Below, one piece after another: positions 1-64,000 of a stretch of DNA of 64,000 nucleotides. Source of the stretch: Apibacter raozihei (GTDB lineage Bacteria; Bacteroidota; Bacteroidia; Flavobacteriales; Weeksellaceae); assembly GCF_004014855.1 (NCBI RefSeq), contig NZ_CP034930.1, forward strand, positions 2,337,716 to 2,401,715. The letters run 5' to 3'. The notes beneath the pieces were generated by a model, which saw only the letters and a program-made list of their open reading frames with translations, was not told the DNA's origin and searched no databases. Both the position numbers and the translations under genes were made by a program. Position 1 is the first letter of the stretch. Every line of letters starts with the position of its first letter.

Positions 1-435
1 CCAGTAGCTTAAATGAATAAAAGAATTAGGATATTGATCTGCCAGATATCTGAAAGATTTAAGAGGACAAATAGAGCTGTTTGAAATCCATATATCGCGG
101 GATAAAACTATTTTATCCATATTTCCCAATTTCAATATAGATATTGCTTTATCAATTAATTGAATATAATTATCTATTGATATTGTTGAATTATCAATTA
201 GACTTTCGGATAAATGAATTTCGTTAAGTTCAGATAATTCTGAATAGTTTAACGGAGTTAAAAAACTGAAACGGAATTCATAATTTTTTGATGAATCAAA
301 AGAATGAAAAATATATTTATTTGCTCCTTTTTCATCCGGGATGATAAGATAAAACTTACTTTCCTGAGGGAATCTAATGAAAGCAAAAGGAGTGTCAGAA
401 CAAATGTGATCTTTAATTACATCATTGATTATCAT
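1..435 (-). CDS. menF: Isochorismate synthase MenF/EntC family, N-terminal part (cut by window edge)
   Basis: The frame is open from an ATG at 435 to the window edge, giving 145 residues. It contains the KIVLSR motif typical of the chorismate-binding fold near residue 104, followed by the start of the next helix. The family converts chorismate to isochorismate for menaquinone or siderophore synthesis in the cytoplasm. The ATG overlaps the stop of the upstream thioesterase gene by one base (TAATG), so the two are translationally coupled. A MenI-like neighbour favours menaquinone synthesis over a siderophore role. The C-terminal catalytic half lies outside the window, so active-site residues cannot be checked. 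Confidence 0.85.
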   Translation of the reverse strand, partial: MIINDVIKDHICSDTPFAFIRFPQESKFYLIIPDEKGANKYIFHSFDSSKNYEFRFSFLTPLNYSELSELNEIHLSESLIDNSTISIDNYIQLIDKAISILKLGNMDKIVLSRDIWISNSSICPLKSFRYLADQYPNSFIHLSYW

Positions 436-869
436 TAGTCAAAATCTTTAATAGGAACGATTCGATTGATCATAGTTACGTAACAATTTTTGAAAGTTTC
501 CCTTTCATTTTCATTGTAAATATTGATTTCTATAACCTGCGAAGAGTTTCCTTTGTTGATAAAACTAGCTATTGCTTTGATTTTTCCGGTTCTTACCGCT
601 TTCAAATGGTATCCGTTAACCTGAGTTCCAAACACATAATATTTTTGAGGATCAATAGTCGTTAATGAAAGAACAGAGCCTACAGTTTCTGCTATTGCCA
701 GGGATACACCTCCATGTAAAAAGCCCATCGGCTGATGAACTTTTGAAGTAACTTCAAGTTCGGCAGTCAGCGTATCACCTGTAAATTCCGTATAGACAAT
801 CCCTAAGTTCTCCATTAAAGTATCTTTAGAAGAATTATTTAAATGTTGAATTATTTCCTCGTTACTCAT
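435..869 (-). CDS. menI: Hotdog-fold thioesterase, DHNA-CoA hydrolase MenI/PaaI-like
   Basis: This 144-residue protein has the single hotdog domain of the PaaI/YdiI family. The HGGVSLAIAETVGS stretch (about residues 52-65) holds the GG turn after the long helix start and the catalytic Glu in AIAET. The family hydrolyses aromatic acyl-CoA thioesters; in menaquinone synthesis the substrate is 1,4-dihydroxy-2-naphthoyl-CoA. The one-base overlap with menF downstream supports the menaquinone assignment. Without the rest of the operon a more general acyl-CoA thioesterase remains possible. Confidence 0.8.
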   Translation of the reverse strand: MSNEEIIQHLNNSSKDTLMENLGIVYTEFTGDTLTAELEVTSKVHQPMGFLHGGVSLAIAETVGSVLSLTTIDPQKYYVFGTQVNGYHLKAVRTGKIKAIASFINKGNSSQVIEINIYNENERETFKNCYVTMINRIVPIKDFD

Positions 870-981
870 TTTTATGTATTTGTAAATTCAATACAAATGT
901 AAAAATATTTAAGTTTACAAGTTTGAATTTATTCATCAGTCAGTATTTAAGATTATCACGTATTTTTATTAAAAATTAAAT

Positions 982-998
982 TTGCAATTGAGTTGCAA
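982..998. promoter_or_regulatory. 6-5-6 palindrome TTGCAA-N5-TTGCAA, candidate operator
   Basis: TTGCAA is repeated with a 5-nt gap to form a 17-bp palindrome. It overlaps the -33 region of the promoter for the metal-transporting ATPase. Its size and place fit the operator of a dimeric metal sensor such as a Fur/Zur-family repressor, but the regulator is inferred only from position and symmetry. A palindrome of the same architecture lies at 11818-11834. Confidence 0.5.
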
Positions 999-1017
999 CA
1001 TACTCATAATATTTTTG
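988..1017 (+). promoter_or_regulatory. Bacteroidota-type promoter for the P-type ATPase
   Basis: TTG at 988-990 is followed after 19 nt by TATTTTTG at 1010-1017, matching the TAnnTTTG -7 element of the Bacteroidota housekeeping sigma factor. The start codon follows 26 nt after the element, leaving a short leader. Confidence 0.6.
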
Positions 1018-1043
1018 TAGAGTAAACAAAAAAACTAATAGAT

Positions 1044-3011
1044 ATGGCTGTTAAAAAACATAGCTGTTCATGCTGTTCAGATATAAAAGAGCAAGTTTCT
1101 CATAGTCATGAAGGACATTCCCATGACCATGGTATAGATAAAGATATTAGTACAATGAAATTATTTTTACCTGCAATAATCAGTGCTGTTCTTTTATTGG
1201 CAGCGGTACTAATGGATTATTTACAGGTTGATTTTTTTCACTCATGGCTTCGATTATTATGGTATATTCTGGCTTATTTACCAGTAGGTTACCCTGTCTT
1301 TAAAGAAATGTTACAGGAGTTCAGGCACTACGATTTTTTCAATGAATTATCATTAATGTTTTTAGCATCTGTGGGTGCTTTTTATATAAAACAGTATCCG
1401 GAAGCAGTTGCAGTTATGCTTTTTTACTCTATTGGAGAAAATTTCCAGGGATTAGCGGTTGCAAAAGCTAAAAAAAATATAAACTCTTTGTTGGATCAAA
1501 GGCCGGATGAAGCTTCCGTTATAGAAAATAACACTGTAATAAAAATTAAAGCCAGGGAGGTTGCAGTAAGAGCAATCATGCAATTAAAACCAGGAGAGAG
1601 GGCAGCGCTGGATGGTGAATTGATTTCTGATTCGGCTTCGTTTAATACTTCGGCACTTACAGGGGAGAGTGCCCCGCAGACAAAAGAAACAGGCGATAGT
1701 GTTTTAGCTGGTATGATAAATCTGAATTCATCATCGTTAGTCAAAGTTACCACACCTTATGAAGATAGTAAGTTGTCTAAAATTCTTGATTTAGTGCAAA
1801 ATGCAACCGGACAAAAAGCTAAAACAGAATTATTTATAAGAAAGTTTGCCAAAATATATACACCGGCTGTTTTTTTTGTGGCATTACTGGTTTTTCTACT
1901 TCCTTATTTTTTTGTTTCAAACTATCAATATGAAGATTGGCTCTATAGATCACTAATTTTTCTAGTCATATCATGTCCATGTGCTTTGGTTATATCCATA
2001 CCCTTAGGATATTTCGGAGGAGTAGGGTTAGCATCGAGAAACGGTATTTTGGTTAAAGGATCTAATTTTTTAGATGCTTTGGTAGATGTAAAACAAGTAG
2101 TTCTGGATAAAACAGGAACGGTTACACAAGGTAATTTTTCAGTTCATAAAGTATCTGTAAATACTGAATATAATGAGGAACAAATACTGACCTGGGTTAA
2201 TATCGCGGAATCTCAAAGTACACATCCTATTGCAAATGCAATTCATGAATACATAAATCAATCGCCAGATATATCACGTATAAAATCTATGGAGGATATA
2301 CCCGGCAAAGGAATCAAGGCTGAAATTGATTCCTATGAAATACTTGCAGGTAATTTCAGATTAATGGACCTATATAATATAAAATATGATCAGGATTTAA
2401 AACAGATAGTTAACACAGTTGTATTGATAGCTGTTAATCAAAAATATGCAGGATATATTGAAATTGCAGATCAATTAAAGCCTAATGTTACGAATGATAT
2501 ACAGGAATTGCATGCAATGGGTATTAAAACAATCATGTTAAGTGGAGATAAAGATTCAGTAGTTCAAAATGTATCCCATGAAATAGGCATTGATCAGGCA
2601 TATGGTGATTTATTGCCGGAAGATAAGGTAAACAGGATGAAGCAGATTAAACTGGATACTAATGGTAAAATAGCCTTTGTGGGAGACGGATTCAATGATG
2701 CTCCGGTCATTGCTTTAAGCGACGTGGGAATAGCTATGGGAGGTTTAGGAAGTGATGCAACCATAGAAGTTGCTGATATTATCATTCAAGATGATAAAAT
2801 GTCTAAAATACCTTTAGCAATAAAAATAGGAAAAGCAACCAAAAGCATTGTATGGCAGAATATAATTTTAGCTTTTGGAATAAAAATAATAGTGATGATT
2901 TTAGGTGTATTTGGTAATATTTACTTGCTTGAAGCTGTGTTTGCTGATGTAGGTGTGGCATTATTAGCAATACTTAATGCCGTGCGTTTACAAAGAATGA
3001 AAATAAGGTAG
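1044..3011 (+). CDS. zntA: Heavy-metal P1B-type ATPase (Zn/Cd/Pb exporter)
   Basis: This 655-residue membrane pump has all P1B-ATPase landmarks. These are a CPC transmembrane motif (Cys311-Pro-Cys313), the phosphorylated Asp355 in DKTGT, the HP motif in STHPIA, and the hinge GDGFNDAP. The N-terminus lacks a full heavy-metal-associated domain and instead has a Cys/His-rich tail (HSCSCC, then HSHEGHSHDHG), which suggests zinc. Such pumps export Zn2+, Cd2+ or Pb2+ from the cytoplasm using ATP. The CPC motif with the His-rich tail favours Zn/Cd over Cu. The gene is monocistronic, with its own promoter and palindromic operator upstream and a hairpin terminator downstream. Confidence 0.9.
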   Translation: MAVKKHSCSCCSDIKEQVSHSHEGHSHDHGIDKDISTMKLFLPAIISAVLLLAAVLMDYLQVDFFHSWLRLLWYILAYLPVGYPVFKEMLQEFRHYDFFNELSLMFLASVGAFYIKQYPEAVAVMLFYSIGENFQGLAVAKAKKNINSLLDQRPDEASVIENNTVIKIKAREVAVRAIMQLKPGERAALDGELISDSASFNTSALTGESAPQTKETGDSVLAGMINLNSSSLVKVTTPYEDSKLSKILDLVQNATGQKAKTELFIRKFAKIYTPAVFFVALLVFLLPYFFVSNYQYEDWLYRSLIFLVISCPCALVISIPLGYFGGVGLASRNGILVKGSNFLDALVDVKQVVLDKTGTVTQGNFSVHKVSVNTEYNEEQILTWVNIAESQSTHPIANAIHEYINQSPDISRIKSMEDIPGKGIKAEIDSYEILAGNFRLMDLYNIKYDQDLKQIVNTVVLIAVNQKYAGYIEIADQLKPNVTNDIQELHAMGIKTIMLSGDKDSVVQNVSHEIGIDQAYGDLLPEDKVNRMKQIKLDTNGKIAFVGDGFNDAPVIALSDVGIAMGGLGSDATIEVADIIIQDDKMSKIPLAIKIGKATKSIVWQNIILAFGIKIIVMILGVFGNIYLLEAVFADVGVALLAILNAVRLQRMKIR

Positions 3012-3035
3012 ATTCATGTATATAGAATATAGTAA

Positions 3036-3061
3036 GTCCTGCTTAAATTACAGCAGGACTT
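3036..3061 (+). terminator. Hairpin terminator after the P-type ATPase
   Basis: AGTCCTGCT and AGCAGGACT form a 9-bp stem with a short A/T-rich loop just past the ATPase stop. It also touches the 3' end of the convergent lipoprotein gene, so it may separate the two transcripts. Confidence 0.6.
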
Positions 3062-3477
3062 TATTCATATACTAATTGAGCTCTACCTTCAGTACAAACA
3101 ACTCCGGTAGGTTGTTTTACCGAAGATAATGTGTCACAATCTGCAATATTCCATTTTTTTATAAATCTTATTTCAGCAGCATTATAGAGAGAAATCAAAG
3201 ATTTGAAAGAAGTGGTATCAATACCTAACGGATACGGAATATATTTTTTTGTTTCCCCACAGGAATTTATACCAATTGCAGTAAATCCCCAGCTACTGGA
3301 ATCAGTGCATTCCACTTCAGTCATCGAAATAATTTTATCATATTTTTTGTTTAACTCAACGGATTCTTCTTCACGGGTAATGAAGGGAGAATCGTCAGTC
3401 TTACAACTAATTAAAAATTGAAAGCAGAGTATTAAAAAGCAAGGTAATATTTGTATCAATTTTGATTTCATGGTCAA
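3061..3477 (-). CDS. Small predicted lipoprotein of unknown function
   Basis: The 138-residue product starts with a charged, hydrophobic signal peptide ending in a lipobox (FLISC, Cys near residue 25), so it should be a lipid-anchored envelope protein. The mature part contains several Cys residues (SCK, EC, SCG, DC, VC) that could form disulfides. No family is recognised. A second in-frame Met (MKSK) two residues downstream is an equally good start. The gene is convergent with the P-type ATPase and is not obviously in an operon. Confidence 0.6.
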   Translation of the reverse strand: MTMKSKLIQILPCFLILCFQFLISCKTDDSPFITREEESVELNKKYDKIISMTEVECTDSSSWGFTAIGINSCGETKKYIPYPLGIDTTSFKSLISLYNAAEIRFIKKWNIADCDTLSSVKQPTGVVCTEGRAQLVYE

Positions 3478-3501
3478 GAAATATTAATAAGTGACAAAAA
3501 T

Positions 3502-3527
3502 AAAGCATTCTTGAATAAGAATGCTTT
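3502..3527 (-). terminator. Intrinsic terminator of the tyrosine phosphatase gene
   Basis: AAAGCATTCTT and AAGAATGCTTT form an 11-bp stem. On the minus strand it is followed by a T-rich tract. It lies 10 nt past the stop of the gene at 3538-4542. Confidence 0.7.
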
Positions 3528-3537
3528 ATACTGGAAT

Positions 3538-4542
3538 TTAAAATAAATATTTTTGTTGTAACTCATGGATATTTACTTTCATTTCATCAATTAGAAAAGT
3601 TTTAACGCTCCCGTATTTCTTTTCCACTTCGTCTAATGCCGATTCTAAATATTCCGGCAAGGTAGTATATAAAAATTTATTGGCTGGATTTTTTTCAAAT
3701 AAAGATTGATATTTTCCTGCAAGATACTCATTCGAAGCCATATAATCCTCTAAAATGGTTTCCCGGGGAATATTCAGTGCGGATAAAAGAAGAGCAGCGG
3801 CAAGACCCGTACGGTCTTTTCCTGCAGAACAATGAAAAAGTAAAGGTAAATTTTCATCGTGTTGTATTAAATCAAAAAATTTCCTGTAAGTTTCAATGTA
3901 CTCCGGTTCAGTAACAAACAAGCGGTACAGATGTTTCATGGCATCAATAACATCTTGTTCCGAAGTAAGTTTACTTCGTCCAAATGCCTGTAAAGATCCC
4001 GGATCAATAATTAAATTGATATAATTTTTGACAGACTCAGGGATACGGTCCGGTAACAGGTTACATTCTTCTTCACATCTGAAATCTACAACTGTAGTAA
4101 TAGGTATGCCAGACAGATAGTTTAAATCATCTTCCGTAAGATTATACAAATCATCAGATCTGAAGAAATATCCCCATTTAATATATTTACCATCACATGA
4201 TTTTAATCCGCCTAAATCTCTAAAATTAAATCCTCCTTCCATTGGTAAAAGATTTTCTGAAAGAAAAGCAGAACCCATTTCAGTCACAATTTTAAAATAA
4301 CTTCTTTGGGAAGGATTTATATATAATGGATATACCCCTAAATCTTTTCCTCGTGCAATAGGGGTTTCCATATCTATGCTTTCCGGTGTGTTTCCAGCAT
4401 ACAATACCCACTCACAAGGTGCATCAATTATTAAAGATGCAGCCTTGGTATTTTTATCTCTAAAAATAGAGGCTTTCGTATGCATATCAATTATTTCGGA
4501 ATTCAAATAATTTTTATTCAGGCTTTCTTCTTTCATATTCAT
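3538..4542 (-). CDS. Tyrosine-protein phosphatase (Y_phosphatase3-type)
   Basis: The protein has 334 residues. The P-loop signature HCSAGKDRTG sits in the second half and provides the catalytic Cys and Arg of the phosphotyrosine/phosphoinositide phosphatase fold. It is preceded by NFRDLGGLKS and FFRSDDLYNLT, both typical of the family also called protein-tyrosine/serine phosphatase. An N-terminal extension of about 90 residues resembles a beta-sandwich appended in Bacteroidota members. No signal peptide is seen, so the enzyme should be cytoplasmic. The start could also be the second Met (MKEES). The substrate is unknown. The gene stands alone with its own terminator. Confidence 0.8.
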   Translation of the reverse strand: MNMKEESLNKNYLNSEIIDMHTKASIFRDKNTKAASLIIDAPCEWVLYAGNTPESIDMETPIARGKDLGVYPLYINPSQRSYFKIVTEMGSAFLSENLLPMEGGFNFRDLGGLKSCDGKYIKWGYFFRSDDLYNLTEDDLNYLSGIPITTVVDFRCEEECNLLPDRIPESVKNYINLIIDPGSLQAFGRSKLTSEQDVIDAMKHLYRLFVTEPEYIETYRKFFDLIQHDENLPLLFHCSAGKDRTGLAAALLLSALNIPRETILEDYMASNEYLAGKYQSLFEKNPANKFLYTTLPEYLESALDEVEKKYGSVKTFLIDEMKVNIHELQQKYLF

Positions 4543-4710
4543 AATAGTTAAATTATAGTATCAGTCATACTTACTATCAAACTTTTTGCCATGTTACTGT
4601 ATATTATTAAACATATTGATAGTAAAAACATTTATTTTTAAATTATGTATAAAAATAAGAAATGTTTTTTAAGTAAAATTATTATTATATTTGAATTTAT
4701 AAAATAATAA

Positions 4711-4812
4711 AGGGGGTGCTTAAACATCAAGAAAAAAATAATCTTTTTTTCTTGAAAAATGGCTGAGATTATACCCATAGAACCTGTACGGATAATGCCG
4801 GCGTAGGGAAAA
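4711..4812 (+). ncRNA. TPP riboswitch (THI box)
   Basis: The conserved core is present in order: GGGGTGC at the 5' side, CTGAGA (4763-4768), ACCC, GAACCTG (4780-4786) and TAATGCCGGCGTAGGGA (4793-4809). Thiamine pyrophosphate binding is known for this class. The optional P3 extension is a long A/T hairpin (CAAGAAAAAAA paired with TTTTTTTCTTG, 4728-4754). A possible expression platform is GGGAA (4806-4810) pairing with TTCCC (4836-4840) just before TTTATT; this part is inference. A TATATTTG promoter element lies at 4686-4693. It controls the thiamine transporter 60 nt downstream. Confidence 0.93.
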
Positions 4813-4875
4813 TATACTACTGCATTTTGTTTCCGTTCCCTTTATTAGATAAAGTGTAAACTATATAGATTAAAT

Positions 4876-5493
4876 ATGTTAGAATTAATAAACCATTGGG
4901 GAATTGGTATAAAAGAACAAATTCATCAAATTTCTATATGGGAAGGTATAGGCGTATCTTTCGGAGTAGCTGAGGTATTGTTTGCTAAGAAAAATAAGGT
5001 TTGGCTTTATCCGTGCGGGATCACCAGTATTATTATTACAGCGTATTTATTTTTTCATGCAGGTTTGTATGCTGAAATGTTTTTGCAGACCTATTATTTT
5101 TTTATGAGTATTTATGGTTGGGTTCTTTGGTCTGAAAAAAAGGGACAAAGACTAACCGTTGAATATTCATCTTCTTTAGAATGGGAAAAAGCCTTTGCCA
5201 TAGTTATTAGCGCATGGGCAATACTTTATATCTTATTACTTTTTTTTACTAATTCAGATGTTCCTTTTTTTGATTCCTTAGTAAGTGCATTTGCCTGGTC
5301 CGGTATGTGGCTATTGGCTAAACGTAAAATTGAAAACTGGATATTTTTAAATGTAAGTAACCTAATTGCAATTCCTTTATTGATACACAAAGGATTAATA
5401 TTATATTCTGCATTAACTTTGTTTTTATTCATTATTGCTGTTTTTGGTTATGTTGAGTGGAAAAAACTCATTGAAAAAAGGACAGCTGATTAA
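4876..5493 (+). CDS. pnuT: PnuC-family thiamine transporter (PnuT)
   Basis: The 205-residue protein is very hydrophobic, with about six to seven membrane segments. It has the aromatic motifs of the NMN/vitamin transporter family (FFMSIYGWVLWSE and the final YVEWKK). PnuC-type proteins move vitamins by facilitated diffusion across the inner membrane. The TPP riboswitch directly upstream identifies thiamine as the likely substrate, so PnuT rather than the NMN transporter PnuC. A thiamine pyrophosphokinase gene, often the partner, is not next to it here; the next gene is a small membrane stress protein. Confidence 0.88.
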   Translation: MLELINHWGIGIKEQIHQISIWEGIGVSFGVAEVLFAKKNKVWLYPCGITSIIITAYLFFHAGLYAEMFLQTYYFFMSIYGWVLWSEKKGQRLTVEYSSSLEWEKAFAIVISAWAILYILLLFFTNSDVPFFDSLVSAFAWSGMWLLAKRKIENWIFLNVSNLIAIPLLIHKGLILYSALTLFLFIIAVFGYVEWKKLIEKRTAD

Positions 5494-5530
5494 AAAAAAT
5501 TATATTTGTAGTGTAATATAAATGTAAAAT

Positions 5531-5779
5531 ATGAATTGGATTTGGTCAATAATTATCGGAATACTGGCTGGCTTTTTAGCAGGTGTGTTGATACGTGGTA
5601 GGGGGTTTGGCTGTCTTATAAATTTATTGGTAGGAGTTATAGGAAGTGTCTTGGGAGGTTGGATATTCAGTTTATTAAATATATCGGTGAGCCACGGTAG
5701 TAAAATAGGAGTTCTTACAACTTCTACCGTTGGAGCTATTTGTTTACTTTGTATTGTTTCTTTATTTAAAAGAAGATAA
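5531..5779 (+). CDS. GlsB/YeaQ/YmgE-family small membrane protein
   Basis: The 82-residue product consists of three hydrophobic segments rich in Gly (GILAGFLAGVLIRGRGFG, NLLVGVIGSVLGGWIF and the last TVGAICLLCIVSLF), ending in KRR. This is the transglycosylase-associated/GlsB pattern. The family sits in the inner membrane and is linked to envelope stress, with no proven enzymatic activity. It begins 37 nt after pnuT on the same strand and could be co-transcribed with it. Confidence 0.75.
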   Translation: MNWIWSIIIGILAGFLAGVLIRGRGFGCLINLLVGVIGSVLGGWIFSLLNISVSHGSKIGVLTTSTVGAICLLCIVSLFKRR

Positions 5780-5780
5780 T

Positions 5781-6197
5781 TTAGTTATTAAAATATTTTA
5801 AAGCTTCATCTTTAAAATTCAGTTTTTGAAGTTCATCTTCAACTTGAGGAAACAGGTATACTTTATTAAATATACCAAAACCAACGGTTTGCCATTGATT
5901 TTGATATAAAACTCTTAAGGTAGAAAATAAAAAGAAATTTTTTCTTTCAAATCTTTTATCAATTATTTCATCTACGAGACGATCCTGAACAACCGGAATG
6001 AAATTTTTACTTAATTTTCCAAACAATTTGACATTAGGATCTTCTATCTTATCAAGTTCCTGATTTAATTTTTCATCAAATATGGTTATAACTTTGTTTT
6101 TAATAAAATCTCGACAACTGGTTTCATCAGGATTAGTAAAATATAAAGCACTAGTGATAACTAATAGTAAGATTAAAAATATATATCTGAATTTCAT
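5781..6197 (-). CDS. DUF4359-like membrane-anchored protein
   Basis: I place the start at the ATG at 6197 (MKFRYIFLILLLVITSALYF). This gives an immediate N-terminal membrane anchor or signal sequence; an upstream in-frame ATG at 6218 would add seven residues. The remaining ~115 residues are charged, with a CRDFIKNKV stretch after the anchor that resembles DUF4359 proteins. Function is unknown. The gene ends one base after the convergent GlsB-like gene and lies downstream of the SDR gene on the same strand, with about 45 nt between them. Confidence 0.6.
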   Translation of the reverse strand: MKFRYIFLILLLVITSALYFTNPDETSCRDFIKNKVITIFDEKLNQELDKIEDPNVKLFGKLSKNFIPVVQDRLVDEIIDKRFERKNFFLFSTLRVLYQNQWQTVGFGIFNKVYLFPQVEDELQKLNFKDEALKYFNN

Positions 6198-6241
6198 AAG
6201 CCAAAAGTATTTAGGCAAATATAAATACTTTCAAATTAACA

Positions 6242-7255
6242 TTAATTAAGAAGTTTAGATTTATACCTCCACATATATTCAAAAGCATTTTTTAAGGTAA
6301 GTTCAGGAGATGTGGGGGAAAACTTTAATTCAGTTCTTGCTTTAGATATATCAAAATCCTGTACCAATCCGTAAAACATAGAAATTTCCTTCTCTGTGAT
6401 AGCCGGGGCCTTTTTTGTTATTTTTGAAATAATACCCAGGCTATAACCTAACAAATAAAGGATCCATTTAGATATTTTTATAGGCTTACTAATATTGAGT
6501 TGAGGTAGAACCAAGTTTGCAATTTTTATAGTATCAGTAATAGACATTCCTTTTTCATTGGCAATTATATATCTCTCGCCATTTTTACCATTAATTGCAG
6601 CAAGATAACAACCTTCTGCTACATCTTTTACATCTATCCAGTTAATGTTGATGTGAGTTTCAATTGGAAGTTTATTTTTAATTATATTTTTTAATATTTC
6701 ATTAGAATTACTCAATCGGTCAATAATTTCACTTCCAATCATAGCACTAGGCAAAACAGCAATAAGTTCAATATTATATTTTTCAGCTAATTTGAAAGCT
6801 AACTGTTCGCTATCGTTTTTAGAATTGTAATACATATCTCTTCGATCTGTGTTATATCCCGATTTTTCATTGATAGGATAAGAAGAATAGTTTAAACTGG
6901 CAATAGAACTTACATAAATTATCCGTTTCACACCATTTTCAGCAGCAGTTTCCAATGTTACTTTACATCCATTCATATTTACATCATAAATTTCACTTTT
7001 AGGATTTTTAGCCCAGAGCTTAAAGACGGAAGCAACTGCAAAAACAATTGTTATACCCTTCATCGCTTTGCGCATCGCCTCTTGGTCAGTTATATCAGCA
7101 ATAACAACTTCGCAACCGGTATTTTCAAGAAGTTTTTTAAATTCAGGCTTACGGATTGAAGCACGTACTCGATATCCTTTATTTACAAGAAGTGTTACAA
7201 GATTATACCCTAAATGTCCATTAGCCCCCGTAACCAGAATAAATTCATTTTTCAT
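6242..7255 (-). CDS. NAD-dependent epimerase/dehydratase, extended SDR family
   Basis: The 337-residue protein starts with a Rossmann nucleotide-binding motif (VTGANGHLGYNL, about residues 8-19) and carries the catalytic pair YYNSK near residue 142 with an upstream YVSSIASL serine stretch. This is the extended SDR layout, closest in feel to dihydroflavonol reductase-like or 3-beta-HSD-like oxidoreductases. Substrate and pathway cannot be told from sequence. It follows the Crp/Fnr-type regulator gene on the same strand with 56 nt between, so the regulator may control it. Confidence 0.8.
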   Translation of the reverse strand: MKNEFILVTGANGHLGYNLVTLLVNKGYRVRASIRKPEFKKLLENTGCEVVIADITDQEAMRKAMKGITIVFAVASVFKLWAKNPKSEIYDVNMNGCKVTLETAAENGVKRIIYVSSIASLNYSSYPINEKSGYNTDRRDMYYNSKNDSEQLAFKLAEKYNIELIAVLPSAMIGSEIIDRLSNSNEILKNIIKNKLPIETHININWIDVKDVAEGCYLAAINGKNGERYIIANEKGMSITDTIKIANLVLPQLNISKPIKISKWILYLLGYSLGIISKITKKAPAITEKEISMFYGLVQDFDISKARTELKFSPTSPELTLKNAFEYMWRYKSKLLN

Positions 7256-7311
7256 TTTTTTTCATATTAATTTTACAAAAACAAAATTCTGAACAATTAA
7301 AAAAAATGCAA

Positions 7312-7893
7312 TTAACAATTGTTAAGCAAATTTTTACGAATTCTACTTAAACTACCGGGTTTAATTCCTAAATATGATGCAATACATTGCAAAGGAACAT
7401 GTTCAAATATATCAGGCTGATTCTCTAATAATTGTAAATATCTGGATTGCGCATTCATAGAAGTCATTTCTATAATTCTTTTTTCATGAAATGACATAGA
7501 TTCCTGTAAAACTAACAATGCATAATTTTTCCACAAAATACTTTGCTCGGTTAAATTTTTATAGTCTATTCTTGAAATACGGAGAAGTTTACAGTCTGTG
7601 AGACATTCAATTGAAGCAAATGATGGATGTTGATTTAGAAAATCTGAAAAAGAACAGAAAAAATCGGTAGGGCAATTTATATGTTGCGTAATATCATTTC
7701 TATTACTATCATAATAAAACAACCGTAAGTAACCAGAGTTGATATAATATAAATATTTGGGAATATAATTACTTTCTTCAATTACAGTCTTTTTATTATA
7801 AAATACGGGCTCAAATAACTGTTTACCTATATTATAATCTCTCTCTGAAAGTTGTTTAATTTTTGAAATATCAGTAAATAATTTTTGATACAT
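7312..7893 (-). CDS. Crp/Fnr-family transcriptional regulator
   Basis: The 193-residue protein has a cyclic-nucleotide-binding-like jelly roll over about the first 120 residues and a C-terminal helix-turn-helix (CIASYLGIKPGSLSRIRK). It lacks a clear cAMP phosphate-binding signature and the Cys ligands of Fnr, as is common in flavobacterial members, so its signal is unknown. The gene is upstream of the SDR gene in the same direction and divergent from the MalY-like gene at 8010. Confidence 0.8.
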   Translation of the reverse strand: MYQKLFTDISKIKQLSERDYNIGKQLFEPVFYNKKTVIEESNYIPKYLYYINSGYLRLFYYDSNRNDITQHINCPTDFFCSFSDFLNQHPSFASIECLTDCKLLRISRIDYKNLTEQSILWKNYALLVLQESMSFHEKRIIEMTSMNAQSRYLQLLENQPDIFEHVPLQCIASYLGIKPGSLSRIRKNLLNNC

Positions 7894-8009
7894 TTATTTT
7901 ATATTTTTTAAAGTAATTTAAAAGTATAATAAAATATTTAACTTTCAAAATAGATAAAAATTCACTATAATTAGGTAAAAACTTATATTTTTGTGTAAAC
8001 GATAAAAAA

Positions 8010-9176
8010 ATGGGGAAATATAATTTTGATCAAATCATAAACAGAAAAAATTCAGATTCATTAAAATATGGCGTTTTAAAAGATAGATTTGGAAGAGATG
8101 ATTTGCTTCCTTTGTGGGTTGCTGATATGGATTTTTTATCTCCTCCGGAAATTACGCAAGCACTAGCCCAAAGAGTAGAAGAGGGGGTTTTTGGATACTC
8201 TTATGCTTCTTCCGACTACTATCAGTCTATAATTAACTGGCAGAAAAAGCAGCATCAGTGGGAGGTTAAAAAAGAAGAAATCAGTTACATTCCCGGTGTA
8301 GTTAAAGGAATTGCTTTTGTTTTAGAAGTTTTTTCAGAAAAAGATGATCAAATTATTATACAGCCTCCGGTTTATCACCCTTTCAGAATTATATCATCTT
8401 TACATGACAGAGAAGTCATTAATAATCCATTAATTTTTAATGGAGAACAGTATCAGATGGACATCGACGGACTTGAAAAATTAATTACACATAAAACAAA
8501 AATTTTAATTTTATCCAACCCTCATAATCCGGGAGGCAGAGTATGGAGTAAAGAAGAACTTACTAGATTAGCTGAAATTTGTTACAAACATAAAGTCCTT
8601 GTTATATCAGATGAAATACATTCAGATTTGGTTTTATATGGTAAAAAGCATATACCGTTTGCATCCGTATCCGAAGAAGCTGCCCAAAACAGCATTACAC
8701 TTAATGCTCCTTCAAAAACATTTAATATAGCAGGAATAGTGACATCCTATTCTATCATTAAAAATAAACAACTTAGGGAAAAGTATCATAAATATTTAAT
8801 AAGTAGTGAACTAAATGATGGGACTATATTTGCATATTTAGCTTTACAGGCAGCTTACGAAAAAGGTGAAGATTGGATGATAGAACTAAAGGCATATCTG
8901 GAAAAAAATATAAAATTTGTAGATGAATATTTAAAAAAGAATATTCCTCAGATAAAAGTAATAATTCCTGAAGCCTCATTTTTGCTTTGGTTGGATTGCC
9001 GCGATTTAAATTTAACTCAGGCTCAACTTACATCATTATTTATAAATGAAGCACATTTGGCACTTAATGATGGAGCTATGTTTGGTAAGGAGGGAAAAGG
9101 TTTTATGAGATTAAACATAGGATGCCCTCAATCGGTATTGGAAAAAGCTCTTCAACAATTGAAAGAATCTGTTTAA
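8010..9176 (+). CDS. patB: MalY/PatB-family cystathionine beta-lyase (PLP enzyme)
   Basis: The 388-residue protein has fold-type I aminotransferase landmarks: PLWVADMDF near the N-terminus, SNPHNPGG, SDEIHSDL, and the PLP-binding Lys in NAPSKTFNIAG. The combination is typical of MalY/PatB C-S lyases, which split cystathionine to homocysteine, pyruvate and ammonia, though an aminotransferase role is possible. A TATTTTTG promoter element lies at 7986-7993. The stop codon directly abuts the ATG of the acyl-carrier-like gene, so the two are almost certainly co-translated. Confidence 0.85.
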   Translation: MGKYNFDQIINRKNSDSLKYGVLKDRFGRDDLLPLWVADMDFLSPPEITQALAQRVEEGVFGYSYASSDYYQSIINWQKKQHQWEVKKEEISYIPGVVKGIAFVLEVFSEKDDQIIIQPPVYHPFRIISSLHDREVINNPLIFNGEQYQMDIDGLEKLITHKTKILILSNPHNPGGRVWSKEELTRLAEICYKHKVLVISDEIHSDLVLYGKKHIPFASVSEEAAQNSITLNAPSKTFNIAGIVTSYSIIKNKQLREKYHKYLISSELNDGTIFAYLALQAAYEKGEDWMIELKAYLEKNIKFVDEYLKKNIPQIKVIIPEASFLLWLDCRDLNLTQAQLTSLFINEAHLALNDGAMFGKEGKGFMRLNIGCPQSVLEKALQQLKESV

Positions 9177-9770
9177 ATGGGCTTGGATACAATTGAAATA
9201 ATTGTACAGATTGAAAATTGTTTTGATGTAGTGATTACAGATGAAGAGGCGGTACGTACTTATACTGTAGGAGATATTGCCGATTTAATATACATGAAAA
9301 AAAAGATACAGATTTATACTACAGATATTTTTCGTGAATTATATTTTAAATTGAAAGAACTTTTTGTGAATAATGGAGTAAATGAGAAAATTATTTGTGT
9401 TAATACAGAACTCACTGAACTTATTCCTCAAGGAGATTTAAAATTTTATGAAAAATTAATTAAAAAACAATTAGATTTACTTCCCCCTCCGATAAAACTA
9501 AAATATAATCTTCCTAGAGAAGAAGGTGCATATCAAGGGTTAATAATTAAAATTTTTAAAAGAAATAAACAATTACGCAGCTATACTTTAGCTCAATACA
9601 TACATTTTTTAATATCTGTAAACTATAAAAAATTACTGAATCCCAATCATCTGCATTCTCGTTACGAAGCAGAAAGAATCGTTTGTATGGTAGTTAGTGA
9701 TTGTACTGGAATTCCGGTAAGCAAAATTGAACTGCATTATAAGATTGTAGAAGATTTAGGAATCGAATAA
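9177..9770 (+). CDS. Acyl-carrier-like protein with half-motifs in swapped order
   Basis: The ATG follows the MalY stop with no gap. Residues 1-38 (starting MGLDTIEIIVQIE, then ITDEEAVRTYTVGDIADLI) resemble the second half of an acyl carrier protein from the DSL attachment site onward, but the serine is threonine. The last 35 residues (AERIVCMVVSDCTGIP, then KIVEDLG) resemble the first half of an acyl carrier protein and stop just where DSL would begin. Between them are about 115 residues of no recognised fold. It may be a circularly permuted or split carrier, or two degenerate domains. With Thr at the attachment site, phosphopantetheinylation is doubtful. It overlaps the end of the convergent ABC ATPase gene by 15 nt. 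Confidence 0.65.
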   Translation: MGLDTIEIIVQIENCFDVVITDEEAVRTYTVGDIADLIYMKKKIQIYTTDIFRELYFKLKELFVNNGVNEKIICVNTELTELIPQGDLKFYEKLIKKQLDLLPPPIKLKYNLPREEGAYQGLIIKIFKRNKQLRSYTLAQYIHFLISVNYKKLLNPNHLHSRYEAERIVCMVVSDCTGIPVSKIELHYKIVEDLGIE

Positions 9771-10754
9771 TTTTTTTAAGTGGTTGCGGAGATACAAAAT
9801 AACTTTTTCAATACTGGGGAAAGTTAAATTTTCTGTTTTAAAATGAATGATATAGTTAGAATTTAATTCTGAGATAATAATTTCCGAAGATTCATGAATA
9901 GTAAATCCATTTCTAACTAAGGCTTTTTTTAACCAATAGATTGAATTACGATTACCCTCAAGTCGAACAGTTAGATGATTTTCAGGTTTATTTATTTCAT
10001 ACTCCTGGTTTTGATAATTAAATTTCATATCAGACGAAACAAAATAATCAAGAACATTTTCATTAAAAGCAACGTCTTCCGTGTAACCGGAAATCCATTG
10101 CTGATCTTTGATGAGCCAAAGTTTATCGGATATGGAAAGTCCCAGTGATAAATCATGCGAAGTAAAGACAACGGCTTTTCGTTTATCTTTAGCATATTCT
10201 CTGATTAATTTTATAACTTTCAATTTATTAGCAATATCCAGATGAGAAGTAGGTTCATCAAGAATTAATAAAGGACAATCCTGAATTATTGCTCGTGCTA
10301 TCATAGCTTTCTGAAGGTTTCCATCTGAAAGTTCGCAAGCGTAATTAGTAGTATAAGGAGTCAGTTCAAACAAATCTATAATAGAGTAAATAGTTTCTGT
10401 TTCCTTTCGGGTGAGTTTTTGATACCATTTTTTATAAGGAAATCGTCCAAGGCTTATCAAATCAAACAAACGTAGCGAAGGACCAATCGAATTTTGGGAA
10501 AGGACCACAGATATAAATTTACTTAAATCTCCGGAAGAAATATGATAACTGTTCTGCCCCATAATTTTTATGTTCCCTCCCATACAAATAAGTTCCTTAT
10601 ATATGGTTTTTAATAAAGTAGTTTTACCTGACCCGTTTTTTCCGGTAAGCAGAATGACTTCTCCAGGGTTTGCTGTAGCATTAATATCTTTGAGTATAGC
10701 TTTTTTATAACCTATGGATAAATTATTTATTTCCAGTATTGCAGGAGTGTTCAT
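9756..10754 (-). CDS. ABC transporter ATP-binding protein, FecE/BtuD type
   Basis: Walker A (GKNGSGKTTLLK), signature region (LSDGNLQKAMIARAI) and Walker B (PLLILDEPTSHLD) are all present, with the Q-loop in between. I place the start at 10754 (MNTPAILEINNLSIGYKK), one base after the permease stop and at the usual distance from Walker A. An upstream in-frame ATG at 10790 would add 12 residues. About 90 extra residues at the C-terminus lie beyond the usual ATPase domain. With the FecCD permease it forms an importer for a metal chelate, haem or cobalamin. No substrate-binding protein gene is adjacent. Confidence 0.87.
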   Translation of the reverse strand: MNTPAILEINNLSIGYKKAILKDINATANPGEVILLTGKNGSGKTTLLKTIYKELICMGGNIKIMGQNSYHISSGDLSKFISVVLSQNSIGPSLRLFDLISLGRFPYKKWYQKLTRKETETIYSIIDLFELTPYTTNYACELSDGNLQKAMIARAIIQDCPLLILDEPTSHLDIANKLKVIKLIREYAKDKRKAVVFTSHDLSLGLSISDKLWLIKDQQWISGYTEDVAFNENVLDYFVSSDMKFNYQNQEYEINKPENHLTVRLEGNRNSIYWLKKALVRNGFTIHESSEIIISELNSNYIIHFKTENLTFPSIEKVILYLRNHLKKLFDS

Positions 10755-10755
10755 A

Positions 10756-11781
10756 CTATAATGAATAAGTTTTGAATTTATTTTTAACAATCATAAACAG
10801 TATAGTAGGAATTCCTATTAATGAGGACAATATATTCACGGGTAATTGTGTTTGCACGATAATTAAACTGATTAGCAGCATAAATCCCGTTCCGCACAAA
10901 ATGTTTAGTATCATTTGTTCCCATAAAGCTGCCGGATTCCATAACAACCTGCAAAAATGAGGAATTATAATGCCTATAAATACAATAGGTCCCAGCATAG
11001 CTGTAGTACTACCGGTTAACAGGCAGATTGAAGTAATAATTAATAACTTTAAAATAGTCATATTTACACCTAGTATACGAGCATAGTTGTTTCCTAATAG
11101 AAAACCGGTTAAATTTTTTATTGATAAAAAAGCAGGAAGCAGACCCAAGCAGATACAAAAACCGTAAACGATAATTTGCACTTTGCTTAATCCTTCAAAC
11201 GATCCGAAAGACCATACAACATATTGTTTTAACGCTTCCGATTCGGAATAAAATTGTAATGCTCCAATTACAGATCCGCAAAAAGCAGAAATGAGAAAAC
11301 CAACAATTATAAAAGTAGAAGTATCCCTCATATTTTTCGCAATAAATAGTAAAAGTAGAGACACAGAAACCGAACCTACGAGAGAACTTAAAATTAGTAT
11401 CCAGCCACTGAGCCACTCAAAATTAAATAACAGGGCAGGTACTCCTGAAAAAATAATGAATGCTACTGATAAAGCCGAGCCGGAAGATATACCCAGTATA
11501 GAGGGTTCTGCTAGGGGATTTTTAAAAAACTCTTGTAATAAAAATCCGCTGACAGGAAGTGAAATTCCAGCAAAAAATACCGCTAAAGTTTTATATAAAC
11601 GATAAGTTACGATTAATTTTTTCGTTTCTTCAGAAGTATAAAATAAATCAGAAAATTTTATATTTTCAAAACCGCTCAACAGATTAGCAAAAAAAAGAAA
11701 AAGGCATAAAAGACCTAATGCACTTAATAGCAATATAAACTTCTTAGAAAACATAGCAACAAAGATAATAATTCTATACAT
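10756..11781 (-). CDS. FecCD-family ABC transporter permease
   Basis: The 341-residue protein has about nine to ten hydrophobic helices and the family motifs SGFLLQEFFKNPLAEPSILG and GPIVFIGIIIPHFCR. The family builds the membrane channel of class II metal-chelate importers. The gene is followed directly by its ATPase. The start may instead be the Met at 11754 (MFSKKFILLLS), because a TATCTTTG element on the minus strand at 11760-11767 would place transcription start near it. A 17-bp palindrome sits 37 nt upstream of the longer start. Confidence 0.87.
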   Translation of the reverse strand: MYRIIIFVAMFSKKFILLLSALGLLCLFLFFANLLSGFENIKFSDLFYTSEETKKLIVTYRLYKTLAVFFAGISLPVSGFLLQEFFKNPLAEPSILGISSGSALSVAFIIFSGVPALLFNFEWLSGWILILSSLVGSVSVSLLLLFIAKNMRDTSTFIIVGFLISAFCGSVIGALQFYSESEALKQYVVWSFGSFEGLSKVQIIVYGFCICLGLLPAFLSIKNLTGFLLGNNYARILGVNMTILKLLIITSICLLTGSTTAMLGPIVFIGIIIPHFCRLLWNPAALWEQMILNILCGTGFMLLISLIIVQTQLPVNILSSLIGIPTILFMIVKNKFKTYSL

Positions 11782-11817
11782 TTGATATTAATATTTACAT
11801 TTGCCCCAAATAATAGT

Positions 11818-11834
11818 TTACAACTAAATTGTAA
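11818..11834. promoter_or_regulatory. 6-5-6 palindrome TTACAA-N5-TTGTAA between divergent genes
   Basis: TTACAA and TTGTAA with a 5-nt spacer form a 17-bp palindrome in the 94-bp gap between the FecCD-type transporter and the FAD-linked oxidase. It has the same architecture as the element at 982-998. An operator for a metal- or redox-responsive regulator is plausible but inferred. Confidence 0.4.
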
Positions 11835-11875
11835 GTTAACAAATTAGACAGCAAATAACTACTGAATTACAGACA

Positions 11876-13267
11876 ATGATATCAAAACATATTAAATATT
11901 TTAAACAAATTATAGGAGAGCAGTTTTGTTATGAAGATACCGATACATTAGAAAATTACTCCTATGATCATACGGAAAATCTCAAATATTTACCCTCAGT
12001 AGTCTTAAAACCGGCTAGTTCACAAGAAATATCAAAAATTGTTCAATATTGTAATCATCATAACCTTTCCATTGTGCCCAGATCGGCAGGAACCGGTCAA
12101 ATGGGAGGAGCATTACCCATCAATAAAGCCGTAATACTATCCTTAGAAAGGTTAAACAATATTATTTCTATTGATACATTAAATTTTCAGGCAACAGTAG
12201 AAGCAGGAGTAATAAATCTGGATTTACAAAAAGCATTGGAACCTTACGGATTATTTTACGGTCCGGATCCCTCCAGTTGGGGAAGTTCTTTTATCGGAGG
12301 AAATATTGCTACCAATGCAGGGGGATTAAAAGCTGTAAAGTACGGAGTAACTTCAGCATCAGTTTTAAATCTTGAAGTGGTCTTGCCTAATGGCGAAATT
12401 ATATGGACGGGAGCAAATACTTTAAAAAATTCTACCGGTTACAATCTGACTCAACTATTCATAGGTAGTGAAGGGACTTTAGGTATAGTAACAAAAGCGG
12501 TGGTTAAAATATTATCTAAACCTAAAACTGATATTACCTTGTTAATACCTTTTCATTCATTGGATGATTGTGCTAAAGCAGTTGCAGATGTTTTTAAAGC
12601 AGGTTTACAACCCTGTTCTATAGAATTGATGGAAAGAAATGCACTAGAGCAGGTGAAAATATTTCTGAAAGACAACTCCATCCCTTTACAAAACAACGTA
12701 GAAGCACATTTATTAATCTGTTATGATGGGACTACTCAGGAAGAACTAATGCCATTGATAGAGAAGACAATCACAGCTATTGAACAGTATTCTACAGAAG
12801 AAATTTATTTTGCCGATAATGAAACTGATAAAAACAGATTATGGGAGATGAGGCGCAAAGCTGCAGAAATAGTAAAACTAAATGGATTTACAATAGAAGA
12901 AGATACCGTAGTTCCACGTTCTGAAATGCCTAAATTAATTAAATTTGTTCGAGCATTGGCTAAAGAGTATAACACTCAGGTTGTTTGTTATGGACATGCC
13001 GGTGATGGAAATTTGCATATACGTTTTAATCATCCCGAATTTAAGAATTCTTATCAAAATCCATTGATTAACGATATGCTTACTAAACTTTTTCAGTATA
13101 TATATTCTCTTGGAGGAACCATATCCGGAGAGCATGGAATCGGATTAATACAGCAATCATTTCTACCCATTGTTTTTTCAAAATCCAATTTGAATATTCA
13201 GAAAAAAATTAAAGAAGCCCTGGATCCGAAAAATATTATGAATCCCGGAAAAGTAATTGATTATTAG
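11876..13267 (+). CDS. FAD-binding oxidase, GlcD/D-lactate dehydrogenase type
   Basis: The 463-residue protein has the PCMH-type FAD-binding domain (PRSAGTGQMGGA near residue 65; GGNIATNAGGLKAVKYG near 142) and the C-terminal FAD-oxidase domain with CYGHAGDGNLHIRF and SGEHGIG. Length and motifs match glycolate oxidase subunit GlcD and D-lactate or D-2-hydroxyacid dehydrogenases, which oxidise 2-hydroxyacids and feed electrons to quinone. No GlcE/GlcF partners are adjacent, which favours a stand-alone D-lactate-type enzyme. Confidence 0.87.
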   Translation: MISKHIKYFKQIIGEQFCYEDTDTLENYSYDHTENLKYLPSVVLKPASSQEISKIVQYCNHHNLSIVPRSAGTGQMGGALPINKAVILSLERLNNIISIDTLNFQATVEAGVINLDLQKALEPYGLFYGPDPSSWGSSFIGGNIATNAGGLKAVKYGVTSASVLNLEVVLPNGEIIWTGANTLKNSTGYNLTQLFIGSEGTLGIVTKAVVKILSKPKTDITLLIPFHSLDDCAKAVADVFKAGLQPCSIELMERNALEQVKIFLKDNSIPLQNNVEAHLLICYDGTTQEELMPLIEKTITAIEQYSTEEIYFADNETDKNRLWEMRRKAAEIVKLNGFTIEEDTVVPRSEMPKLIKFVRALAKEYNTQVVCYGHAGDGNLHIRFNHPEFKNSYQNPLINDMLTKLFQYIYSLGGTISGEHGIGLIQQSFLPIVFSKSNLNIQKKIKEALDPKNIMNPGKVIDY

Positions 13268-13338
13268 CAAAGATCATCCTATATTTGCTTCTTTATAGTT
13301 TAATATATTTACTTTAGTCATCTAATTTTATAAAAATA

Positions 13339-13836
13339 GTGCATAAAACTGAACTTGAATTTTCTGAACTTATTGAAAAAAACCAGGGAATCATTCATAA
13401 GGTATGTAGAATATATACCACAAATAATGAAGATTCTCAGGATTTATTTCAGGAAATTTTACTTCAATTATGGAAATCTTATAAAAGCTTTAAAGGTAAT
13501 TCCAAATTTACTACCTGGATGTACAGAGTATCCCTAAACACGGCTATCACTCTCTTTAGAAAATCAACTCGCAGTGTAGATACTCAGGAAATTGATAATT
13601 CTCTCTATAAATTATCTGAAGACACGGAATATTCGGATAAACAAGAACAAATAGGCTTGCTATACGAAGCAATTAAACATCTTTCGGATATAGAGAGAGC
13701 ATTAGTGCTTCTTTATCTTGAAGATTTGCCATACAAAGATATCTCAGAAACGTTAGGTATTTCTGAAGTAAACGCGAGAGTAAAGATGAACAGGGCAAAA
13801 AACAAATTAAAAGAAATAATGAGTGCAGATGAGTAA
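13339..13836 (+). CDS. ECF-type RNA polymerase sigma factor (GTG start)
   Basis: The 165-residue protein has sigma region 2 (EDSQDLFQEILLQLWKSYK, then FTTWMYRVSLN) and region 4 (LPYKDISETLGISEVNARVK), with no region 3: the ECF layout. The only start that keeps all of region 2 is GTG at 13339. Its last 8 nt overlap the ATG of a membrane-protein gene, which is a common way of pairing an ECF sigma factor with its antagonist. Confidence 0.88.
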   Translation: MHKTELEFSELIEKNQGIIHKVCRIYTTNNEDSQDLFQEILLQLWKSYKSFKGNSKFTTWMYRVSLNTAITLFRKSTRSVDTQEIDNSLYKLSEDTEYSDKQEQIGLLYEAIKHLSDIERALVLLYLEDLPYKDISETLGISEVNARVKMNRAKNKLKEIMSADE

Positions 13837-14512
13837 AGAAATTGATATTGATAATTTAAAAAAATTCTGGAAAGAACAACCAGCTTCAGATAATCATTAC
13901 TCGAAGGAACAATTGCTTCAAATGATTAATAAAAAGTCAGGTAATAATATGAAATCCATTATTATTATCAGTAGTATTGAGTTTATACTACTGATGATAT
14001 CTCTTATATTTACCTGTATTGATAATACATATTTGATAGGCAGCCTTGATATGGAAGCTAAGGAAATTTATTCCAGAAATTTACAGATCAGTCGCCAACT
14101 ATTATTATTTGATATACTCATATCTCTTCTTTTCATTTACTTTTTTGTTAAAACATATAGACAAATCAATATTTTAAATTCAGTTAAAGAATTAATAAAC
14201 AGTATTTTAAGATTCAGAAGATATGTTACCGGATTTATAGTTATTAATATTATACTAGGAATGTTTACTTTATTTCTTACCGGATTTTATGATTTTGTAT
14301 ATAGTCTCAAAAGAACTTTCGGAGTAATTCAGAATGATAATATAGGAACGCAAACCATACATTCGCCTGTTAACTCACCCGAATACACGTTTTGGTTTAT
14401 CATAATCTGCATCATAATTTTTATAATCATGTTCATCTATTATGCTGTCATATATGGAATATTTTTAAGAAAATTAAAAAATAATCTAAAAGAACTTCGT
14501 GAAATTGAATAA
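13829..14512 (+). CDS. Four-helix membrane protein paired with the sigma factor, candidate anti-sigma
   Basis: I place the start at ATG 13829 (MSKEIDIDNLKKFWKEQ), inside the sigma gene's last codons (ATGAGTAA overlap); a GTG at 13823 is also in frame. About 45 cytoplasmic residues are followed by four membrane segments (SIIIISSIEFILLMISLIF; LLLFDILISLLFIYFF; FIVINIILGMFTLFLTGF; FIIICIIIFIIMFIYY). No zinc-binding anti-sigma motif (HxxxCxxC) is present. Operon overlap and topology suggest it holds the sigma factor at the membrane, but this is inference. Confidence 0.7.
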   Translation: MSKEIDIDNLKKFWKEQPASDNHYSKEQLLQMINKKSGNNMKSIIIISSIEFILLMISLIFTCIDNTYLIGSLDMEAKEIYSRNLQISRQLLLFDILISLLFIYFFVKTYRQINILNSVKELINSILRFRRYVTGFIVINIILGMFTLFLTGFYDFVYSLKRTFGVIQNDNIGTQTIHSPVNSPEYTFWFIIICIIIFIIMFIYYAVIYGIFLRKLKNNLKELREIE

Positions 14513-14574
14513 ATAAAATAAAAATAGGGGTTTTTTATATAAACATTTTGTTTATTTTTTGTTTGATTCCCTAC

Positions 14575-14605
14575 TTGAAAAAACCAATAAAATATTGTAA
14601 TTTTG
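14575..14605 (+). promoter_or_regulatory. Bacteroidota-type promoter for parE
   Basis: TTG at 14575-14577, a 20-nt spacer and TAATTTTG at 14598-14605 match the housekeeping consensus. The ATG of parE lies 16 nt beyond the -7 element. Confidence 0.6.
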
Positions 14606-14621
14606 TAGCACAGGATAATAC

Positions 14622-16463
14622 ATGGCTTCAACATCTCAACAATATACAGAAGAAAATATTAAAACCCTTGATTGGCAGGAACATATACGTATCCGCCCGG
14701 GGATGTATATCGGAAAATTAGGGGATGGTTCTTCTCCTGATGATGGTATCTATATTTTGCTTAAAGAAATTATTGATAATTCCATTGACGAATACGTTAT
14801 GGGAGAAGGTAAGAGAATAGATATTTCTCTGGAAGACACCCGGGTGAAAGTAAGAGATTATGGTAGGGGAATTCCTCTAGGAAAGATGGTGGATGCTGTA
14901 TCTAAAATGAACACCGGAGGGAAATATGATTCTAGAGCATTTAAAAAATCCGTGGGATTAAATGGAGTAGGTACCAAGGCAGTAAATGCTTTAGCCTCGT
15001 TTTTTAGAGTAAAATCTGTTAGAGACGGAGTAACAAGAGTGGCTGAATTTTCTAAGGGTATATTAACTGAAGAAAGTCCGGAATCGGATACTAAAGAACG
15101 CAGAGGTACAGAAATTTCTTTTGAACCGGATGCCTCTATTTTTAACAATTTTAAGTTCAGAAGGGAGTACATAGATAAAATGTTGAAAAACTATGTATAT
15201 CTAAACCCCGGACTAAAAATATATTTTAACGGAGAAGAGTTTTATTCAGAAAACGGTCTTCAGGATTTACTTCAGGAAAATATAGAAGGAGATGTTGTCT
15301 ACCCTATAATTCATATCAAAGATGAAGATATTGAAATTGCATTATCGCACAGTGAACGATCTCAATCCGAAGTGTATTTTTCCTTCGTAAATGGTCAGCA
15401 TACAACTCAGGGTGGAACGCATCTTACCGCCTTTAAAGAAGCATACGTAAAGACTATACGTGAATTTTTTAATAAAAATTATGATGCTTCTGATATAAGA
15501 AAATCTATAATTGCAGCTATTTCCATTAAAGTTATTGAACCTGTTTTTGAATCACAGACCAAAACTAAATTGGGAAGTAATGAAATGGGGCCCGGATTAA
15601 CTACGATCCGAACCTTTATGAATGATTTCCTTAAAAAACATCTGGACAATTTTTTACATAAAAATCAGGAAGTAGCAGATGCTCTACAGAGAAAGATAAT
15701 TATTTCAGAAAAAGAAAGAAAGGAACTTTCAGGAATTCAGAAGTTAGCCCGTGAACGAGCTAAAAAAGTAAGTTTACATAATAAAAAGCTGAGGGATTGT
15801 CGCCAGCATTATAACGATCAAAAATCACTCAGAAAGCAGGAATCAACTATTTTCATCACAGAGGGCGACTCCGCTTCAGGTTCTATTACAAAAAGTAGAG
15901 ATGTTGAAACTCAGGCAGTTTTCAGTTTAAGAGGTAAACCCTTGAATTGTTATGGACTTACCAAGAAAATTGTATATGAAAACGAAGAATTTAATTTGCT
16001 TCAGGCAGCATTAAATATAGAAATAAGTCTGGAAGATCTAAGATACAACAATGTTGTTATTGCTACAGATGCTGATGTAGACGGAATGCACATTCGATTA
16101 TTAATGATTACTTTCTTTTTACAGTTCTTTCCGGATTTAATTAAAAACGGTCATTTATATATATTACAGACCCCGTTATTCAGGGTCAGAAATAAAAAAG
16201 AAACCCGTTATTGTTACAGTGATGAAGAACGAATGAGAGCATTAAACGAACTAGGGAAAAATCCTGAAATAACCAGATTTAAAGGATTGGGTGAAATATC
16301 TCCCGATGAATTTAAAAACTTCATAGGTAAAGACATGAGACTTGAACCTGTTATGCTTACCAAAGATACATCCATAGATGAATTACTGGATTTTTATATG
16401 GGTAAAAATACACAAACCAGACAAGAATTTATCATTAATAATCTGGTAGTTGAAGCTATTTAA
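14622..16463 (+). CDS. parE: DNA topoisomerase IV subunit B
   Basis: The 613-residue protein has the GHKL ATPase start ([36 protein letters not shown]) and the Toprim domain (TEGDSASGS near residue 415 and the metal-binding [12 protein letters not shown] near 483). Length and domain order match Bacteroidota ParE, which with ParC decatenates daughter chromosomes. GyrB is excluded mainly by context: parC follows after one small membrane-protein gene. The protein ends shortly after the Toprim region, as expected for the short type IIA B subunit. Confidence 0.9.
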
Positions 16464-16528
16464 AACAACATTTACTAAGAACAAATACACTATAAAGCAA
16501 AAAAGATCGACATCAATTTCTTTATGCT

Positions 16529-17023
16529 ATGAAATTACAAACAAAACAAACTAAAAGTAAAATTACTATTGTAAACATTATTTTATTAATTATTTTTTTT
16601 ACTAGCTTTTTTTTCTCATACATGGATATTCAAGTCATGGAAAAAAACGATGAGATTATTTGCTTCGTAAGCTTTATATTATTAATTTATTTATCTTATT
16701 TGGGGTGCTCTTTCTTCAGATACGATAGTGGAGGAGAAACATTAATTCTTCAAAATCAGAAAGCCTTACCCTTTTCTTTTCTTGTAAAAGAAACGCAATC
16801 TGATTTTCCTAAAAGAAAATTAGTCAACTATAAAGTGGTTAATAAATTTTTATTCAAACGAAAGCTTGAAATATACATTACTAGTAAAAGAGTATCATCA
16901 GGAATGACTAAAATTTCTTTTGACATTTCTTATCTTTCATCAAAAGAGGTGAAAAATCTTAAAATATCTTTAGATAAAGTAATGAAAGAAAATTCACAAT
17001 ATCAAGATGCATTAAACGTATAA
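16529..17023 (+). CDS. Small two-helix membrane protein between parE and parC
   Basis: The 164-residue product has two N-terminal membrane segments (ITIVNIILLIIFFTSFFFSY and IICFVSFILLIYLSYLGC). A basic soluble tail of about 100 residues follows. No family is recognised. It is flanked tightly by the two topoisomerase IV genes (65 nt and 33 nt gaps) and is likely transcribed with them, but nothing in the sequence connects it to DNA topology. Confidence 0.6.
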   Translation: MKLQTKQTKSKITIVNIILLIIFFTSFFFSYMDIQVMEKNDEIICFVSFILLIYLSYLGCSFFRYDSGGETLILQNQKALPFSFLVKETQSDFPKRKLVNYKVVNKFLFKRKLEIYITSKRVSSGMTKISFDISYLSSKEVKNLKISLDKVMKENSQYQDALNV

Positions 17024-17056
17024 CCTTTAAAATTAAAGAGTAGTTTCAATATATAA

Positions 17057-19624
17057 ATGGAAGAACAAAATAACGAAAAAGCGGAATCTACCATACAGGG
17101 AGGCACAGAAAGCTTAAAGAAAATATCGGGTATGTATCAGAATTGGTTTCTGGATTACGCATCATATGTTATCTTGGAGCGGGCAATTCCCTCTATCTAT
17201 GATGGTTTAAAACCGGTTCAGAGAAGAATTTTGCACTCCATGAAAGAGCTTGAAGACGGTCGTTACAACAAAGTAGCTAATGTCGTGGGGAATACAATGA
17301 AATACCACCCGCACGGAGATGCGTCTATTACAGATGCTATAGTACAGCTTGGGCAGAAAGAATTACTCATTGATACTCAGGGAAACTGGGGAAATATATA
17401 TACTGGCGATGGTGCAGCAGCAGCGCGTTATATAGAATCCCGCCTGACTCCATTTGCACTTGAAGTGGTTTATAACCCTAAAACCACGGTTTGGCAGTCC
17501 TCTTATGACGGGCGTAATAAAGAACCAGAAAACTTACCCGTAAAATTTCCTCTTTTACTTTCACAAGGAGTAGAAGGTATTGCAGTTGGATTATCTACCA
17601 AAATATTACCCCATAATTTTTTAGAATTGGTGGATGCATCCATCGCTCATTTAAAAGGAAAAACTTTTACTTTATATCCCGATTTTCAAACCGGAGGTTT
17701 AATAGATATTTCCAATTATAATGACGGTGAAAGGGGAGGGAAAGTCAGAGCCCGGGCGAAAATATCAAATCCGGAAAAAGGAGTTTTACAGATTAGCGAA
17801 ATTCCCTACGGAACCAATACAGGCTCGTTAATAGATAGTATTATAAAAGCCAATGACAAAGGTAAAATTAAAATAAAGAAAGTTGAAGACAATACAGCTT
17901 CAGAAGTAGAAATTCTCATTCACATCACCAATGATGTTTCTCCTGATAAAATGATTGATGCCTTATATGCCTTTACAGACTGTGAAGTATCAATTTCTCC
18001 CAATGCCTGCGTTATAGATGTTGACAGGCCTGAATTCTTAACTGTTTCCGAAATTTTACGAAGAAATACCAACCATACAGTAGCTCTTTTAAAAAGTGAA
18101 TTGGAAATAGAATTGGGAGAATTACAGGAACAATGGCACTTTGCTTCTTTAGAAAGGATATTTATTGAAAACAGAATTTACCACAAAATAGAAGAAGTTT
18201 CATCCTGGGAAGAAGTCATTTCTACCATTGATAAAGGATTAAAACCTTTTACCGGACACTTGATAAGAGAAGTAACCGAAGAAGATATCACCCGGTTGAC
18301 AGAAATAAGGATTAAAAGAATTACCCGTTTTGACCTAGGAAAAGCAGAAGATAACATTCAGGCTTTAGAAGGCCGCATAGAAGAGGTCAGGTATCATCTG
18401 GCCCATCTGATTCAATACGCCATTGATTATTTTACCAATATTAAAAAGAAGTACGGTAAGGGCAAAGAGCGTAAAACGGAAATCAGGACATTTGATACGA
18501 TTGATGCCGCCAAAGTAGCTGTTGCTAATATAAAATTTTATGTCAACAGAGAAGAAGGATTTATAGGATATTCATTAAAAAAGGACGAATATCTGTTTGA
18601 TTGTTCAGACATAGATGATATCATTATCTTTAGACAAGACGGTTCAATGGTTGTTACGAAAGCTGATGCCAAAACATTTGTAGGAAAAAATATAATTCAT
18701 GTTGGGGTTTGGAAGAAGAATGACAACAGAACCATTTACAATATGATATACAGGGAAGGAAAACTGGGGCCCTGGTATATGAAAAGATTCCCGGTAACTT
18801 CCATAACACGGGACAAAGAATATGCACTGGCTTCGGATCAAAAAGGTTCTGAAATACAGTATTTTTCTGCTAATCCTAATGGAGAAGCCGAGTTAGTAAC
18901 TATTTATTTAAAACCTAGCCAGCGATTAAAAAAATTAAAGTTCGATATAGATTTTTCTGAACTCGCCATTAAAGGAAGAGCCTCACGAGGCAACCTCGTT
19001 TCAAAAAATTATGTAAAAAAAATAGAGCTTAAAGAAACCGGTGTTTCTACTTTAGCTCCAAGAAAAATCTGGTTTGATGAATCTATTCATCGTTTAAATG
19101 TAGAGGGAAGAGGAACCTATCTGGGAGCATTTAAAGGAACTGATAAAGTTTTAACACTTAATTCTCAGGGAATAGCCAAATTAAATACCTTTGACCTGCT
19201 GAATCATTTTGATGACGATTTTCTGGTGATAGAAAAATGGAACCCTGAAAAACCGATATGTTGTGTCTATTACGATGGCGAAAAGTCAATTTACTACATC
19301 AAAAGATTTTTGCTGGAAGATACGCTCAATCCTCAAACATTTTACACCTCAGAAAATTCAAGATCTTTTATTGAATGGGTGGGTACCGGCTGTAAACTTA
19401 TTGCGGACATCAATTTTGGTAAAGATAAAGAACCCGAAACAATAAACCTTGAAGATTTTATCGCGGTTAAAGGTATAAAAGCTCAGGGAAACCAGCTCTC
19501 AAAAGAAAAAATCAAAAGTATTAAAGTCGTAGAAGAAGTTCCGGAAGAAGAAGAACCTGAGGAAAATGATTCTATATCCGAAGATGATTTTGATGGAGAC
19601 GGAGAGCAAATCAATCTCTTCTGA
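17057..19624 (+). CDS. parC: DNA topoisomerase IV subunit A
   Basis: The 855-residue protein starts its core with YVILERAIPSIYDGLKPVQRR. The breakage-reunion region includes HPHGDASI and the catalytic Tyr125 in AARYIESRLTPF. A long coiled region (residues ~340-480) and a C-terminal beta-pinwheel-like part follow. The tail is very acidic (EEVPEEEEPEEND), which is common in Bacteroidota ParC. It forms the A2B2 topoisomerase IV with ParE. The tail lacks the canonical GyrA box as far as I can see, which supports ParC over GyrA. Confidence 0.9.
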   Translation: MEEQNNEKAESTIQGGTESLKKISGMYQNWFLDYASYVILERAIPSIYDGLKPVQRRILHSMKELEDGRYNKVANVVGNTMKYHPHGDASITDAIVQLGQKELLIDTQGNWGNIYTGDGAAAARYIESRLTPFALEVVYNPKTTVWQSSYDGRNKEPENLPVKFPLLLSQGVEGIAVGLSTKILPHNFLELVDASIAHLKGKTFTLYPDFQTGGLIDISNYNDGERGGKVRARAKISNPEKGVLQISEIPYGTNTGSLIDSIIKANDKGKIKIKKVEDNTASEVEILIHITNDVSPDKMIDALYAFTDCEVSISPNACVIDVDRPEFLTVSEILRRNTNHTVALLKSELEIELGELQEQWHFASLERIFIENRIYHKIEEVSSWEEVISTIDKGLKPFTGHLIREVTEEDITRLTEIRIKRITRFDLGKAEDNIQALEGRIEEVRYHLAHLIQYAIDYFTNIKKKYGKGKERKTEIRTFDTIDAAKVAVANIKFYVNREEGFIGYSLKKDEYLFDCSDIDDIIIFRQDGSMVVTKADAKTFVGKNIIHVGVWKKNDNRTIYNMIYREGKLGPWYMKRFPVTSITRDKEYALASDQKGSEIQYFSANPNGEAELVTIYLKPSQRLKKLKFDIDFSELAIKGRASRGNLVSKNYVKKIELKETGVSTLAPRKIWFDESIHRLNVEGRGTYLGAFKGTDKVLTLNSQGIAKLNTFDLLNHFDDDFLVIEKWNPEKPICCVYYDGEKSIYYIKRFLLEDTLNPQTFYTSENSRSFIEWVGTGCKLIADINFGKDKEPETINLEDFIAVKGIKAQGNQLSKEKIKSIKVVEEVPEEEEPEENDSISEDDFDGDGEQINLF

Positions 19625-19806
19625 TAGAATCATATAGCATGGTAAAGTTTTGGTTAAAAATTCAATTGAGGTACGATAGTTGATTTAAGCTATATAATTT
19701 TTAAATACCCTTATCAAATAATCTAATATATACCTTTAATATGTATCGTATAATTTAATTAGATTTGTTTATAACAATGAAGTTTAACCTATAAAAACAT
19801 AATAAT

Positions 19807-20409
19807 ATGTCATTTGAATTACCAAAACTACCTTATGAATATAATGCATTAGAGCCTAACATTGATGCAAAGACAATGGAAATCCATTTAACCAAGCACC
19901 ATGCTACTTACACCACGAATTTAAACAATGCTATCGCAGGTACTGAATTAGAAAATCTACCGATCGAAGAAGTTATTGTTAAAGGGTTTGACAAAGTACC
20001 GGTTAGAAATAACGGAGGTGGATATTTAAACCATTGTTTGTTTTGGGAATGGCTGACACCTAACGGAAAAGGAAAACCGGAAGGAGAATTGGCTCAGGCT
20101 ATTGACACTGCTTTTGGTTCATTTGATGCTTTCAAAGAAGAATTTTCAAAGGCTGCAGCAGGTAGATTTGGTTCAGGATGGGCTTGGTTAGTGGTAAAGG
20201 ACGGCAAATTATCTGTAGGTTCTACAGCCAATCAGGATAACCCTTTAATGCCAAATGTAGGAGTTTCAGGATATCCTATTCTGGGGTTAGACGTATGGGA
20301 GCATGCTTACTACTTAAATTATCAGAACAAAAGACCGGACTATATAGGAGCTTTTTTCAATGTAGTTAACTGGGATAAAGTAGCTGAACTGTATCAGAAA
20401 CATAAATAG
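19807..20409 (+). CDS. sodB: Superoxide dismutase, Fe/Mn family
   Basis: The 200-residue enzyme has the N-terminal helical hairpin with ligand His ([14 protein letters not shown]), the second ligand region ([11 protein letters not shown]) and the C-terminal ligands in [16 protein letters not shown]. Those residues bind Fe or Mn, and the enzyme converts superoxide to oxygen and peroxide in the cytoplasm. The metal cannot be decided with confidence from sequence. It is monocistronic, followed by a strong terminator. Confidence 0.93.
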
Positions 20410-20427
20410 GAAATAGTATAAATACGA

Positions 20428-20462
20428 AACCCCTCTTTTATTCTGGAAGAGGGGTTTTTTTG
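20428..20462 (+). terminator. Intrinsic terminator of the superoxide dismutase gene
   Basis: AACCCCTCTT and AAGAGGGGTT form a 10-bp stem with a 9-nt loop, followed by a run of T. Confidence 0.9.
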
Positions 20463-20482
20463 TGAAATTTTTTCAAAAAAAG

Positions 20483-20512
20483 TTGTGTATTCAAATATTA
20501 ATTGTAGCTTTG
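20483..20512 (+). promoter_or_regulatory. Bacteroidota-type promoter for the regulator/creD operon
   Basis: TTG at 20483-20485, a 19-nt gap and TAGCTTTG at 20505-20512 match the consensus. This promoter decides the downstream start: an upstream GTG at 20462 would lie before the transcription start. Confidence 0.65.
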
Positions 20513-20533
20513 TTTTTCAAAGTGCTTTATATT

Positions 20534-21190
20534 ATGAATCAAGAATTATCCCCATTAGAAAGTATTCAGGAAATTAAATCCTACATGCAGAAATCTACCC
20601 GTTTTTTGAGTTTAAGCGGTTGGAGTGGAATATGGGTAGGAAGCTGTGGAATTATTTCCGGATTGTTTGCCATGTACCTGATTAATGATTCGGATATTAA
20701 TCCTTTAAATTATCACTATTATGGAGTAGGATATCAAACGGAAAGTTTTTATTCATTAAAAGAAGTATTACGGTTTAAATTATTATTGGTGGAGATTATT
20801 ACCTTTGTGGTAGCTTTAGCCGGAGGTTTTTTCTTTTCTGTAAAAAAGGCACGAAAAGACGGAGTAATCTTTCTTAACCATGTTTTTCGCCGAATGGCAA
20901 TTAATTTTTCTATTCCTTTAGTTACCGGAGGTTTCATTTGTCTTGCTTTTATGCGGTATAATATGCTTATATTTATTGCGCCTACCACGCTGGTTTTTTA
21001 TGGAATATCTTTGCTCATGATTGCCAGAGATACGTTAGATGAAGTAAAAAAACTAGCAATTTTTGAAATATTATTAGGTATCCTTTCATTTTACTTTTTA
21101 CGATATAATATGATTATCTGGATTTTTGGATTTGGTGTTTTGCATATAGTATATGGAATTATTATGAGAAATAAATACGATAGAAAATAA
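20534..21190 (+). CDS. Six-helix membrane protein of unknown function
   Basis: The start is placed at ATG 20534 (MNQELSPLESIQEIK) because the promoter lies just upstream; a GTG at 20462 is in frame but would be untranscribed. The 218-residue product has about six membrane segments (for example WSGIWVGSCGIISGLFAMYL, VEIITFVVALAGGFFF and IWIFGFGVLHIVYGIIM). No enzymatic motif is visible. It is the first gene of a three-gene unit with a winged-helix regulator and CreD, so a role in envelope homeostasis is possible. Confidence 0.65.
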   Translation: MNQELSPLESIQEIKSYMQKSTRFLSLSGWSGIWVGSCGIISGLFAMYLINDSDINPLNYHYYGVGYQTESFYSLKEVLRFKLLLVEIITFVVALAGGFFFSVKKARKDGVIFLNHVFRRMAINFSIPLVTGGFICLAFMRYNMLIFIAPTTLVFYGISLLMIARDTLDEVKKLAIFEILLGILSFYFLRYNMIIWIFGFGVLHIVYGIIMRNKYDRK

Positions 21191-21222
21191 TTGAGCTTAT
21201 CATAAACTTACATTTTTCATTT

Positions 21223-21525
21223 ATGGAGTCAGTCAATATTAATAATCTTAACAAAATTTTTGATCATCGGATTCGAGTAGGTATTATGAGTGCATTATCC
21301 GTCAATGATTTTTTGTCTTTTAATGATTTAAAAGATCTTTTGCAGCTCACAGACGGAAATCTGGCTTCACACTTGAAAAATTTAGAAGAAAATGAATATA
21401 TTTTGGTTAAAAAAGGCTTTATCGGAAGAAAAACAAATACTACTTACAGTATTACTAAAAAAGGATCTCAGGCATTTCAAAAACATTTGGAAGCGTTAGA
21501 AAAAATCATACGCCAGTTAAAATAA
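21223..21525 (+). CDS. Winged-helix transcriptional regulator (HTH_34/MarR-like)
   Basis: The 100-residue protein is almost only a winged helix. A recognition segment DGNLASHLKNLEENEYI is followed by a wing (KGFIGRKTNTTYSITKKG) and a C-terminal dimer helix. This is the short regulator type seen next to creD in Bacteroidota. It sits 32 nt after the membrane-protein gene and 53 nt before creD, and may regulate this operon. Confidence 0.8.
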   Translation: MESVNINNLNKIFDHRIRVGIMSALSVNDFLSFNDLKDLLQLTDGNLASHLKNLEENEYILVKKGFIGRKTNTTYSITKKGSQAFQKHLEALEKIIRQLK

Positions 21526-21578
21526 ATTTTTTTAATTTTTTACTTTGTGATTCAAAGTACTTTTAATAAATAGTAAAT

Positions 21579-22967
21579 ATGGAAAATCAGGAAAATCAAT
21601 TGCAGGAACATCAAAAACCGTTAGATACGGTTAAAAAAAAGGATTCGGAAAACTCAAACAGTATACGTAAAAAAATTACAGAATCGGTAATGCTTAAAGG
21701 AGTTGTCGTCGTTCTGCTTATTTTTATCATGCTGCTGCCTACCCCTTTTATTATCAATTTAATAGGGGAACGAAAAGAGCGTAAAGAAAAAATAGTAAAA
21801 GATGAAAGCCGAAGATTTGGAGGCAATCAAACTTTATGCGGCCCATATCTAAAGTTGCCGTATCAAAAAAAGGATTCCCTGGGACGGATTACCCTTTATT
21901 ATCGGTATCTATCGCCCAAAGAGGTAAAGGTTAAAGGAAAGCTCAATCCTTTACCTAAACACAGAGGGCTTTATGATATTGTCATGTATAAAGCACAGCT
22001 GACTCTTGAAGCAAATTTTGAGTCTACAGATTATGCCAGCTTACAAAAAGATTCTAACAATTATCTTTGGAATGAGGCAGAAATGGTGTTCGGCGTTAGT
22101 GATACTAAAGGATGGGAAGGAGATTTAAATTTCAGGGTAAATAATACTACCATTCCAGTTCAGGCCGGGGAAGGATTCTCAATAGAAGAATTAGTCACCA
22201 GCAAAGAAACTCCACACTATCAAACACAGGAAATGGAAGAACTTAAAATTCCGGTTCACTTGAATCCGGAAAAGAATGTAACTGTTTCTCTGCCTATGAC
22301 ATTTAATGGGGCAGGAGAGCTAAATTTTATTCCGGTCTCCAAAAACATGCAAATAGATATTTCCACGGCATTCAAAGATTTAAAATTTACAGGAGAAGCT
22401 TCACCTAGTGAAAATGAAACAGGAAATTTACGAAACTTACACTGGAAAGTTTCTTCCTTACGAATGGAAACCTTAACTACCCAGTTTTCGGATTATGGAA
22501 AAAATAAGTTTGGAATTACTATAATACAGCCCAATAACGATTACGGAAAAACCAATCGGGTAGCTAAATATTCTGTTCTTTTTATAGGACTTACCTTTAT
22601 AACCTTCTTTTTTATAGAGATTATTAACAAACTGAAAATTCATCCGGTTCAGTATGTGCTTGTAGGATTGGCATTAAGCATATTTTATTTATTGTTACTC
22701 TCATTATCCGAATATCTAGGTTTCAACCTTTCCTATATCGTATCCTCCCTTGCGACTACCCTGCTCATTTGCTGGTTTATCAAAGGAATTGTAAAAAGTT
22801 TACGAATTACCGGGATAGTATTTGTTGTATTACTACTGGTTTATACCTATATTTTTATTATTATTCAGCTGGACGAACTGGCTTTGCTGGCAGGCAGCTG
22901 CGGATTATTTATCATTCTCGCTCTGTTAATGTATTTTTCGCGAAAAATAGACTGGAAAAACCTCTAG
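21579..22967 (+). CDS. creD: Inner-membrane protein CreD
   Basis: The 462-residue protein has the CreD plan. It has a short cytoplasmic N-terminus and one membrane helix (GVVVVLLIFIMLLPTPFIIN) followed by the ER..R..V..E motif. A periplasmic domain of about 270 residues then leads to about five C-terminal helices. CreD proteins affect envelope stability and beta-lactam response; the biochemical activity is unknown. The preceding small regulator gene is the usual partner in this phylum. Confidence 0.88.
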   Translation: MENQENQLQEHQKPLDTVKKKDSENSNSIRKKITESVMLKGVVVVLLIFIMLLPTPFIINLIGERKERKEKIVKDESRRFGGNQTLCGPYLKLPYQKKDSLGRITLYYRYLSPKEVKVKGKLNPLPKHRGLYDIVMYKAQLTLEANFESTDYASLQKDSNNYLWNEAEMVFGVSDTKGWEGDLNFRVNNTTIPVQAGEGFSIEELVTSKETPHYQTQEMEELKIPVHLNPEKNVTVSLPMTFNGAGELNFIPVSKNMQIDISTAFKDLKFTGEASPSENETGNLRNLHWKVSSLRMETLTTQFSDYGKNKFGITIIQPNNDYGKTNRVAKYSVLFIGLTFITFFFIEIINKLKIHPVQYVLVGLALSIFYLLLLSLSEYLGFNLSYIVSSLATTLLICWFIKGIVKSLRITGIVFVVLLLVYTYIFIIIQLDELALLAGSCGLFIILALLMYFSRKIDWKNL

Positions 22968-22992
22968 TCGAAAGATTGCTCTTTAGTACGAT

Positions 22993-23020
22993 ACCTCCGC
23001 AGAAAGCGGAGGTTTTTTTG
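22993..23020 (+). terminator. Intrinsic terminator after creD
   Basis: ACCTCCGC and GCGGAGGT form an 8-bp stem with an AGAAA loop and a following T run. It marks the left border of the type VI/Rhs region. Confidence 0.9.
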
Positions 23021-23165
23021 TTTACTAACTATATCAATTGTTTGGTTTTAATGATTAAACTTATTTTAAATTAATGTAATTTACTATTAATTTTTAAAAA
23101 AAATAAAGTAACTTTACCTCATAATACGATTTAATTTTAATTAATCTTTAATAAATTTACTAGTT

Positions 23166-25292
23166 ATGAGTCAGATGGACAAAAACTCCTTCCAGGCTCC
23201 CCAGGCATCCGAATTGGCTAAAAAAGCAGCCGATGCCGGCGGAGTCACCGATAAGGTAAACCAGAAACTTACCGAAGCTACCGCTCCTTTATCCGAAGCC
23301 GCCCAACAAGCTCAATCCGCTGCTTCGGAAATACAGCAGGGACTTTCCACCCTTAGCCAGAAATATTCCGATATACCCGATAGTGAACTATTCAAACCCT
23401 TAAATAACTTTACGGTCACCCCTCCCGAGGTGCTGGAAAAAGAGCTCAGGGAAGAGGCTGGTAAATACTATGCCAAATACGGAGGAGACATAGCCTCCCA
23501 GCTGCAGAACTCCCATATCGTATATGCAACGATCCAGATAGGCGGGCAGGATGTACTGAAAGACAGCCATTTTACCCTGGATATCCACCAGCGCATGGCC
23601 GACCATGATGAATTTATGATCAGCTGCTATGCCGAAGCCTTCGGAGATAAGAATGCCTACCCGATGACTAATTCGCGAAACCTGCTGGGGAAAAAATGTA
23701 CCCTTCAATTCAAGCAGTTCGGACAGTCAGCCTATGTCTTTACCGGAATCATCACCGAAATATCCAATAAAAAAGTAGACGGTCATAACAAGCTTTTTAT
23801 TAAAGGTCATGCCCCCACCATCCTGCTGGAAAACGGACAGGACTGTGAGAGCTTTGAAGATAAAACACTGGATGCCATTATAAACAAAGCTACCAATGAG
23901 TACCCGCAGGATTTGGTAGCCTGGGACCTACGTCCTAACCTGAAAGATCCGTTAAAATATACCGTACAATACCGCGAGAGCGACTGGAACTTTGTCAAAA
24001 GATTAGCGGTACGCTATGGAGAATGGCTGTATTACAACGGACAAAAAATCGTTTTTGGAGGCAGTGGAGGAAAGACCGAAGAACTGGTGGAAGAACAGGA
24101 TGTATACAGCTATGAGCTGAGTATGCGACTGGTACCCCAGAAGTTTACCTATGTAGGTTACGATGCCAAGCAGGCAAAGAACCATACGGTAAACTCGGAC
24201 AGTGTGCCCATTACCCACCAGCTGGTGAATCCTTTCCAGCAGCATGCCATCAAAGCCTCTGAAGAGGTCTATTCCAAGGTGCCTTTGTCCCTGTATAACC
24301 AGTCCTTATTAGAAAAAGGAGAGCCGGAACTCAAAGAGGCGGTAAAAAGACAGAAGCTGAGCCGCCAGAATGTATTCTTTCTGGAAGCCAGGACCAATAA
24401 TCCGAACCTGAGACTGGGGGATATTGTGAAGATGAAAGCCTGGATGCCGGGGCATGAGATATTTAAAAACGGGGAAGTTCCGTTGGAATCGTATAAAGTC
24501 ATAGAAATCAGCCACCATCAGGACATTACCGAAGGATATTACAACCAGCTGATAGGCGTACCGATGGACAATGAAGTGCCGGCCTACATGGATGAAAATG
24601 CCATACCGGAGTGCGAAGAACAATCTGCCATAGTAACCGATAATTATAATACGGATAAAAATGCAGAAGGAATGAATCAGATTAGAGTTAAGTTTCCGTG
24701 GATGAGAGGAGCAAATGAAAAGAGTCCGTGGATACGGGTAATTACTCCCTATGCAGGAAAAGGAAAGGGGTTACATATGTTACCGGAAATTGGGGAAGAG
24801 GTAATTGTAAATTTTGAAAACGGAAATGCAGAGAAGCCTATCGTTATAGGAACTATATTTAACGGTTCTGACAATTCTAAATACGGAACTGAGGGTAATT
24901 TTATGAAAGGCTTGCGTACGGTAAAGGGAAACAAAATTTTATTTAATGATAAAGATGGTAGTACTAAATTGACAGATCAGGGATTTACATCAGTAGTTTT
25001 TGATGGTAAAGGGAATTCTACTATAAATACAGCTTCTACTCAGGTGATTAATGTGGGAGGAGGCGTAGGTGAGCAAGGCCCTGAACCCCCTGCCTCAAAT
25101 TTAAAAATGGACAAAAATGGAAATATTACTATTGATGGAAAAACAAATATTACATTGAAAGTTGGGGGAAATACAATTGTTATTACGGAAAATGGGATAA
25201 CAATGAATGGGGAATCATTTAATCTTACCAGTAAAAAAAATACGATTAAAGGCGAAGGTTCATGGGATGGAGGAAATGTATTTATCAACTAA
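23166..25292 (+). CDS. vgrG: Type VI secretion tip protein VgrG (TssI)
   Basis: The 708-residue protein has a helical Ala-rich N-terminal extension (about residues 10-85). A gp27-like domain follows (YRESDWNFVKRLAVRYGEWLYY), then the OB-fold (MRGANEKSPWIRVITPYAGKGKG, about residues 517-540) and a C-terminal Gly-rich beta-helix spike. VgrG trimers cap the Hcp tube and carry effectors. The first ~1.4 kb is clearly richer in G+C (31/60 at 23401-23460) than the 3' part (19/60 at 25201-25260). This suggests a mosaic: a conserved front joined to a local tail. It starts a five-gene operon. Confidence 0.92.
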   Translation: MSQMDKNSFQAPQASELAKKAADAGGVTDKVNQKLTEATAPLSEAAQQAQSAASEIQQGLSTLSQKYSDIPDSELFKPLNNFTVTPPEVLEKELREEAGKYYAKYGGDIASQLQNSHIVYATIQIGGQDVLKDSHFTLDIHQRMADHDEFMISCYAEAFGDKNAYPMTNSRNLLGKKCTLQFKQFGQSAYVFTGIITEISNKKVDGHNKLFIKGHAPTILLENGQDCESFEDKTLDAIINKATNEYPQDLVAWDLRPNLKDPLKYTVQYRESDWNFVKRLAVRYGEWLYYNGQKIVFGGSGGKTEELVEEQDVYSYELSMRLVPQKFTYVGYDAKQAKNHTVNSDSVPITHQLVNPFQQHAIKASEEVYSKVPLSLYNQSLLEKGEPELKEAVKRQKLSRQNVFFLEARTNNPNLRLGDIVKMKAWMPGHEIFKNGEVPLESYKVIEISHHQDITEGYYNQLIGVPMDNEVPAYMDENAIPECEEQSAIVTDNYNTDKNAEGMNQIRVKFPWMRGANEKSPWIRVITPYAGKGKGLHMLPEIGEEVIVNFENGNAEKPIVIGTIFNGSDNSKYGTEGNFMKGLRTVKGNKILFNDKDGSTKLTDQGFTSVVFDGKGNSTINTASTQVINVGGGVGEQGPEPPASNLKMDKNGNITIDGKTNITLKVGGNTIVITENGITMNGESFNLTSKKNTIKGEGSWDGGNVFIN

Positions 25293-25304
25293 TAAATATA
25301 AGTT

Positions 25305-26225
25305 ATGGCAAAAATGAATTTTTGGATTCCTGATAATGATCAAGAAAGGTCTAAAGAATATGTAGATAAACTACAGCAAGAGTATAAAAATGCTCCCTTA
25401 CTAAAAGAATATGCTTTTAAAGAAAAAAAACAAATAAAATATAAACTTGATATTCAAAGTAAAATGAATGTAGGAGGAATATCTAGTGAGAATACTGTGG
25501 AAATACGTTGGGTAATTACTTTGAAAAATATCACTGATGATTCTTATACTTTTGAACTTCTAATGCTGGACAATACCATGGTTCAGACTAATAATGATGG
25601 GTTCGGGGAAATACATAAACTGGTAACCCAAATGCAAAAAGCACTTAATGAAATCATTTTTAATACCAATCGGCAAGGTGTTGTAATTAAAGTGATAAAT
25701 ATAAATACTATTAAAGAAAAATGGCAGGCAGTAAAAGCTGAAATAATAGAATATAACCGAAATATGACTAGCATTCAAGAATTATTTGCTTTGCAGGAAC
25801 AAAATTTTGAGCAGGAAGGAGGCGTTGAAAAAATGGTTAGTGCTATTGAGTTTTTTGACATTTGTTTTAATCACATCTACGGGAAGAGATTGCCATTTTC
25901 CATAAATAAGAAAATACCGAATTTTTTCAGGACTTGGGATATTCCTTTTAATATACACTATGAGAATAATAAGTATAACGAGCAAATTAATCGGATAGAA
26001 TTTTATGGTAGTCATGCCGGTTATTCAGAGAATGATATGAAAAAAGCTTACGGAAATTTTCCATTCATAAAGACAGAGAAATTATACCCACAGTATATCT
26101 ATAAAGGAAACTATAACATGAATCTCAAAGATGGGTTTATTGAAAATGGAGAAATTCTATATAGGGAAAATGTAGACCCTAAATTGAATGCTGAGATAAT
26201 CTATAAAATAAGCCGTTATGAGTGA
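25305..26225 (+). CDS. Uncharacterised T6SS-linked protein, candidate effector adaptor
   Basis: The 306-residue product follows vgrG by 12 nt and overlaps the effector gene by 8 nt. It has no signal peptide or membrane segment. It is rich in charged and aromatic residues, with a mixed alpha/beta character and a possible helical stretch from about residue 100 to 190. I recognise no family. Genes in this position in other systems often encode adaptors or chaperones that load an effector on VgrG, so that is the leading guess. A structural spike component is an alternative. Confidence 0.6.
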   Translation: MAKMNFWIPDNDQERSKEYVDKLQQEYKNAPLLKEYAFKEKKQIKYKLDIQSKMNVGGISSENTVEIRWVITLKNITDDSYTFELLMLDNTMVQTNNDGFGEIHKLVTQMQKALNEIIFNTNRQGVVIKVININTIKEKWQAVKAEIIEYNRNMTSIQELFALQEQNFEQEGGVEKMVSAIEFFDICFNHIYGKRLPFSINKKIPNFFRTWDIPFNIHYENNKYNEQINRIEFYGSHAGYSENDMKKAYGNFPFIKTEKLYPQYIYKGNYNMNLKDGFIENGEILYRENVDPKLNAEIIYKISRYE

Positions 26226-27843
26226 TAATGAACAGCAACAAACAGAAGCGCCAAAGGAAGGTTTTATAGCTCTTCATAGTGATTATTATTTCACTTGCTC
26301 ATCGGGTTTAGCTCCGGCAAAAATATGTCCTACTCAAAATAATGCTTGCACCAAAGAGAAATATTCTTATTTAATCCATCATGATACCGCAACTCAAAAC
26401 ATAGGAGATTTTTTCTGTCGTTGGACAGTGGTATTGGCAGCTGCGGTAGCAGCTGCCGGAATAGTAACCGGAGGGGCAGCCCTGGTAGCCTTGGCTGCTG
26501 TTGCAGTAGTGGCAAGTGGTACTATGTGTGGAGGATTGATGGCTCCTATGCGTAAATGGGTAGGATATTCCCAATTAAACACTTATGGAGGTAAAACAAT
26601 TACATTATCCAACAAGCCTAAACACGATTTAGCTCTTGGAATAGGGGTATTATGTGGAGGACCTTTTATTGGATTAGTGATAGGTTCTAAAACGACCGGA
26701 ATACTAGACAGTGCTATTGATAAATTGTTTCCGCCTCAGGTAGTAGGCGGAGGACATTCTTTAACTTCAAAGTGCCAAATGGTATGTCCTATCGGAGGTA
26801 CAATTACCTATGCACCAGGAATTACAGGATTCTGGAGTGCAGCACTTTACACCGCCCGTAATACAGCCTGGGCTGTTTTAGAAGGTTTTTTTGTAGGAAA
26901 GTTTGTATCTTCGGGAGGAGCCTTATTTACTGGTGGTGGAAAAATATTAACAGGTCAATTTCTCAAAAATTTTGTATTTTTACAAGCCTCTGCTAGAGGA
27001 GCAGGAATTGCTGATCAGGTATTTTTTGAAGGAATGTTAAGAAATGGTAAAAGTATTTCCGAAACTGGAGACGAAGCTTATGCTGGATCTACTATGTTTG
27101 AGCAACCCTTTATAAATATTTGGAATAGATCTAATGAAGGCTATTATGATGGAAGTTATGCTAAAGATGCAGAAGGAAATTACCTACCAGAAGCTGATAA
27201 TGGTCATGGAACTGGGGCTCTTTTAACTGATGCTTACTATGCGGGGTTATCTTTAATGGGGTTAAAAGCTATGGTAGATGCTTCCCGTCAGAATGTAAAC
27301 ATCCCTAAAGAAACCGTTGAAGCTATTCGAAAAACCGTAAATGATGCTATTGCTAAAGGTAAAAGCTTCTTGTTTGAGAGGGGAAGAAGAGGACAAAGTC
27401 AAAGGGTTGCTACTAATTGGAGAGATCATCAAAATAATGTAACTCAAGAATTGAGAGAGAACAATCCTAATACGTCTGTACATGAACAGGTATATTTGGA
27501 CGTACAAGGAACAGATGTACATGGAAATCCTTTTTCAAAGAGGATTATAGCGGATCAAATGTATGATACTGGTAATGGTTCTTATCAAATAATAGATTCT
27601 AAGTTCAGTTCTGTAAATGATTTAACGACAGTAACAAGTACAGATTTAAGAAATACTTTTACAAACAACCAAAAACCTGTATATGATGCAATTGGCGGAA
27701 ATGGAAGTATAACTTCAGTATCTATAGCAGATGTTCCATCATCTCATAATATGGGTCTTACCCCTGGACAAATAAGTGTTAGTGGACCTGTTCAAATTGC
27801 GGTTAATACTCCAAATGGAATAATATATAGAACATATCCTTAA
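26218..27843 (+). CDS. PAAR-like/transmembrane T6SS effector with PD-(D/E)XK-like nuclease C-terminus
   Basis: The 541-residue protein shows three parts. Residues ~1-280 hold a Cys-rich PAAR-like (DUF4280-type) fold, split by hydrophobic stretches (residues ~69-105, 140-165 and 205-245) that could form a membrane-crossing region. Residues ~280-410 form a linker. The C-terminus has an endonuclease-like pattern: Asp446, then Asp460-Ser461-Lys462 within YQIIDSKFS, then Gln485 in TNNQK. That pattern matches restriction-endonuclease-fold DNase toxins. PAAR domains sharpen the VgrG spike. The toxin assignment rests on motifs only. The gene overlaps its upstream neighbour and is followed by two small candidate immunity genes. 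Confidence 0.75.
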   Translation: MSDNEQQQTEAPKEGFIALHSDYYFTCSSGLAPAKICPTQNNACTKEKYSYLIHHDTATQNIGDFFCRWTVVLAAAVAAAGIVTGGAALVALAAVAVVASGTMCGGLMAPMRKWVGYSQLNTYGGKTITLSNKPKHDLALGIGVLCGGPFIGLVIGSKTTGILDSAIDKLFPPQVVGGGHSLTSKCQMVCPIGGTITYAPGITGFWSAALYTARNTAWAVLEGFFVGKFVSSGGALFTGGGKILTGQFLKNFVFLQASARGAGIADQVFFEGMLRNGKSISETGDEAYAGSTMFEQPFINIWNRSNEGYYDGSYAKDAEGNYLPEADNGHGTGALLTDAYYAGLSLMGLKAMVDASRQNVNIPKETVEAIRKTVNDAIAKGKSFLFERGRRGQSQRVATNWRDHQNNVTQELRENNPNTSVHEQVYLDVQGTDVHGNPFSKRIIADQMYDTGNGSYQIIDSKFSSVNDLTTVTSTDLRNTFTNNQKPVYDAIGGNGSITSVSIADVPSSHNMGLTPGQISVSGPVQIAVNTPNGIIYRTYP

Positions 27844-27857
27844 AAAAGAAAAGAATA

Positions 27858-28499
27858 ATGAATAAGAACGACGTAATAAATTTAATTGGAGAAAAAATAT
27901 TACCAATTATTAAAAATGATGGATTTAAATTTAGAAAAGCGCAATATCAATTCTCAAAAAAGGGAACAGACAATTTTATTTTTAGAATAAATTTTGTTTG
28001 TCTAGATTTTTCACCACAATATAAAATCCCTTTTTATATTGCTATTAGAAATGAAAAAGTGGAAGATATTAAAAATAAATTTTTAGAATTAAGTCCAAAG
28101 TCTCAACAAGAAACATCAACATTAACATTACCAATTTCTTTTTTTACAGAGAAAAATTATATTGCAAATCCTATTGAGTTTTGGGTAGAAGAGGAAAATG
28201 ATATAGATAAGATAACTAATTTTTTTCAACCCTTTTATAAAAAATACATAATTGATTTTTTTAATCAATACTCATCTCTAAAAAAGATTTCTGATTTCAT
28301 GAAAGATTCTATTGATAAAAATGAGATTTTTGGAGATAAATTCTACTTTTATTTTACTAGTGCAATTCTATTAAAATTATCCGATGATTCTGAATATCTG
28401 AATAGGGTAGAAAAATACAGAGAATTAATAAACGATTATCCTGTTTTCAATAGGGAAAAATATGAAAGATTACTAGATTATCTGAAAAGTTATGAGTAA
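27858..28499 (+). CDS. Candidate immunity protein for the PAAR-like effector
   Basis: The 213-residue cytoplasmic protein starts 14 nt after the effector stop. The first ~130 residues (FRKAQYQFSKKGTDNFIFRI, then PFYIAIRNE) have an alternating beta pattern that recalls DUF4304-like proteins. The C-terminal part is helical. A small, AT-rich gene directly after a toxin gene is the standard immunity position. No cognate pair is known to me, so the role is inferred. Confidence 0.6.
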   Translation: MNKNDVINLIGEKILPIIKNDGFKFRKAQYQFSKKGTDNFIFRINFVCLDFSPQYKIPFYIAIRNEKVEDIKNKFLELSPKSQQETSTLTLPISFFTEKNYIANPIEFWVEEENDIDKITNFFQPFYKKYIIDFFNQYSSLKKISDFMKDSIDKNEIFGDKFYFYFTSAILLKLSDDSEYLNRVEKYRELINDYPVFNREKYERLLDYLKSYE

Positions 28500-28767
28500 T
28501 ATAAAACAAGAAATAGACATAATCTCTTTTGATGAATATAATCACCTTATTTTGAGAATATTCTATAATAATATATCTTATTTAATATTCGATGAATTTC
28601 CTCCAGCAGAAACGGATAAATTATCTAATAATCAAATAAATAATCTGAGTGGAATTTTATCTGATTTAACTGGTGTAGATGTAATTCATGACGATAGAGA
28701 GTTATTTATAATTATGAGTAATGATAAAATAATACTGGAAAAAGTAATAGCTTTTTTAGAAATGTAA
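28492..28767 (+). CDS. Small acidic protein, second immunity candidate
   Basis: The 91-residue acidic protein (many Asp/Glu, for example FDEFPPAETDK and DVIHDDRELF) overlaps the previous gene by 8 nt. Acidic immunity proteins often mimic DNA or bind nuclease active sites, which would fit a DNase effector. It may instead belong to the displaced cassette that follows. No family is recognised. Confidence 0.55.
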   Translation: MSNIKQEIDIISFDEYNHLILRIFYNNISYLIFDEFPPAETDKLSNNQINNLSGILSDLTGVDVIHDDRELFIIMSNDKIILEKVIAFLEM

Positions 28768-29258
28768 ATTCTTTAAAATCTTATTAATGCTAGATACCAG
28801 TCGATAAAATCTCACTTTTAGAGAACTTATCCGAAGCATAATAAATACATATAATTATCTGTACAAACATTATTAAAAAGAAAGCGATTATTAACATCTT
28901 ACATGAAAAAAATACAAGATTCCCCCTACCAGAACCTATCTTTAGAGGATATAGAAGGCGAGATCAATCTCAAGGAGGTACATATTATGTAGAAGATAGA
29001 GTTAATAGAGCTGCGAGGGGTGATGATGGATATACAGATGGAAGAAGTACAGCACAAGCTTTAGATGCTCAAGTAGCTATTACAGAAGCTAAAGCTAATG
29101 GGCAAGACGTTTGGTTCCGCTACGACCCGCTGGGCAGACGTACTGCAAAAAAGTTTAAAAGTACCACTACCCGCTGGGTATGGGACGGAAATAAACCCCT
29201 GCACGAATGGAAAGAATTTGAAGCCCGGGAAGCTACTCCCGAAGAGCTAACCACCTGG
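28768..29258 (+). pseudogene. Junction region: gene remnants leading into the first Rhs fragment
   Basis: No intact gene is present. An ATG at 28903 opens a 29-codon frame (MKKIQDSPYQNLSLEDIEGE) ending at 28992. It resembles the N-terminus of NUMOD4/HNH-type proteins as I remember them, but this is weak. A second frame is open without ATG from 28845 into the Rhs gene; its part before 29106 (DDGYTDGRSTAQALDAQ) is not Rhs-like. True Rhs core sequence (FRYDPLGRRTAKK) starts at about 29106 and is richer in G+C than the flanks. It looks like a recombination joint. Confidence 0.5.
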
Positions 29259-30014
29259 GTGTTTGACGAAGACAGCTTTGTACCCGTAGCCAAGTTGCGC
29301 GGAAACAAAAAATATTCTATCTTAGCGGATCATCTGGGGACTCCTTCTCAAATGTATAAAGAGAATGGTGAACTCTTTTGGGAAGCATCTTTGGATAGCT
29401 TCGGAAGATTGAAACTTAACAAAGGAGAAAGCGGAAGCTGTCCCTTTAGATATCAGGGGCAGTATGAAGATGTAGAAACGGGCTTATATTACAATCGTTT
29501 CCGTTATTATTCCCCGGAAGAAGGCTTGTATATTAGCCAAGACCCCATTGGATTACAAGGCGGAATAGAGTTTTATTCGTATGTGCATGACCCGAATGGG
29601 TGGATTGATCCGTTAGGTTTGACTCAAAAGACTTATGGTGAAAAAAGAGATGTTGATAAAATAGCAGAAAAATATGGTGGTAAAAAAATAGATGAAAATA
29701 GATATGAATTTGATGGTCCAGATGCTAAAAAAAGAGCACGACAAGCTGCTTCTGAAATTTCAGGAGATTTAGGAAGTGATCCAAATACTATTAGACGAAA
29801 AGATTATGTTGATGCAAATAATACTTATAAAAACAATAATTCAAATAGAGTAATAGGAAAACATTCGTCTACATTAAACTCTAATGAACAACCGGTTAGT
29901 GGTTATCATGATCATGAAATAGGTCATTCACGTTTTAATGCTCCAAAGCACTACAATGCTTGGAGTGAAAGCACAGGAACTAATTATACAGATAATGTAC
30001 ATTTATATTATTAA
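29259..30014 (+). CDS. Truncated Rhs core with intact C-terminal toxin (cassette 1)
   Basis: The frame carries the end of the Rhs core ([35 protein letters not shown]) and the hyperconserved DPLGL boundary at about residue 117. A unique C-terminal domain of about 130 residues follows. This domain is basic and ends with a His-rich segment (YHDHEIGHSRFNAPKHYN). It has the size and position of a toxin, but I do not recognise the fold. Core homology continues upstream to 29106 without a start codon, so the ATG at 29259 may be internal and the gene is a 5'-truncated or displaced rhs tip. Its immunity gene follows 7 nt later. Confidence 0.65.
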   Translation: MFDEDSFVPVAKLRGNKKYSILADHLGTPSQMYKENGELFWEASLDSFGRLKLNKGESGSCPFRYQGQYEDVETGLYYNRFRYYSPEEGLYISQDPIGLQGGIEFYSYVHDPNGWIDPLGLTQKTYGEKRDVDKIAEKYGGKKIDENRYEFDGPDAKKRARQAASEISGDLGSDPNTIRRKDYVDANNTYKNNNSNRVIGKHSSTLNSNEQPVSGYHDHEIGHSRFNAPKHYNAWSESTGTNYTDNVHLYY

Positions 30015-30021
30015 TTAAAAA

Positions 30022-30429
30022 ATGAAAAAAGAATGGAGAGAATATCACTCCGAAGAAGGAGAGATATGGAAAATATTATCAGAGGCAGAAGTAAAAGAAA
30101 AGAGTCAAGACTTAGTATCTAAATCGGGAAAGCCTGCTGTGTTAAGAAAGGTTATGAAAACTACTGATTATATAGTAACATGCACTATTCCAGCAGCAAG
30201 GATAATAGATGATGTGAAAAATAAAATTGGAATGGAAACTTATTTTCATTTAAAAATAAGTTTAATTAATGATGATAATTGGTATGGGATAAGTAATCGA
30301 CATTTTAAGAAAGAAGAAATATTAGAACTTGTAAATCTTTTCACAGGAACAACTAAACTACAAGCTGAAAGAATTTGGAAATCAAAAAAATTAGGAATGC
30401 TAAATACTAATAGACTTGAAAGGGAGTAA
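30022..30429 (+). CDS. Candidate immunity protein for cassette 1
   Basis: The 135-residue soluble protein begins 7 nt after the toxin stop and ends before a terminator. It contains YIVTCTIPAARIIDDVKNKI and a charged helical C-terminus. No family is known to me. The immunity role is inferred from its position after an Rhs C-terminal toxin. Confidence 0.6.
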   Translation: MKKEWREYHSEEGEIWKILSEAEVKEKSQDLVSKSGKPAVLRKVMKTTDYIVTCTIPAARIIDDVKNKIGMETYFHLKISLINDDNWYGISNRHFKKEEILELVNLFTGTTKLQAERIWKSKKLGMLNTNRLERE

Positions 30430-30516
30430 ATATTAATTAGATTTTATTTTTTCATTTTTATCTTTAAAAGTATCTCAAAAGACATTTTAAAATTAAATTT
30501 CTGAAAAATTAAAACA

Positions 30517-30545
30517 AAAAGCCAACTCATTTGAGTTGGCTTTTC
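30517..30545 (+). terminator. Cassette 1 terminator
   Basis: GCCAACTCA and TGAGTTGGC (30521-30540) flanked by A and T runs make a bidirectional terminator. The same stem ends cassettes at 32961 and 35011. A short motif ATTAAATTTCTGAARAATTA lies just before it here (30492) and at 32931. Confidence 0.8.
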
Positions 30546-30550
30546 TATTT

Positions 30551-30649
30551 TTAAGTATTCAATTTATTTAATAACTCTAATTCATCCTCAGGAATAAGGG
30601 AGCGAAGGAGTTGCAGGATGCTGTAAAGATCCCATTGGTTGTGTTCCGT
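30551..30649 (-). pseudogene. Antisense C-terminal relic of an unknown gene family, copy 1
   Basis: Read on the minus strand, 32 codons end in a stop directly behind the terminator. They contain ILQLLRSLIPEDELELL. An in-frame stop at 30650-30652 cuts the 5' side. Three more copies (32989, 33804, 35038) encode nearly the same peptide with mainly synonymous changes, so it was once a translated gene. The family is unknown. Confidence 0.55.
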
Positions 30650-30722
30650 TTAATAAGATAAAATTTTATATCTTTGAATAGACTAAAAATTAATTTTTAT
30701 TAAGTGGATTGAATAAGATGTT

Positions 30723-31392
30723 GATGATTTGGGTACTCCGGTTCAGGGGTATTCTGATGACGGATCTTTACTTTGAGGGCGGAGCGTTAAAAAAACGTTG
30801 AGAACGTTTTTAGCGAACGAGCCAGTCTGTCGCGCTGGATTTCGATAGCTATGGACGTATAAAAATGTCTAAAGGAGAGGAAGGTTTTTGTCCTTTTGCT
30901 TACCAAGGTCAAATAATTGATAAGGAAACTGGCTTATATTATAATCGTTTCCGTTACTATTCCCCTGAAGAAGGCTTATATATTAGTCAGGATCCGATTG
31001 GTCTTGAAGGTGGGATAAAGTTTTATTCGTATGTGCATGACCCCAATGATTGGATTGACCCATTAGGACTAGCTAAAATTAAAGATGAATATTCTTCAAT
31101 GGACGAGTATTGGAAGGCTAAACATACTCCAACACAAGTTACACCAGGAATTACAGAAATAATATAACAAAAACCTAGTTCTAGATCAAATGAAGTTTAT
31201 ACAAAAGTAAGCCATTATGATGAATATGGAAGAATGGTAGGGCAAACACATTATACTTCACATGGTGAACCTGATATTCATCCAAATCCACATCATCATA
31301 AATATGATCCTAAAACAGGAGCAGCTATAAGAAATCCAGAAGATGGAACAAAAATATTTCCTGGAGAATTTAATGCCTCAACATGTGATTAA
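30723..31392 (+). pseudogene. Broken Rhs core and toxin (cassette 2)
   Basis: The Rhs frame begins at DDLGTPVQGYSDDGS and stops at once in a ~60-bp hairpin insert. It resumes after the insert (ATG 30865, [15 protein letters not shown]) and passes [16 protein letters not shown] and DPLGL. It then meets TAA at 31165-31167, 67 residues past SQD. In the same frame the toxin continues to 31392 with HGEPDIHPNPHHHKYDP and GTKIFPGEF, a His-rich nuclease-like pattern. The toxin is therefore interrupted by one nonsense codon, while its immunity gene is open. A suppressor or a sequencing error at 31165 would restore it. Confidence 0.75.
30772..30835 (+). repeat. Hairpin insert in the Rhs core, copy A
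   Basis: This ~60-bp segment replaces the few codons expected between YSDDGSL and LDFDSYG of the Rhs core. It holds AAAAACGTT-GAG-AACGTTTTT (30791-30811), which looks like a small terminator. Nearly identical copies lie at 31890 and 34028, at the same place in the core. Confidence 0.75.
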
Positions 31393-31403
31393 TACAGAAA
31401 ATT

Positions 31404-31790
31404 ATGGAAAATAAAATTATTTCAGAAATAAAACAATATATTAAGAATTTTAATATAAGATTATTGACAGATGTATTACAGTTGATAATAAATAACATAG
31501 ACAACAGAACTATGTTTGTTGAATTCAGGTATATAGAATATAAAAATTCGAAAAAACAATACAATATTGGTATATTATTTAGAAATTTAAAATTTAATCA
31601 AAATATAGATTTAGGTCTTAATAATTTACTAAATATTAATAAATTAAATTTTGAAAATATTACTCAAAATTGCTGGGAAGAGATAAATTGGTCTGTTACT
31701 GACTCTGATGATGATGGTGTAATATTATTTGCTTTTTATTGTGAAGATATTTGTATTGAATACGTTAAGGAGAATGTAAATAGTATTTAA
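31404..31790 (+). CDS. Candidate immunity protein for the broken cassette 2 toxin
   Basis: The 128-residue protein begins 11 nt after the end of the toxin frame. It is AT-rich, acidic towards the C-terminus (SVTDSDDDGVILFAFYCEDI) and has no signal peptide. No family is recognised. Its intact frame next to a toxin with a nonsense codon suggests it is kept to protect against siblings that still carry the toxin. Confidence 0.6.
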   Translation: MENKIISEIKQYIKNFNIRLLTDVLQLIINNIDNRTMFVEFRYIEYKNSKKQYNIGILFRNLKFNQNIDLGLNNLLNINKLNFENITQNCWEEINWSVTDSDDDGVILFAFYCEDICIEYVKENVNSI

Positions 31791-31819
31791 TACTAAGAAT
31801 AAATTTTTATTACCAAGTT

Positions 31820-32562
31820 GATAAGGAAAATATCTTAGCAGATCATCTGGGTACTCCGTTTCAGGGATATTCCGATGACAGTTTTTTACTTTGAGGGTGG
31901 AGCGTTAAAAAAACGTTGAGAACGTTTTTAGCGAACGAGCCAGACTGTCGCGTTGGATTTTAGATAGTTTCGGAAGACTGAAACTTAACAAAGGAGAAAG
32001 CGGAAGCTGCCCTTTTAGATATTAGTGGCAGTATGAAGATGTTGAAACCGGCTTATATTACAATCGTTTCCGTTACTATTCCCCGGAAGAAGGCTTATAT
32101 ATTAGCCAAGACCCCATTGGACTCGCTGGAGGTGATAGATTTTATGGATATGTTAATGATCCTAATAGTTTTATAGATCCTTATGGTTTAAATTCAGCAT
32201 CAAATCTTCCAAAATTAAAAGGGAGTAGTGTTAGTAAGGTTGAAAAAACTTTACAAAATGCAGGATTTACTCAAACTAGAGTTACAAGTACAGGTAATCA
32301 AACATGGAATCATTCTGATGGTTCTGAAGTTAGAATACATCCATACGGTAATCAATCAACAACTAATAGAAGTGGAGATTTAACTCCAAAATCAGGTTTA
32401 AATGCCCACATACATAAACAAGATACTATGGGGAATCAACTTAATGATCATGGAACTATTAGTACAGATCCAAATGAAACTCATAAAGGAATTAAAAATC
32501 CTGATGACTATCCAAATGTTAGAAATAGACCTCATGGTTGTGGTGCAAGTACTTCTTCTTAA
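31820..32562 (+). pseudogene. Broken Rhs core with complete toxin domain but no start (cassette 3)
   Basis: The Rhs core starts at ILADHLGTPFQGYSDD, is stopped in the hairpin insert, and has a TAG at 32023-32025 where other copies read CAG. After it the frame is open through SQDPIGLAGG and FIDPYGL into a 120-residue toxin-like domain (SDGSEVRIHPYGN, LNAHIHKQDTMGN, NVRNRPHGCG). There is no start codon upstream of that domain, so the toxin cannot be made unless it recombines onto an intact rhs gene. It resembles polymorphic toxins with conserved His and Gly, but I cannot name the family. Confidence 0.75.
31890..31953 (+). repeat. Hairpin insert in the Rhs core, copy B
   Basis: It is nearly identical to the copies at 30772 and 34028, including the AAAAACGTT-GAG-AACGTTTTT hairpin and the flank GCGAACGAGCCAGACTGTCG. 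It lies between YSDDSFL and LDSFGRLKL of the Rhs core. Confidence 0.75.
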
Positions 32563-32579
32563 AATATAAAATTAAATAT

Positions 32580-32885
32580 ATGGCTTTTGAATATAATATT
32601 TTTTTTGATTTAAATGAAAACGAGAAAAAACAGATATTAAAAGATATTTTAATACTTATACAATCTCATTTTTTTGAAAATAATGTTGAGTATAAAAATT
32701 TATCTATAATAATAGAAAACAATGATGTTCAATCTAATTGGAAAGAACTTGCATCGATAGAAATTTCTAAAGAAGGTTTTTTCATTGTTATGAGTTTAAA
32801 TAGAGATGACAGAAATTTTATTTTAGAACAAATAGAATTAATTTTAAGTACAAAACATATTGAGTATGAAATTGATGAAGTATGA
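32580..32885 (+). CDS. Candidate immunity protein for cassette 3
   Basis: The start is placed at ATG 32580 (MAFEYNIFFDLNENEK); an in-frame ATG at 32538 lies inside the toxin frame. The 101-residue acidic protein has no signal peptide or known family. It follows the toxin frame by 17 nt and is followed by the cassette terminator. The immunity role is inferred. Confidence 0.6.
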   Translation: MAFEYNIFFDLNENEKKQILKDILILIQSHFFENNVEYKNLSIIIENNDVQSNWKELASIEISKEGFFIVMSLNRDDRNFILEQIELILSTKHIEYEIDEV

Positions 32886-32957
32886 TAATTATTGAAATAC
32901 AATTATTTAAAAACTTTGATGTATAAGAATATTAAATTTCTGAAGAATTAATAAATA

Positions 32958-32986
32958 ACAGCCAACTCAAAGAGTTGGCTTTTTTG
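32958..32986 (+). terminator. Cassette 3 terminator
   Basis: GCCAACTC and GAGTTGGC with an AAA loop are followed by six T. The sequence is close to the cassette 1 and cassette 5 terminators. Confidence 0.8.
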
Positions 32987-32988
32987 TT

Positions 32989-33096
32989 TCAACTATTCAA
33001 TATATCCAACAATTCCAATTCATCCTTAGGAATAAGCGAACGAATAAGTTGCAGGATGTTGTACAAATCCCATTGGTTGTGTTCCGTATAATTAGG
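32989..33096 (-). pseudogene. Antisense C-terminal relic, copy 2
   Basis: The minus-strand frame encodes PNYTEHNQWDLYNILQLIRS and then LIPKDELELL before a TGA beside the terminator. Compared with copy 1 most differences are at third codon positions. The 5' part of the ancestral gene is missing, replaced by a toxin tail. Confidence 0.55.
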
Positions 33097-33249
33097 AAAC
33101 GAAATTTCTGGTAATAAAGCCCGTCAAGTTATTGCTAGAGATGCTTTAAAGTCAAGAAGAGTATATTCAGAAATTCTTAATTTTACTTTACAAAAATTGA
33201 TTAAGATGAATAAAGAAATATATCTTGAAGCGCTCAAAAAAATACAATA
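33097..33249 (+). pseudogene. Orphan C-terminal tail of an unknown toxin (cassette 4)
   Basis: A frame without start codon encodes GNEISGNKARQVIARDALKS followed by a helical, basic end, with stop TAA at 33247-33249. No Rhs core precedes it. It is directly followed by a gene resembling immunity proteins, so it is best read as the last 50 residues of a toxin whose front was lost. Confidence 0.55.
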
Positions 33250-33257
33250 ATAAAATA

Positions 33258-33722
33258 ATGGAATCAATAATTGATAGGTATTATAATCTTTCGGTTCAAG
33301 GTAGTAAGGAAGATTGGTTTAGTGGTGAAATAAGTATTAAATGGTATGAGTATATATTTGAGTTATCATTGAAATTAAGAATTACATATTTAGTTACTAT
33401 TCTTCATAATCAAGTTTTCAATGGAGGTTTTGATCAATACTTTATTAATGGTTATGGACAATTTTCTTTATTAACAATAAGAGCTCTTTTAGATATTGAA
33501 GCATATGAAAAAGCTTTTATTGTACAAAAGGCATATGATTCTGTCAATGAAGATAAATTAGATGATCAATTTTTTCGTAATAAGTTATTAAAAAAGCAAA
33601 TAAAAGGTTTATTTGATGATGATAAACTTATAGATGAATTAGATCTTCTCAGTGATGAATACTATGAGACAGAAAATAAAGTAAAAATATTGGATTTATT
33701 AACTAAATATTTAAAGAAATAA
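33258..33722 (+). CDS. DMP19/DUF4375-like protein, candidate immunity protein
   Basis: The start is placed at ATG 33258 (MESIIDRYYNL); a TTG at 33225 lies inside the toxin tail. The 154-residue protein has the DMP19/DUF4375 hallmark HNQVFNGGFDQYFINGYGQF followed by an IRALLDIEAYEKA helix. DMP19 of Neisseria is a DNA mimic, and DUF4375 proteins occur beside polymorphic toxins. Here the position behind a toxin tail supports immunity. Confidence 0.7.
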   Translation: MESIIDRYYNLSVQGSKEDWFSGEISIKWYEYIFELSLKLRITYLVTILHNQVFNGGFDQYFINGYGQFSLLTIRALLDIEAYEKAFIVQKAYDSVNEDKLDDQFFRNKLLKKQIKGLFDDDKLIDELDLLSDEYYETENKVKILDLLTKYLKK

Positions 33723-33776
33723 TAAAACATTTTTAAAATTAGTCTTTAACAAAAATTCAATAAAAATTAAAAAAAA

Positions 33777-33801
33777 GGCCGATAATTATCGGTTTATTTT
33801 T
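33777..33801 (+). terminator. Cassette 4 terminator
   Basis: CCGATAATTATCGG (33779-33792) is a perfect palindrome between an A run and TTTATTTTT. Its sequence differs from the other cassette terminators although its place is the same. Confidence 0.65.
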
Positions 33802-33803
33802 GA

Positions 33804-33905
33804 TTATTCTATATTAAGTAAATAGAGTAATTCCAATTCATCCTTAGGAATAAGGGAGCGGAGGAGTTGCAGGATGTTGTAAAGATCCCATTGGTTCTGT
33901 TCCGT
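33804..33905 (-). pseudogene. Antisense C-terminal relic, copy 3
   Basis: The minus-strand frame encodes TEQNQWDLYNILQLLRSLIP and then KDELELL before TAA at 33804-33806, with an in-frame stop just upstream (33906-33908). It is the third copy of the same peptide behind a cassette terminator. Confidence 0.55.
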
Positions 33906-33975
33906 TTAATAAGATAAAATTTTATATCTTTGAATAGACTAAAAATTGATTTTTATTAAGTGGATTGGATAAGAT

Positions 33976-34288
33976 GCTGATGATCTGGGTACTCCGGTTC
34001 AGGGATATTCCGATGACAGTTTTTTATTTTGAGGGTGGAGAGTTAAAAAAACGTTGAGAACGTTTTTAGCGAACGAGCCAGTCTGTCGCGCTGGATTTTC
34101 GATAGCTATGGACCTATAAAAATGTCTAAAGGAGAGGAAGGTTTTTGTCCTTTTGCTTATCAGGGTCAAATAATTGATAAAGAAACCGGCTTATATTATT
34201 ATCGTTTCCGTTATTATTCTCCCGAAGAAGGCTTGTATATTAGCAGGATCCGATTGGATTACAAGGCGGAATAGAGTTTTATTCGTAT
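33976..34288 (+). pseudogene. Broken Rhs core (cassette 5), frameshifted
   Basis: The core reads ADDLGTPVQGYSDDSF, stops in the hairpin insert, and resumes at [16 protein letters not shown]. It then loses one base in the ISQDP codons near 34244 (AGCAGG for AGYCAGG), shifting the frame. The block from about 33890 to 34310 is nearly the same as 30640-31060, including a leader with a TATCTTTG element, so the two cassettes share a duplicated front. Confidence 0.75.
34028..34090 (+). repeat. Hairpin insert in the Rhs core, copy C
   Basis: This is the third copy of the insert with the AAAAACGTT-GAG-AACGTTTTT hairpin. It differs from copies A and B at only a few positions and occupies the same codon position in the core. 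Confidence 0.75.
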
Positions 34289-34702
34289 GTGCATGACCCG
34301 AATAAATTTATTGATCCTTTTGGGCTAGAAAGCAAAAAGTATTCTGTAAGTAATGAAAGGAAAAAACATATTTTAGATGGAGATAATTCTAGTGATCCAA
34401 TGGATGGTCATGGTCCAAATAGAGGAAAACAGCAAGGTGCTTTTCCTGATACTTGGACAGATGATCAAGCAATAGCAGCAATAGAAAAAGTTGCGAATAG
34501 TCCTAAATCACGATGGGAACAAACTACTGGACCAGGAGTAGGAACATTTACAACTGGAGGTCCAAATCCAAATGCACAAGGAGAGACAAACACAGGTAGG
34601 CCAGTATCCTATAAAGTTACAGGGCAAGACCATGGGAAAAATATAGAGGTCATAGTGAGACCAAGTGGAGAAGGTATTATTACTGGATATGTTAAAAGTT
34701 AA
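34289..34702 (+). CDS. EndoU-like RNase toxin, displaced Rhs C-terminus
   Basis: The frame restarts at the ATG of MHDPNKFIDPFGL, the Rhs cleavage motif, so it is nearly a bare toxin of 137 residues. It has bacterial EndoU features: KHILDGDNSSD, a GHGPN segment, FPDTWTDDQAIAAIEKVA, and the C-terminal EVIVRPSGEGIITGYV. EndoU toxins cleave RNA with conserved His and Ser/Thr residues. The upstream core is frameshifted, so translation would depend on this internal ATG. The gene 3 nt downstream resembles MafI immunity proteins, which are known partners of EndoU toxins. Confidence 0.75.
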   Translation: MHDPNKFIDPFGLESKKYSVSNERKKHILDGDNSSDPMDGHGPNRGKQQGAFPDTWTDDQAIAAIEKVANSPKSRWEQTTGPGVGTFTTGGPNPNAQGETNTGRPVSYKVTGQDHGKNIEVIVRPSGEGIITGYVKS

Positions 34703-34705
34703 AAT

Positions 34706-34993
34706 ATGAATAATATAGATAAAGACAATATAGATAAATTTATTTCTTCATTAGAAAAGCAAGTTTTTACAGAAAATGTAGATAAAATTAATTATTTAAA
34801 TTATATAATAAATAATGCTAAAGAATTAATATTTGTTGGAGAATATAAAATAGCAATTGAAAATTTAATTGAAAATCTTATAGAAGAGAATATAATTTTT
34901 AATAAAGTTATATTAAATAATTTGTTGAAAATTAATGATAAAGATATTCAAGAGCTATTAAAAATTTTAGTAGATAATAATTTAAATACTTAA
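34706..34993 (+). CDS. MafI-like immunity protein
   Basis: The 95-residue all-helical, acidic protein contains VGEYKIAIENLIENLIEENI, which matches the MafI-type pattern (GEY.iAlE.L.e.L.E). MafI proteins protect Neisseria from MafB toxins, including EndoU types. It lies 3 nt after the EndoU-like gene and ends before a terminator. Family membership is by eye. Confidence 0.65.
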   Translation: MNNIDKDNIDKFISSLEKQVFTENVDKINYLNYIINNAKELIFVGEYKIAIENLIENLIEENIIFNKVILNNLLKINDKDIQELLKILVDNNLNT

Positions 34994-35006
34994 GTTATTG
35001 ATAAAT

Positions 35007-35036
35007 AAAAGCCAACTTTTTGAGTTGGCTTTTTGT
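35007..35036 (+). terminator. Cassette 5 terminator
   Basis: AAAAGCCAACT and AGTTGGCTTTTT form a bidirectional terminator, closely related to those at 30521 and 32961. Confidence 0.8.
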
Positions 35037-35037
35037 T

Positions 35038-35118
35038 TTAACTATTTAGCTTGTCTAAGAGTTCCAATTCATCCTCAGGAATAAGTGAACGAAGGAGTTG
35101 GAGGATATTGTAAATATT
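35038..35118 (-). pseudogene. Antisense C-terminal relic, copy 4
   Basis: The minus-strand frame encodes IYNILQLLRSLIPEDELELL and then DKLNS before TAA. A deletion removes the EHNQWD part seen in copies 1-3. It closes the Rhs cassette array. Confidence 0.5.
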
Positions 35119-35230
35119 CCGTTTAATTCGAGAAAGAAATTTTTATCAGTAAAGCTATTAGGGGTATTTTGTAAAGAAATGAAAGGATAAAATTAAATAA
35201 TACTTTTGAGTCTACAGTTGGTTTATAAGC

Positions 35231-36600
35231 AAAAAGAAAAAAAGAAAGGTGTTAGCTTTCTTTTTTTCTCAGATATATCTAGCCTATATCTGAAATAGTT
35301 TCTAATTAGGTCTTAATAAAGTTTTAATGTTGAGTACAAAATAAAGACATTTAAATAAACATAAAAAAAGGAAATCCGTAAAATACTAGATAATATAGGA
35401 TAAAAACAAAGATTATCTCATTTTTTATCTTGTATTTTGGGTTATATAGTAATAGATCATCAGCAGAGACTGATCAGAAAGAAATCACAAATAGAATTGA
35501 ATGTGTTTGACAAGTGTATTTTTATTATTTATAAGGAATGTTATAATAGAAATTTAGATAAGGAAATACAAGGATTCAAAAACTTAAGTTACAAAATTGA
35601 AAGTAGCTATGATTTTTTAATTGGTTTAGTAGCAAAAAGAAAAAAAGAAAGGTGTTTGCTTTCTTTTTTTCTTAGATACATTTTTGGGTATATCTAAATA
35701 GCCTCTAATTAGGTCTTAATAAAGTTTTAATGTTGAGTACAAAATAAAGACATTTTAATGAGCATAAAAAAAGGAAATCCGTAAAATACTAAATAAAATA
35801 AGATAAAAACAAGGATTATCTCATTTTTTATCTTGTATTTTGGGTGATATAGTAATAGATCATCAGTAAAGACTGATCAGAAAAAAATCACAAAAAGAAT
35901 TGAATGTGCTTGACAATTGTATTTTTATTATTTATAAGGAATGTTATAATAGAAATTTAGATAAGAAGATACAAGGATTCAAAAACTTAAATTAACAAAA
36001 TTAAAAGTAGCTATGATTTTTTAATTGGTATAGTAGCTAAAAGAAAAAAAGAAAGGTGTTAGCTTTCTTTTTTTCTTAGATACATTTTTGGGTATATCTA
36101 AATAGCCTCTAATTAGGTCTTAATAAAGTTTTAATGTTGAGTGCAAAATAAAGACATTTAAATAAACATAAAAAAAGGAAATCCGTAAAATACTAAATAA
36201 AATAAGATAAAAATAATGATTATCTCATTTTTTATCTTGTATTTTGGGTAATATAATAGTAGATCATCAGTAGAGACTGATTAGAAAGAAATCACAAATA
36301 GAATTGAATGTGCTTGACAAGTGTATTTTTATTATTTATAAGGAATGTTTTAATGGAATTTAGATAAGGAGATACAAGGATTCAAAAACTTAAATTCACA
36401 AAATTGAAAGTAGCTATGGTTTTTTAATTGGTAAAGTAGCTAAAAGAAAAAAAGAAAGGTGTTAGCTTTCTTTTTTTCTTAGATACATTTTTGGGTATAT
36501 CTAAAATAGCTTCTAATTAGGTCTTAATAAAGTTTTAATGTTGAGTGCAAAATAAAGACATTTTAATGAGCATAAAAAAAGGAAATCCGTAAATATAAAA
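35231..36600. repeat. 403-bp noncoding tandem repeat, three full and one partial copy
   Basis: Units begin at about 35231, 35634, 36038 and 36441; the last is cut at about 36600. The period, measured at a GGTGTT mark, is 403, 404 and 403. Each unit starts with a long hairpin (AGAAAAAAAGAAAG paired with CTTTCTTTTTTTCT) and a second stem. In the second stem unit 1 has a C-G pair (35270/35292) where units 2-4 have T-A. An inverted GATCA/TGATC element recurs in the middle. No frame is conserved across units: an 86-codon frame in unit 1 (35437-35697) is stopped in unit 2. It could be an RNA array, a recombination substrate or remnants of an element. Confidence 0.75.
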
Positions 36601-36930
36601 TATAATAAGATAAAAAGTATGAAAATATAAGTTTTTACATTTTGGCTAAAGAATAATAGTCTTAAATTTACAGAAATAAAAAATGGGAGGATATCCACAA
36701 TGTCAAAATTTTAAATGTAATCATTTATATAAAATTGAATTATTGTATAAAGGATCTATATTTTTCCTTACAAACTCAAAAAAGTTATACTATTGTTTAA
36801 TTTCCGTATAATTATGAAATCAAATTAATAACACTGCATATTAGAAAATTTTAAAAAAATTTTCTGTTTATCATTACGCTCAGAATATAATCAATTAGAT
36901 AAATTTAATTTTTATGATATCTTTAAAACT
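36601..36930. other. Gene-free stretch
   Basis: I see no conserved frame or RNA here. It is AT-rich and contains a short inverted repeat near 36850 (AAAATTTT-type). It probably holds the promoter of the lipoprotein gene at 36931. Confidence 0.5.
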
Positions 36931-37254
36931 ATGCAGAAGTGGTATATTTTAGTATTTGTGAACTTAATATTATCCTGTAATCGTGAAGTAGAAATACCTA
37001 ATGGTACCAAATACTATGAAAGTTTTTCAGGTTATAATCATCCGGTACAGCTGATCAATGAAATTAGTTTTCATGAGGTAGAACATTTACAATCATACAT
37101 TAGAAGTACTTATAAAAATCAAAAGTTACAGGTGGTAGAAAAATATATAAATAATCGATTATTTTTTAAATATGTTTATACCTACGAAAAAAATAAGCTT
37201 ATAAAAGTAGAGCTGTCAAACAATTGTGGCTATAATAAAACAGTAAATTACTAA
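36931..37254 (+). CDS. Small predicted lipoprotein
   Basis: The 107-residue product has a short signal peptide with lipobox ILSC (Cys16). A globular domain follows with GTKYYESFSGYNHPVQLINE and YIRSTYKNQKLQVVEKY. The FSGY.HPV pattern recalls a small family of unknown function that I would tentatively connect with DUF6156. It is isolated between the repeat array and rarD. Function is unknown. Confidence 0.6.
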   Translation: MQKWYILVFVNLILSCNREVEIPNGTKYYESFSGYNHPVQLINEISFHEVEHLQSYIRSTYKNQKLQVVEKYINNRLFFKYVYTYEKNKLIKVELSNNCGYNKTVNY

Positions 37255-37296
37255 ATATTGTAACTATAAATTATTAAATTGAATAGTTAGTATTGA

Positions 37297-38208
37297 TTAG
37301 GATTTTAATTTTTTAGCAAGTTTTCTTTTTGCAGAAGACTTTTGTATCAGGTTGATTGTAAAAAAAAGTAACCCGGTCCATATACAAAGAAAACATACTG
37401 CATGAGCTGATGTAAACTTTTCTTTAAAAACACATACCCCTATAATTAATTGTATGGTAGGGCCAATATATTGAATAAATCCCAGCGTAGAATAGGGGAG
37501 TATTTTAACAGCTGAAGCAAATAAAAGGAGTGGTATAGCCGTAACAATTCCGCCTAAAATTAGTAAAACAGTTGTTAAAACAGGTAATTCAGAGATAATG
37601 AACTGACCGGTATTCATGGCAAAAAACAGGTAAATAATTGCGGCAGGAGTTACGAGTAGGGTTTCCAGCGTTAGTGCTTGGACAGGGGGCAGATTTGCTT
37701 TCTTTTTAACCATTCCGTAAATTCCCATGCTGATAGCCAGCATAAAGGCAATAGAAGGAAATTCTCCATAACTGAAAGTAAAGTACAATACCCCGATACA
37801 AGCAAGTAAGGTTGCCAGTTTTTCCAGGCGGCTTAGCTTTTCCTTAAAAAATAATACACCAAGTAAAACATTTATTAAAGGATTGATATAATAACCTAAA
37901 CTGGATTCTACGATAAACTGATGATTCACAGCGTAAATATAAGTTCCCCAGTTACAGGTAATTAATACCCCTGCAATAAACATATAATAAATATTTCGTC
38001 TGTTGTTCATTACCTTCCACAAAGATCCAGGATTTAAAATAACACAAAAGGCTAAAAGAAATACAGAAGACCATAGCATCCGGTTCGATAATATAACTAA
38101 CGAAGGAACATTGATTAACATATGCCAGTACAAAGGGAAAACACCCCAGGAGATATAACAAAAAAGAGCATAAAAAAAACCTTTAGTAGATGACGGGGAC
38201 TCCTGCAT
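37297..38208 (-). CDS. rarD: EamA-family transporter RarD
   Basis: The 303-residue protein has ten predicted membrane segments and RarD motifs: GFFYALFCYISWGVFPLYW at the N-terminus, NWGTYIYAVNHQFIVESSLG and YYINPLINVLLGVLFFKEKL. RarD belongs to the drug/metabolite transporter superfamily; its substrate is not established. The tail is basic (KRKLAKKLKS). It is monocistronic. Confidence 0.87.
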   Translation of the reverse strand: MQESPSSTKGFFYALFCYISWGVFPLYWHMLINVPSLVILSNRMLWSSVFLLAFCVILNPGSLWKVMNNRRNIYYMFIAGVLITCNWGTYIYAVNHQFIVESSLGYYINPLINVLLGVLFFKEKLSRLEKLATLLACIGVLYFTFSYGEFPSIAFMLAISMGIYGMVKKKANLPPVQALTLETLLVTPAAIIYLFFAMNTGQFIISELPVLTTVLLILGGIVTAIPLLLFASAVKILPYSTLGFIQYIGPTIQLIIGVCVFKEKFTSAHAVCFLCIWTGLLFFTINLIQKSSAKRKLAKKLKS

Positions 38209-38769
38209 AAAAATAATTGATTTGAAATTTTTAATGAATCAACAAAGATATTAAATATTGTTTGAGTCTAAATTTTTGAAATAAAATATTTTGTGTTAAG
38301 TGTATGTCGTTTTTATTGTTCACGATAAAAGAAAACAGACTGGTTTGAATCCTGAAGAAAATAAATTTGAAAGTAAGAGTATTTTAGGAGTGCATAAAAA
38401 TTTTCTACGAGTATTGAAGGAGATGATATTATAATTAATTAGATATAAGGCTCAATGTTTTTCAACTAGATGTAAAATACTACAAGAATGATCATAAGTT
38501 TATTTTTGGTGTTATAAATATAACAGTAAGATGTATCATCTTAATAGATTTTTTTATAGCTATCATAAAAATTATGTAATAAATGAATTATAACAGCTTT
38601 ATTTAATTTAATAACTTAACCAAAGGTTTAGATACACATTAAAATCACGTTAAAATATACAGCACTTTTGACTAATATACAATTAAAATATAATTGGGTA
38701 TTCCCATAAAATAGGATTTATGGAAATATTTAAAAATAGGGCTTATTTTCTTACTAACTAGAAATAAAT
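38209..38769. other. 561-bp stretch without a recognisable gene
   Basis: No open frame of useful length is seen on either strand. Nothing convincing like an RNA gene was found. The AT content is high throughout. It may contain promoters for rarD (minus strand). Confidence 0.5.
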
Positions 38770-40425
38770 TTATTCGGAAAAAAGACTTATAGCCTGTTGT
38801 CTGGCACTATCTGTTATATCTGAGCCACTTAAGAGTTGGGCAATTTCCTCAATTCTTTCCTCATGGTTAAGTTCCCTCACCTGAGTAATAGTTTCCCCGT
38901 TAACTTCTTTTTTTTCGACTTTAAATTGAGTATTCCCCTTGGCAGCAACTTGTGGTAAATGGGTGATGGTTATCAACTGCATATGAAGAGCCATTTCTTT
39001 CATAAGTTTTCCCATTTCATTAGCGATACGTCCAGATACACCGGTATCAATTTCATCAAAAATAAGAGTCGGCAGTTCTTCATTTTCTGCCATTATTTTT
39101 TTGATAGCCATCATTACTCGGGAACGTTCTCCTCCTGATATAGCTTTTGCTATAGGTTGAACTTTCATTCCGGTATTTGCAGAAAATAAAATGGAAATCT
39201 TATCCCTACCGGAAAATGTAAATTCCTGAGCATCTGTGATATCAATGGTTAAAGTAGATTTATCCATACCCAGACGGGCCAGTGTTTCAACGAGCTTGGT
39301 TTCAAGCAACGGAATATGACTCTTTCTTTTTTTATGTAATGTTTGGGATAAATTAGTAAGTTTTTCAGTAAGACTATGCAATTTATTTTGTATGTCAGCT
39401 ATTTCTGTTTCAAAATCGGAAATACTGGAAGTTTCCGTTCGTAATTCGTCACGTACGGATACCAATTCCTCTATTGTAGAAACTTTGTGCTTAACCAGAA
39501 GGCCGTGTATCAAATTTACTTTTTGAGTATACTCTTCAAACTTGGCGGGATTAAATTCTAGCTTTTCCAGCATAATTTCAGCTTCATCCGAAATATCCTG
39601 AAGTTCAGCTTTCACACTTTGAATTCTGGATTCTAAATTATCCAAATCTGAAGAGATTTGAGTTCCTTTATCCAGCCGTGATAAAATTTCTTGTATCTTG
39701 ACCAATAGACCCAAATCATCATTATCCAGAATTTGTTTAGTTTCTGATAAGAGCTGAGCTAAGAATTCGGAATTTTTCATTACATTTAATTCCTCCTCAA
39801 CTTCAGTAAAGTTTAGATGATCCAGTTCAGCACTTTCCAGTTCGTTTAATAAATATTGAGAATATTCAAAATCCTGATTACCTGCTGCAAGCTTTTCCTG
39901 AAGGTATGCCAATCTTTTATTTACATCCCGAAAAGAGTCAAAAACAATTTTGTATTCATTCAGATCTTTCTTTAGCGATGAAAAGTTGTCAAGAAGTCGA
40001 AGTTGATAATTTTCGTTCAGCAATTGAGAAGTTTCGAACTGAGAATGTATATCCAGAAGATGAGCAGATAATTTTTGCAAAACATCCAAAGTAACGGGAC
40101 TGTCATTTACAAAAGCTCTTGATTTACCGGAGGGAAGAATTTCCCTACGTAGATAAGTATGCTCTTCAAAGTCCAGCTCCAATTCTTTAAAGATACCAGC
40201 AAACAGATCCTTATTCAGAATAAATTCAGCTTCAATAATACATTTGACATCTTCTTTTTTTAAAGATTTAAGATCTGCTCTTTCTCCCATTACCAACTTT
40301 AATGCACCCAGTATGATCGATTTACCTGCACCGGTTTCACCAGTCAGGGTGGTCATTCCTGAAGGAATGGAAATATCAAGCACATCAATCAAAGCATAAT
40401 TGCGGATTGATAAATGGTGTAACAT
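38770..40425 (-). CDS. recN: DNA repair protein RecN
   Basis: The 551-residue SMC-like ATPase has Walker A (GETGAGKSIILGAL) near the N-terminus. A long central coiled-coil region (about residues 150-370) follows, then the C-terminal signature SGGERSRVMMAIK and Walker B (LPTLIFDEIDTGVSG). RecN acts in double-strand break repair, holding DNA ends. Length equals the family norm. It is the last gene of a minus-strand run with porD, coaBC, rpoZ and bamD. Confidence 0.94.
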   Translation of the reverse strand: MLHHLSIRNYALIDVLDISIPSGMTTLTGETGAGKSIILGALKLVMGERADLKSLKKEDVKCIIEAEFILNKDLFAGIFKELELDFEEHTYLRREILPSGKSRAFVNDSPVTLDVLQKLSAHLLDIHSQFETSQLLNENYQLRLLDNFSSLKKDLNEYKIVFDSFRDVNKRLAYLQEKLAAGNQDFEYSQYLLNELESAELDHLNFTEVEEELNVMKNSEFLAQLLSETKQILDNDDLGLLVKIQEILSRLDKGTQISSDLDNLESRIQSVKAELQDISDEAEIMLEKLEFNPAKFEEYTQKVNLIHGLLVKHKVSTIEELVSVRDELRTETSSISDFETEIADIQNKLHSLTEKLTNLSQTLHKKRKSHIPLLETKLVETLARLGMDKSTLTIDITDAQEFTFSGRDKISILFSANTGMKVQPIAKAISGGERSRVMMAIKKIMAENEELPTLIFDEIDTGVSGRIANEMGKLMKEMALHMQLITITHLPQVAAKGNTQFKVEKKEVNGETITQVRELNHEERIEEIAQLLSGSDITDSARQQAISLFSE

Positions 40426-40430
40426 AAGAA

Positions 40431-41339
40431 TTAATTTTTAATTTTATCCCAGTATTCGGTACTGTTAATAGGGTTTATGGTCTGAAGCAGAGTTTTTAAA
40501 TCGCTGACGTTTACAGATGTTGCCGGTTGTCCTCCGGAAAATATATTTTTTATTTCCTCTTTTTTTGCTGTTAAAAATATATCCAGAGGAAAAAATAGAT
40601 AATTACCTGAATAACTATTAAGTTTCATCAAATTGGATGCGATAACATTTTTAGCCTGTAATTCATTGGAAGGCATATTATCTAATCCTAATCGATGATA
40701 CTGATAGGTGATACCACGAAGGGTGTTTGATTGATCGCTGATAAGATCTGCAATTAAACCTCCGCGGGTTTTAGGACCGTCAAAGGAATTCCATCCGTTA
40801 AATCCCTGATTCACAGCATTGTTTGCTACTTTCTGAGCTATGGTAAAATATTCCGTTCCGCCTCGCTGGGAAAAAGTATCCGCATCATAGCCTAACACCA
40901 TATACACATAAAAAGAGATCACATCAATAAGATTTTTACCACTGAATTTTCTATCATTAAAAATCAGAGGTTCAAATTCTATATAGTCAAAGCTAAAATG
41001 ATTATCCTGAAAATTTAAAACCGGTGTAGAGTAGGTAGAATTATACACAGGTCGTGAAGACTGAATAAGGATGGATCCTTTAAATTTATCGGTAGATGGA
41101 CGTTCGTCTATTAATATACTGAACGAACAGCGAATCCTTTCCTGCAATGCCAGTGGCGGTTGATTGGTCCAGCTGGTATTATTTATAAAATCTTTCAGAC
41201 TTTTTTCAAGAGTTTTAAAAACCTGGGTATTTGAACCCTGTACTTTACTATAATTAACAACTACCTCTGCCAGTAATTCCTGTGAAAAACTGAAAACAGG
41301 CAGTAATGACCATAATAAAATGTAAAATAATCGCTTCAT
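40431..41339 (-). CDS. porD: PorD-like (DUF4835) type IX secretion-associated protein
   Basis: The 302-residue protein has a clear signal peptide (MKRLFYILLWSLLPVFSFSQ) and the DUF4835 layout, with EVVVNYSKVQGSN at the start of the mature part and a YVYMVLGYDADTFS motif. In Bacteroidota this gene sits between coaBC and recN, exactly as here. PorD is associated with the type IX secretion system, but its precise role is unclear. It ends 5 nt before recN begins. Confidence 0.85.
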   Translation of the reverse strand: MKRLFYILLWSLLPVFSFSQELLAEVVVNYSKVQGSNTQVFKTLEKSLKDFINNTSWTNQPPLALQERIRCSFSILIDERPSTDKFKGSILIQSSRPVYNSTYSTPVLNFQDNHFSFDYIEFEPLIFNDRKFSGKNLIDVISFYVYMVLGYDADTFSQRGGTEYFTIAQKVANNAVNQGFNGWNSFDGPKTRGGLIADLISDQSNTLRGITYQYHRLGLDNMPSNELQAKNVIASNLMKLNSYSGNYLFFPLDIFLTAKKEEIKNIFSGGQPATSVNVSDLKTLLQTINPINSTEYWDKIKN

Positions 41340-41349
41340 TTACAAATTT

Positions 41350-42552
41350 TTAAATTCTTGAATGTATATATTTTAAAATATCCTCAGCAACTTCTTCTTT
41401 AGATTTGAGTGAAAAAATTTCTTTGCTTTCGGTTTTATCAAAGATAGTAATTTTATTTGTATCGGACTTAAAACCGGCACCCTTATCCTGTAAAGAATTG
41501 AGAATGATAGCATCCAGATTTTTCTTTTTTAGTTTTTTTAAAGCATTGCTTTCTTCATTGTTAGTTTCGAGAGCAAAACCAACCAAAAACTGATTTTTCT
41601 TTTCTTTACCCATACGAAGAAGAATATCTTCATTTTTTACCAGTGAAAGAGTTAATCGATCATCGTCTTTTTTTATTTTAGTGTCAGACACAATTTCCGG
41701 TCGATAATCAGAAACTGCTGCGGACATTATAGCTATGTCTGCAGAAGAATAATGTTCAAGTACTGCCTGAAGCATTTCGTGAGCAGAAGTAACCGAAAGT
41801 AATTCAATGGAAGAGTAAGAACCTGTTTTTTCATGGGTAGGTCCTGAGATAAGAGTTACTTCAGCTCCCCATTTTTCAGCAGTTTTTGCAAGTTCAAAAC
41901 CCATTTTACCCGAAGAATGATTGCCAATAAATCTGACCGGGTCAATAGCCTCATAAGTGGGGCCGGCAGTTATCAATAACTTTTTTCCATAGAAAATAAG
42001 ACCTTTTTTTATATAAGATTCAACAAAAGAAATAATTTCCTCAGGCTCAGCCATTCGGCCTTCACCTTCCAATCCGCTGGCAAGTTCTCCTTTGTTGGGT
42101 GGAATAAGAATATCTCCTTTGTTTTGAAGTCGGTTTATATTTTCTTGATTAAAAGGATTTTTATACATATCCAAATCCATGGCAGGAGCAAAAAAAACGG
42201 GACAAACTGCGGATAAATAAGTGGCAAGAACCAGATTATCTGCTTCTGCACTGGCCATTTTTGATAGAGTGTTTGAAGTAGCAGGAGCGATAAGAATATA
42301 ATCAGCATGAAGTGCTAAATCAACATGATTATTCCAATCCCCGGTTTCACCATCAAAAAATTCGGTGTAAACAGGGTTTTTAGATAATGTAGATAACGTA
42401 AGAGGGGTTACGAAATGATGGGAATCCGGGGTCATAAGAACCTGAACATCCGCTCCCTTTTTTTTTAAAAGTCTTACAAGGAAAGAAGTTTTGTAAGCTG
42501 CTATTCCGGCAGTTACGAGCAATAATATCTTTTTTCCTTGTAAAACCGACAT
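41350..42552 (-). CDS. coaBC: Bifunctional CoaBC (phosphopantothenoylcysteine decarboxylase/synthetase)
   Basis: The 400-residue protein joins a flavin-dependent CoaC domain (residues ~1-185; GIAAYKTSFLVRLLKKKGAD, FAPAMDLDMYKNP) and a CoaB domain (~186-400; ITAGPTYEAIDPVRFIGNHS, SAAVSDYRP). It makes 4'-phosphopantetheine from 4'-phosphopantothenate and cysteine for coenzyme A. Both domains look complete. It lies 17 nt after rpoZ in the same run. Confidence 0.94.
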   Translation of the reverse strand: MSVLQGKKILLLVTAGIAAYKTSFLVRLLKKKGADVQVLMTPDSHHFVTPLTLSTLSKNPVYTEFFDGETGDWNNHVDLALHADYILIAPATSNTLSKMASAEADNLVLATYLSAVCPVFFAPAMDLDMYKNPFNQENINRLQNKGDILIPPNKGELASGLEGEGRMAEPEEIISFVESYIKKGLIFYGKKLLITAGPTYEAIDPVRFIGNHSSGKMGFELAKTAEKWGAEVTLISGPTHEKTGSYSSIELLSVTSAHEMLQAVLEHYSSADIAIMSAAVSDYRPEIVSDTKIKKDDDRLTLSLVKNEDILLRMGKEKKNQFLVGFALETNNEESNALKKLKKKNLDAIILNSLQDKGAGFKSDTNKITIFDKTESKEIFSLKSKEEVAEDILKYIHSRI

Positions 42553-42569
42553 AATTTTATATGTACTTT

Positions 42570-42890
42570 TTACTGAGCTTCGGTTTTTCTGAAATAAACT
42601 TCATTATCCAGCCATTCCTGAATAGCAATAAGTGCCGGTTTAGGAAGTCTTTCATAATATTTGGATACTTCAATTTGTTCTCTGTTTTCGAATATTTCAT
42701 CAAGAGAATCACTGTTTGAAGCAAATTCATCCAGCTTTTGATTCAAATCATTTTTAATAATGGTATTGATTTGTTCTGCCCTTTTTCCTATAATAACAAT
42801 GGCTTCATAAATGTTTCCTACCTTACTTTCAATTTGTTCTCTGTTGAAAGTAATAGTTGTAGAGGGTGCATTTAATTCTTTTAGGTTCAT
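42570..42890 (-). CDS. rpoZ: RNA polymerase omega subunit (Bacteroidota type)
   Basis: The 106-residue protein has the omega/RPB6 pattern: NIYEAIVIIGKRAEQIN with the conserved basic GKRAEQI, then a helical acidic middle. The C-terminal KPALIAIQEWLDNEVYFRK is typical of Bacteroidota. It stabilises beta-prime assembly. Its position between bamD and coaBC matches the usual order in this phylum. Confidence 0.87.
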   Translation of the reverse strand: MNLKELNAPSTTITFNREQIESKVGNIYEAIVIIGKRAEQINTIIKNDLNQKLDEFASNSDSLDEIFENREQIEVSKYYERLPKPALIAIQEWLDNEVYFRKTEAQ

Positions 42891-42916
42891 ATTTGGGATA
42901 CTATTATGTTGTATTA

Positions 42917-43795
42917 TTAACTTATTTTTTTTCTTTCTTTATTTAAATCCTTATTCTTTTCATCTAATTTATCATTTGCTTCATTCAAAAGTTTTTCTTT
43001 ATTTTTAAATGAATCACGTGCATTGTCCAAACGATTATTTAAACGTTTTGCTTCATCTGAATATTCAGATGAAGGATATAATTTTACAAAAGCTTCATAA
43101 GATTTAACCGCATCATTAATTCTTCCTTCCTGTAAACGGTGGATCGAATTTACTGCAAGTTCAGTTTTTGCTCTTAAGGAATAAATAAGAATATCTTCTT
43201 TAAACTTGGTATCTGGAAAATCTTCCAGCACATTGTCAAAAGAAACAATAGCTGCTTTGTATTCAGTTATTTTATAAAGAGTCTTGGCATTTTCAAATGC
43301 TTTCTTTTCCAGTTTTTTGTTCAGATCACTAATCATTTCATTGCAATAAGCAACCTTATCAGAATTCGGATGTCCGTCTATGTAAAGCTGTAATTCACGC
43401 AAAGCATCATAGGTATTGGTTTGATCCAGATTGTAATCCGGAGAATTTGAATAATAACAGTAAGCTGCCATATAGGAAGCTTCATCAACTCTACGATCTT
43501 TAGGATAGGAAACAACAAAATTTTTAAATTGATGGGCAGCGAGCCTGAAATTTCCATCTCTGTAGTTTAGATTGGCAGTTCGGTAAGCTACTTCAGGAGC
43601 TTCATCGGTACCTACCACAAATTTGGCCGCATAATCATACAAGCTTATAGCCTGCGTATATTTCTTTTTTTGCTCATACTCCTCGGCAACTTTGAGTATA
43701 AAGTCTTTCTTATCACTTTTTAATGCTTGATTAAGTCGTCTTTCACAGCTTGTCAAAAGCACAAGCGGTAAAATTATAAGAATTAGTCTTTTCAT
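42917..43795 (-). CDS. bamD: Outer-membrane assembly lipoprotein BamD
   Basis: I take the start at 43795 (MKRLILIILPLVLLTSC), giving a proper signal peptide and lipobox Cys; an ATG at 43813 would add six residues before it. The mature part has TPR-like repeats (YEQKKKYTQAISLYDYAAKF, YRDGNFRLAAHQFKNFV), as in BamD of the beta-barrel assembly machine. The C-terminal ~50 residues are highly charged and predicted coiled coil (NKEKLLNEANDKLDEKNKDL), an extension common in flavobacteria. Confidence 0.88.
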   Translation of the reverse strand: MKRLILIILPLVLLTSCERRLNQALKSDKKDFILKVAEEYEQKKKYTQAISLYDYAAKFVVGTDEAPEVAYRTANLNYRDGNFRLAAHQFKNFVVSYPKDRRVDEASYMAAYCYYSNSPDYNLDQTNTYDALRELQLYIDGHPNSDKVAYCNEMISDLNKKLEKKAFENAKTLYKITEYKAAIVSFDNVLEDFPDTKFKEDILIYSLRAKTELAVNSIHRLQEGRINDAVKSYEAFVKLYPSSEYSDEAKRLNNRLDNARDSFKNKEKLLNEANDKLDEKNKDLNKERKKIS

Positions 43796-43918
43796 CAGCT
43801 TGCAAAAATACATATTTTTAATGTTTTATACAAATAAATATCCATACGTCTTTTAACTCGAAGTTTAAAGAAATATTGTTTATATAAATAATACTATTAA
43901 GTTTACTTAAATTTGAAA

Positions 43919-44806
43919 TTATGACAGAACTGATATTTTCTCCAATTCTTTTTCAATAGATGAAATAAGACTTTTAGATGCCGGAATCAGTGGTAACCGG
44001 GTATACGGTTTGCATATTCCTTTTACAGATAATAATGCTTTTATACCAGCAGGATTTCCTTCTTTAAATATTAATCTGAATAAACTATGTAGGTCGTAAT
44101 GTATTTTATAGGCTTCTTCCACCTGTTTATTCTGTCCGAAATGAATCATTTTCGATACCATTTCAGGCATACCTTGTCCTAAAACGGAAATAACTCCGCT
44201 TCCGCCGGCAAGAGTCATTGGTAGCGCAAATTCATCATCACCTGAAATTACCAGAAAATCAAACGGTTTATCTTTAATAATATCTGTCGATTGTAAATAA
44301 TTAGGACTGGCTTCTTTAATGGCAATGATATTGGATACTTCATTCGCCAGCCTCAAGGTAGTGGCGGCTTCCATATTTGAACCTGTTCTTCCAGGGACAT
44401 TGTACACGATAATCGGTACAGGAGACTGAATGGCAATCGTTTTAAAATGCTGATAAATCCCCTCCTGGGTCGGTTTATTATAATAAGGTGAAACGGATAG
44501 CACCGCAGCAAAATCTTCAAGATCTGAATCAATTATTTGTTTCATTACTTCTACAGTATTGTTTCCACCAATTCCAAGAACCAAGGGTAATCTTTTATTG
44601 TTACTCTTCTTTATTACCTCGATTACCTGTTTTTTTTCGTCAGAATTTAAAGTAGCTGTTTCTGCTGTAGTACCTAAAACTACCAGATAATCCACTCCAT
44701 TATCAACATTATAATTTACTAAATTTTCAAGAGAAGGAAAATCAATCGTCCCATCCTCGTTAAAAGGTGTTATTAGTGCAACACCTAAACCTTGTAATGA
44801 TTTCAT
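43919..44806 (-). CDS. dapA: 4-hydroxy-tetrahydrodipicolinate synthase
   Basis: The 295-residue TIM-barrel enzyme has GVALITPFNEDGTIDF, VLGTTAETATLNSDEK, SVSPYYNKPTQEG with the catalytic Tyr, YNVPGRTG, and the Schiff-base Lys in IAIKEASPNY. It condenses pyruvate with aspartate semialdehyde in lysine and diaminopimelate synthesis. The standard family pattern TTGE appears as TTAE, a small deviation at a position near the active site. Confidence 0.92.
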   Translation of the reverse strand: MKSLQGLGVALITPFNEDGTIDFPSLENLVNYNVDNGVDYLVVLGTTAETATLNSDEKKQVIEVIKKSNNKRLPLVLGIGGNNTVEVMKQIIDSDLEDFAAVLSVSPYYNKPTQEGIYQHFKTIAIQSPVPIIVYNVPGRTGSNMEAATTLRLANEVSNIIAIKEASPNYLQSTDIIKDKPFDFLVISGDDEFALPMTLAGGSGVISVLGQGMPEMVSKMIHFGQNKQVEEAYKIHYDLHSLFRLIFKEGNPAGIKALLSVKGICKPYTRLPLIPASKSLISSIEKELEKISVLS

Positions 44807-44927
44807 AAGAGTAACAATTTGTTCATTTATTGAAAAAGTAAAAATAGAATAATTTTCAAAAAATAAAAAAATTATTTTAAAAGTACTTCTAGTTTCACAT
44901 TTAGTTGATAAAAGATAGCTATTTCTT

Positions 44928-45962
44928 TTAAATGGAAAGTAAAAAATTTATTGTGTCTATGCCATCAGCATATTCTGATATATCTGGATTTTGACTTTCA
45001 CCAAACGGAATAGTTTTAAACGGAAACGCATGGGAGCCGGATACAATACATTGTATTTTATCTGAATGACTATTCATGAAGCTTTCAACTGAAAGAAGGG
45101 TGTCGTACCTTGTAAAATACAAAACACCTATGGGACTGTACAGTTCCTCTGAATTTTTAAGCATAATAAAGTTATTGTCCCAGAATTGATCATTATTCAT
45201 CAAATAAATAGCTTTATTATAATCATAGTTATTAGCGTATTTATTATGGTGGATGACATCCTGCTGTTGAATAAATGATTGAAATAATCGATCCAAATCA
45301 AAATTCTCAGGAATAAATACCTGGGTAACACTTCGGCAACCTAAACCAAAATAAGTAAATATATCATTACTTAACTTTATAAGCTCGTCTTCACTTTCAT
45401 TTCCGGTAAGTATTGCAGCGGAAGTTCTGTTTTTTCTTATAATATGAGGAATGTCTTTGAAATAGTATTCAAAATACCGGGCAGTATTATTACTTCCGGT
45501 TGTTATGACAGCATCAAACTTCTCAAGTTTTTCTACAAATTCAAATTCCAGTTCATCACAAAACTCTTTCCATAGATTCAAAATAAAAGGAATCAAAACA
45601 TTGTCTTTAGACGAAAGTTTAATTTTAGCTTTAAAGCCAAGGAGTAGTACGCATAGGCAGTCATGCAGTCCTACCATAGGAATATTTCCTGCCAGTACAA
45701 GACCTATTGTCTTAGTTTGTACATCTTTGTAAGAGTATTTTTCAAGCCAGGAAAAAAGGGTATTGCTTGTCAATACTCTGTCCCAATATTCCAGTGCTGT
45801 TAATATATTTTTTTTTGTAAACCATGGGTTTTTAATTTCTGCAAGTCGAAGAGAATTCTCAAATTCAGAATAAGAAGGGGTATCTGTAACCTCATTTTTT
45901 ATAAATTGATGTAAAACATTTCGTACACCTTCCAGGGACTTTATTCTTAGCTCTAAACTCAT
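44928..45962 (-). CDS. Acyl-CoA reductase, LuxC-like
   Basis: The 344-residue protein resembles the aldehyde-dehydrogenase-like LuxC family, with VLAGNIPMVGLHDCLCVLLL, IKLSSKDN, DAVITTGSNNTARYF and the Cys in YFGLGCRSVTQVF. LuxC enzymes reduce acyl-CoA or acyl-enzyme to aldehyde with NADPH. Bacteroidota members next to ferredoxin, as here (divergent, 46027), occur widely, but their physiological substrate is unknown. Confidence 0.8.
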   Translation of the reverse strand: MSLELRIKSLEGVRNVLHQFIKNEVTDTPSYSEFENSLRLAEIKNPWFTKKNILTALEYWDRVLTSNTLFSWLEKYSYKDVQTKTIGLVLAGNIPMVGLHDCLCVLLLGFKAKIKLSSKDNVLIPFILNLWKEFCDELEFEFVEKLEKFDAVITTGSNNTARYFEYYFKDIPHIIRKNRTSAAILTGNESEDELIKLSNDIFTYFGLGCRSVTQVFIPENFDLDRLFQSFIQQQDVIHHNKYANNYDYNKAIYLMNNDQFWDNNFIMLKNSEELYSPIGVLYFTRYDTLLSVESFMNSHSDKIQCIVSGSHAFPFKTIPFGESQNPDISEYADGIDTINFLLSI

Positions 45963-46026
45963 TTATAATATAAATTATGTGAAAAAAAATGATTAATTTT
46001 GCACAAAAATAAATTAAAAAATAGAT

Positions 46027-46377
46027 ATGGCTATAAAAATTACGGATGAATGCATCAATTGTGGAGCATGTGAGCCGGAATGCCCTAATAACGCGATATA
46101 TGAAGGAGCTGTAGATTGGAAAATGTCAGAAGGTACGAGCTTAAAAGGGATGCTAGTAACTAAAAGTGGTCTTTCCATTGATGCAGATGCCCCCCAAAGG
46201 CCAGTATCGGATGATGTTTATTATATTGTAGCAGATAAATGTACGGAATGCAAAGGTTTTCATGAAGAGCCTCAGTGTGCCGCCGTATGTCCGGTAGATT
46301 GTTGTGTTCCTGATGAAAATGAAGTAGAATCGGATGAAGAATTGCTGGCAAAAAAAGAATTTTTACATATAGACTAA
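46027..46377 (+). CDS. fdx: Ferredoxin with two 4Fe-4S clusters
   Basis: The 116-residue protein carries CINCGACEPECPNNAIYEG and the second set CTECKGFHEEPQCAAVCPVD, giving ligands for two 4Fe-4S clusters. The longer spacer in the second set is characteristic of YfhL-type ferredoxins. It transfers electrons in the cytoplasm. A TAATTTTG promoter element at 45994-46001 precedes it. It is divergent from the LuxC-like gene and followed 52 nt later by serC. Confidence 0.9.
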   Translation: MAIKITDECINCGACEPECPNNAIYEGAVDWKMSEGTSLKGMLVTKSGLSIDADAPQRPVSDDVYYIVADKCTECKGFHEEPQCAAVCPVDCCVPDENEVESDEELLAKKEFLHID

Positions 46378-46429
46378 TATTCACCTTAATAAATCACCCA
46401 AACTAAACAAAAGAAATATATCTTAACTA

Positions 46430-47500
46430 ATGAAAAAATATAACTTTAGTGCAGGTCCTTCTACATTACCGGAGGAAGTTCTTCAACAAGCAGCACAAGC
46501 CGTGCTTGATCTCAATAACAGCGGAACCTCTTTAATAGAAATTTCGCACAGAAGTAAAGATTTTATCGCTATTATGGATGAAGCCCGTGCATTAGCTAAA
46601 AAGCTGATGAAACTGGATGACGATCACGAGGTTTTATTTTTACAGGGAGGAGCCAGTCTTCAATTTGCTATGGCACCTTATAATTTATTAAATGATAATT
46701 CCAAAGCTGTATATGTGGATAGTGGAAACTTTGCATCAGCAGCTATTAAAGAAGCAAAAAAAATAGGTGCTATTGAAGTTATTGCTTCTTCAAAAGAAAA
46801 TAATTATACTCAGATACCTAAAGGTTACACAATTCCTGAAGATGCTGCATATTTACATATAACTTCTAATAATACGGTGTATGGAACACAAATGAAATCA
46901 TTTCCTGAAACGTCTGTTCCTGTAGTATGCGATATGTCATCAGATATATTAAGCAGAGATATAGATTATAACCAGTTTGGAATCATTTATGCCGGAGCTC
47001 AAAAAAATTTAGGACCAGCTGGGGTAACAGTAGTCGTAGTAAACAAAAATCTTTTAGGTAAATCTGGAAGAGAATTACCTTCTTCTTTAGATTATCAGGT
47101 TCATATAGCTAAAGAAAGTATGGCAAATACACCTCCTGTTTTTGCGGTTTATGCAACATTATTGAATTTAAGATGGTTGGAAAAACAAGGAGGAACTGCG
47201 GGTATTGAAAAAAGAAATATAGAGAAAGCAGCACTTCTATATAACGAAATTGACAGAAATCCACTTTTCAGAGGAGTATGCGTTGAAGAAGATCGATCCC
47301 TGATGAATGTATGTTTTTTCCTTAATGATGAAGAAAAATACAAAGCAAAATTTGACCAAATGTGGAAAGATGCCAATATTATAGGGGTAGGAGGATATAG
47401 AACTGTCGGAGGATACCGGGCCAGTATTTATAACGCAATGCCGGTAGAAGGAGTGGAAGCTTTGGTTAATGTAATGAAAGAATTAGAAAGAACTGCATAA
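46430..47500 (+). CDS. serC: Phosphoserine aminotransferase
   Basis: The 356-residue PLP enzyme begins with YNFSAGPSTLPEEVL, the hallmark of SerC. It has FLQGGASLQFAMAPYNLL and the PLP Lys in YAGAQKNLGPAGV. It converts 3-phosphohydroxypyruvate to phosphoserine. The SerA gene follows 17 nt later, giving two consecutive steps of serine synthesis in one operon. Confidence 0.94.
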   Translation: MKKYNFSAGPSTLPEEVLQQAAQAVLDLNNSGTSLIEISHRSKDFIAIMDEARALAKKLMKLDDDHEVLFLQGGASLQFAMAPYNLLNDNSKAVYVDSGNFASAAIKEAKKIGAIEVIASSKENNYTQIPKGYTIPEDAAYLHITSNNTVYGTQMKSFPETSVPVVCDMSSDILSRDIDYNQFGIIYAGAQKNLGPAGVTVVVVNKNLLGKSGRELPSSLDYQVHIAKESMANTPPVFAVYATLLNLRWLEKQGGTAGIEKRNIEKAALLYNEIDRNPLFRGVCVEEDRSLMNVCFFLNDEEKYKAKFDQMWKDANIIGVGGYRTVGGYRASIYNAMPVEGVEALVNVMKELERTA

Positions 47501-47517
47501 AAATTATATATAAAAAC

Positions 47518-48471
47518 ATGAAAATATTACCTAACGATGGAATATCGGCTTCTGCTATAGAAGTTTTGGAAAATAACGGACTGGAAGTTTTAAATCATAA
47601 AGTTGCTCAGGAACAATTGGCAAACTTCATTAATGAAAATGGAGTTGAAGTTCTATTGGTAAGAAGTGCTACACAAGTGAGAAAAGAACTTATAGACGAA
47701 TGTCCTGGACTTAAAATTATAGGAAGAGGAGGAGTAGGTATGGACAATATAGATGTTGCCTATGCAAAGGAAAAAGGAATTCAGGTTATAAATACGCCGG
47801 CAGCTTCTTCGCGTTCGGTTGCAGAGCTAGTGTTTGCCCATATGTTTTCACTTTATCGTTATCTTCAGGATTCCAACAGAAATATGCCTCTGGAAGGAGA
47901 TACTAATTTTTCTGCACTTAAAAAATCATATGGCGGAGCCATGGAATTAGGAGGTAAAACTTTAGGAGTTATCGGGTTTGGACGTATAGGTGTAGAAGTG
48001 GTAAAAATCGGTTTGGCACTAGGGATGAAAGTTTTAGTTACAGATGCTGTGGATATAACTAAAACTATAACACTGGATTTTTATGATGGGCAAAAAGTTA
48101 ATTTTGAAATTTCTACCGTATCTATGGAAGAAGTTCTTAAAAACTCAGATGCAATTTCAGTACACGTACCTAAACAGCCAAAATATGTAATAGGTAAGGA
48201 GGAATTAGAAAAAATGAAAAAAAATGCTATCATTGTTAATGCTTCGCGTGGAGGAGTTATAGATGAAGTAGCTTTAGTAAATGCTTTAAATGAAGATAAA
48301 ATTTTTGGTGCAGCTTTAGACGTTTTTGAAAAAGAGCCTAAACCTGAAATTACCTTATTAATGAATCCTAAATTATCTCTTTCTCCTCACATTGGAGGTA
48401 ACACTCTTGAAGCACAAGAAAGAGTTGGATTGGAATTAGCCGATCAAATTATTGAATTTTATAAAAAATAA
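47518..48471 (+). CDS. serA: D-3-phosphoglycerate dehydrogenase, short form
   Basis: The 317-residue D-2-hydroxyacid dehydrogenase has the Rossmann motif GVIGFGRIGVEVV, the Arg in VNASRGGVIDE and the catalytic HIGGNT His. It lacks the C-terminal ACT regulatory domain, so feedback control by serine in the usual way is not expected. The first step of serine synthesis is inferred from its place after serC. Confidence 0.87.
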   Translation: MKILPNDGISASAIEVLENNGLEVLNHKVAQEQLANFINENGVEVLLVRSATQVRKELIDECPGLKIIGRGGVGMDNIDVAYAKEKGIQVINTPAASSRSVAELVFAHMFSLYRYLQDSNRNMPLEGDTNFSALKKSYGGAMELGGKTLGVIGFGRIGVEVVKIGLALGMKVLVTDAVDITKTITLDFYDGQKVNFEISTVSMEEVLKNSDAISVHVPKQPKYVIGKEELEKMKKNAIIVNASRGGVIDEVALVNALNEDKIFGAALDVFEKEPKPEITLLMNPKLSLSPHIGGNTLEAQERVGLELADQIIEFYKK

Positions 48472-48494
48472 TTGAAGATTCGTAAATATATTTT

Positions 48495-49745
48495 ATGCTA
48501 AGTTTTAAACCGTTCAAAGGAATTCATGCAAAAGAAGAAAATACTTCTGATTTTCCAATGTATTCTCCTGAAAATTATTCAGAAGAGCAAATTAAATCAA
48601 AGCTCAGAGGGAAAACACCCTCTTACGTTGATATAATAAAACCAACCTTTTTTAAAGGAGAAAGTCCCCTTGAAAACAGGTTTAAGAAAGTAAGGAAAAG
48701 ATTTGAAGATTATCTGAATGAAAATTTTGTTGAAAATGACCCTGCCTCAATATATATTTATGAACAGAAAAAGAGAAACGGAGAAATATTTAAAGGTATT
48801 ATCGGTTTAATTTCAGTAGATGACTTTAAAGAAAATAATGTTAAAGTTCCGGAACAAACCAATGAACAAAAACAAAAAGTGTTTACTCAGTTTCTGGACA
48901 TTACTTATTTACAATCTAATCCAGTACTGTTAAGTTATGATTCCAACTCAAAGTTGGAAGTAATGATGGATTTGGAAATGAAAAGTAAGCCTTTAATTCA
49001 AATTATAGATGAGCTGGAGATTTCTCATAAGTTATGGAGAGTGAACAATCGGCTAAAACTGGCTCAGTTCAAAGATGCTGTGGAAAAACTTCCTGCTCTG
49101 TATCTTGCCGATGGACATTACCGTATGGCAGCTGCTGTAGAGCATTCTGATAAAATTAAAGAAAAAAGTAAGTCTAAAGATTTTTTATTTGATCAGAACC
49201 ATCATGTAATGTCACTGATTGCTTCCAGCCAATCTATCAGAATTCATGAATATAACCGGTTAATAAAATCTTTAAACGGATTGACACGTGATGAATTATT
49301 TGCCAGACTGGAAGAGCATTTCACAATTAATGAAAAAGGAGTACAGCCTTATTTTCCGTCGCATAAACATCATATAAGCATGTATTTTGAAGGAAAGTTT
49401 TATGGATTATATATTAAACATGAATTCAGGGGAACACCGGAAGGATTAGGAAATATTGATACTTATCTTTTTAATAAATTTGTTTTAGGGCCTATCTTTG
49501 ATATTTCAACAAATAAGGAAGAAAAACAAAAGGTTTCTTATATTAAAGGTTCTGGAGATGTAAAAGGAATAACCGATATAAAAGTCGCAGTTGATAACGG
49601 CGATTATAAAATTGGGTTTGCATTTTATCCTGTATCTTTTTCAGATTTACAGCTTATTTCTGATTTAGGATTAAAAATTCCGGCAAAAAGTACGTTTATA
49701 GAACCTAAAATGCTACTAGGATTATTAATGTTTGACATGAAGTAA
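48495..49745 (+). CDS. DUF1015-family protein
   Basis: The 416-residue protein fits the DUF1015 family: LSFKPFKGIHAKEENTSDF at the start, ALYLADGHYRMAAAVEH with the typical DGHHR-like segment (here DGHYR), and FLFDQNHHVMSLIAS. Members occur next to serA/serC in many bacteria, and a role around serine metabolism has been suggested but is unproven. It follows serA by 23 nt and is ended by a terminator. Confidence 0.87.
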   Translation: MLSFKPFKGIHAKEENTSDFPMYSPENYSEEQIKSKLRGKTPSYVDIIKPTFFKGESPLENRFKKVRKRFEDYLNENFVENDPASIYIYEQKKRNGEIFKGIIGLISVDDFKENNVKVPEQTNEQKQKVFTQFLDITYLQSNPVLLSYDSNSKLEVMMDLEMKSKPLIQIIDELEISHKLWRVNNRLKLAQFKDAVEKLPALYLADGHYRMAAAVEHSDKIKEKSKSKDFLFDQNHHVMSLIASSQSIRIHEYNRLIKSLNGLTRDELFARLEEHFTINEKGVQPYFPSHKHHISMYFEGKFYGLYIKHEFRGTPEGLGNIDTYLFNKFVLGPIFDISTNKEEKQKVSYIKGSGDVKGITDIKVAVDNGDYKIGFAFYPVSFSDLQLISDLGLKIPAKSTFIEPKMLLGLLMFDMK

Positions 49746-49765
49746 TCCATGTAGTTATAAAATAA

Positions 49766-49800
49766 AAATCCGGATTTTTACTAATTTCCGGATTTTTTAT
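49766..49800 (+). terminator. Terminator of the serC-serA operon
   Basis: AATCCGGA and TCCGGATT form a stem followed by a T run. It also faces the convergent DUF4230 gene. Confidence 0.8.
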
Positions 49801-49822
49801 TTTATAAATCTAAAGTATTTTC

Positions 49823-50458
49823 TCAGTTTTTGATAGATTGTATTTGTTTCGCATAAGGAGTATCATCAACAACTTCCCAGTCATATAACTTAGCTGTAGC
49901 ATATAGTTCTTTTAAATTGGTTATAAGCTGGTTTTGAGCTAATGTTTTTATATTGGATTTTTCAACCTCGTTTTTAATATCATTTTTTCCTTCTTCCATA
50001 ACCGTATTTAAGTCGGACTTAGAAAAACGATTAAATAAACCGTCCTCCATACTGTAAATTTCAACATTAGGATATATTTGCAATTCGGGAGCAGGAATCG
50101 AAATTAAATGAATTTTTTTATGGATAGAATCTATATCAACCTTCATTTTTTTCATATCATAAGTTACCTGAGCTTTAGCCGTTATATATAATACAATATT
50201 TTTATTTAAAAAGCTTAAATATCTGGGGTTATAATCATTATATTTTTTGGTACGAAAAGCAGAATAATTTTGCTCAATTACAATCATTTTATTTAGTCTT
50301 TGCAGTTCATGGTTTATGATACGTGTATCAGCTACAGTATTTTCACTTCCACTATGTTTAAAAATTAAAAAAATGACTAATGAAACAATTATTACTATTA
50401 AAAGAGTGATGGATATTTTTTTTACTAAACTTAACATATTTTTATACATATCAGACAA
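49823..50458 (-). CDS. DUF4230-family membrane-anchored protein
   Basis: The 211-residue protein has an N-terminal membrane helix (ISITLLIVIIVSLVIFLIF) and a DUF4230-like domain (LNKMIVIEQNYSAF, NIVLYITAKAQVTYDM, IPAPELQIYPNVEIYSMEDG). The family has no known function. The domain is predicted to be periplasmic. The gene lies 29 nt downstream of the thioredoxin-like lipoprotein gene on the same strand. Confidence 0.8.
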   Translation of the reverse strand: MSDMYKNMLSLVKKISITLLIVIIVSLVIFLIFKHSGSENTVADTRIINHELQRLNKMIVIEQNYSAFRTKKYNDYNPRYLSFLNKNIVLYITAKAQVTYDMKKMKVDIDSIHKKIHLISIPAPELQIYPNVEIYSMEDGLFNRFSKSDLNTVMEEGKNDIKNEVEKSNIKTLAQNQLITNLKELYATAKLYDWEVVDDTPYAKQIQSIKN

Positions 50459-50487
50459 TTAATTATTTTAAAAAGGCAGTATGTAAG

Positions 50488-51096
50488 TTATTTTTTTCTA
50501 GTACTTTTTTTTATTTTTATATGTTTAGGCTTGTTTGTAACTTCATTGAATTTTTTGCCGGTTACTATTTTATAAAGGTCTAATTCAAATGTTTGATTTG
50601 GTTTTCCGTTAATTCTTCCTATCTCACAAAGACCGCGTTTTTTATTAATATTTCCTTTATATATAATAAAGGTAGGTATTTCATTAATATTTTTTTGATT
50701 TTGTTCTCCGTAAAAACTTTCTTTATTTCTATTGACAGCATATAAAGCTAATTTGCTCTCGGGGAATTTAGAAGTTTCAAGAACCTTCATAAATCTGGGA
50801 AGTTGTTTCTGAGTTTCTTCTGACCAGGTGCCTAAAAAAACTTCAATATTATAAAGCTTAAGTCTTGATTTAATTTTTTTTACAACATTGAGATCAGGAG
50901 TGTATGAGTCATATTGTTCTGAGTACCAACTATTGAAAACAGAGTCAGAAAGAGCTTCTTGGGTGATTCTTCCCACAAGCATAGGTTCTCCTTCAATATC
51001 GATAATTTTTTTATTTACAATAATTCTTTCACTGGTACCACAACTAATTACAAGACTGAAAATGATAAATGAAAATGCAAGTTGCTTTAAATTCAT
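50488..51096 (-). CDS. Thioredoxin-like lipoprotein lacking the CxxC motif
   Basis: The start is set at 51096 (MNLKQLAFSFIIFSLVISC), giving a signal peptide and lipobox; an ATG at 51123 would add nine residues. The domain has a thioredoxin-like pattern (IEVFLGTWSEETQKQLPRFM, INEIPTFIIYKG with the cis-Pro). The place of the active site, normally WCxxC, reads WSEETQ, so it cannot catalyse disulfide exchange. A binding or structural role is likely. The tail is strongly basic. Confidence 0.7.
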   Translation of the reverse strand: MNLKQLAFSFIIFSLVISCGTSERIIVNKKIIDIEGEPMLVGRITQEALSDSVFNSWYSEQYDSYTPDLNVVKKIKSRLKLYNIEVFLGTWSEETQKQLPRFMKVLETSKFPESKLALYAVNRNKESFYGEQNQKNINEIPTFIIYKGNINKKRGLCEIGRINGKPNQTFELDLYKIVTGKKFNEVTNKPKHIKIKKSTRKK

Positions 51097-51307
51097 GCGA
51101 TAATAATTTTTGTAAAGATACAAACTATCATAAATGTTGACAATAATTATCTGTAAATAACCTTCATAAATGAATACTTGATAGTTTATATATGTTTAAA
51201 TAATGATAGTTGATTTAAAAACTAAACTTTTGTCCAGTCAAAGTGTATAATTATTTTTAATATTCTATCAAATATTAAATAATGTATATTTGTTAAAACC
51301 TTAAAAA

Positions 51308-51757
51308 ATGACAAAAGAAAACTTTGCAATATTTATCAAAGATCATTTACCCATCGCAGAACTGGCAGGTATAACATTACAATTTTCCTCAGAAACAGTA
51401 GCAAAAACGCAGGTAAGTCTTGCTTTTATAAATCAGAATCCGTTTAAATCCATGTTTTGGGCAGTTCAGGGAATGGCTGCTGAATTATCTTCAGGTGTAT
51501 TGTGCATAAATGCTATAAATAAATTTAAACATGATATTTCCATGTTGGTAATTAAACAAGAAGCTGAATTCCTTAAAAAAGCGATTGGCACGTTAACGTT
51601 TACTTGTGTACAAGGAAAAGAAATAGAAAATATAATAGCAAAATCTATTATTTCTCAAAAGGGTGAATCCATAATTGTTAAATCTGAAGGAATTGATGAA
51701 TCGGGCGATTGTGTAGCAATCTTTTATTTTACATGGAGCTTTAAAGTTAGGCAATAA
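51308..51757 (+). CDS. DUF4442-like hotdog thioesterase
   Basis: The 149-residue protein resembles the hotdog-fold DUF4442/PaaI-like group, with NQNPFKSMFWAVQGMAAELS replacing the HGG helix region of active enzymes and a long C-terminal beta sheet. It lacks the classic HGG motif, so the substrate is unclear. A TATATTTG promoter element at 51285-51292 precedes it. A terminator follows. Confidence 0.65.
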   Translation: MTKENFAIFIKDHLPIAELAGITLQFSSETVAKTQVSLAFINQNPFKSMFWAVQGMAAELSSGVLCINAINKFKHDISMLVIKQEAEFLKKAIGTLTFTCVQGKEIENIIAKSIISQKGESIIVKSEGIDESGDCVAIFYFTWSFKVRQ

Positions 51758-51810
51758 AATATTTATAATATGCTAGAGAATTCAAGTATAAACACATTCA
51801 ATCTAGGATA

Positions 51811-51840
51811 AAAAGGTTCTATTACGAACCTTTTCTTTAT
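51811..51840. terminator. Bidirectional terminator between convergent genes
   Basis: AAAAGGTTC and GAACCTTTT form a 9-bp stem with a TATTAC loop and T runs on both strands. It ends the hotdog gene and porX. Confidence 0.8.
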
Positions 51841-51859
51841 ATTTTAAATTTATTCCTAT

Positions 51860-53404
51860 TTATTCCAAAATGGTTATTGGTATAATCATTTCTTCCATTG
51901 AAATACCTCCATGTTGATAAGTATCTTTATAGTAATTTACAAAATGATTGTAATTTTTAGGATAGGCAAAGAATTTGTTTTCTTTAACAAAAATATACTT
52001 GGAATTAACATTTACTTTAGGCAAATAATACGATTCAGGATTATTAACGACAAAAACATCCTTATCCTCAAATTGTAAATTTTTACCCAGCTTATATCTC
52101 AGGTTTGTTGATGATTCTTTATCACCAATTACCCGGCTAGGTTTTTTAACATATATAGTTCCATGATCCGTAGTTATTACAACCTTAAATCCATCTTCGG
52201 CTGCTAGTTGAATAATTTTTAAAATACTTGAGTTTTCAAACCATGTATAAGTTAATGAACGAAAAGTCTTATCATCCCTTATAAGTTCATTAACAATATT
52301 ATTATTTGTCTTTGCATGAGAAAGGATATCAATAAAATTATAGACGATAGTTATAAAATCAGCATTGCTGCTATGCGATTTAAACTCTTCATAAATTTTC
52401 CTTTCAAATTCAGCATTTAAAATTTTAAAGTATTTATTTCTGATTCCCTTTAAGCCTAAACGTTGTAACTGCATAGATAATAATTCATTTTCATATTGAT
52501 TTTTATGCCCTTCATCATTTTCTCCTATCCAATATTCCGGATATTTTTTTTCGATTTCCAAAGGCATTAATCCTGCAAAAAACGAATTTCTTGCATATTG
52601 GGTGGCAGATGGTAAAATACTGAAATAAGATTTTTCTTTAGCAGAACTAAAATATTTTGTAAAAAGAGGTTCTATAGTTTTCCATTGATCATATCTTAAA
52701 TTATCTATCATTAACAATAAAACTTTTTTGTTTTCAGAAATAACAGGACGTATAACTTCTTTAAATGCAGTGTGAGACATAACAGGCTTCTGATCAGAAT
52801 GTAGCCAGTCGTGATAATTATTTTCAATAAATTTAGAAAATAAATTATTGGCTTCTTCTTTTTGATTCTGAAGTATATGACTCATCTCCAAATCTGAAAG
52901 TTTATCAAACTTTAAGTCCCATTGGATTAGCTTCAGGTAAATTTGCACCCAGTCTTCATAACTTTGGGCATACATTAAGTCCATTGAAATTTTCCGAAAT
53001 TCCTGTTGATAATTTAAAACAGTTTTCTTTTCAATAATTTCTTCACTCTTTAAAATTTTTTTCAGGCTAAGCAAAACCTGATTAGGATTGACCGGTTTTA
53101 AAATATAATCTGCAATCTGTTCGCCAATAGCCTCTTCCATAATATCTTCCGCCTCATTTTTTGTAACCATTACAACAGGCAGACGAACATCTATTTCTTT
53201 AATTTTCTGTAAAGCTTCAAGCCCTCCGATACCTGGCATATTTTCATCAAGCAGAACTGCCTGATAGTTACCTTTTGGAATTAATTCAAGAGCATCTGCG
53301 GCATTATTTATACCCGAAACCTCATATCCTTTATTCTTTAAAAAAATGATATGAGGTTCCAACATTTCTATCTCATCATCAATCCACAATATTTTTACAG
53401 CCAT
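51860..53404 (-). CDS. porX: PorX: response regulator with PglZ/alkaline phosphatase-like domain
   Basis: The 514-residue protein has a receiver domain (residues 1-120; acidic pair Asp9-Asp10, phosphoacceptor Asp53 in VLLDENMPG, KPVN loop). A linker and a C-terminal PglZ domain of the alkaline phosphatase superfamily follow (VLLMIDNLRYDQWKTIEPLF, VVITTDHGTIYVKKPS). PorX with PorY regulates the type IX secretion system in Bacteroidota. The receiver Asp and the metal-binding Asp/His set appear present. Confidence 0.9.
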   Translation of the reverse strand: MAVKILWIDDEIEMLEPHIIFLKNKGYEVSGINNAADALELIPKGNYQAVLLDENMPGIGGLEALQKIKEIDVRLPVVMVTKNEAEDIMEEAIGEQIADYILKPVNPNQVLLSLKKILKSEEIIEKKTVLNYQQEFRKISMDLMYAQSYEDWVQIYLKLIQWDLKFDKLSDLEMSHILQNQKEEANNLFSKFIENNYHDWLHSDQKPVMSHTAFKEVIRPVISENKKVLLLMIDNLRYDQWKTIEPLFTKYFSSAKEKSYFSILPSATQYARNSFFAGLMPLEIEKKYPEYWIGENDEGHKNQYENELLSMQLQRLGLKGIRNKYFKILNAEFERKIYEEFKSHSSNADFITIVYNFIDILSHAKTNNNIVNELIRDDKTFRSLTYTWFENSSILKIIQLAAEDGFKVVITTDHGTIYVKKPSRVIGDKESSTNLRYKLGKNLQFEDKDVFVVNNPESYYLPKVNVNSKYIFVKENKFFAYPKNYNHFVNYYKDTYQHGGISMEEMIIPITILE

Positions 53405-53459
53405 TTGTATATTCTTTATTTATTATATTTTTGCAATAAAAATACAAAAAATATATCCT

Positions 53460-54692
53460 TTGGAACAAAGTAAAAAAAATAAAAGGAAAATCTTTAATGA
53501 TCCTGTGTTAGGATTTATTTCAATTTCAGATGATTTATTATTTGATTTATTGGAACATCCTTATTTTCAGAGATTAAAAAGAATTTCTCAAACAGGATTA
53601 AGCAACTATGTCTATCCCGGATCTACTCATACCCGATTTTTGCATGCTTTGGGAAGTACACATTTAATGCAGCTGGCATTGCAGGTGCTTAAAGATAAAG
53701 GTGTAATAATATCTAAAGAAGAAGAAAGGGCTGTAGTAACAGCTATACTATTGCATGATATAGGACATGGTCCGTTTTCACATGCTTTGGAATCTACTCT
53801 TATGGAAGGCATGCATCACGAAAAAGTTTCAATCACTTTCATGAATTTGCTTAACAAAGAATTTAACGGAGAATTGCAATTAGCTATTGATATCTTTCTC
53901 GATCAATATCCCAGAAAATTTTTTCATCAGCTAATATCCGGACAAATAGATTTAGACAGATTAGATTATTTAAGACGAGATAGCTTTTTTACAGGAGTTT
54001 CTGAAGGTAATGTAAATTCAGAAAGAATTATAACAATGATGAATGTAGTAAATGATGAATTAGTCATTGAAGCAAAAGGTATTTATTCAATTGAAAAATA
54101 TCTTACTTCCCGATTGTTTATGTATTGGCAGGTATATTTTCATAAAACCTCAATGACTGCTGAATTTTATCTCATAGAGGCTTTGAAACGAGCAAAATTA
54201 TTAACAAAAAAAGGAGTAGACCTGCCTGCATCTGGAATTCTAAAATATTTTCTCAATAAATCTGACTACAGTAATTTAACGGTTGAAGACATCAATAAGT
54301 TTGCTCAGCTAGATGATTCAGATATATTATCTGCTTTAAAAATTTGGCAGAATCATGAGGATAAAATTCTGAGCATTTTAAGCAAAGTAATTATTCAAAG
54401 AAATTTACCTTATTCAAGAATAACTTCTCAACCTATTTCTGCTTCTGAATTGAAAAAATTACAAAAGAAAGCGGCTGATTTTTATCAGGTTGAAGACGGT
54501 AGCTATTTTGTACATCAAAATAAATTAAGTATCATTGCTTACGAAGACGAGAAAGATCCTATACGGTTAGTATTGAAAAATGGTACCGTAATAGAGTTGC
54601 AGGATATGGATAATCAGGTATTCATAAAAGATCTGAAAAGGAAAATTTCCCGCTATCATTTTTGTATTCCCAGAGGCTTAGAGTCTCTTTAA
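53460..54692 (+). CDS. HD-domain phosphohydrolase (TTG start)
   Basis: The 410-residue protein has the HD metal motif in [18 protein letters not shown] and the following [27 protein letters not shown], as in dGTPase/SAMHD1-like phosphohydrolases of Bacteroidota. The only start upstream of the conserved N-terminus is TTG at 53460 ([10 protein letters not shown]), 26 nt after a TATTTTTG element at 53426-53433. It is divergent from porX and its last codons lie just upstream of lpxD, whose own promoter sits within the gap. Confidence 0.83.
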
Positions 54693-54701
54693 TAAACATT
54701 T

Positions 54702-54730
54702 TTGTAATTTTAATAAAATCATTACATTTG
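54702..54730 (+). promoter_or_regulatory. Promoter of lpxD placed against its start codon
   Basis: TTG at 54702-54704 and TACATTTG at 54723-54730 (18-nt gap) match the consensus. The ATG lies only 6 nt after the -7 element, so a transcript from here would be nearly leaderless. Confidence 0.5.
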
Positions 54731-54736
54731 CCAATT

Positions 54737-55777
54737 ATGGAATTTAGCGCTGAGCAAATAGCAAATTTAGTCAAAGGAGAGGTATTAGGAAATCCGGATG
54801 TAAAAGTTTCTTATATTTCAAAAATAGAAGAAGGAAAACCGGGAACTCTAACTTTTTTAGGTGGAGAAAAATTTCAGGCTTATCTTAAGGATACACAGGC
54901 CTCCATTGTAATGATTTCAAAAAATTTATTACCCGAAGATATTTCGGGATTACCCACAATTATCTTAGTTGAAGATGCTTATTCGGCATTTAATCAATTG
55001 TTGAGATTTTACAATGAAATGAAATCTCAGAAATCGGGTATTGAACAACCTTCTTTTATTTCTGATTCTACAACTCTTGGAACTGACATATATATAGGTG
55101 CTTTTGCATATGTGGGAAATAATGTTAAAATCGGTAACAACTCAAAAATTTATCCCCAAACATATTTGGGAGACAATGTTAGTATAGGTGATAATTGTTT
55201 TATAGGTCCCGGAGTTAAAATTTATAATGATTGTATTATAGGAAACAACTGTGTGATTCATGGAGGGACAATTATAGGTGGAGATGGATTTGGTTTTCAG
55301 CCAACCAACAATGGGTATGAAAAAGTACCACAATTGGGTAATGTAGTGCTTGAAGATAATGTCGAAATTGGTTCTAATTGTTCCATTGACAGAGCAACCA
55401 TAGGTTCAACCATAATAAAAAAAGGAGTAAAGCTTGATAACCTTATTCAGGTAGCCCATAATGTTGAAATAGGAGAACACACTGTTATAGCTTCTCAGTC
55501 AGGAATCGCAGGATCTTCTAAAATAGGAAGCTGGAGTATGCTAGGTGGTCAGGTCGGCATTTCAGGACATATTAAAATAGGAAATAAAGTAGTTATTCAG
55601 GCTCAGAGTGGAATAACCAATGACGTGCCTGACAGTCAACGATTGTTTGGTTCTCCGGCAATGCAATATATGAAATATCAAAAAAGTTTTATCTACTTCA
55701 AACAATTTCCAGAAATAGTTAAAAGAATTGATCAGCTTGAAAAAAAAATGGAAAATAAAATAAAATCGAATATCTAA
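54737..55777 (+). CDS. lpxD: UDP-3-O-acylglucosamine N-acyltransferase
   Basis: The start is ATG 54737 ([20 protein letters not shown]); an upstream in-frame ATG at 54662 would precede the promoter. The ~346-residue protein has the N-terminal LpxD domain and a left-handed beta-helix of hexapeptide repeats ([13 protein letters not shown] onward). Catalytic-type His residues lie in [13 protein letters not shown]. It transfers the hydroxyacyl chain onto UDP-glucosamine in lipid A synthesis. It heads lpxD-lpxC/fabZ-lpxA. Confidence 0.9.
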
Positions 55778-55808
55778 AGTTAAATAAAATATAACAAAAT
55801 ATAAGACA

Positions 55809-57203
55809 ATGTCAGAAAAGCAGAAGACGCTAAGACAGGAGTTTACTTTAAAAGGTAAAGGACTTCACACAGGTAAAGAAGTAACCATGACCATTAAACC
55901 AGCTCCGGTAAATACAGGATTTGTTTTTGTAAGAGTTGATTTAGAGGGACAACCTACCATTGAGGCAGATGCTACTTATGTTACATCTACCGAAAGAGGA
56001 ACTGTTCTTGAAAAAAAAGGTGTGAAAATACATACTTGTGAACATGTTCTGGCAGCTCTTACAGGTATGGATTTAGATAATGCATACATTGAGCTTAACA
56101 GCTCTGAACCTCCGATTATGGATGGATCTTCCAAATTTTTTGTTGAAGCGATAGATGATGCTGGTATTGTTGAACAGGAAGCAGAAAGAGAATACTTTGC
56201 AATTAAAGAAATAGTATCCTATACAGATCCGGAAACCGGCTCTGAAATTACAGCTATTCCTTCCGATTATTTTGAAGTAACCACAATGGTAGATTTTGGT
56301 ACCAAAGTTTTAGGTACACAAAATGCAACCATGAAGAATATAAAAGAATTCAAAGAAGAATTTGCTAAAGCACGAACATTTAGTTTTCTTCATGAATTGG
56401 AAATGCTATTAGATTCCGGACTTATTAAAGGTGGAGACATAAATAATGCTATTGTATACGTAGATAAGGAACTATCGCAAGAAACACTTGAAAAATTAAA
56501 GCTTGTATTTGAACAACCGGAAGTAAGTGTACGTCCAAATGGTATTCTGGATAATGTGACTCTTTATTATCCTAATGAAGCTGCCCGACATAAATTATTA
56601 GATGTTGTTGGTGACTTGACTTTGGTAGGAGTTAAATTAAAAGCGAAAATTATTGCTACTAAACCAGGACATCACAGCAATACTCAATTTGCAAAAAAAT
56701 TGAATAAATTGTATAAATTGTTCAAAAGAAAAAACATTCCTGAAATTGACTTTGAAAAAGAACCTGTGTATGATATCAATGATATTATGCGTATGCTTCC
56801 GCACAGACCTCCGTTTTTATTGGTAGATAAAATTCTTGAAGTGGATAAGAAGCATATTATCGGAGTTAAAAATGTAACAATAAACGAGCCGTTTTTCGTA
56901 GGTCATTTCCCTAATGAACCTGTTATGCCAGGAGTCTTGCAGATTGAAGCAATGGCACAAACCGGAGGAATATTTGTTTTGGAGAATGTGGATGATCCTC
57001 AGAATTATTCTACCTATTTAATTAAATTAGACAAAGTTAAACATAAAAGAAAAGTTGTTCCTGGAGATACCCTTATACTTAAAATAGACTTACTTGAGCC
57101 TATTAGAAGAGGAATTGTTCATATGCAAGGGTATGGATATTGTAACGGTCAGATGGTCGTTGAAGCTGAAATGATGGCCCAGGTAATTAAAACAAAAGAA
57201 TAA
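55809..57203 (+). CDS. lpxC-fabZ: Bifunctional LpxC-FabZ fusion
   Basis: The 464-residue protein joins LpxC (residues 1 to ~305; LKGKGLHTGKEVTM, HTCEHVLAALTGMDLDNAYI, zinc-site KPGHHSNTQFAKK) and FabZ (about 320-464; MRMLPHRPPFLLVDKI, VGHFPNEPVMPGVLQIEAMA). LpxC deacetylates UDP-3-O-acyl-GlcNAc; FabZ dehydrates 3-hydroxyacyl-ACP. The fusion is a known Bacteroidota arrangement and balances lipid A against fatty acid synthesis. Confidence 0.95.
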   Translation: MSEKQKTLRQEFTLKGKGLHTGKEVTMTIKPAPVNTGFVFVRVDLEGQPTIEADATYVTSTERGTVLEKKGVKIHTCEHVLAALTGMDLDNAYIELNSSEPPIMDGSSKFFVEAIDDAGIVEQEAEREYFAIKEIVSYTDPETGSEITAIPSDYFEVTTMVDFGTKVLGTQNATMKNIKEFKEEFAKARTFSFLHELEMLLDSGLIKGGDINNAIVYVDKELSQETLEKLKLVFEQPEVSVRPNGILDNVTLYYPNEAARHKLLDVVGDLTLVGVKLKAKIIATKPGHHSNTQFAKKLNKLYKLFKRKNIPEIDFEKEPVYDINDIMRMLPHRPPFLLVDKILEVDKKHIIGVKNVTINEPFFVGHFPNEPVMPGVLQIEAMAQTGGIFVLENVDDPQNYSTYLIKLDKVKHKRKVVPGDTLILKIDLLEPIRRGIVHMQGYGYCNGQMVVEAEMMAQVIKTKE

Positions 57204-57206
57204 AAG

Positions 57207-58001
57207 ATGATTCAACCACTAGCATTTGTACATTCTGATGCAAAAATAGCAAATAACGTTGTTATTGAGCCGTTTTCCTCTGTATATAAGGATGTTGAAA
57301 TAGGAGAAGGTACCTGGATAGGTTCTAATGTAACTATCATGGAAGGCGCAAGAATTGGTAAAAACTGTAAAATATTTCCCGGATCAGTTATATCTGCTGA
57401 ACCACAGGATTTAAAATATAAAGGTGAAAGAACCTTTACCTATATAGGAGACAATACTGTTATTCGAGAGTGTGTGACAGTAAATAAAGGAACTACTGCT
57501 TTAGGATATACCAAAGTAGGAAGTAATTCCTATATTATGGCCACTGCCCACGTAGCCCATGATTGTGTCATAGGTGATAATGTTATTATAGTAAATGGAG
57601 TAGGTCTTTCCGGACACGTTATAGTTGAGGATTTTGCTATAATTGGCGGAATGGTTGCAGTTCATCAGTTTAATAAAATAGGAAGACATTCAATTGTTGC
57701 AGGAGGCTCATTAGTAAGAAAAGATGTGCCACCTTATTCTAAAGCAGCAAGAGATCCGCTTTCCTACGCAGGAATAAACTCGGTCGGTTTAAGAAGAAGA
57801 GGATTTTCTTCAGAAAAAATTGCGGAAATTCAAAGTATCTATCGTGTTATTTTTCAGAAAAAGTTAAATATTTCTCAGGCTTTATCTGTCGTTGAAGGAG
57901 AATTTGAAGCTACTCCGGAAAGAGATGAAATTATTCAGTTTATACAATCAAGTATGAGAGGAGTAATGAAAGGCTTTAATGCAGTTAGAAATATAGAATA
58001 A
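57207..58001 (+). CDS. lpxA: Acyl-[ACP]-UDP-N-acetylglucosamine O-acyltransferase
   Basis: The 264-residue left-handed beta-helix protein starts with IQPLAFVHSDAKIANNVV. It has the catalytic His region in MATAHVAHDCVIGD and the C-terminal helical part of LpxA. It carries out the first step of lipid A synthesis. It starts 3 nt after the lpxC-fabZ stop. Confidence 0.94.
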   Translation: MIQPLAFVHSDAKIANNVVIEPFSSVYKDVEIGEGTWIGSNVTIMEGARIGKNCKIFPGSVISAEPQDLKYKGERTFTYIGDNTVIRECVTVNKGTTALGYTKVGSNSYIMATAHVAHDCVIGDNVIIVNGVGLSGHVIVEDFAIIGGMVAVHQFNKIGRHSIVAGGSLVRKDVPPYSKAARDPLSYAGINSVGLRRRGFSSEKIAEIQSIYRVIFQKKLNISQALSVVEGEFEATPERDEIIQFIQSSMRGVMKGFNAVRNIE

Positions 58002-58029
58002 ATATAAATTTAGATTAAAATATAGTTTT

Positions 58030-58593
58030 ATGGCTACAATGGGAGACATTAAAAAGGGTCTTTGTATCAATTTTAATGATGATATTTATAAAGTAATTGA
58101 GTTTTTACATGTTAAACCAGGAAAAGGACCTGCTTTCGTAAGAACAAAATTAAAATCTTTAACCTCTGGAAAAGTTGTTGAAAATACATTTTCTGCAGGA
58201 AGCAAAATTGAAGAAGTAAAAGTTATTACCCGCAAATATCAATATTTGTATGATGACGATCATGGATTCCATTTTATGAATAATGATGATTTTTCTCAGA
58301 TTTATATTGATAAAAATTTAATTGAGAATTCTCAATTTATGAAAGCTGGTGAAGAATTAATGATTGTTTTGAAGGAAGAAGATGAAACACCGCTATCAGC
58401 AGAATTACCAGCGAGTGTTATTATGGAAGTTATTGAAGCCGAACCGGGTGTAAAAGGGAATACAGCTACTAATGCACTTAAAAATGCTATTATAGAAACA
58501 GGAGCCAGAGTTTTTGTACCTTTATTTATTGAAGCTGGAGAAAAAATTAAAATTAATACCGATGATGGTTCTTATATTGAAAGAGTAAAATAG
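58030..58593 (+). CDS. efp: Elongation factor P
   Basis: The 187-residue protein has the three-domain EF-P shape. The loop residue Lys32 lies in HVKPGKGPAFVRTK, and the conserved end reads GARVFVPLFIEAGEKIKINT. It helps ribosomes through polyproline stretches. Whether Lys32 is modified cannot be seen here, as no EpmA/EpmB genes are in the window. It lies between lpxA and the second lpxD. Confidence 0.95.
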   Translation: MATMGDIKKGLCINFNDDIYKVIEFLHVKPGKGPAFVRTKLKSLTSGKVVENTFSAGSKIEEVKVITRKYQYLYDDDHGFHFMNNDDFSQIYIDKNLIENSQFMKAGEELMIVLKEEDETPLSAELPASVIMEVIEAEPGVKGNTATNALKNAIIETGARVFVPLFIEAGEKIKINTDDGSYIERVK

Positions 58594-58618
58594 TAAATTT
58601 TTTAATCTTTAATCAGAT

Positions 58619-59530
58619 ATGAAATTTCCAAGACCTTATACACTTAAAGAAGTTGCTGACATAATAAAAGCAGATTATGTAGGTGATGACAATTTTCTTA
58701 TTTATGGTACCAATGAAATCCATAGAATTGAAAAAGGAGAAATTGTTTTTGTTGATCATCCTAAATATTATGATAAAGCTATTCAAAGCAATGCTACTAC
58801 CATTTTAATAAATAAGGAAGTAGAATGTCCTTCCGAGAAAAGTCTGATTATTTCTGAAGATCCTTTCAGAGATTTTAATCTTATCAATTCCTATTTTAGA
58901 AAGTTTGAAAAGCAAGAAGAGATAATTTCTTCTGATGTAAAGATAGGAGAGGGTACGACTATTCAGCCAGGGGTATATATTGGAAAACAAGTAAAGATTG
59001 GAAAAAATTGTATTATTTTTCCTAATGTAACAATACATGATTTTACTGAAATAGGAGATCATGTGATTATCCAGTCAGGAACAGTTATAGGAGGAGATAG
59101 TTTTTATTATAAAAACCGGGGTGATTCTTACGATCGATTAAAGTCAGTAGGTAATGTTAAAATTGAAAATGAAGTTGAAATCGGTTCAAATTGTACTATC
59201 GATAGGGGAGTTACCGCAACAACAATTATAGGAAAGGGAAGTAAACTGGATAACTTAATCCAGATTGGACATGATACTATTATTGGAAAAAAATGTTTAA
59301 TTGCTTCGCAGGTTGGAATAGCAGGATGCTGTAATATTGAAGATGAAGTTACTATTTGGGGACAAGCAGGTTTTGCTTCTTCTTTAACCATAGGAGCAAA
59401 AGCAGTAATATTAGCCCAATCAGGTGTTTCCAAAGATTTGGAAGGAGGAAAAACCTATTTTGGTTATCCGGCGGATGAAGCTAGGAAGATGTTGAAAGAA
59501 TTAGCCGCATTAAAAAAATTGGGTAAATAA
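58619..59530 (+). CDS. Second LpxD-like N-acyltransferase
   Basis: The 303-residue protein is a paralogue of the gene at 54737, with the same LpxD N-terminal fold and hexapeptide helix (SDVKIGEGTTIQPGVYIGKQ; IQIGHDTIIGKK). It is shorter and its sequence is clearly different, so it is not a recent duplicate. It may act on another sugar nucleotide or chain length, or supply a second lipid A acyltransferase. It follows efp by 25 nt. Confidence 0.82.
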   Translation: MKFPRPYTLKEVADIIKADYVGDDNFLIYGTNEIHRIEKGEIVFVDHPKYYDKAIQSNATTILINKEVECPSEKSLIISEDPFRDFNLINSYFRKFEKQEEIISSDVKIGEGTTIQPGVYIGKQVKIGKNCIIFPNVTIHDFTEIGDHVIIQSGTVIGGDSFYYKNRGDSYDRLKSVGNVKIENEVEIGSNCTIDRGVTATTIIGKGSKLDNLIQIGHDTIIGKKCLIASQVGIAGCCNIEDEVTIWGQAGFASSLTIGAKAVILAQSGVSKDLEGGKTYFGYPADEARKMLKELAALKKLGK

Positions 59531-59583
59531 TTTAGGAATAATATAAAATAAATATATTAGTTTTACACAAAAAATGAGAAAAT

Positions 59584-60456
59584 ATGTCAGTATTAGTTAA
59601 TAAAAATTCAAAAGTTATAGTCCAGGGCTTTACTGGAAAGGAAGGTACATTTCATGCAGAGCAAATGATAGAGTTTGGAACCAATTTAGTTGGAGGAGTT
59701 ACTCCAGGAAAAGGAGGTTCTACACATTTGGAGAGACCGGTTTTTAATACTGTTAAAGAAGCAGTTGAAAAGACTCAGGCCGATACATCAATTATTTTTG
59801 TACCTCCAGCATTTGCTGCAGATTCAGTTATGGAGGCAGCAGAAGCAGGTATTAAAGTTATTGTATGTATAACAGAAGGAATTCCTGTAGAAGATATGGT
59901 AAAAGTAAAAAATTACATAAAATCATATAATTGTACACTAATAGGACCTAACTGTCCGGGAGTGATTTCTGCAGATGAAGCTAAGGTGGGAATTATGCCA
60001 GGGTTCGTATTTAAAAAAGGAAAAGTAGGAATTGTTTCCAAATCCGGTACATTGACATATGAAGCTGCTGATCAGGTAGTAAAAGCAGGATATGGTGTTT
60101 CTACTGCCATAGGTATCGGAGGAGATCCAATAATTGGAACAACGACCAAAGAAGCAGTTGAATTATTAATGAATGATGGAGATACAGATTGTATTGTTAT
60201 GATAGGAGAAATCGGAGGTCAGCTTGAGGCTGATGCAGCCCAATGGTACAAATCTATAGGCGCACCTAAACCTATTATTGGATTCATAGCAGGTCAGACG
60301 GCTCCCAAAGGAAGAACCATGGGACACGCCGGAGCTATAGTAGGGGGAGAGAATGATACGGCACAAGCTAAAATGAAAATTATGTCTGATTGCGGAATAC
60401 ATGTTGTTAGTTCGCCTGCAGATATAGGTAAAACAGTTGCTTCAGTATTGAAGTAA
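59584..60456 (+). CDS. sucD: Succinyl-CoA synthetase alpha subunit
   Basis: The 290-residue protein has the CoA-binding domain ([34 protein letters not shown]) and the phosphorylated His in [10 protein letters not shown]. It makes succinyl-CoA to succinate with ATP or GTP in the TCA cycle, with SucC as partner. sucC is not in the window, so the pair is split here. Confidence 0.94.
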
Positions 60457-60485
60457 TGATGTAAAATGCATAAATATTTCTAAAG

Positions 60486-61085
60486 ATGAAAACACAAATT
60501 TACAAAGCTCTTTTTATTATAGTTTTTTTGGCTCTATTACCATCTCATCTATGTTCTCAAGTAAGATTTGGAATTAGAGGTTCAGTTCACAGAACGAATA
60601 TTTCTAAAGTTCATTGGGAATCAGTTGGAAGAACAGCCGGATCTTTAGGAGGAGTTATTCAGATTCCTCTTGGATACGACAATCAGTTTTTTTTCCAGCC
60701 TGAAGTTTTATATTCTTTGGAAGGAGAAAAGGATGATGGAGATTCTCATGGAATTCTGATGCGTCAGGATTATTTCCAAAATTACGTTAATATACCATTA
60801 ATGTTCAGAGCATATTTTTCTGAGTCTGATAATGAATTTTTTGGAGAATTAGGACCTCAAATCGGAATTTTAGTTTATGAGAAAAGTAAAAAAGAAGATC
60901 GATTAAATTATAGTAAACCAGAATCTTTAAACTTATCAATTGGTGCAGGAATCGGATATAGTTTCTTGAGAAAGTACGAAATTTCAATTAGATACAATTA
61001 TGGTTTAACAGATGTTTATAAAAAATATCCTGAGCAGCAAAGAACTTCAAATTTAGGAGTTGCATTAACATATATGTTTGAATAA
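60486..61085 (+). CDS. Outer-membrane beta-barrel protein (porin-like, PorT family)
   Basis: The 199-residue protein has a signal peptide (FIIVFLALLPSHLCSQ) and an alternating hydrophobic/polar barrel pattern with FGIRGSVHRTNIS, QFFFQPEVLYSLEGE, YVNIPLMFRAYF and LNLSIGAGIGYSFL, ending with aromatic YMFE. This is the OMP_b-brl_2 type common in flavobacteria. It follows sucD by 30 nt; no functional connection is evident. Confidence 0.82.
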   Translation: MKTQIYKALFIIVFLALLPSHLCSQVRFGIRGSVHRTNISKVHWESVGRTAGSLGGVIQIPLGYDNQFFFQPEVLYSLEGEKDDGDSHGILMRQDYFQNYVNIPLMFRAYFSESDNEFFGELGPQIGILVYEKSKKEDRLNYSKPESLNLSIGAGIGYSFLRKYEISIRYNYGLTDVYKKYPEQQRTSNLGVALTYMFE

Positions 61086-61105
61086 ATCAAAATTAAAAAA
61101 AATAT

Positions 61106-61140
61106 AAGGTCGGAATTTGTAAAATTTCGACCTTTTTTTA
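61106..61140. terminator. Bidirectional terminator between convergent genes
   Basis: AAGGTCGGAATTT and AAATTTCGACCTT form a long stem with one G-T wobble and a T run. It serves the barrel gene and, on the minus strand, the flavin oxidoreductase. Confidence 0.85.
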
Positions 61141-62085
61141 TAAAGAATATATAGTTGAATAAGTTTTATTAAAATCACTAATTAGTTCATTAAAAACGCT
61201 TTTTACTGATACAATATTATCAATCAAAGATGAACATTGACCTATTTCCAACTCCCCATCAATTAAGTTTCCTTCGAGCATCCCCTTTTTTGCTCTCCCT
61301 TTTCCTAGTATAGATCTTAATTCCTCTGATGAAACACCTTTTTCATAAGCAAATTGTATCTCTTTAAAAAAAGAATTTTTTATTAATCGAACAGGAGTTA
61401 ATTCTTTTAGTGTAAGTTGCTTGTCTCCTTCTTTGGTCTGCACAATAGCATTTTTAAAATTTATATGTGATGATGATTCAAGAGTGGCGGCAAATCTAGA
61501 ACCTATCTGTACTCCTTCTGCTCCTAATACTAAAGCTGCCAAAATTTGTTGCCCAGTAGCAATCCCACCAGCAGCTATTACAGGTAAGTTGATATGCTTT
61601 TTAAGATTAGGAACCAGACAAAATGTTGTGGTTTCTTCAATGCCATTATGTCCACCTGCCTCAAATCCTTCAGCAACAATGGCATCAACACCTGACGCTT
61701 CTGCTTTTAGTGCAAATTTTAAAGAAGATACTACATGAAAAACTTTTATGTTATGTTTTTTAAACAGATCGGTATAAAGTTTAGGGCTTCCAGCGGAAGT
61801 AAACACAACCGGAATTTTATTTTTTACAATTATATCTATATGTTCATTAACCTGAGGATAAAATAAGGGAAGGTTAACACCAAAAGGTTTATCCGTATGT
61901 TTCTTACATTCAGTTATTTCTTTTTGTAATTCATCAGGATACATACTGCCTGATCCCAGCAGACCTAAGCCTCCGCAGTTACTAACTTCAGATACTAATT
62001 TCCATCCGCTGTTCCATACCATGCCCCCTTGAATAATCGGGTATTTAATATTTAAAAGTTCACTTATTTTTGACTTTTTTATCAC
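61138..62085 (-). CDS. NAD(P)H-dependent flavin oxidoreductase (nitronate monooxygenase/FabK-like)
   Basis: The 315-residue TIM-barrel flavoprotein has IIQGGMVWNSGWKLVSEVSN, GVNLPLFYP, VAEGFEAGGHNG and PVIAAGGIATGQQILAALVL, typical of the 2-nitropropane dioxygenase/FabK family. The HNG after GG is typical of enzymes with a catalytic His. It could be an enoyl-ACP reductase FabK or a nitronate monooxygenase; sequence alone does not settle this. Confidence 0.82.
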   Translation of the reverse strand: MIKKSKISELLNIKYPIIQGGMVWNSGWKLVSEVSNCGGLGLLGSGSMYPDELQKEITECKKHTDKPFGVNLPLFYPQVNEHIDIIVKNKIPVVFTSAGSPKLYTDLFKKHNIKVFHVVSSLKFALKAEASGVDAIVAEGFEAGGHNGIEETTTFCLVPNLKKHINLPVIAAGGIATGQQILAALVLGAEGVQIGSRFAATLESSSHINFKNAIVQTKEGDKQLTLKELTPVRLIKNSFFKEIQFAYEKGVSSEELRSILGKGRAKKGMLEGNLIDGELEIGQCSSLIDNIVSVKSVFNELISDFNKTYSTIYSL

Positions 62086-62218
62086 TTTCTCTATTGTTAT
62101 TATATACGTTTATTAAATATATTGCTTTTAATTGAAATAAAAATAAAAATTACAGAATAATTTGGCTTGAAGTTTGCTCTGTCGAACCTAAATTATTTAT
62201 AATATAAAGCTGACATTT

Positions 62219-62440
62219 ATGTATTGGACTTTAGAACTTGCATCTTATTTAAGTGATGCACCATGGCCCGCAACTAAGGATGAATTAATAGACTATGCTA
62301 TCAGAACAGGAGCTCCACTCGAAGTAGTCGAAAATCTTCAGGCAATAGAAGATGAAGGTGAAATTTATGATAGTATAGAAGAAATATGGGCTGATTATCC
62401 TACCGATGATGATTTTCTCTGGAACGAAGACGAATATTGA
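62219..62440 (+). CDS. Small acidic DUF2795-family protein
   Basis: The 73-residue protein matches DUF2795: YWTLELASYLSDAPWPATKD, ELIDYAIRTGAPLEVVENLQ and an acidic C-terminus (DYPTDDDFLWNEDEY). Members are small helical proteins of unknown function. It is followed by a small terminator and lies 96 nt before secA. Confidence 0.85.
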   Translation: MYWTLELASYLSDAPWPATKDELIDYAIRTGAPLEVVENLQAIEDEGEIYDSIEEIWADYPTDDDFLWNEDEY

Positions 62441-62445
62441 ATACT

Positions 62446-62472
62446 AAGGCCCTAGCTCGATAGGGCTTTACT
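62446..62472 (+). terminator. Terminator after the DUF2795 gene
   Basis: AAGGCCCTA and TAGGGCTTT pair with one G-T wobble around a GCTCGA loop. The T tract is short. Confidence 0.65.
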
Positions 62473-62535
62473 ATTTAATTACCTAGGATAATACATTTTT
62501 TACTACATTTGTAAGCTTAAAATTAATCACATACA

Positions 62536-64000
62536 ATGAACATTTTAAATTCTGTTCTCAAATTATTTATTGGGGATAAACATAAAAAAGATCTACAACT
62601 ACTAAATAAATATTTGGATAAAATTAAAAAAGAAGAGGAAGGAATATCTTCATTATCCATAGATGAACTTAGACATAAAACTATTGAATTCAAAGAGCGC
62701 GTTTCTCAGGCTACTTTCGATTTAAATACGAAAATTAATGAGTTAAAAGATCAAGCTCAACAAACCGAAAACATAGACGAAAAAGAGTCTCTTTATACGG
62801 AAATTGAAAAACTTGAAAAAGAATCATATAAAGTAGAAGAAGAAGTTTTAGAGGAAATTTTACCTCAGGCTTTTGCGCTTATCAAAGAAACCGCAAGGCG
62901 TTTTACAGAGAATGAAAGCATAGAAGTGACTGCTACTGATTTTGACAGAGAATTGGCCGATAGCAAAGAATATGTATCACTATCAGGAGATAAGGCTGTT
63001 TGGAAAAATAGCTGGAATGCTGCTGGTAAAGAAGTGAAATGGGATATGATTCACTATGATGTTCAATATATAGGTGGAACTGTTTTGCATCAGGGAAAAA
63101 TAGCTGAGATGGCAACAGGGGAAGGTAAAACCCTGGTAGGTACTCTTCCTATGTATTTAAATGCTTTGCCGGGTAGAGGAGTTCACGTAGTTACAGTAAA
63201 TGATTATTTGGCTAAGCGGGACTCTGCATGGATGGCTCCAATTTTTGAATTTCACGGACTAAGAGTTGATTGTATCGATAATCACCAGCCTAATTCCTAT
63301 TCCAGAAGACAAGCTTATCTGGCAGATATTACTTATGGAACCAATAACGAATTTGGATTTGATTATTTGCGTGACAATATGGCAAATTCGCCCACTGATT
63401 TAGTTCAAAGACAGCTCAATTATGCAATAGTGGATGAGGTGGACTCAGTATTAATTGATGACGCCAGAACTCCATTGATTATATCCGGTCCAATACCGCA
63501 GGGAGATAAACAAGAATACCAGGATTTAAAACCTGTGGTAGAAACTATTTATAATGCTCAAAAGAATGAAATATCAAAAATATTTCAGGAAGCTAAACAA
63601 TTGTTGGGTACTGGCGATAAAAAAGAAGGAGGTCATAAACTGTATCAGGTATATAGAGGTATGCCTAAATATAAACCTTTAATTAAATTTTTATCTGAAG
63701 AAGGGAACAAAGCTATTTTATTAAAAGCGGAAGCTTACTTTATTTCTGATAACAATCGGATGATGCCGGAGGCAGACAAAGATTTGTATTTTTCAATCGA
63801 TGAAAAAAATAACCAGGTAGAACTTACAGACAAAGGAATTGAGTTTTTATCTAAAGGAAATGAAGATCCAAACTTTTTTGTTTTAGAAGATTTTGGAACT
63901 GTTCTAGCTGAAATTGAAAATAAAAATCTTTCAAAAGAAGAAGAACATAAAGAAAAAGAGGAATTTTTAAGATACTTTGCTATAAAGTCAGAAAGAATTC
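62536..64000 (+). CDS. secA: Preprotein translocase ATPase SecA, N-terminal part (cut by window edge)
   Basis: The frame is open from ATG 62536 to the edge (488 codons). It shows the SecA ATPase core: Walker A in [42 protein letters not shown] and the DEAD-box-like [17 protein letters not shown]. The insert of about 100 residues after the N-terminal helices is rich in charged residues (about 60-115), a Bacteroidota feature. SecA drives protein export through SecYEG. Later domains lie outside the window. Confidence 0.96.

Follow-up and report, generated by a model that had tools for sequence, protein, structure and literature searches.

Four tandem copies of a predicted minus-strand small RNA gene in Apibacter raozihei, probably activated by a two-component system widespread in the family

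Introduction

The described systems closest to the locus reported here are the GacS/GacA-RsmX/Y/Z cascade, which includes tandem rsmX copies (PMC7911923), the Qrr sRNAs of Vibrio under LuxO (PMC4211561), the tandem sibling sRNAs OmrA/B, PrrF1/2, AbcR1/2 and the csRNAs (reviewed in PMC4211561) and, among flavobacteria, Rfp18 and other sRNAs of Flavobacterium psychrophilum (PMC9723704). Little of the regulatory RNA of Bacteroidota has been charted, and a regulator is known for only a few of their sRNAs. Here we analyse a tandem repeat in a stretch of 64,000 nt of the A. raozihei genome (the window), for which tandem structured RNAs or a recombination substrate had been proposed. We propose that the array probably consists of four tandem copies of an sRNA gene of about 103 nt, lying on the minus strand and activated by a widespread two-component system.

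Results

A noncoding tandem array next to an Rhs locus

TRF detects a single array with a period of 403, 3.4 copies, 93% matches and a score of 2379, which far exceeds that of every other repeat in the window. The distances between successive copies are 403, 404 and 403 bp and unit 4 is incomplete, ending at about 36616, so the original prediction of three full units and a partial one with a period of 403-404 bp is borne out. Units 2 and 3 are 93.5% identical and unit 1 is 86% identical to each of them. In the alignment, variants within one short stretch alternate, pairing units 1/3 and 2/4, whereas other sites pair 1/2 versus 3/4; the alternation indicates exchange between units by past unequal crossing-over or gene conversion, which would explain the origin of the array, not its function.

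The longest open stretch, 75 codons in a single frame, occurs in unit 1 only, and in units 2 and 3 the corresponding frames contain 11-12 stops. The units thus share no reading frame, as had been claimed, and a decayed protein gene was rejected as the origin of the array on this ground. Rfam covariance models gave no match to the array at the gathering score and nothing credible at a relaxed threshold, and blastn of phage and plasmid collections returned no similar sequence. Run across the genus, a covariance model of the array had significant matches only in its own genome, and no homologue of the array sRNA was found by sequence in other species of the genus. Among blastn matches in related genomes, five of the six loci inspected were chance A+T-rich matches. 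The pattern TTTACGGWTTTCCTTTTTTTAT matched three GTDB contigs, the sole one inspected (L047) being an unrelated terminator, and had no match in viral contigs.

The array borders an Rhs locus, again as described before. The polymorphic toxin/immunity locus that adjoins it, at window positions 23166-34993, includes an EndoU-type tip and a DMP19-like gene along with a VgrG-like gene and Rhs fragments. A 62-nt repeat, 85% identical, lies at 33831-33892 and 35062-35123, and its minus strand resembles the end of a small protein gene (...YNILQLLRSLIPEDELELLDKLNS*) left behind between Rhs-tip/immunity cassettes.

Each copy has the layout of an sRNA gene on the minus strand

On the minus strand all four copies read TTACGGATTTCC, exactly 25 nt, the -7 box TTATTTTG, a leader, a hairpin and an intrinsic terminator (Table 1). 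The leader is invariant over 35 nt, most of its length, in all four units (columns 12-46 of the alignment that begins at the -7 box). The start of the sRNA was set 5 nt past the -7 box and its end at the T run; both ends are inferred. The right half-site of the array box is degenerate and the -7 box lacks the consensus A at its second position. By sequence, these near-identical neighbouring copies, each with a promoter and a terminator of its own, have the organisation of tandem sibling sRNA genes.

Table 1. Window coordinates of the predicted features of the array
Feature	Position	Strand	Remarks
Whole tandem array	35228..36616	none	period 403-404 bp; 4 predicted sRNA gene copies and 3 spacers
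Predicted sRNA gene, copy 1	35230..35332	-	fold and promoter layout; predicted ends
Predicted sRNA gene, copy 2	35633..35735	-	fold and promoter layout; predicted ends
Predicted sRNA gene, copy 3	36037..36139	-	fold and promoter layout; predicted ends
Predicted sRNA gene, copy 4	36440..36543	-	fold and promoter layout; predicted ends
Candidate activator box, copy 1	35366..35381	-	TTACGGATTTCCTTTT; left half-site perfect, right half degenerate
Candidate activator box, copy 2	35769..35784	-
Candidate activator box, copy 3	36173..36188	-
Candidate activator box, copy 4	36577..36592	-
-7 box, copy 1	35337..35344	-	TTATTTTG; exactly 25 nt past TTACGGATTTCC
-7 box, copy 2	35740..35747	-
-7 box, copy 3	36144..36151	-
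-7 box, copy 4	36548..36555	-
Leader motif, copy 1	35302..35315	-	TAAGACCTAATTAG; in invariant leader; resembles motif of other predicted sRNA leaders
Leader motif, copies 2-4	35705-35718, 36109-36122, 36513-36526	-	TAAGACCTAATTAG; identical
Hairpin 2, copy 1	35270..35292	-	outer C-G to U-A; U-A to U-G pairs only in minus-strand RNA
Terminator hairpin, copy 1	35234..35270	-	15 pairs
Terminator hairpin, copy 2	35637..35673	-
Terminator hairpin, copy 3	36041..36077	-
Terminator hairpin, copy 4	36444..36480	-
Stretch of predicted minus-strand array sRNA			CATTAAAACTTTATTAAGACCTAATTAG

The strand is indicated by folding and by a distant homologue. Compared with shuffled sequences, minus-strand array RNAs fold with z of -3.8 to -5.0, whereas plus-strand RNAs (z -1.05, -1.2 and -2.0) hardly fold better than the shuffles. 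A search of the same genome found a distant homologue of one unit at 266450 (E 6e-7), which, aligned to the array, keeps four blocks and has lost the rest. In the order of the array minus strand the blocks are TTTTACGGWTTTCCTTTTTTTAT, TTATTTTGYA, AAAACTTTATT and the terminator, an order that is that of the predicted promoter, leader (of which a part is kept) and terminator on this strand.

The original prediction had pointed instead to a TTGACA...TATAAG pair, and TTGACA-17-TATAAG is indeed retained on the plus strand of units 1-3, although it is absent in unit 4. Transcription of the plus strand from this pair to the shared terminator, alone or convergent with the minus-strand RNA, would be helped by the T runs on both sides of the terminator hairpin, which, as seen in copy 1, can work in both directions. 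However, the pair is not the promoter type of the phylum (PMC9723704), sigma-70-like pairs are no commoner in the sequence than chance (18 found versus 29 expected from shuffles), and it is the minus-strand promoter blocks that the homologue at 266450 keeps, so that with the poor folding of the plus-strand RNAs we regard this reading as very improbable.

A compensatory change in hairpin 2 had also been brought forward. The change is real, the outer pair (35270/35292) being C-G in unit 1 and T-A in units 2-4, and a second varying pair of this hairpin stays paired in the minus-strand RNA (U-A in unit 1, U-G in units 2-4), whereas the plus strand would have an A-C mismatch there. Yet the compensatory change is one event among four paralogues and is equalled by 109 of 500 shuffles; it is therefore no evidence of structure by itself.

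The promoter layout recurs elsewhere in the genome

TTTACGGWTTTCC occurs without mismatch at eight sites of the genome; the array contains four of them, and the others lie at 266452, 730147, 1631294 and 1851318. All eight have, exactly 25 nt on, a TAnnTTTG element that departs from this sequence at one position at most (TTATTTTG, TACATTAG, TACCTTTG and TATATTTA), compared with none of the 10 boxes that carry one mismatch. In flavobacteria the main sigma factor has TAnnTTTG as its -7 box, located at -12 to -5 (PMC9723704). At the five distinct loci, i.e., the array and the four others, noncoding sequence follows and leads to an intrinsic terminator some 60-250 nt on. A further site at 3238031 (TTAAGGAAATCCTCAA) overlaps the end of a gene, has no clear terminator and was left out of the count.

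Tandem structured RNAs are thus supported, since a promoter layout typical of the phylum is common to the array and to other sRNA-like loci; the support comes for the strand opposite to the one first envisaged and owes nothing to the TTGACA/TATAAG pair or the compensatory change. The same recurrence bears on the proposal that the array serves as a noncoding recombination substrate, or is a decayed intergenic remnant, at the edge of the Rhs cassette array, and that any transcript is unimportant. It is true that an Rhs tip/immunity locus ends at the array and that unit variants have been shuffled between copies, but the four units and the homologue at 266450 have preserved box, spacing, leader and terminator while the sequence between them diverges, and the same layout is found at loci without Rhs genes. 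We consider this reading very improbable; a role in recombination is not needed, the exchange between units speaking to how the array arose.

The box is half of a palindrome widespread in the family

Within the genus the full site is the palindrome TTACGGAWWTCCGTAA, and the consensus for the family is TTACGG-N4-CCGTAA, 21 nt before TAnnTTTG. Palindrome and -7 box at this fixed spacing gave 152 matches in 62 of 120 family genomes (sums from a per-genome table), compared with 4 matches for a reversed-pattern control in the same 120 genomes. When the -7 box was not required, seven perfect copies of TTACGG-N4-CCGTAA were found, and TAnnTTTG (at most one mismatch) follows at exactly 21 nt in five of them and at 20 nt in one. 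The pattern TTACGG-N4-CCGTAA-N21-TAnnTTTG can therefore be used to find the putative regulon in about half of the sampled family genomes. If the -7 box occupies -12 to -5, the centre of the palindrome would by arithmetic fall at about -41.5 (about 41-42 bp upstream of the start), and a centre near -41.5 is the usual position of class II activators, which contact RNA polymerase. In the literature we found no report of this palindrome or of the regulator-sRNA pair proposed below.

A putative NarL-type regulator is encoded next to the site

A response-regulator gene (1631342-1631998, 219 aa) ends 37 nt upstream of the site at 1631294, whose box is perfect and spans 1631290-1631305. This gene is itself directly preceded by a gene for a 612-aa TPR histidine kinase, and the order kinase, regulator, site is repeated in other species of the genus and in one other genus. 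The profile of the regulator matches RcsB (over 4-191, E 6e-9) and VraR (E 4e-7), and weakly GacA/UvrY; the Pfam receiver domain scores below the cut-off in this protein and above it in a relative, and the LuxR-type part is not called. The kinase matches UhpB and LiaS and, weakly, FimS of Porphyromonas. NarL-type regulators read 7-2-7 palindromes, and the protein is most likely NarL/RcsB-like, i.e., of this type.

In 40 genomes, which represent about a dozen genera, a site follows the orthologous regulator gene within 400 nt, mostly at a distance of 20-90 nt. Regulator and site also occur together: among the 120 family genomes 59 have both, 9 the regulator only, 3 the site only and 49 neither (p 1e-20, uncorrected for phylogeny), and counted by genus the numbers are 11, 1, 2 and 19 (p 4e-6). 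As in Gac/Rsm, a NarL-family regulator is linked to a palindromic upstream site, here by sequence. This adjacency and co-occurrence make a strong, though indirect, case that the NarL-type regulator at 1631342-1631998 reads the palindrome.

The sRNA genes could be real and their activator nevertheless another protein. A second, weaker regulator match (a paralogue) lies at 3021678, two regulator paralogues occur in several family genomes, and the genome encodes two Crp/Fnr-family proteins, to a dimer of which a 16-bp palindrome near -41.5 would also be suited. Set against this, it is directly downstream of orthologues of the regulator at 1631342-1631998 that the box lies in the 40 genomes, and it is the presence of this regulator that the box tracks; we therefore think it unlikely that the paralogue or a Crp/Fnr-family protein is the activator. 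A Riemerella two-component system described in the literature is a different one, of the OmpR/PhoR type.

The region upstream of the kinase and regulator genes, at about 1.634 Mb, encodes a putative lipoprotein that contains tandem PTSGETGHVAAENAN repeats (L097, 10028-10591, minus strand), and a lipoprotein-like gene is present at the kinase/regulator locus of two other species (L154, 209-598; L155, 6431-6829).

Units downstream of the site and the leader motif

Within the genus the units downstream of the site are mostly noncoding. One long unit type adjoins the regulator gene and carries TCAAACATAA and TTGTACAAA in several species, whereas the short types, of which there are several, measure about 90-105 nt. 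In three species one of these sits between a long unassigned region upstream and an aconitase-like gene downstream, and in one of the three a DUF4280/PAAR-like gene is nearby (identities by eye). Many of the sites in other genera lie ahead of genes for small proteins. In another genus (L118 and L119, about 1500-1655) the unit after the regulator gene seems noncoding and is alike in two species, and one further family site precedes a small protein that is YegP-like by eye (L120). At about 264.6-266.9 kb of the genome (L027 8660-10900), 2.3 kb between an HTH regulator gene and a DUF6896 gene are nearly free of ORFs and contain several terminator hairpins; two sub-copies there (8666-8849 and 9430-9608) both carry GCAYGCTTTTTGGCAT and AAACTTATTGARGAAAGCTGTCTAA and are perhaps a further sRNA pair, without the TTACGG box.

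A Gibbs search of 14 leaders returned the motif ACAACTRATTAR, of which the array version is AAGACCTAATTAG, with an LLR of 113.4 compared with 99.7 +/- 3.0 and a maximum of 105.9 in 16 shuffles; a leader motif common to the sRNAs is suggestive only. Pairing of the leader with the starts of genes in the window, several of them arbitrary, was not significant (best z -2.6 among 46). The CsrA family PF02599 has no match in the genome, while the control search matches E. coli, and the array RNA contains no GGA motif. It is possible, though we hold it only tentatively, that the family-wide two-component system runs a set of mostly unrelated sRNAs that have in common a short exposed motif (ACAACURAUUAR) and that work without CsrA, by titrating an RNA-binding protein or by base-pairing to a shared set of mRNAs, one member having been amplified in this species to four tandem copies beside the Rhs/VgrG toxin locus.

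Discussion

Based on these data we propose that each array copy carries its own promoter, composed of the activator box TTACGGATTTCC, 25 nt and the -7 box TTATTTTG, and its own terminator, and that the activator would be the NarL-type response regulator at 1631342-1631998, partner of the adjacent TPR kinase, acting from where an activator that touches RNA polymerase usually binds. Activity of the kinase would lead to joint transcription of the four copies and of at least four further loci that carry this box. The four copies would raise the dose, as do sibling rsmX or Qrr genes, and the exposed leader, which contains AAGACCUAAUUAG and is invariant across the copies, may pair with mRNAs, or the sRNAs may titrate an RNA-binding protein. 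The layout of promoter, leader and terminator, its fixed spacing and recurrence and the linkage between box and regulator are read from the sequence, and from them we infer transcription, binding, activation and mode of action. The two-component system and its sites are apparently undescribed, and the analysis yields a predicted regulator with its DNA site and promoter spacing and, in a single genome, eight candidate sRNA genes.

Rfp18 and the other F. psychrophilum sRNAs resemble the array in being independent flavobacterial sRNAs with TAnnTTTG-type promoters, in the same class; a term search of the main text of that report (PMC9723704) found no palindrome, Crp/Fnr or similar upstream site. 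The tandem sibling sRNAs of other bacteria are likewise adjacent, near-identical genes, each with its own promoter and terminator, whereas here four copies form a regular 403-bp array, in Bacteroidota and with a different regulator. The likeness to LuxO-Qrr is that a response regulator activates four to five sibling sRNAs with a conserved core, the copies providing dose or redundancy. Qrr genes, however, are dispersed and have sigma-54 promoters and an NtrC-type regulator. The array has instead TAnnTTTG at a fixed distance and a linked regulator that is NarL-like; as both promoter and regulator types differ, the system is not a Qrr system. GacS/GacA-Rsm is similar in its NarL-family regulator, its palindromic upstream activating sequence and its several sRNAs of about 110 nt, some of them in tandem. 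Unlike Gac/Rsm, the present system has a palindrome of the form TTACGG-N4-CCGTAA and a TPR kinase of another type, and since both a CsrA gene and GGA motifs in the RNA are absent it is not Gac/Rsm itself. On the tentative reading of a set of sRNAs with a common leader motif, the system would be the equivalent in Bacteroidota of the Gac/Rsm cascade, independent of CsrA.
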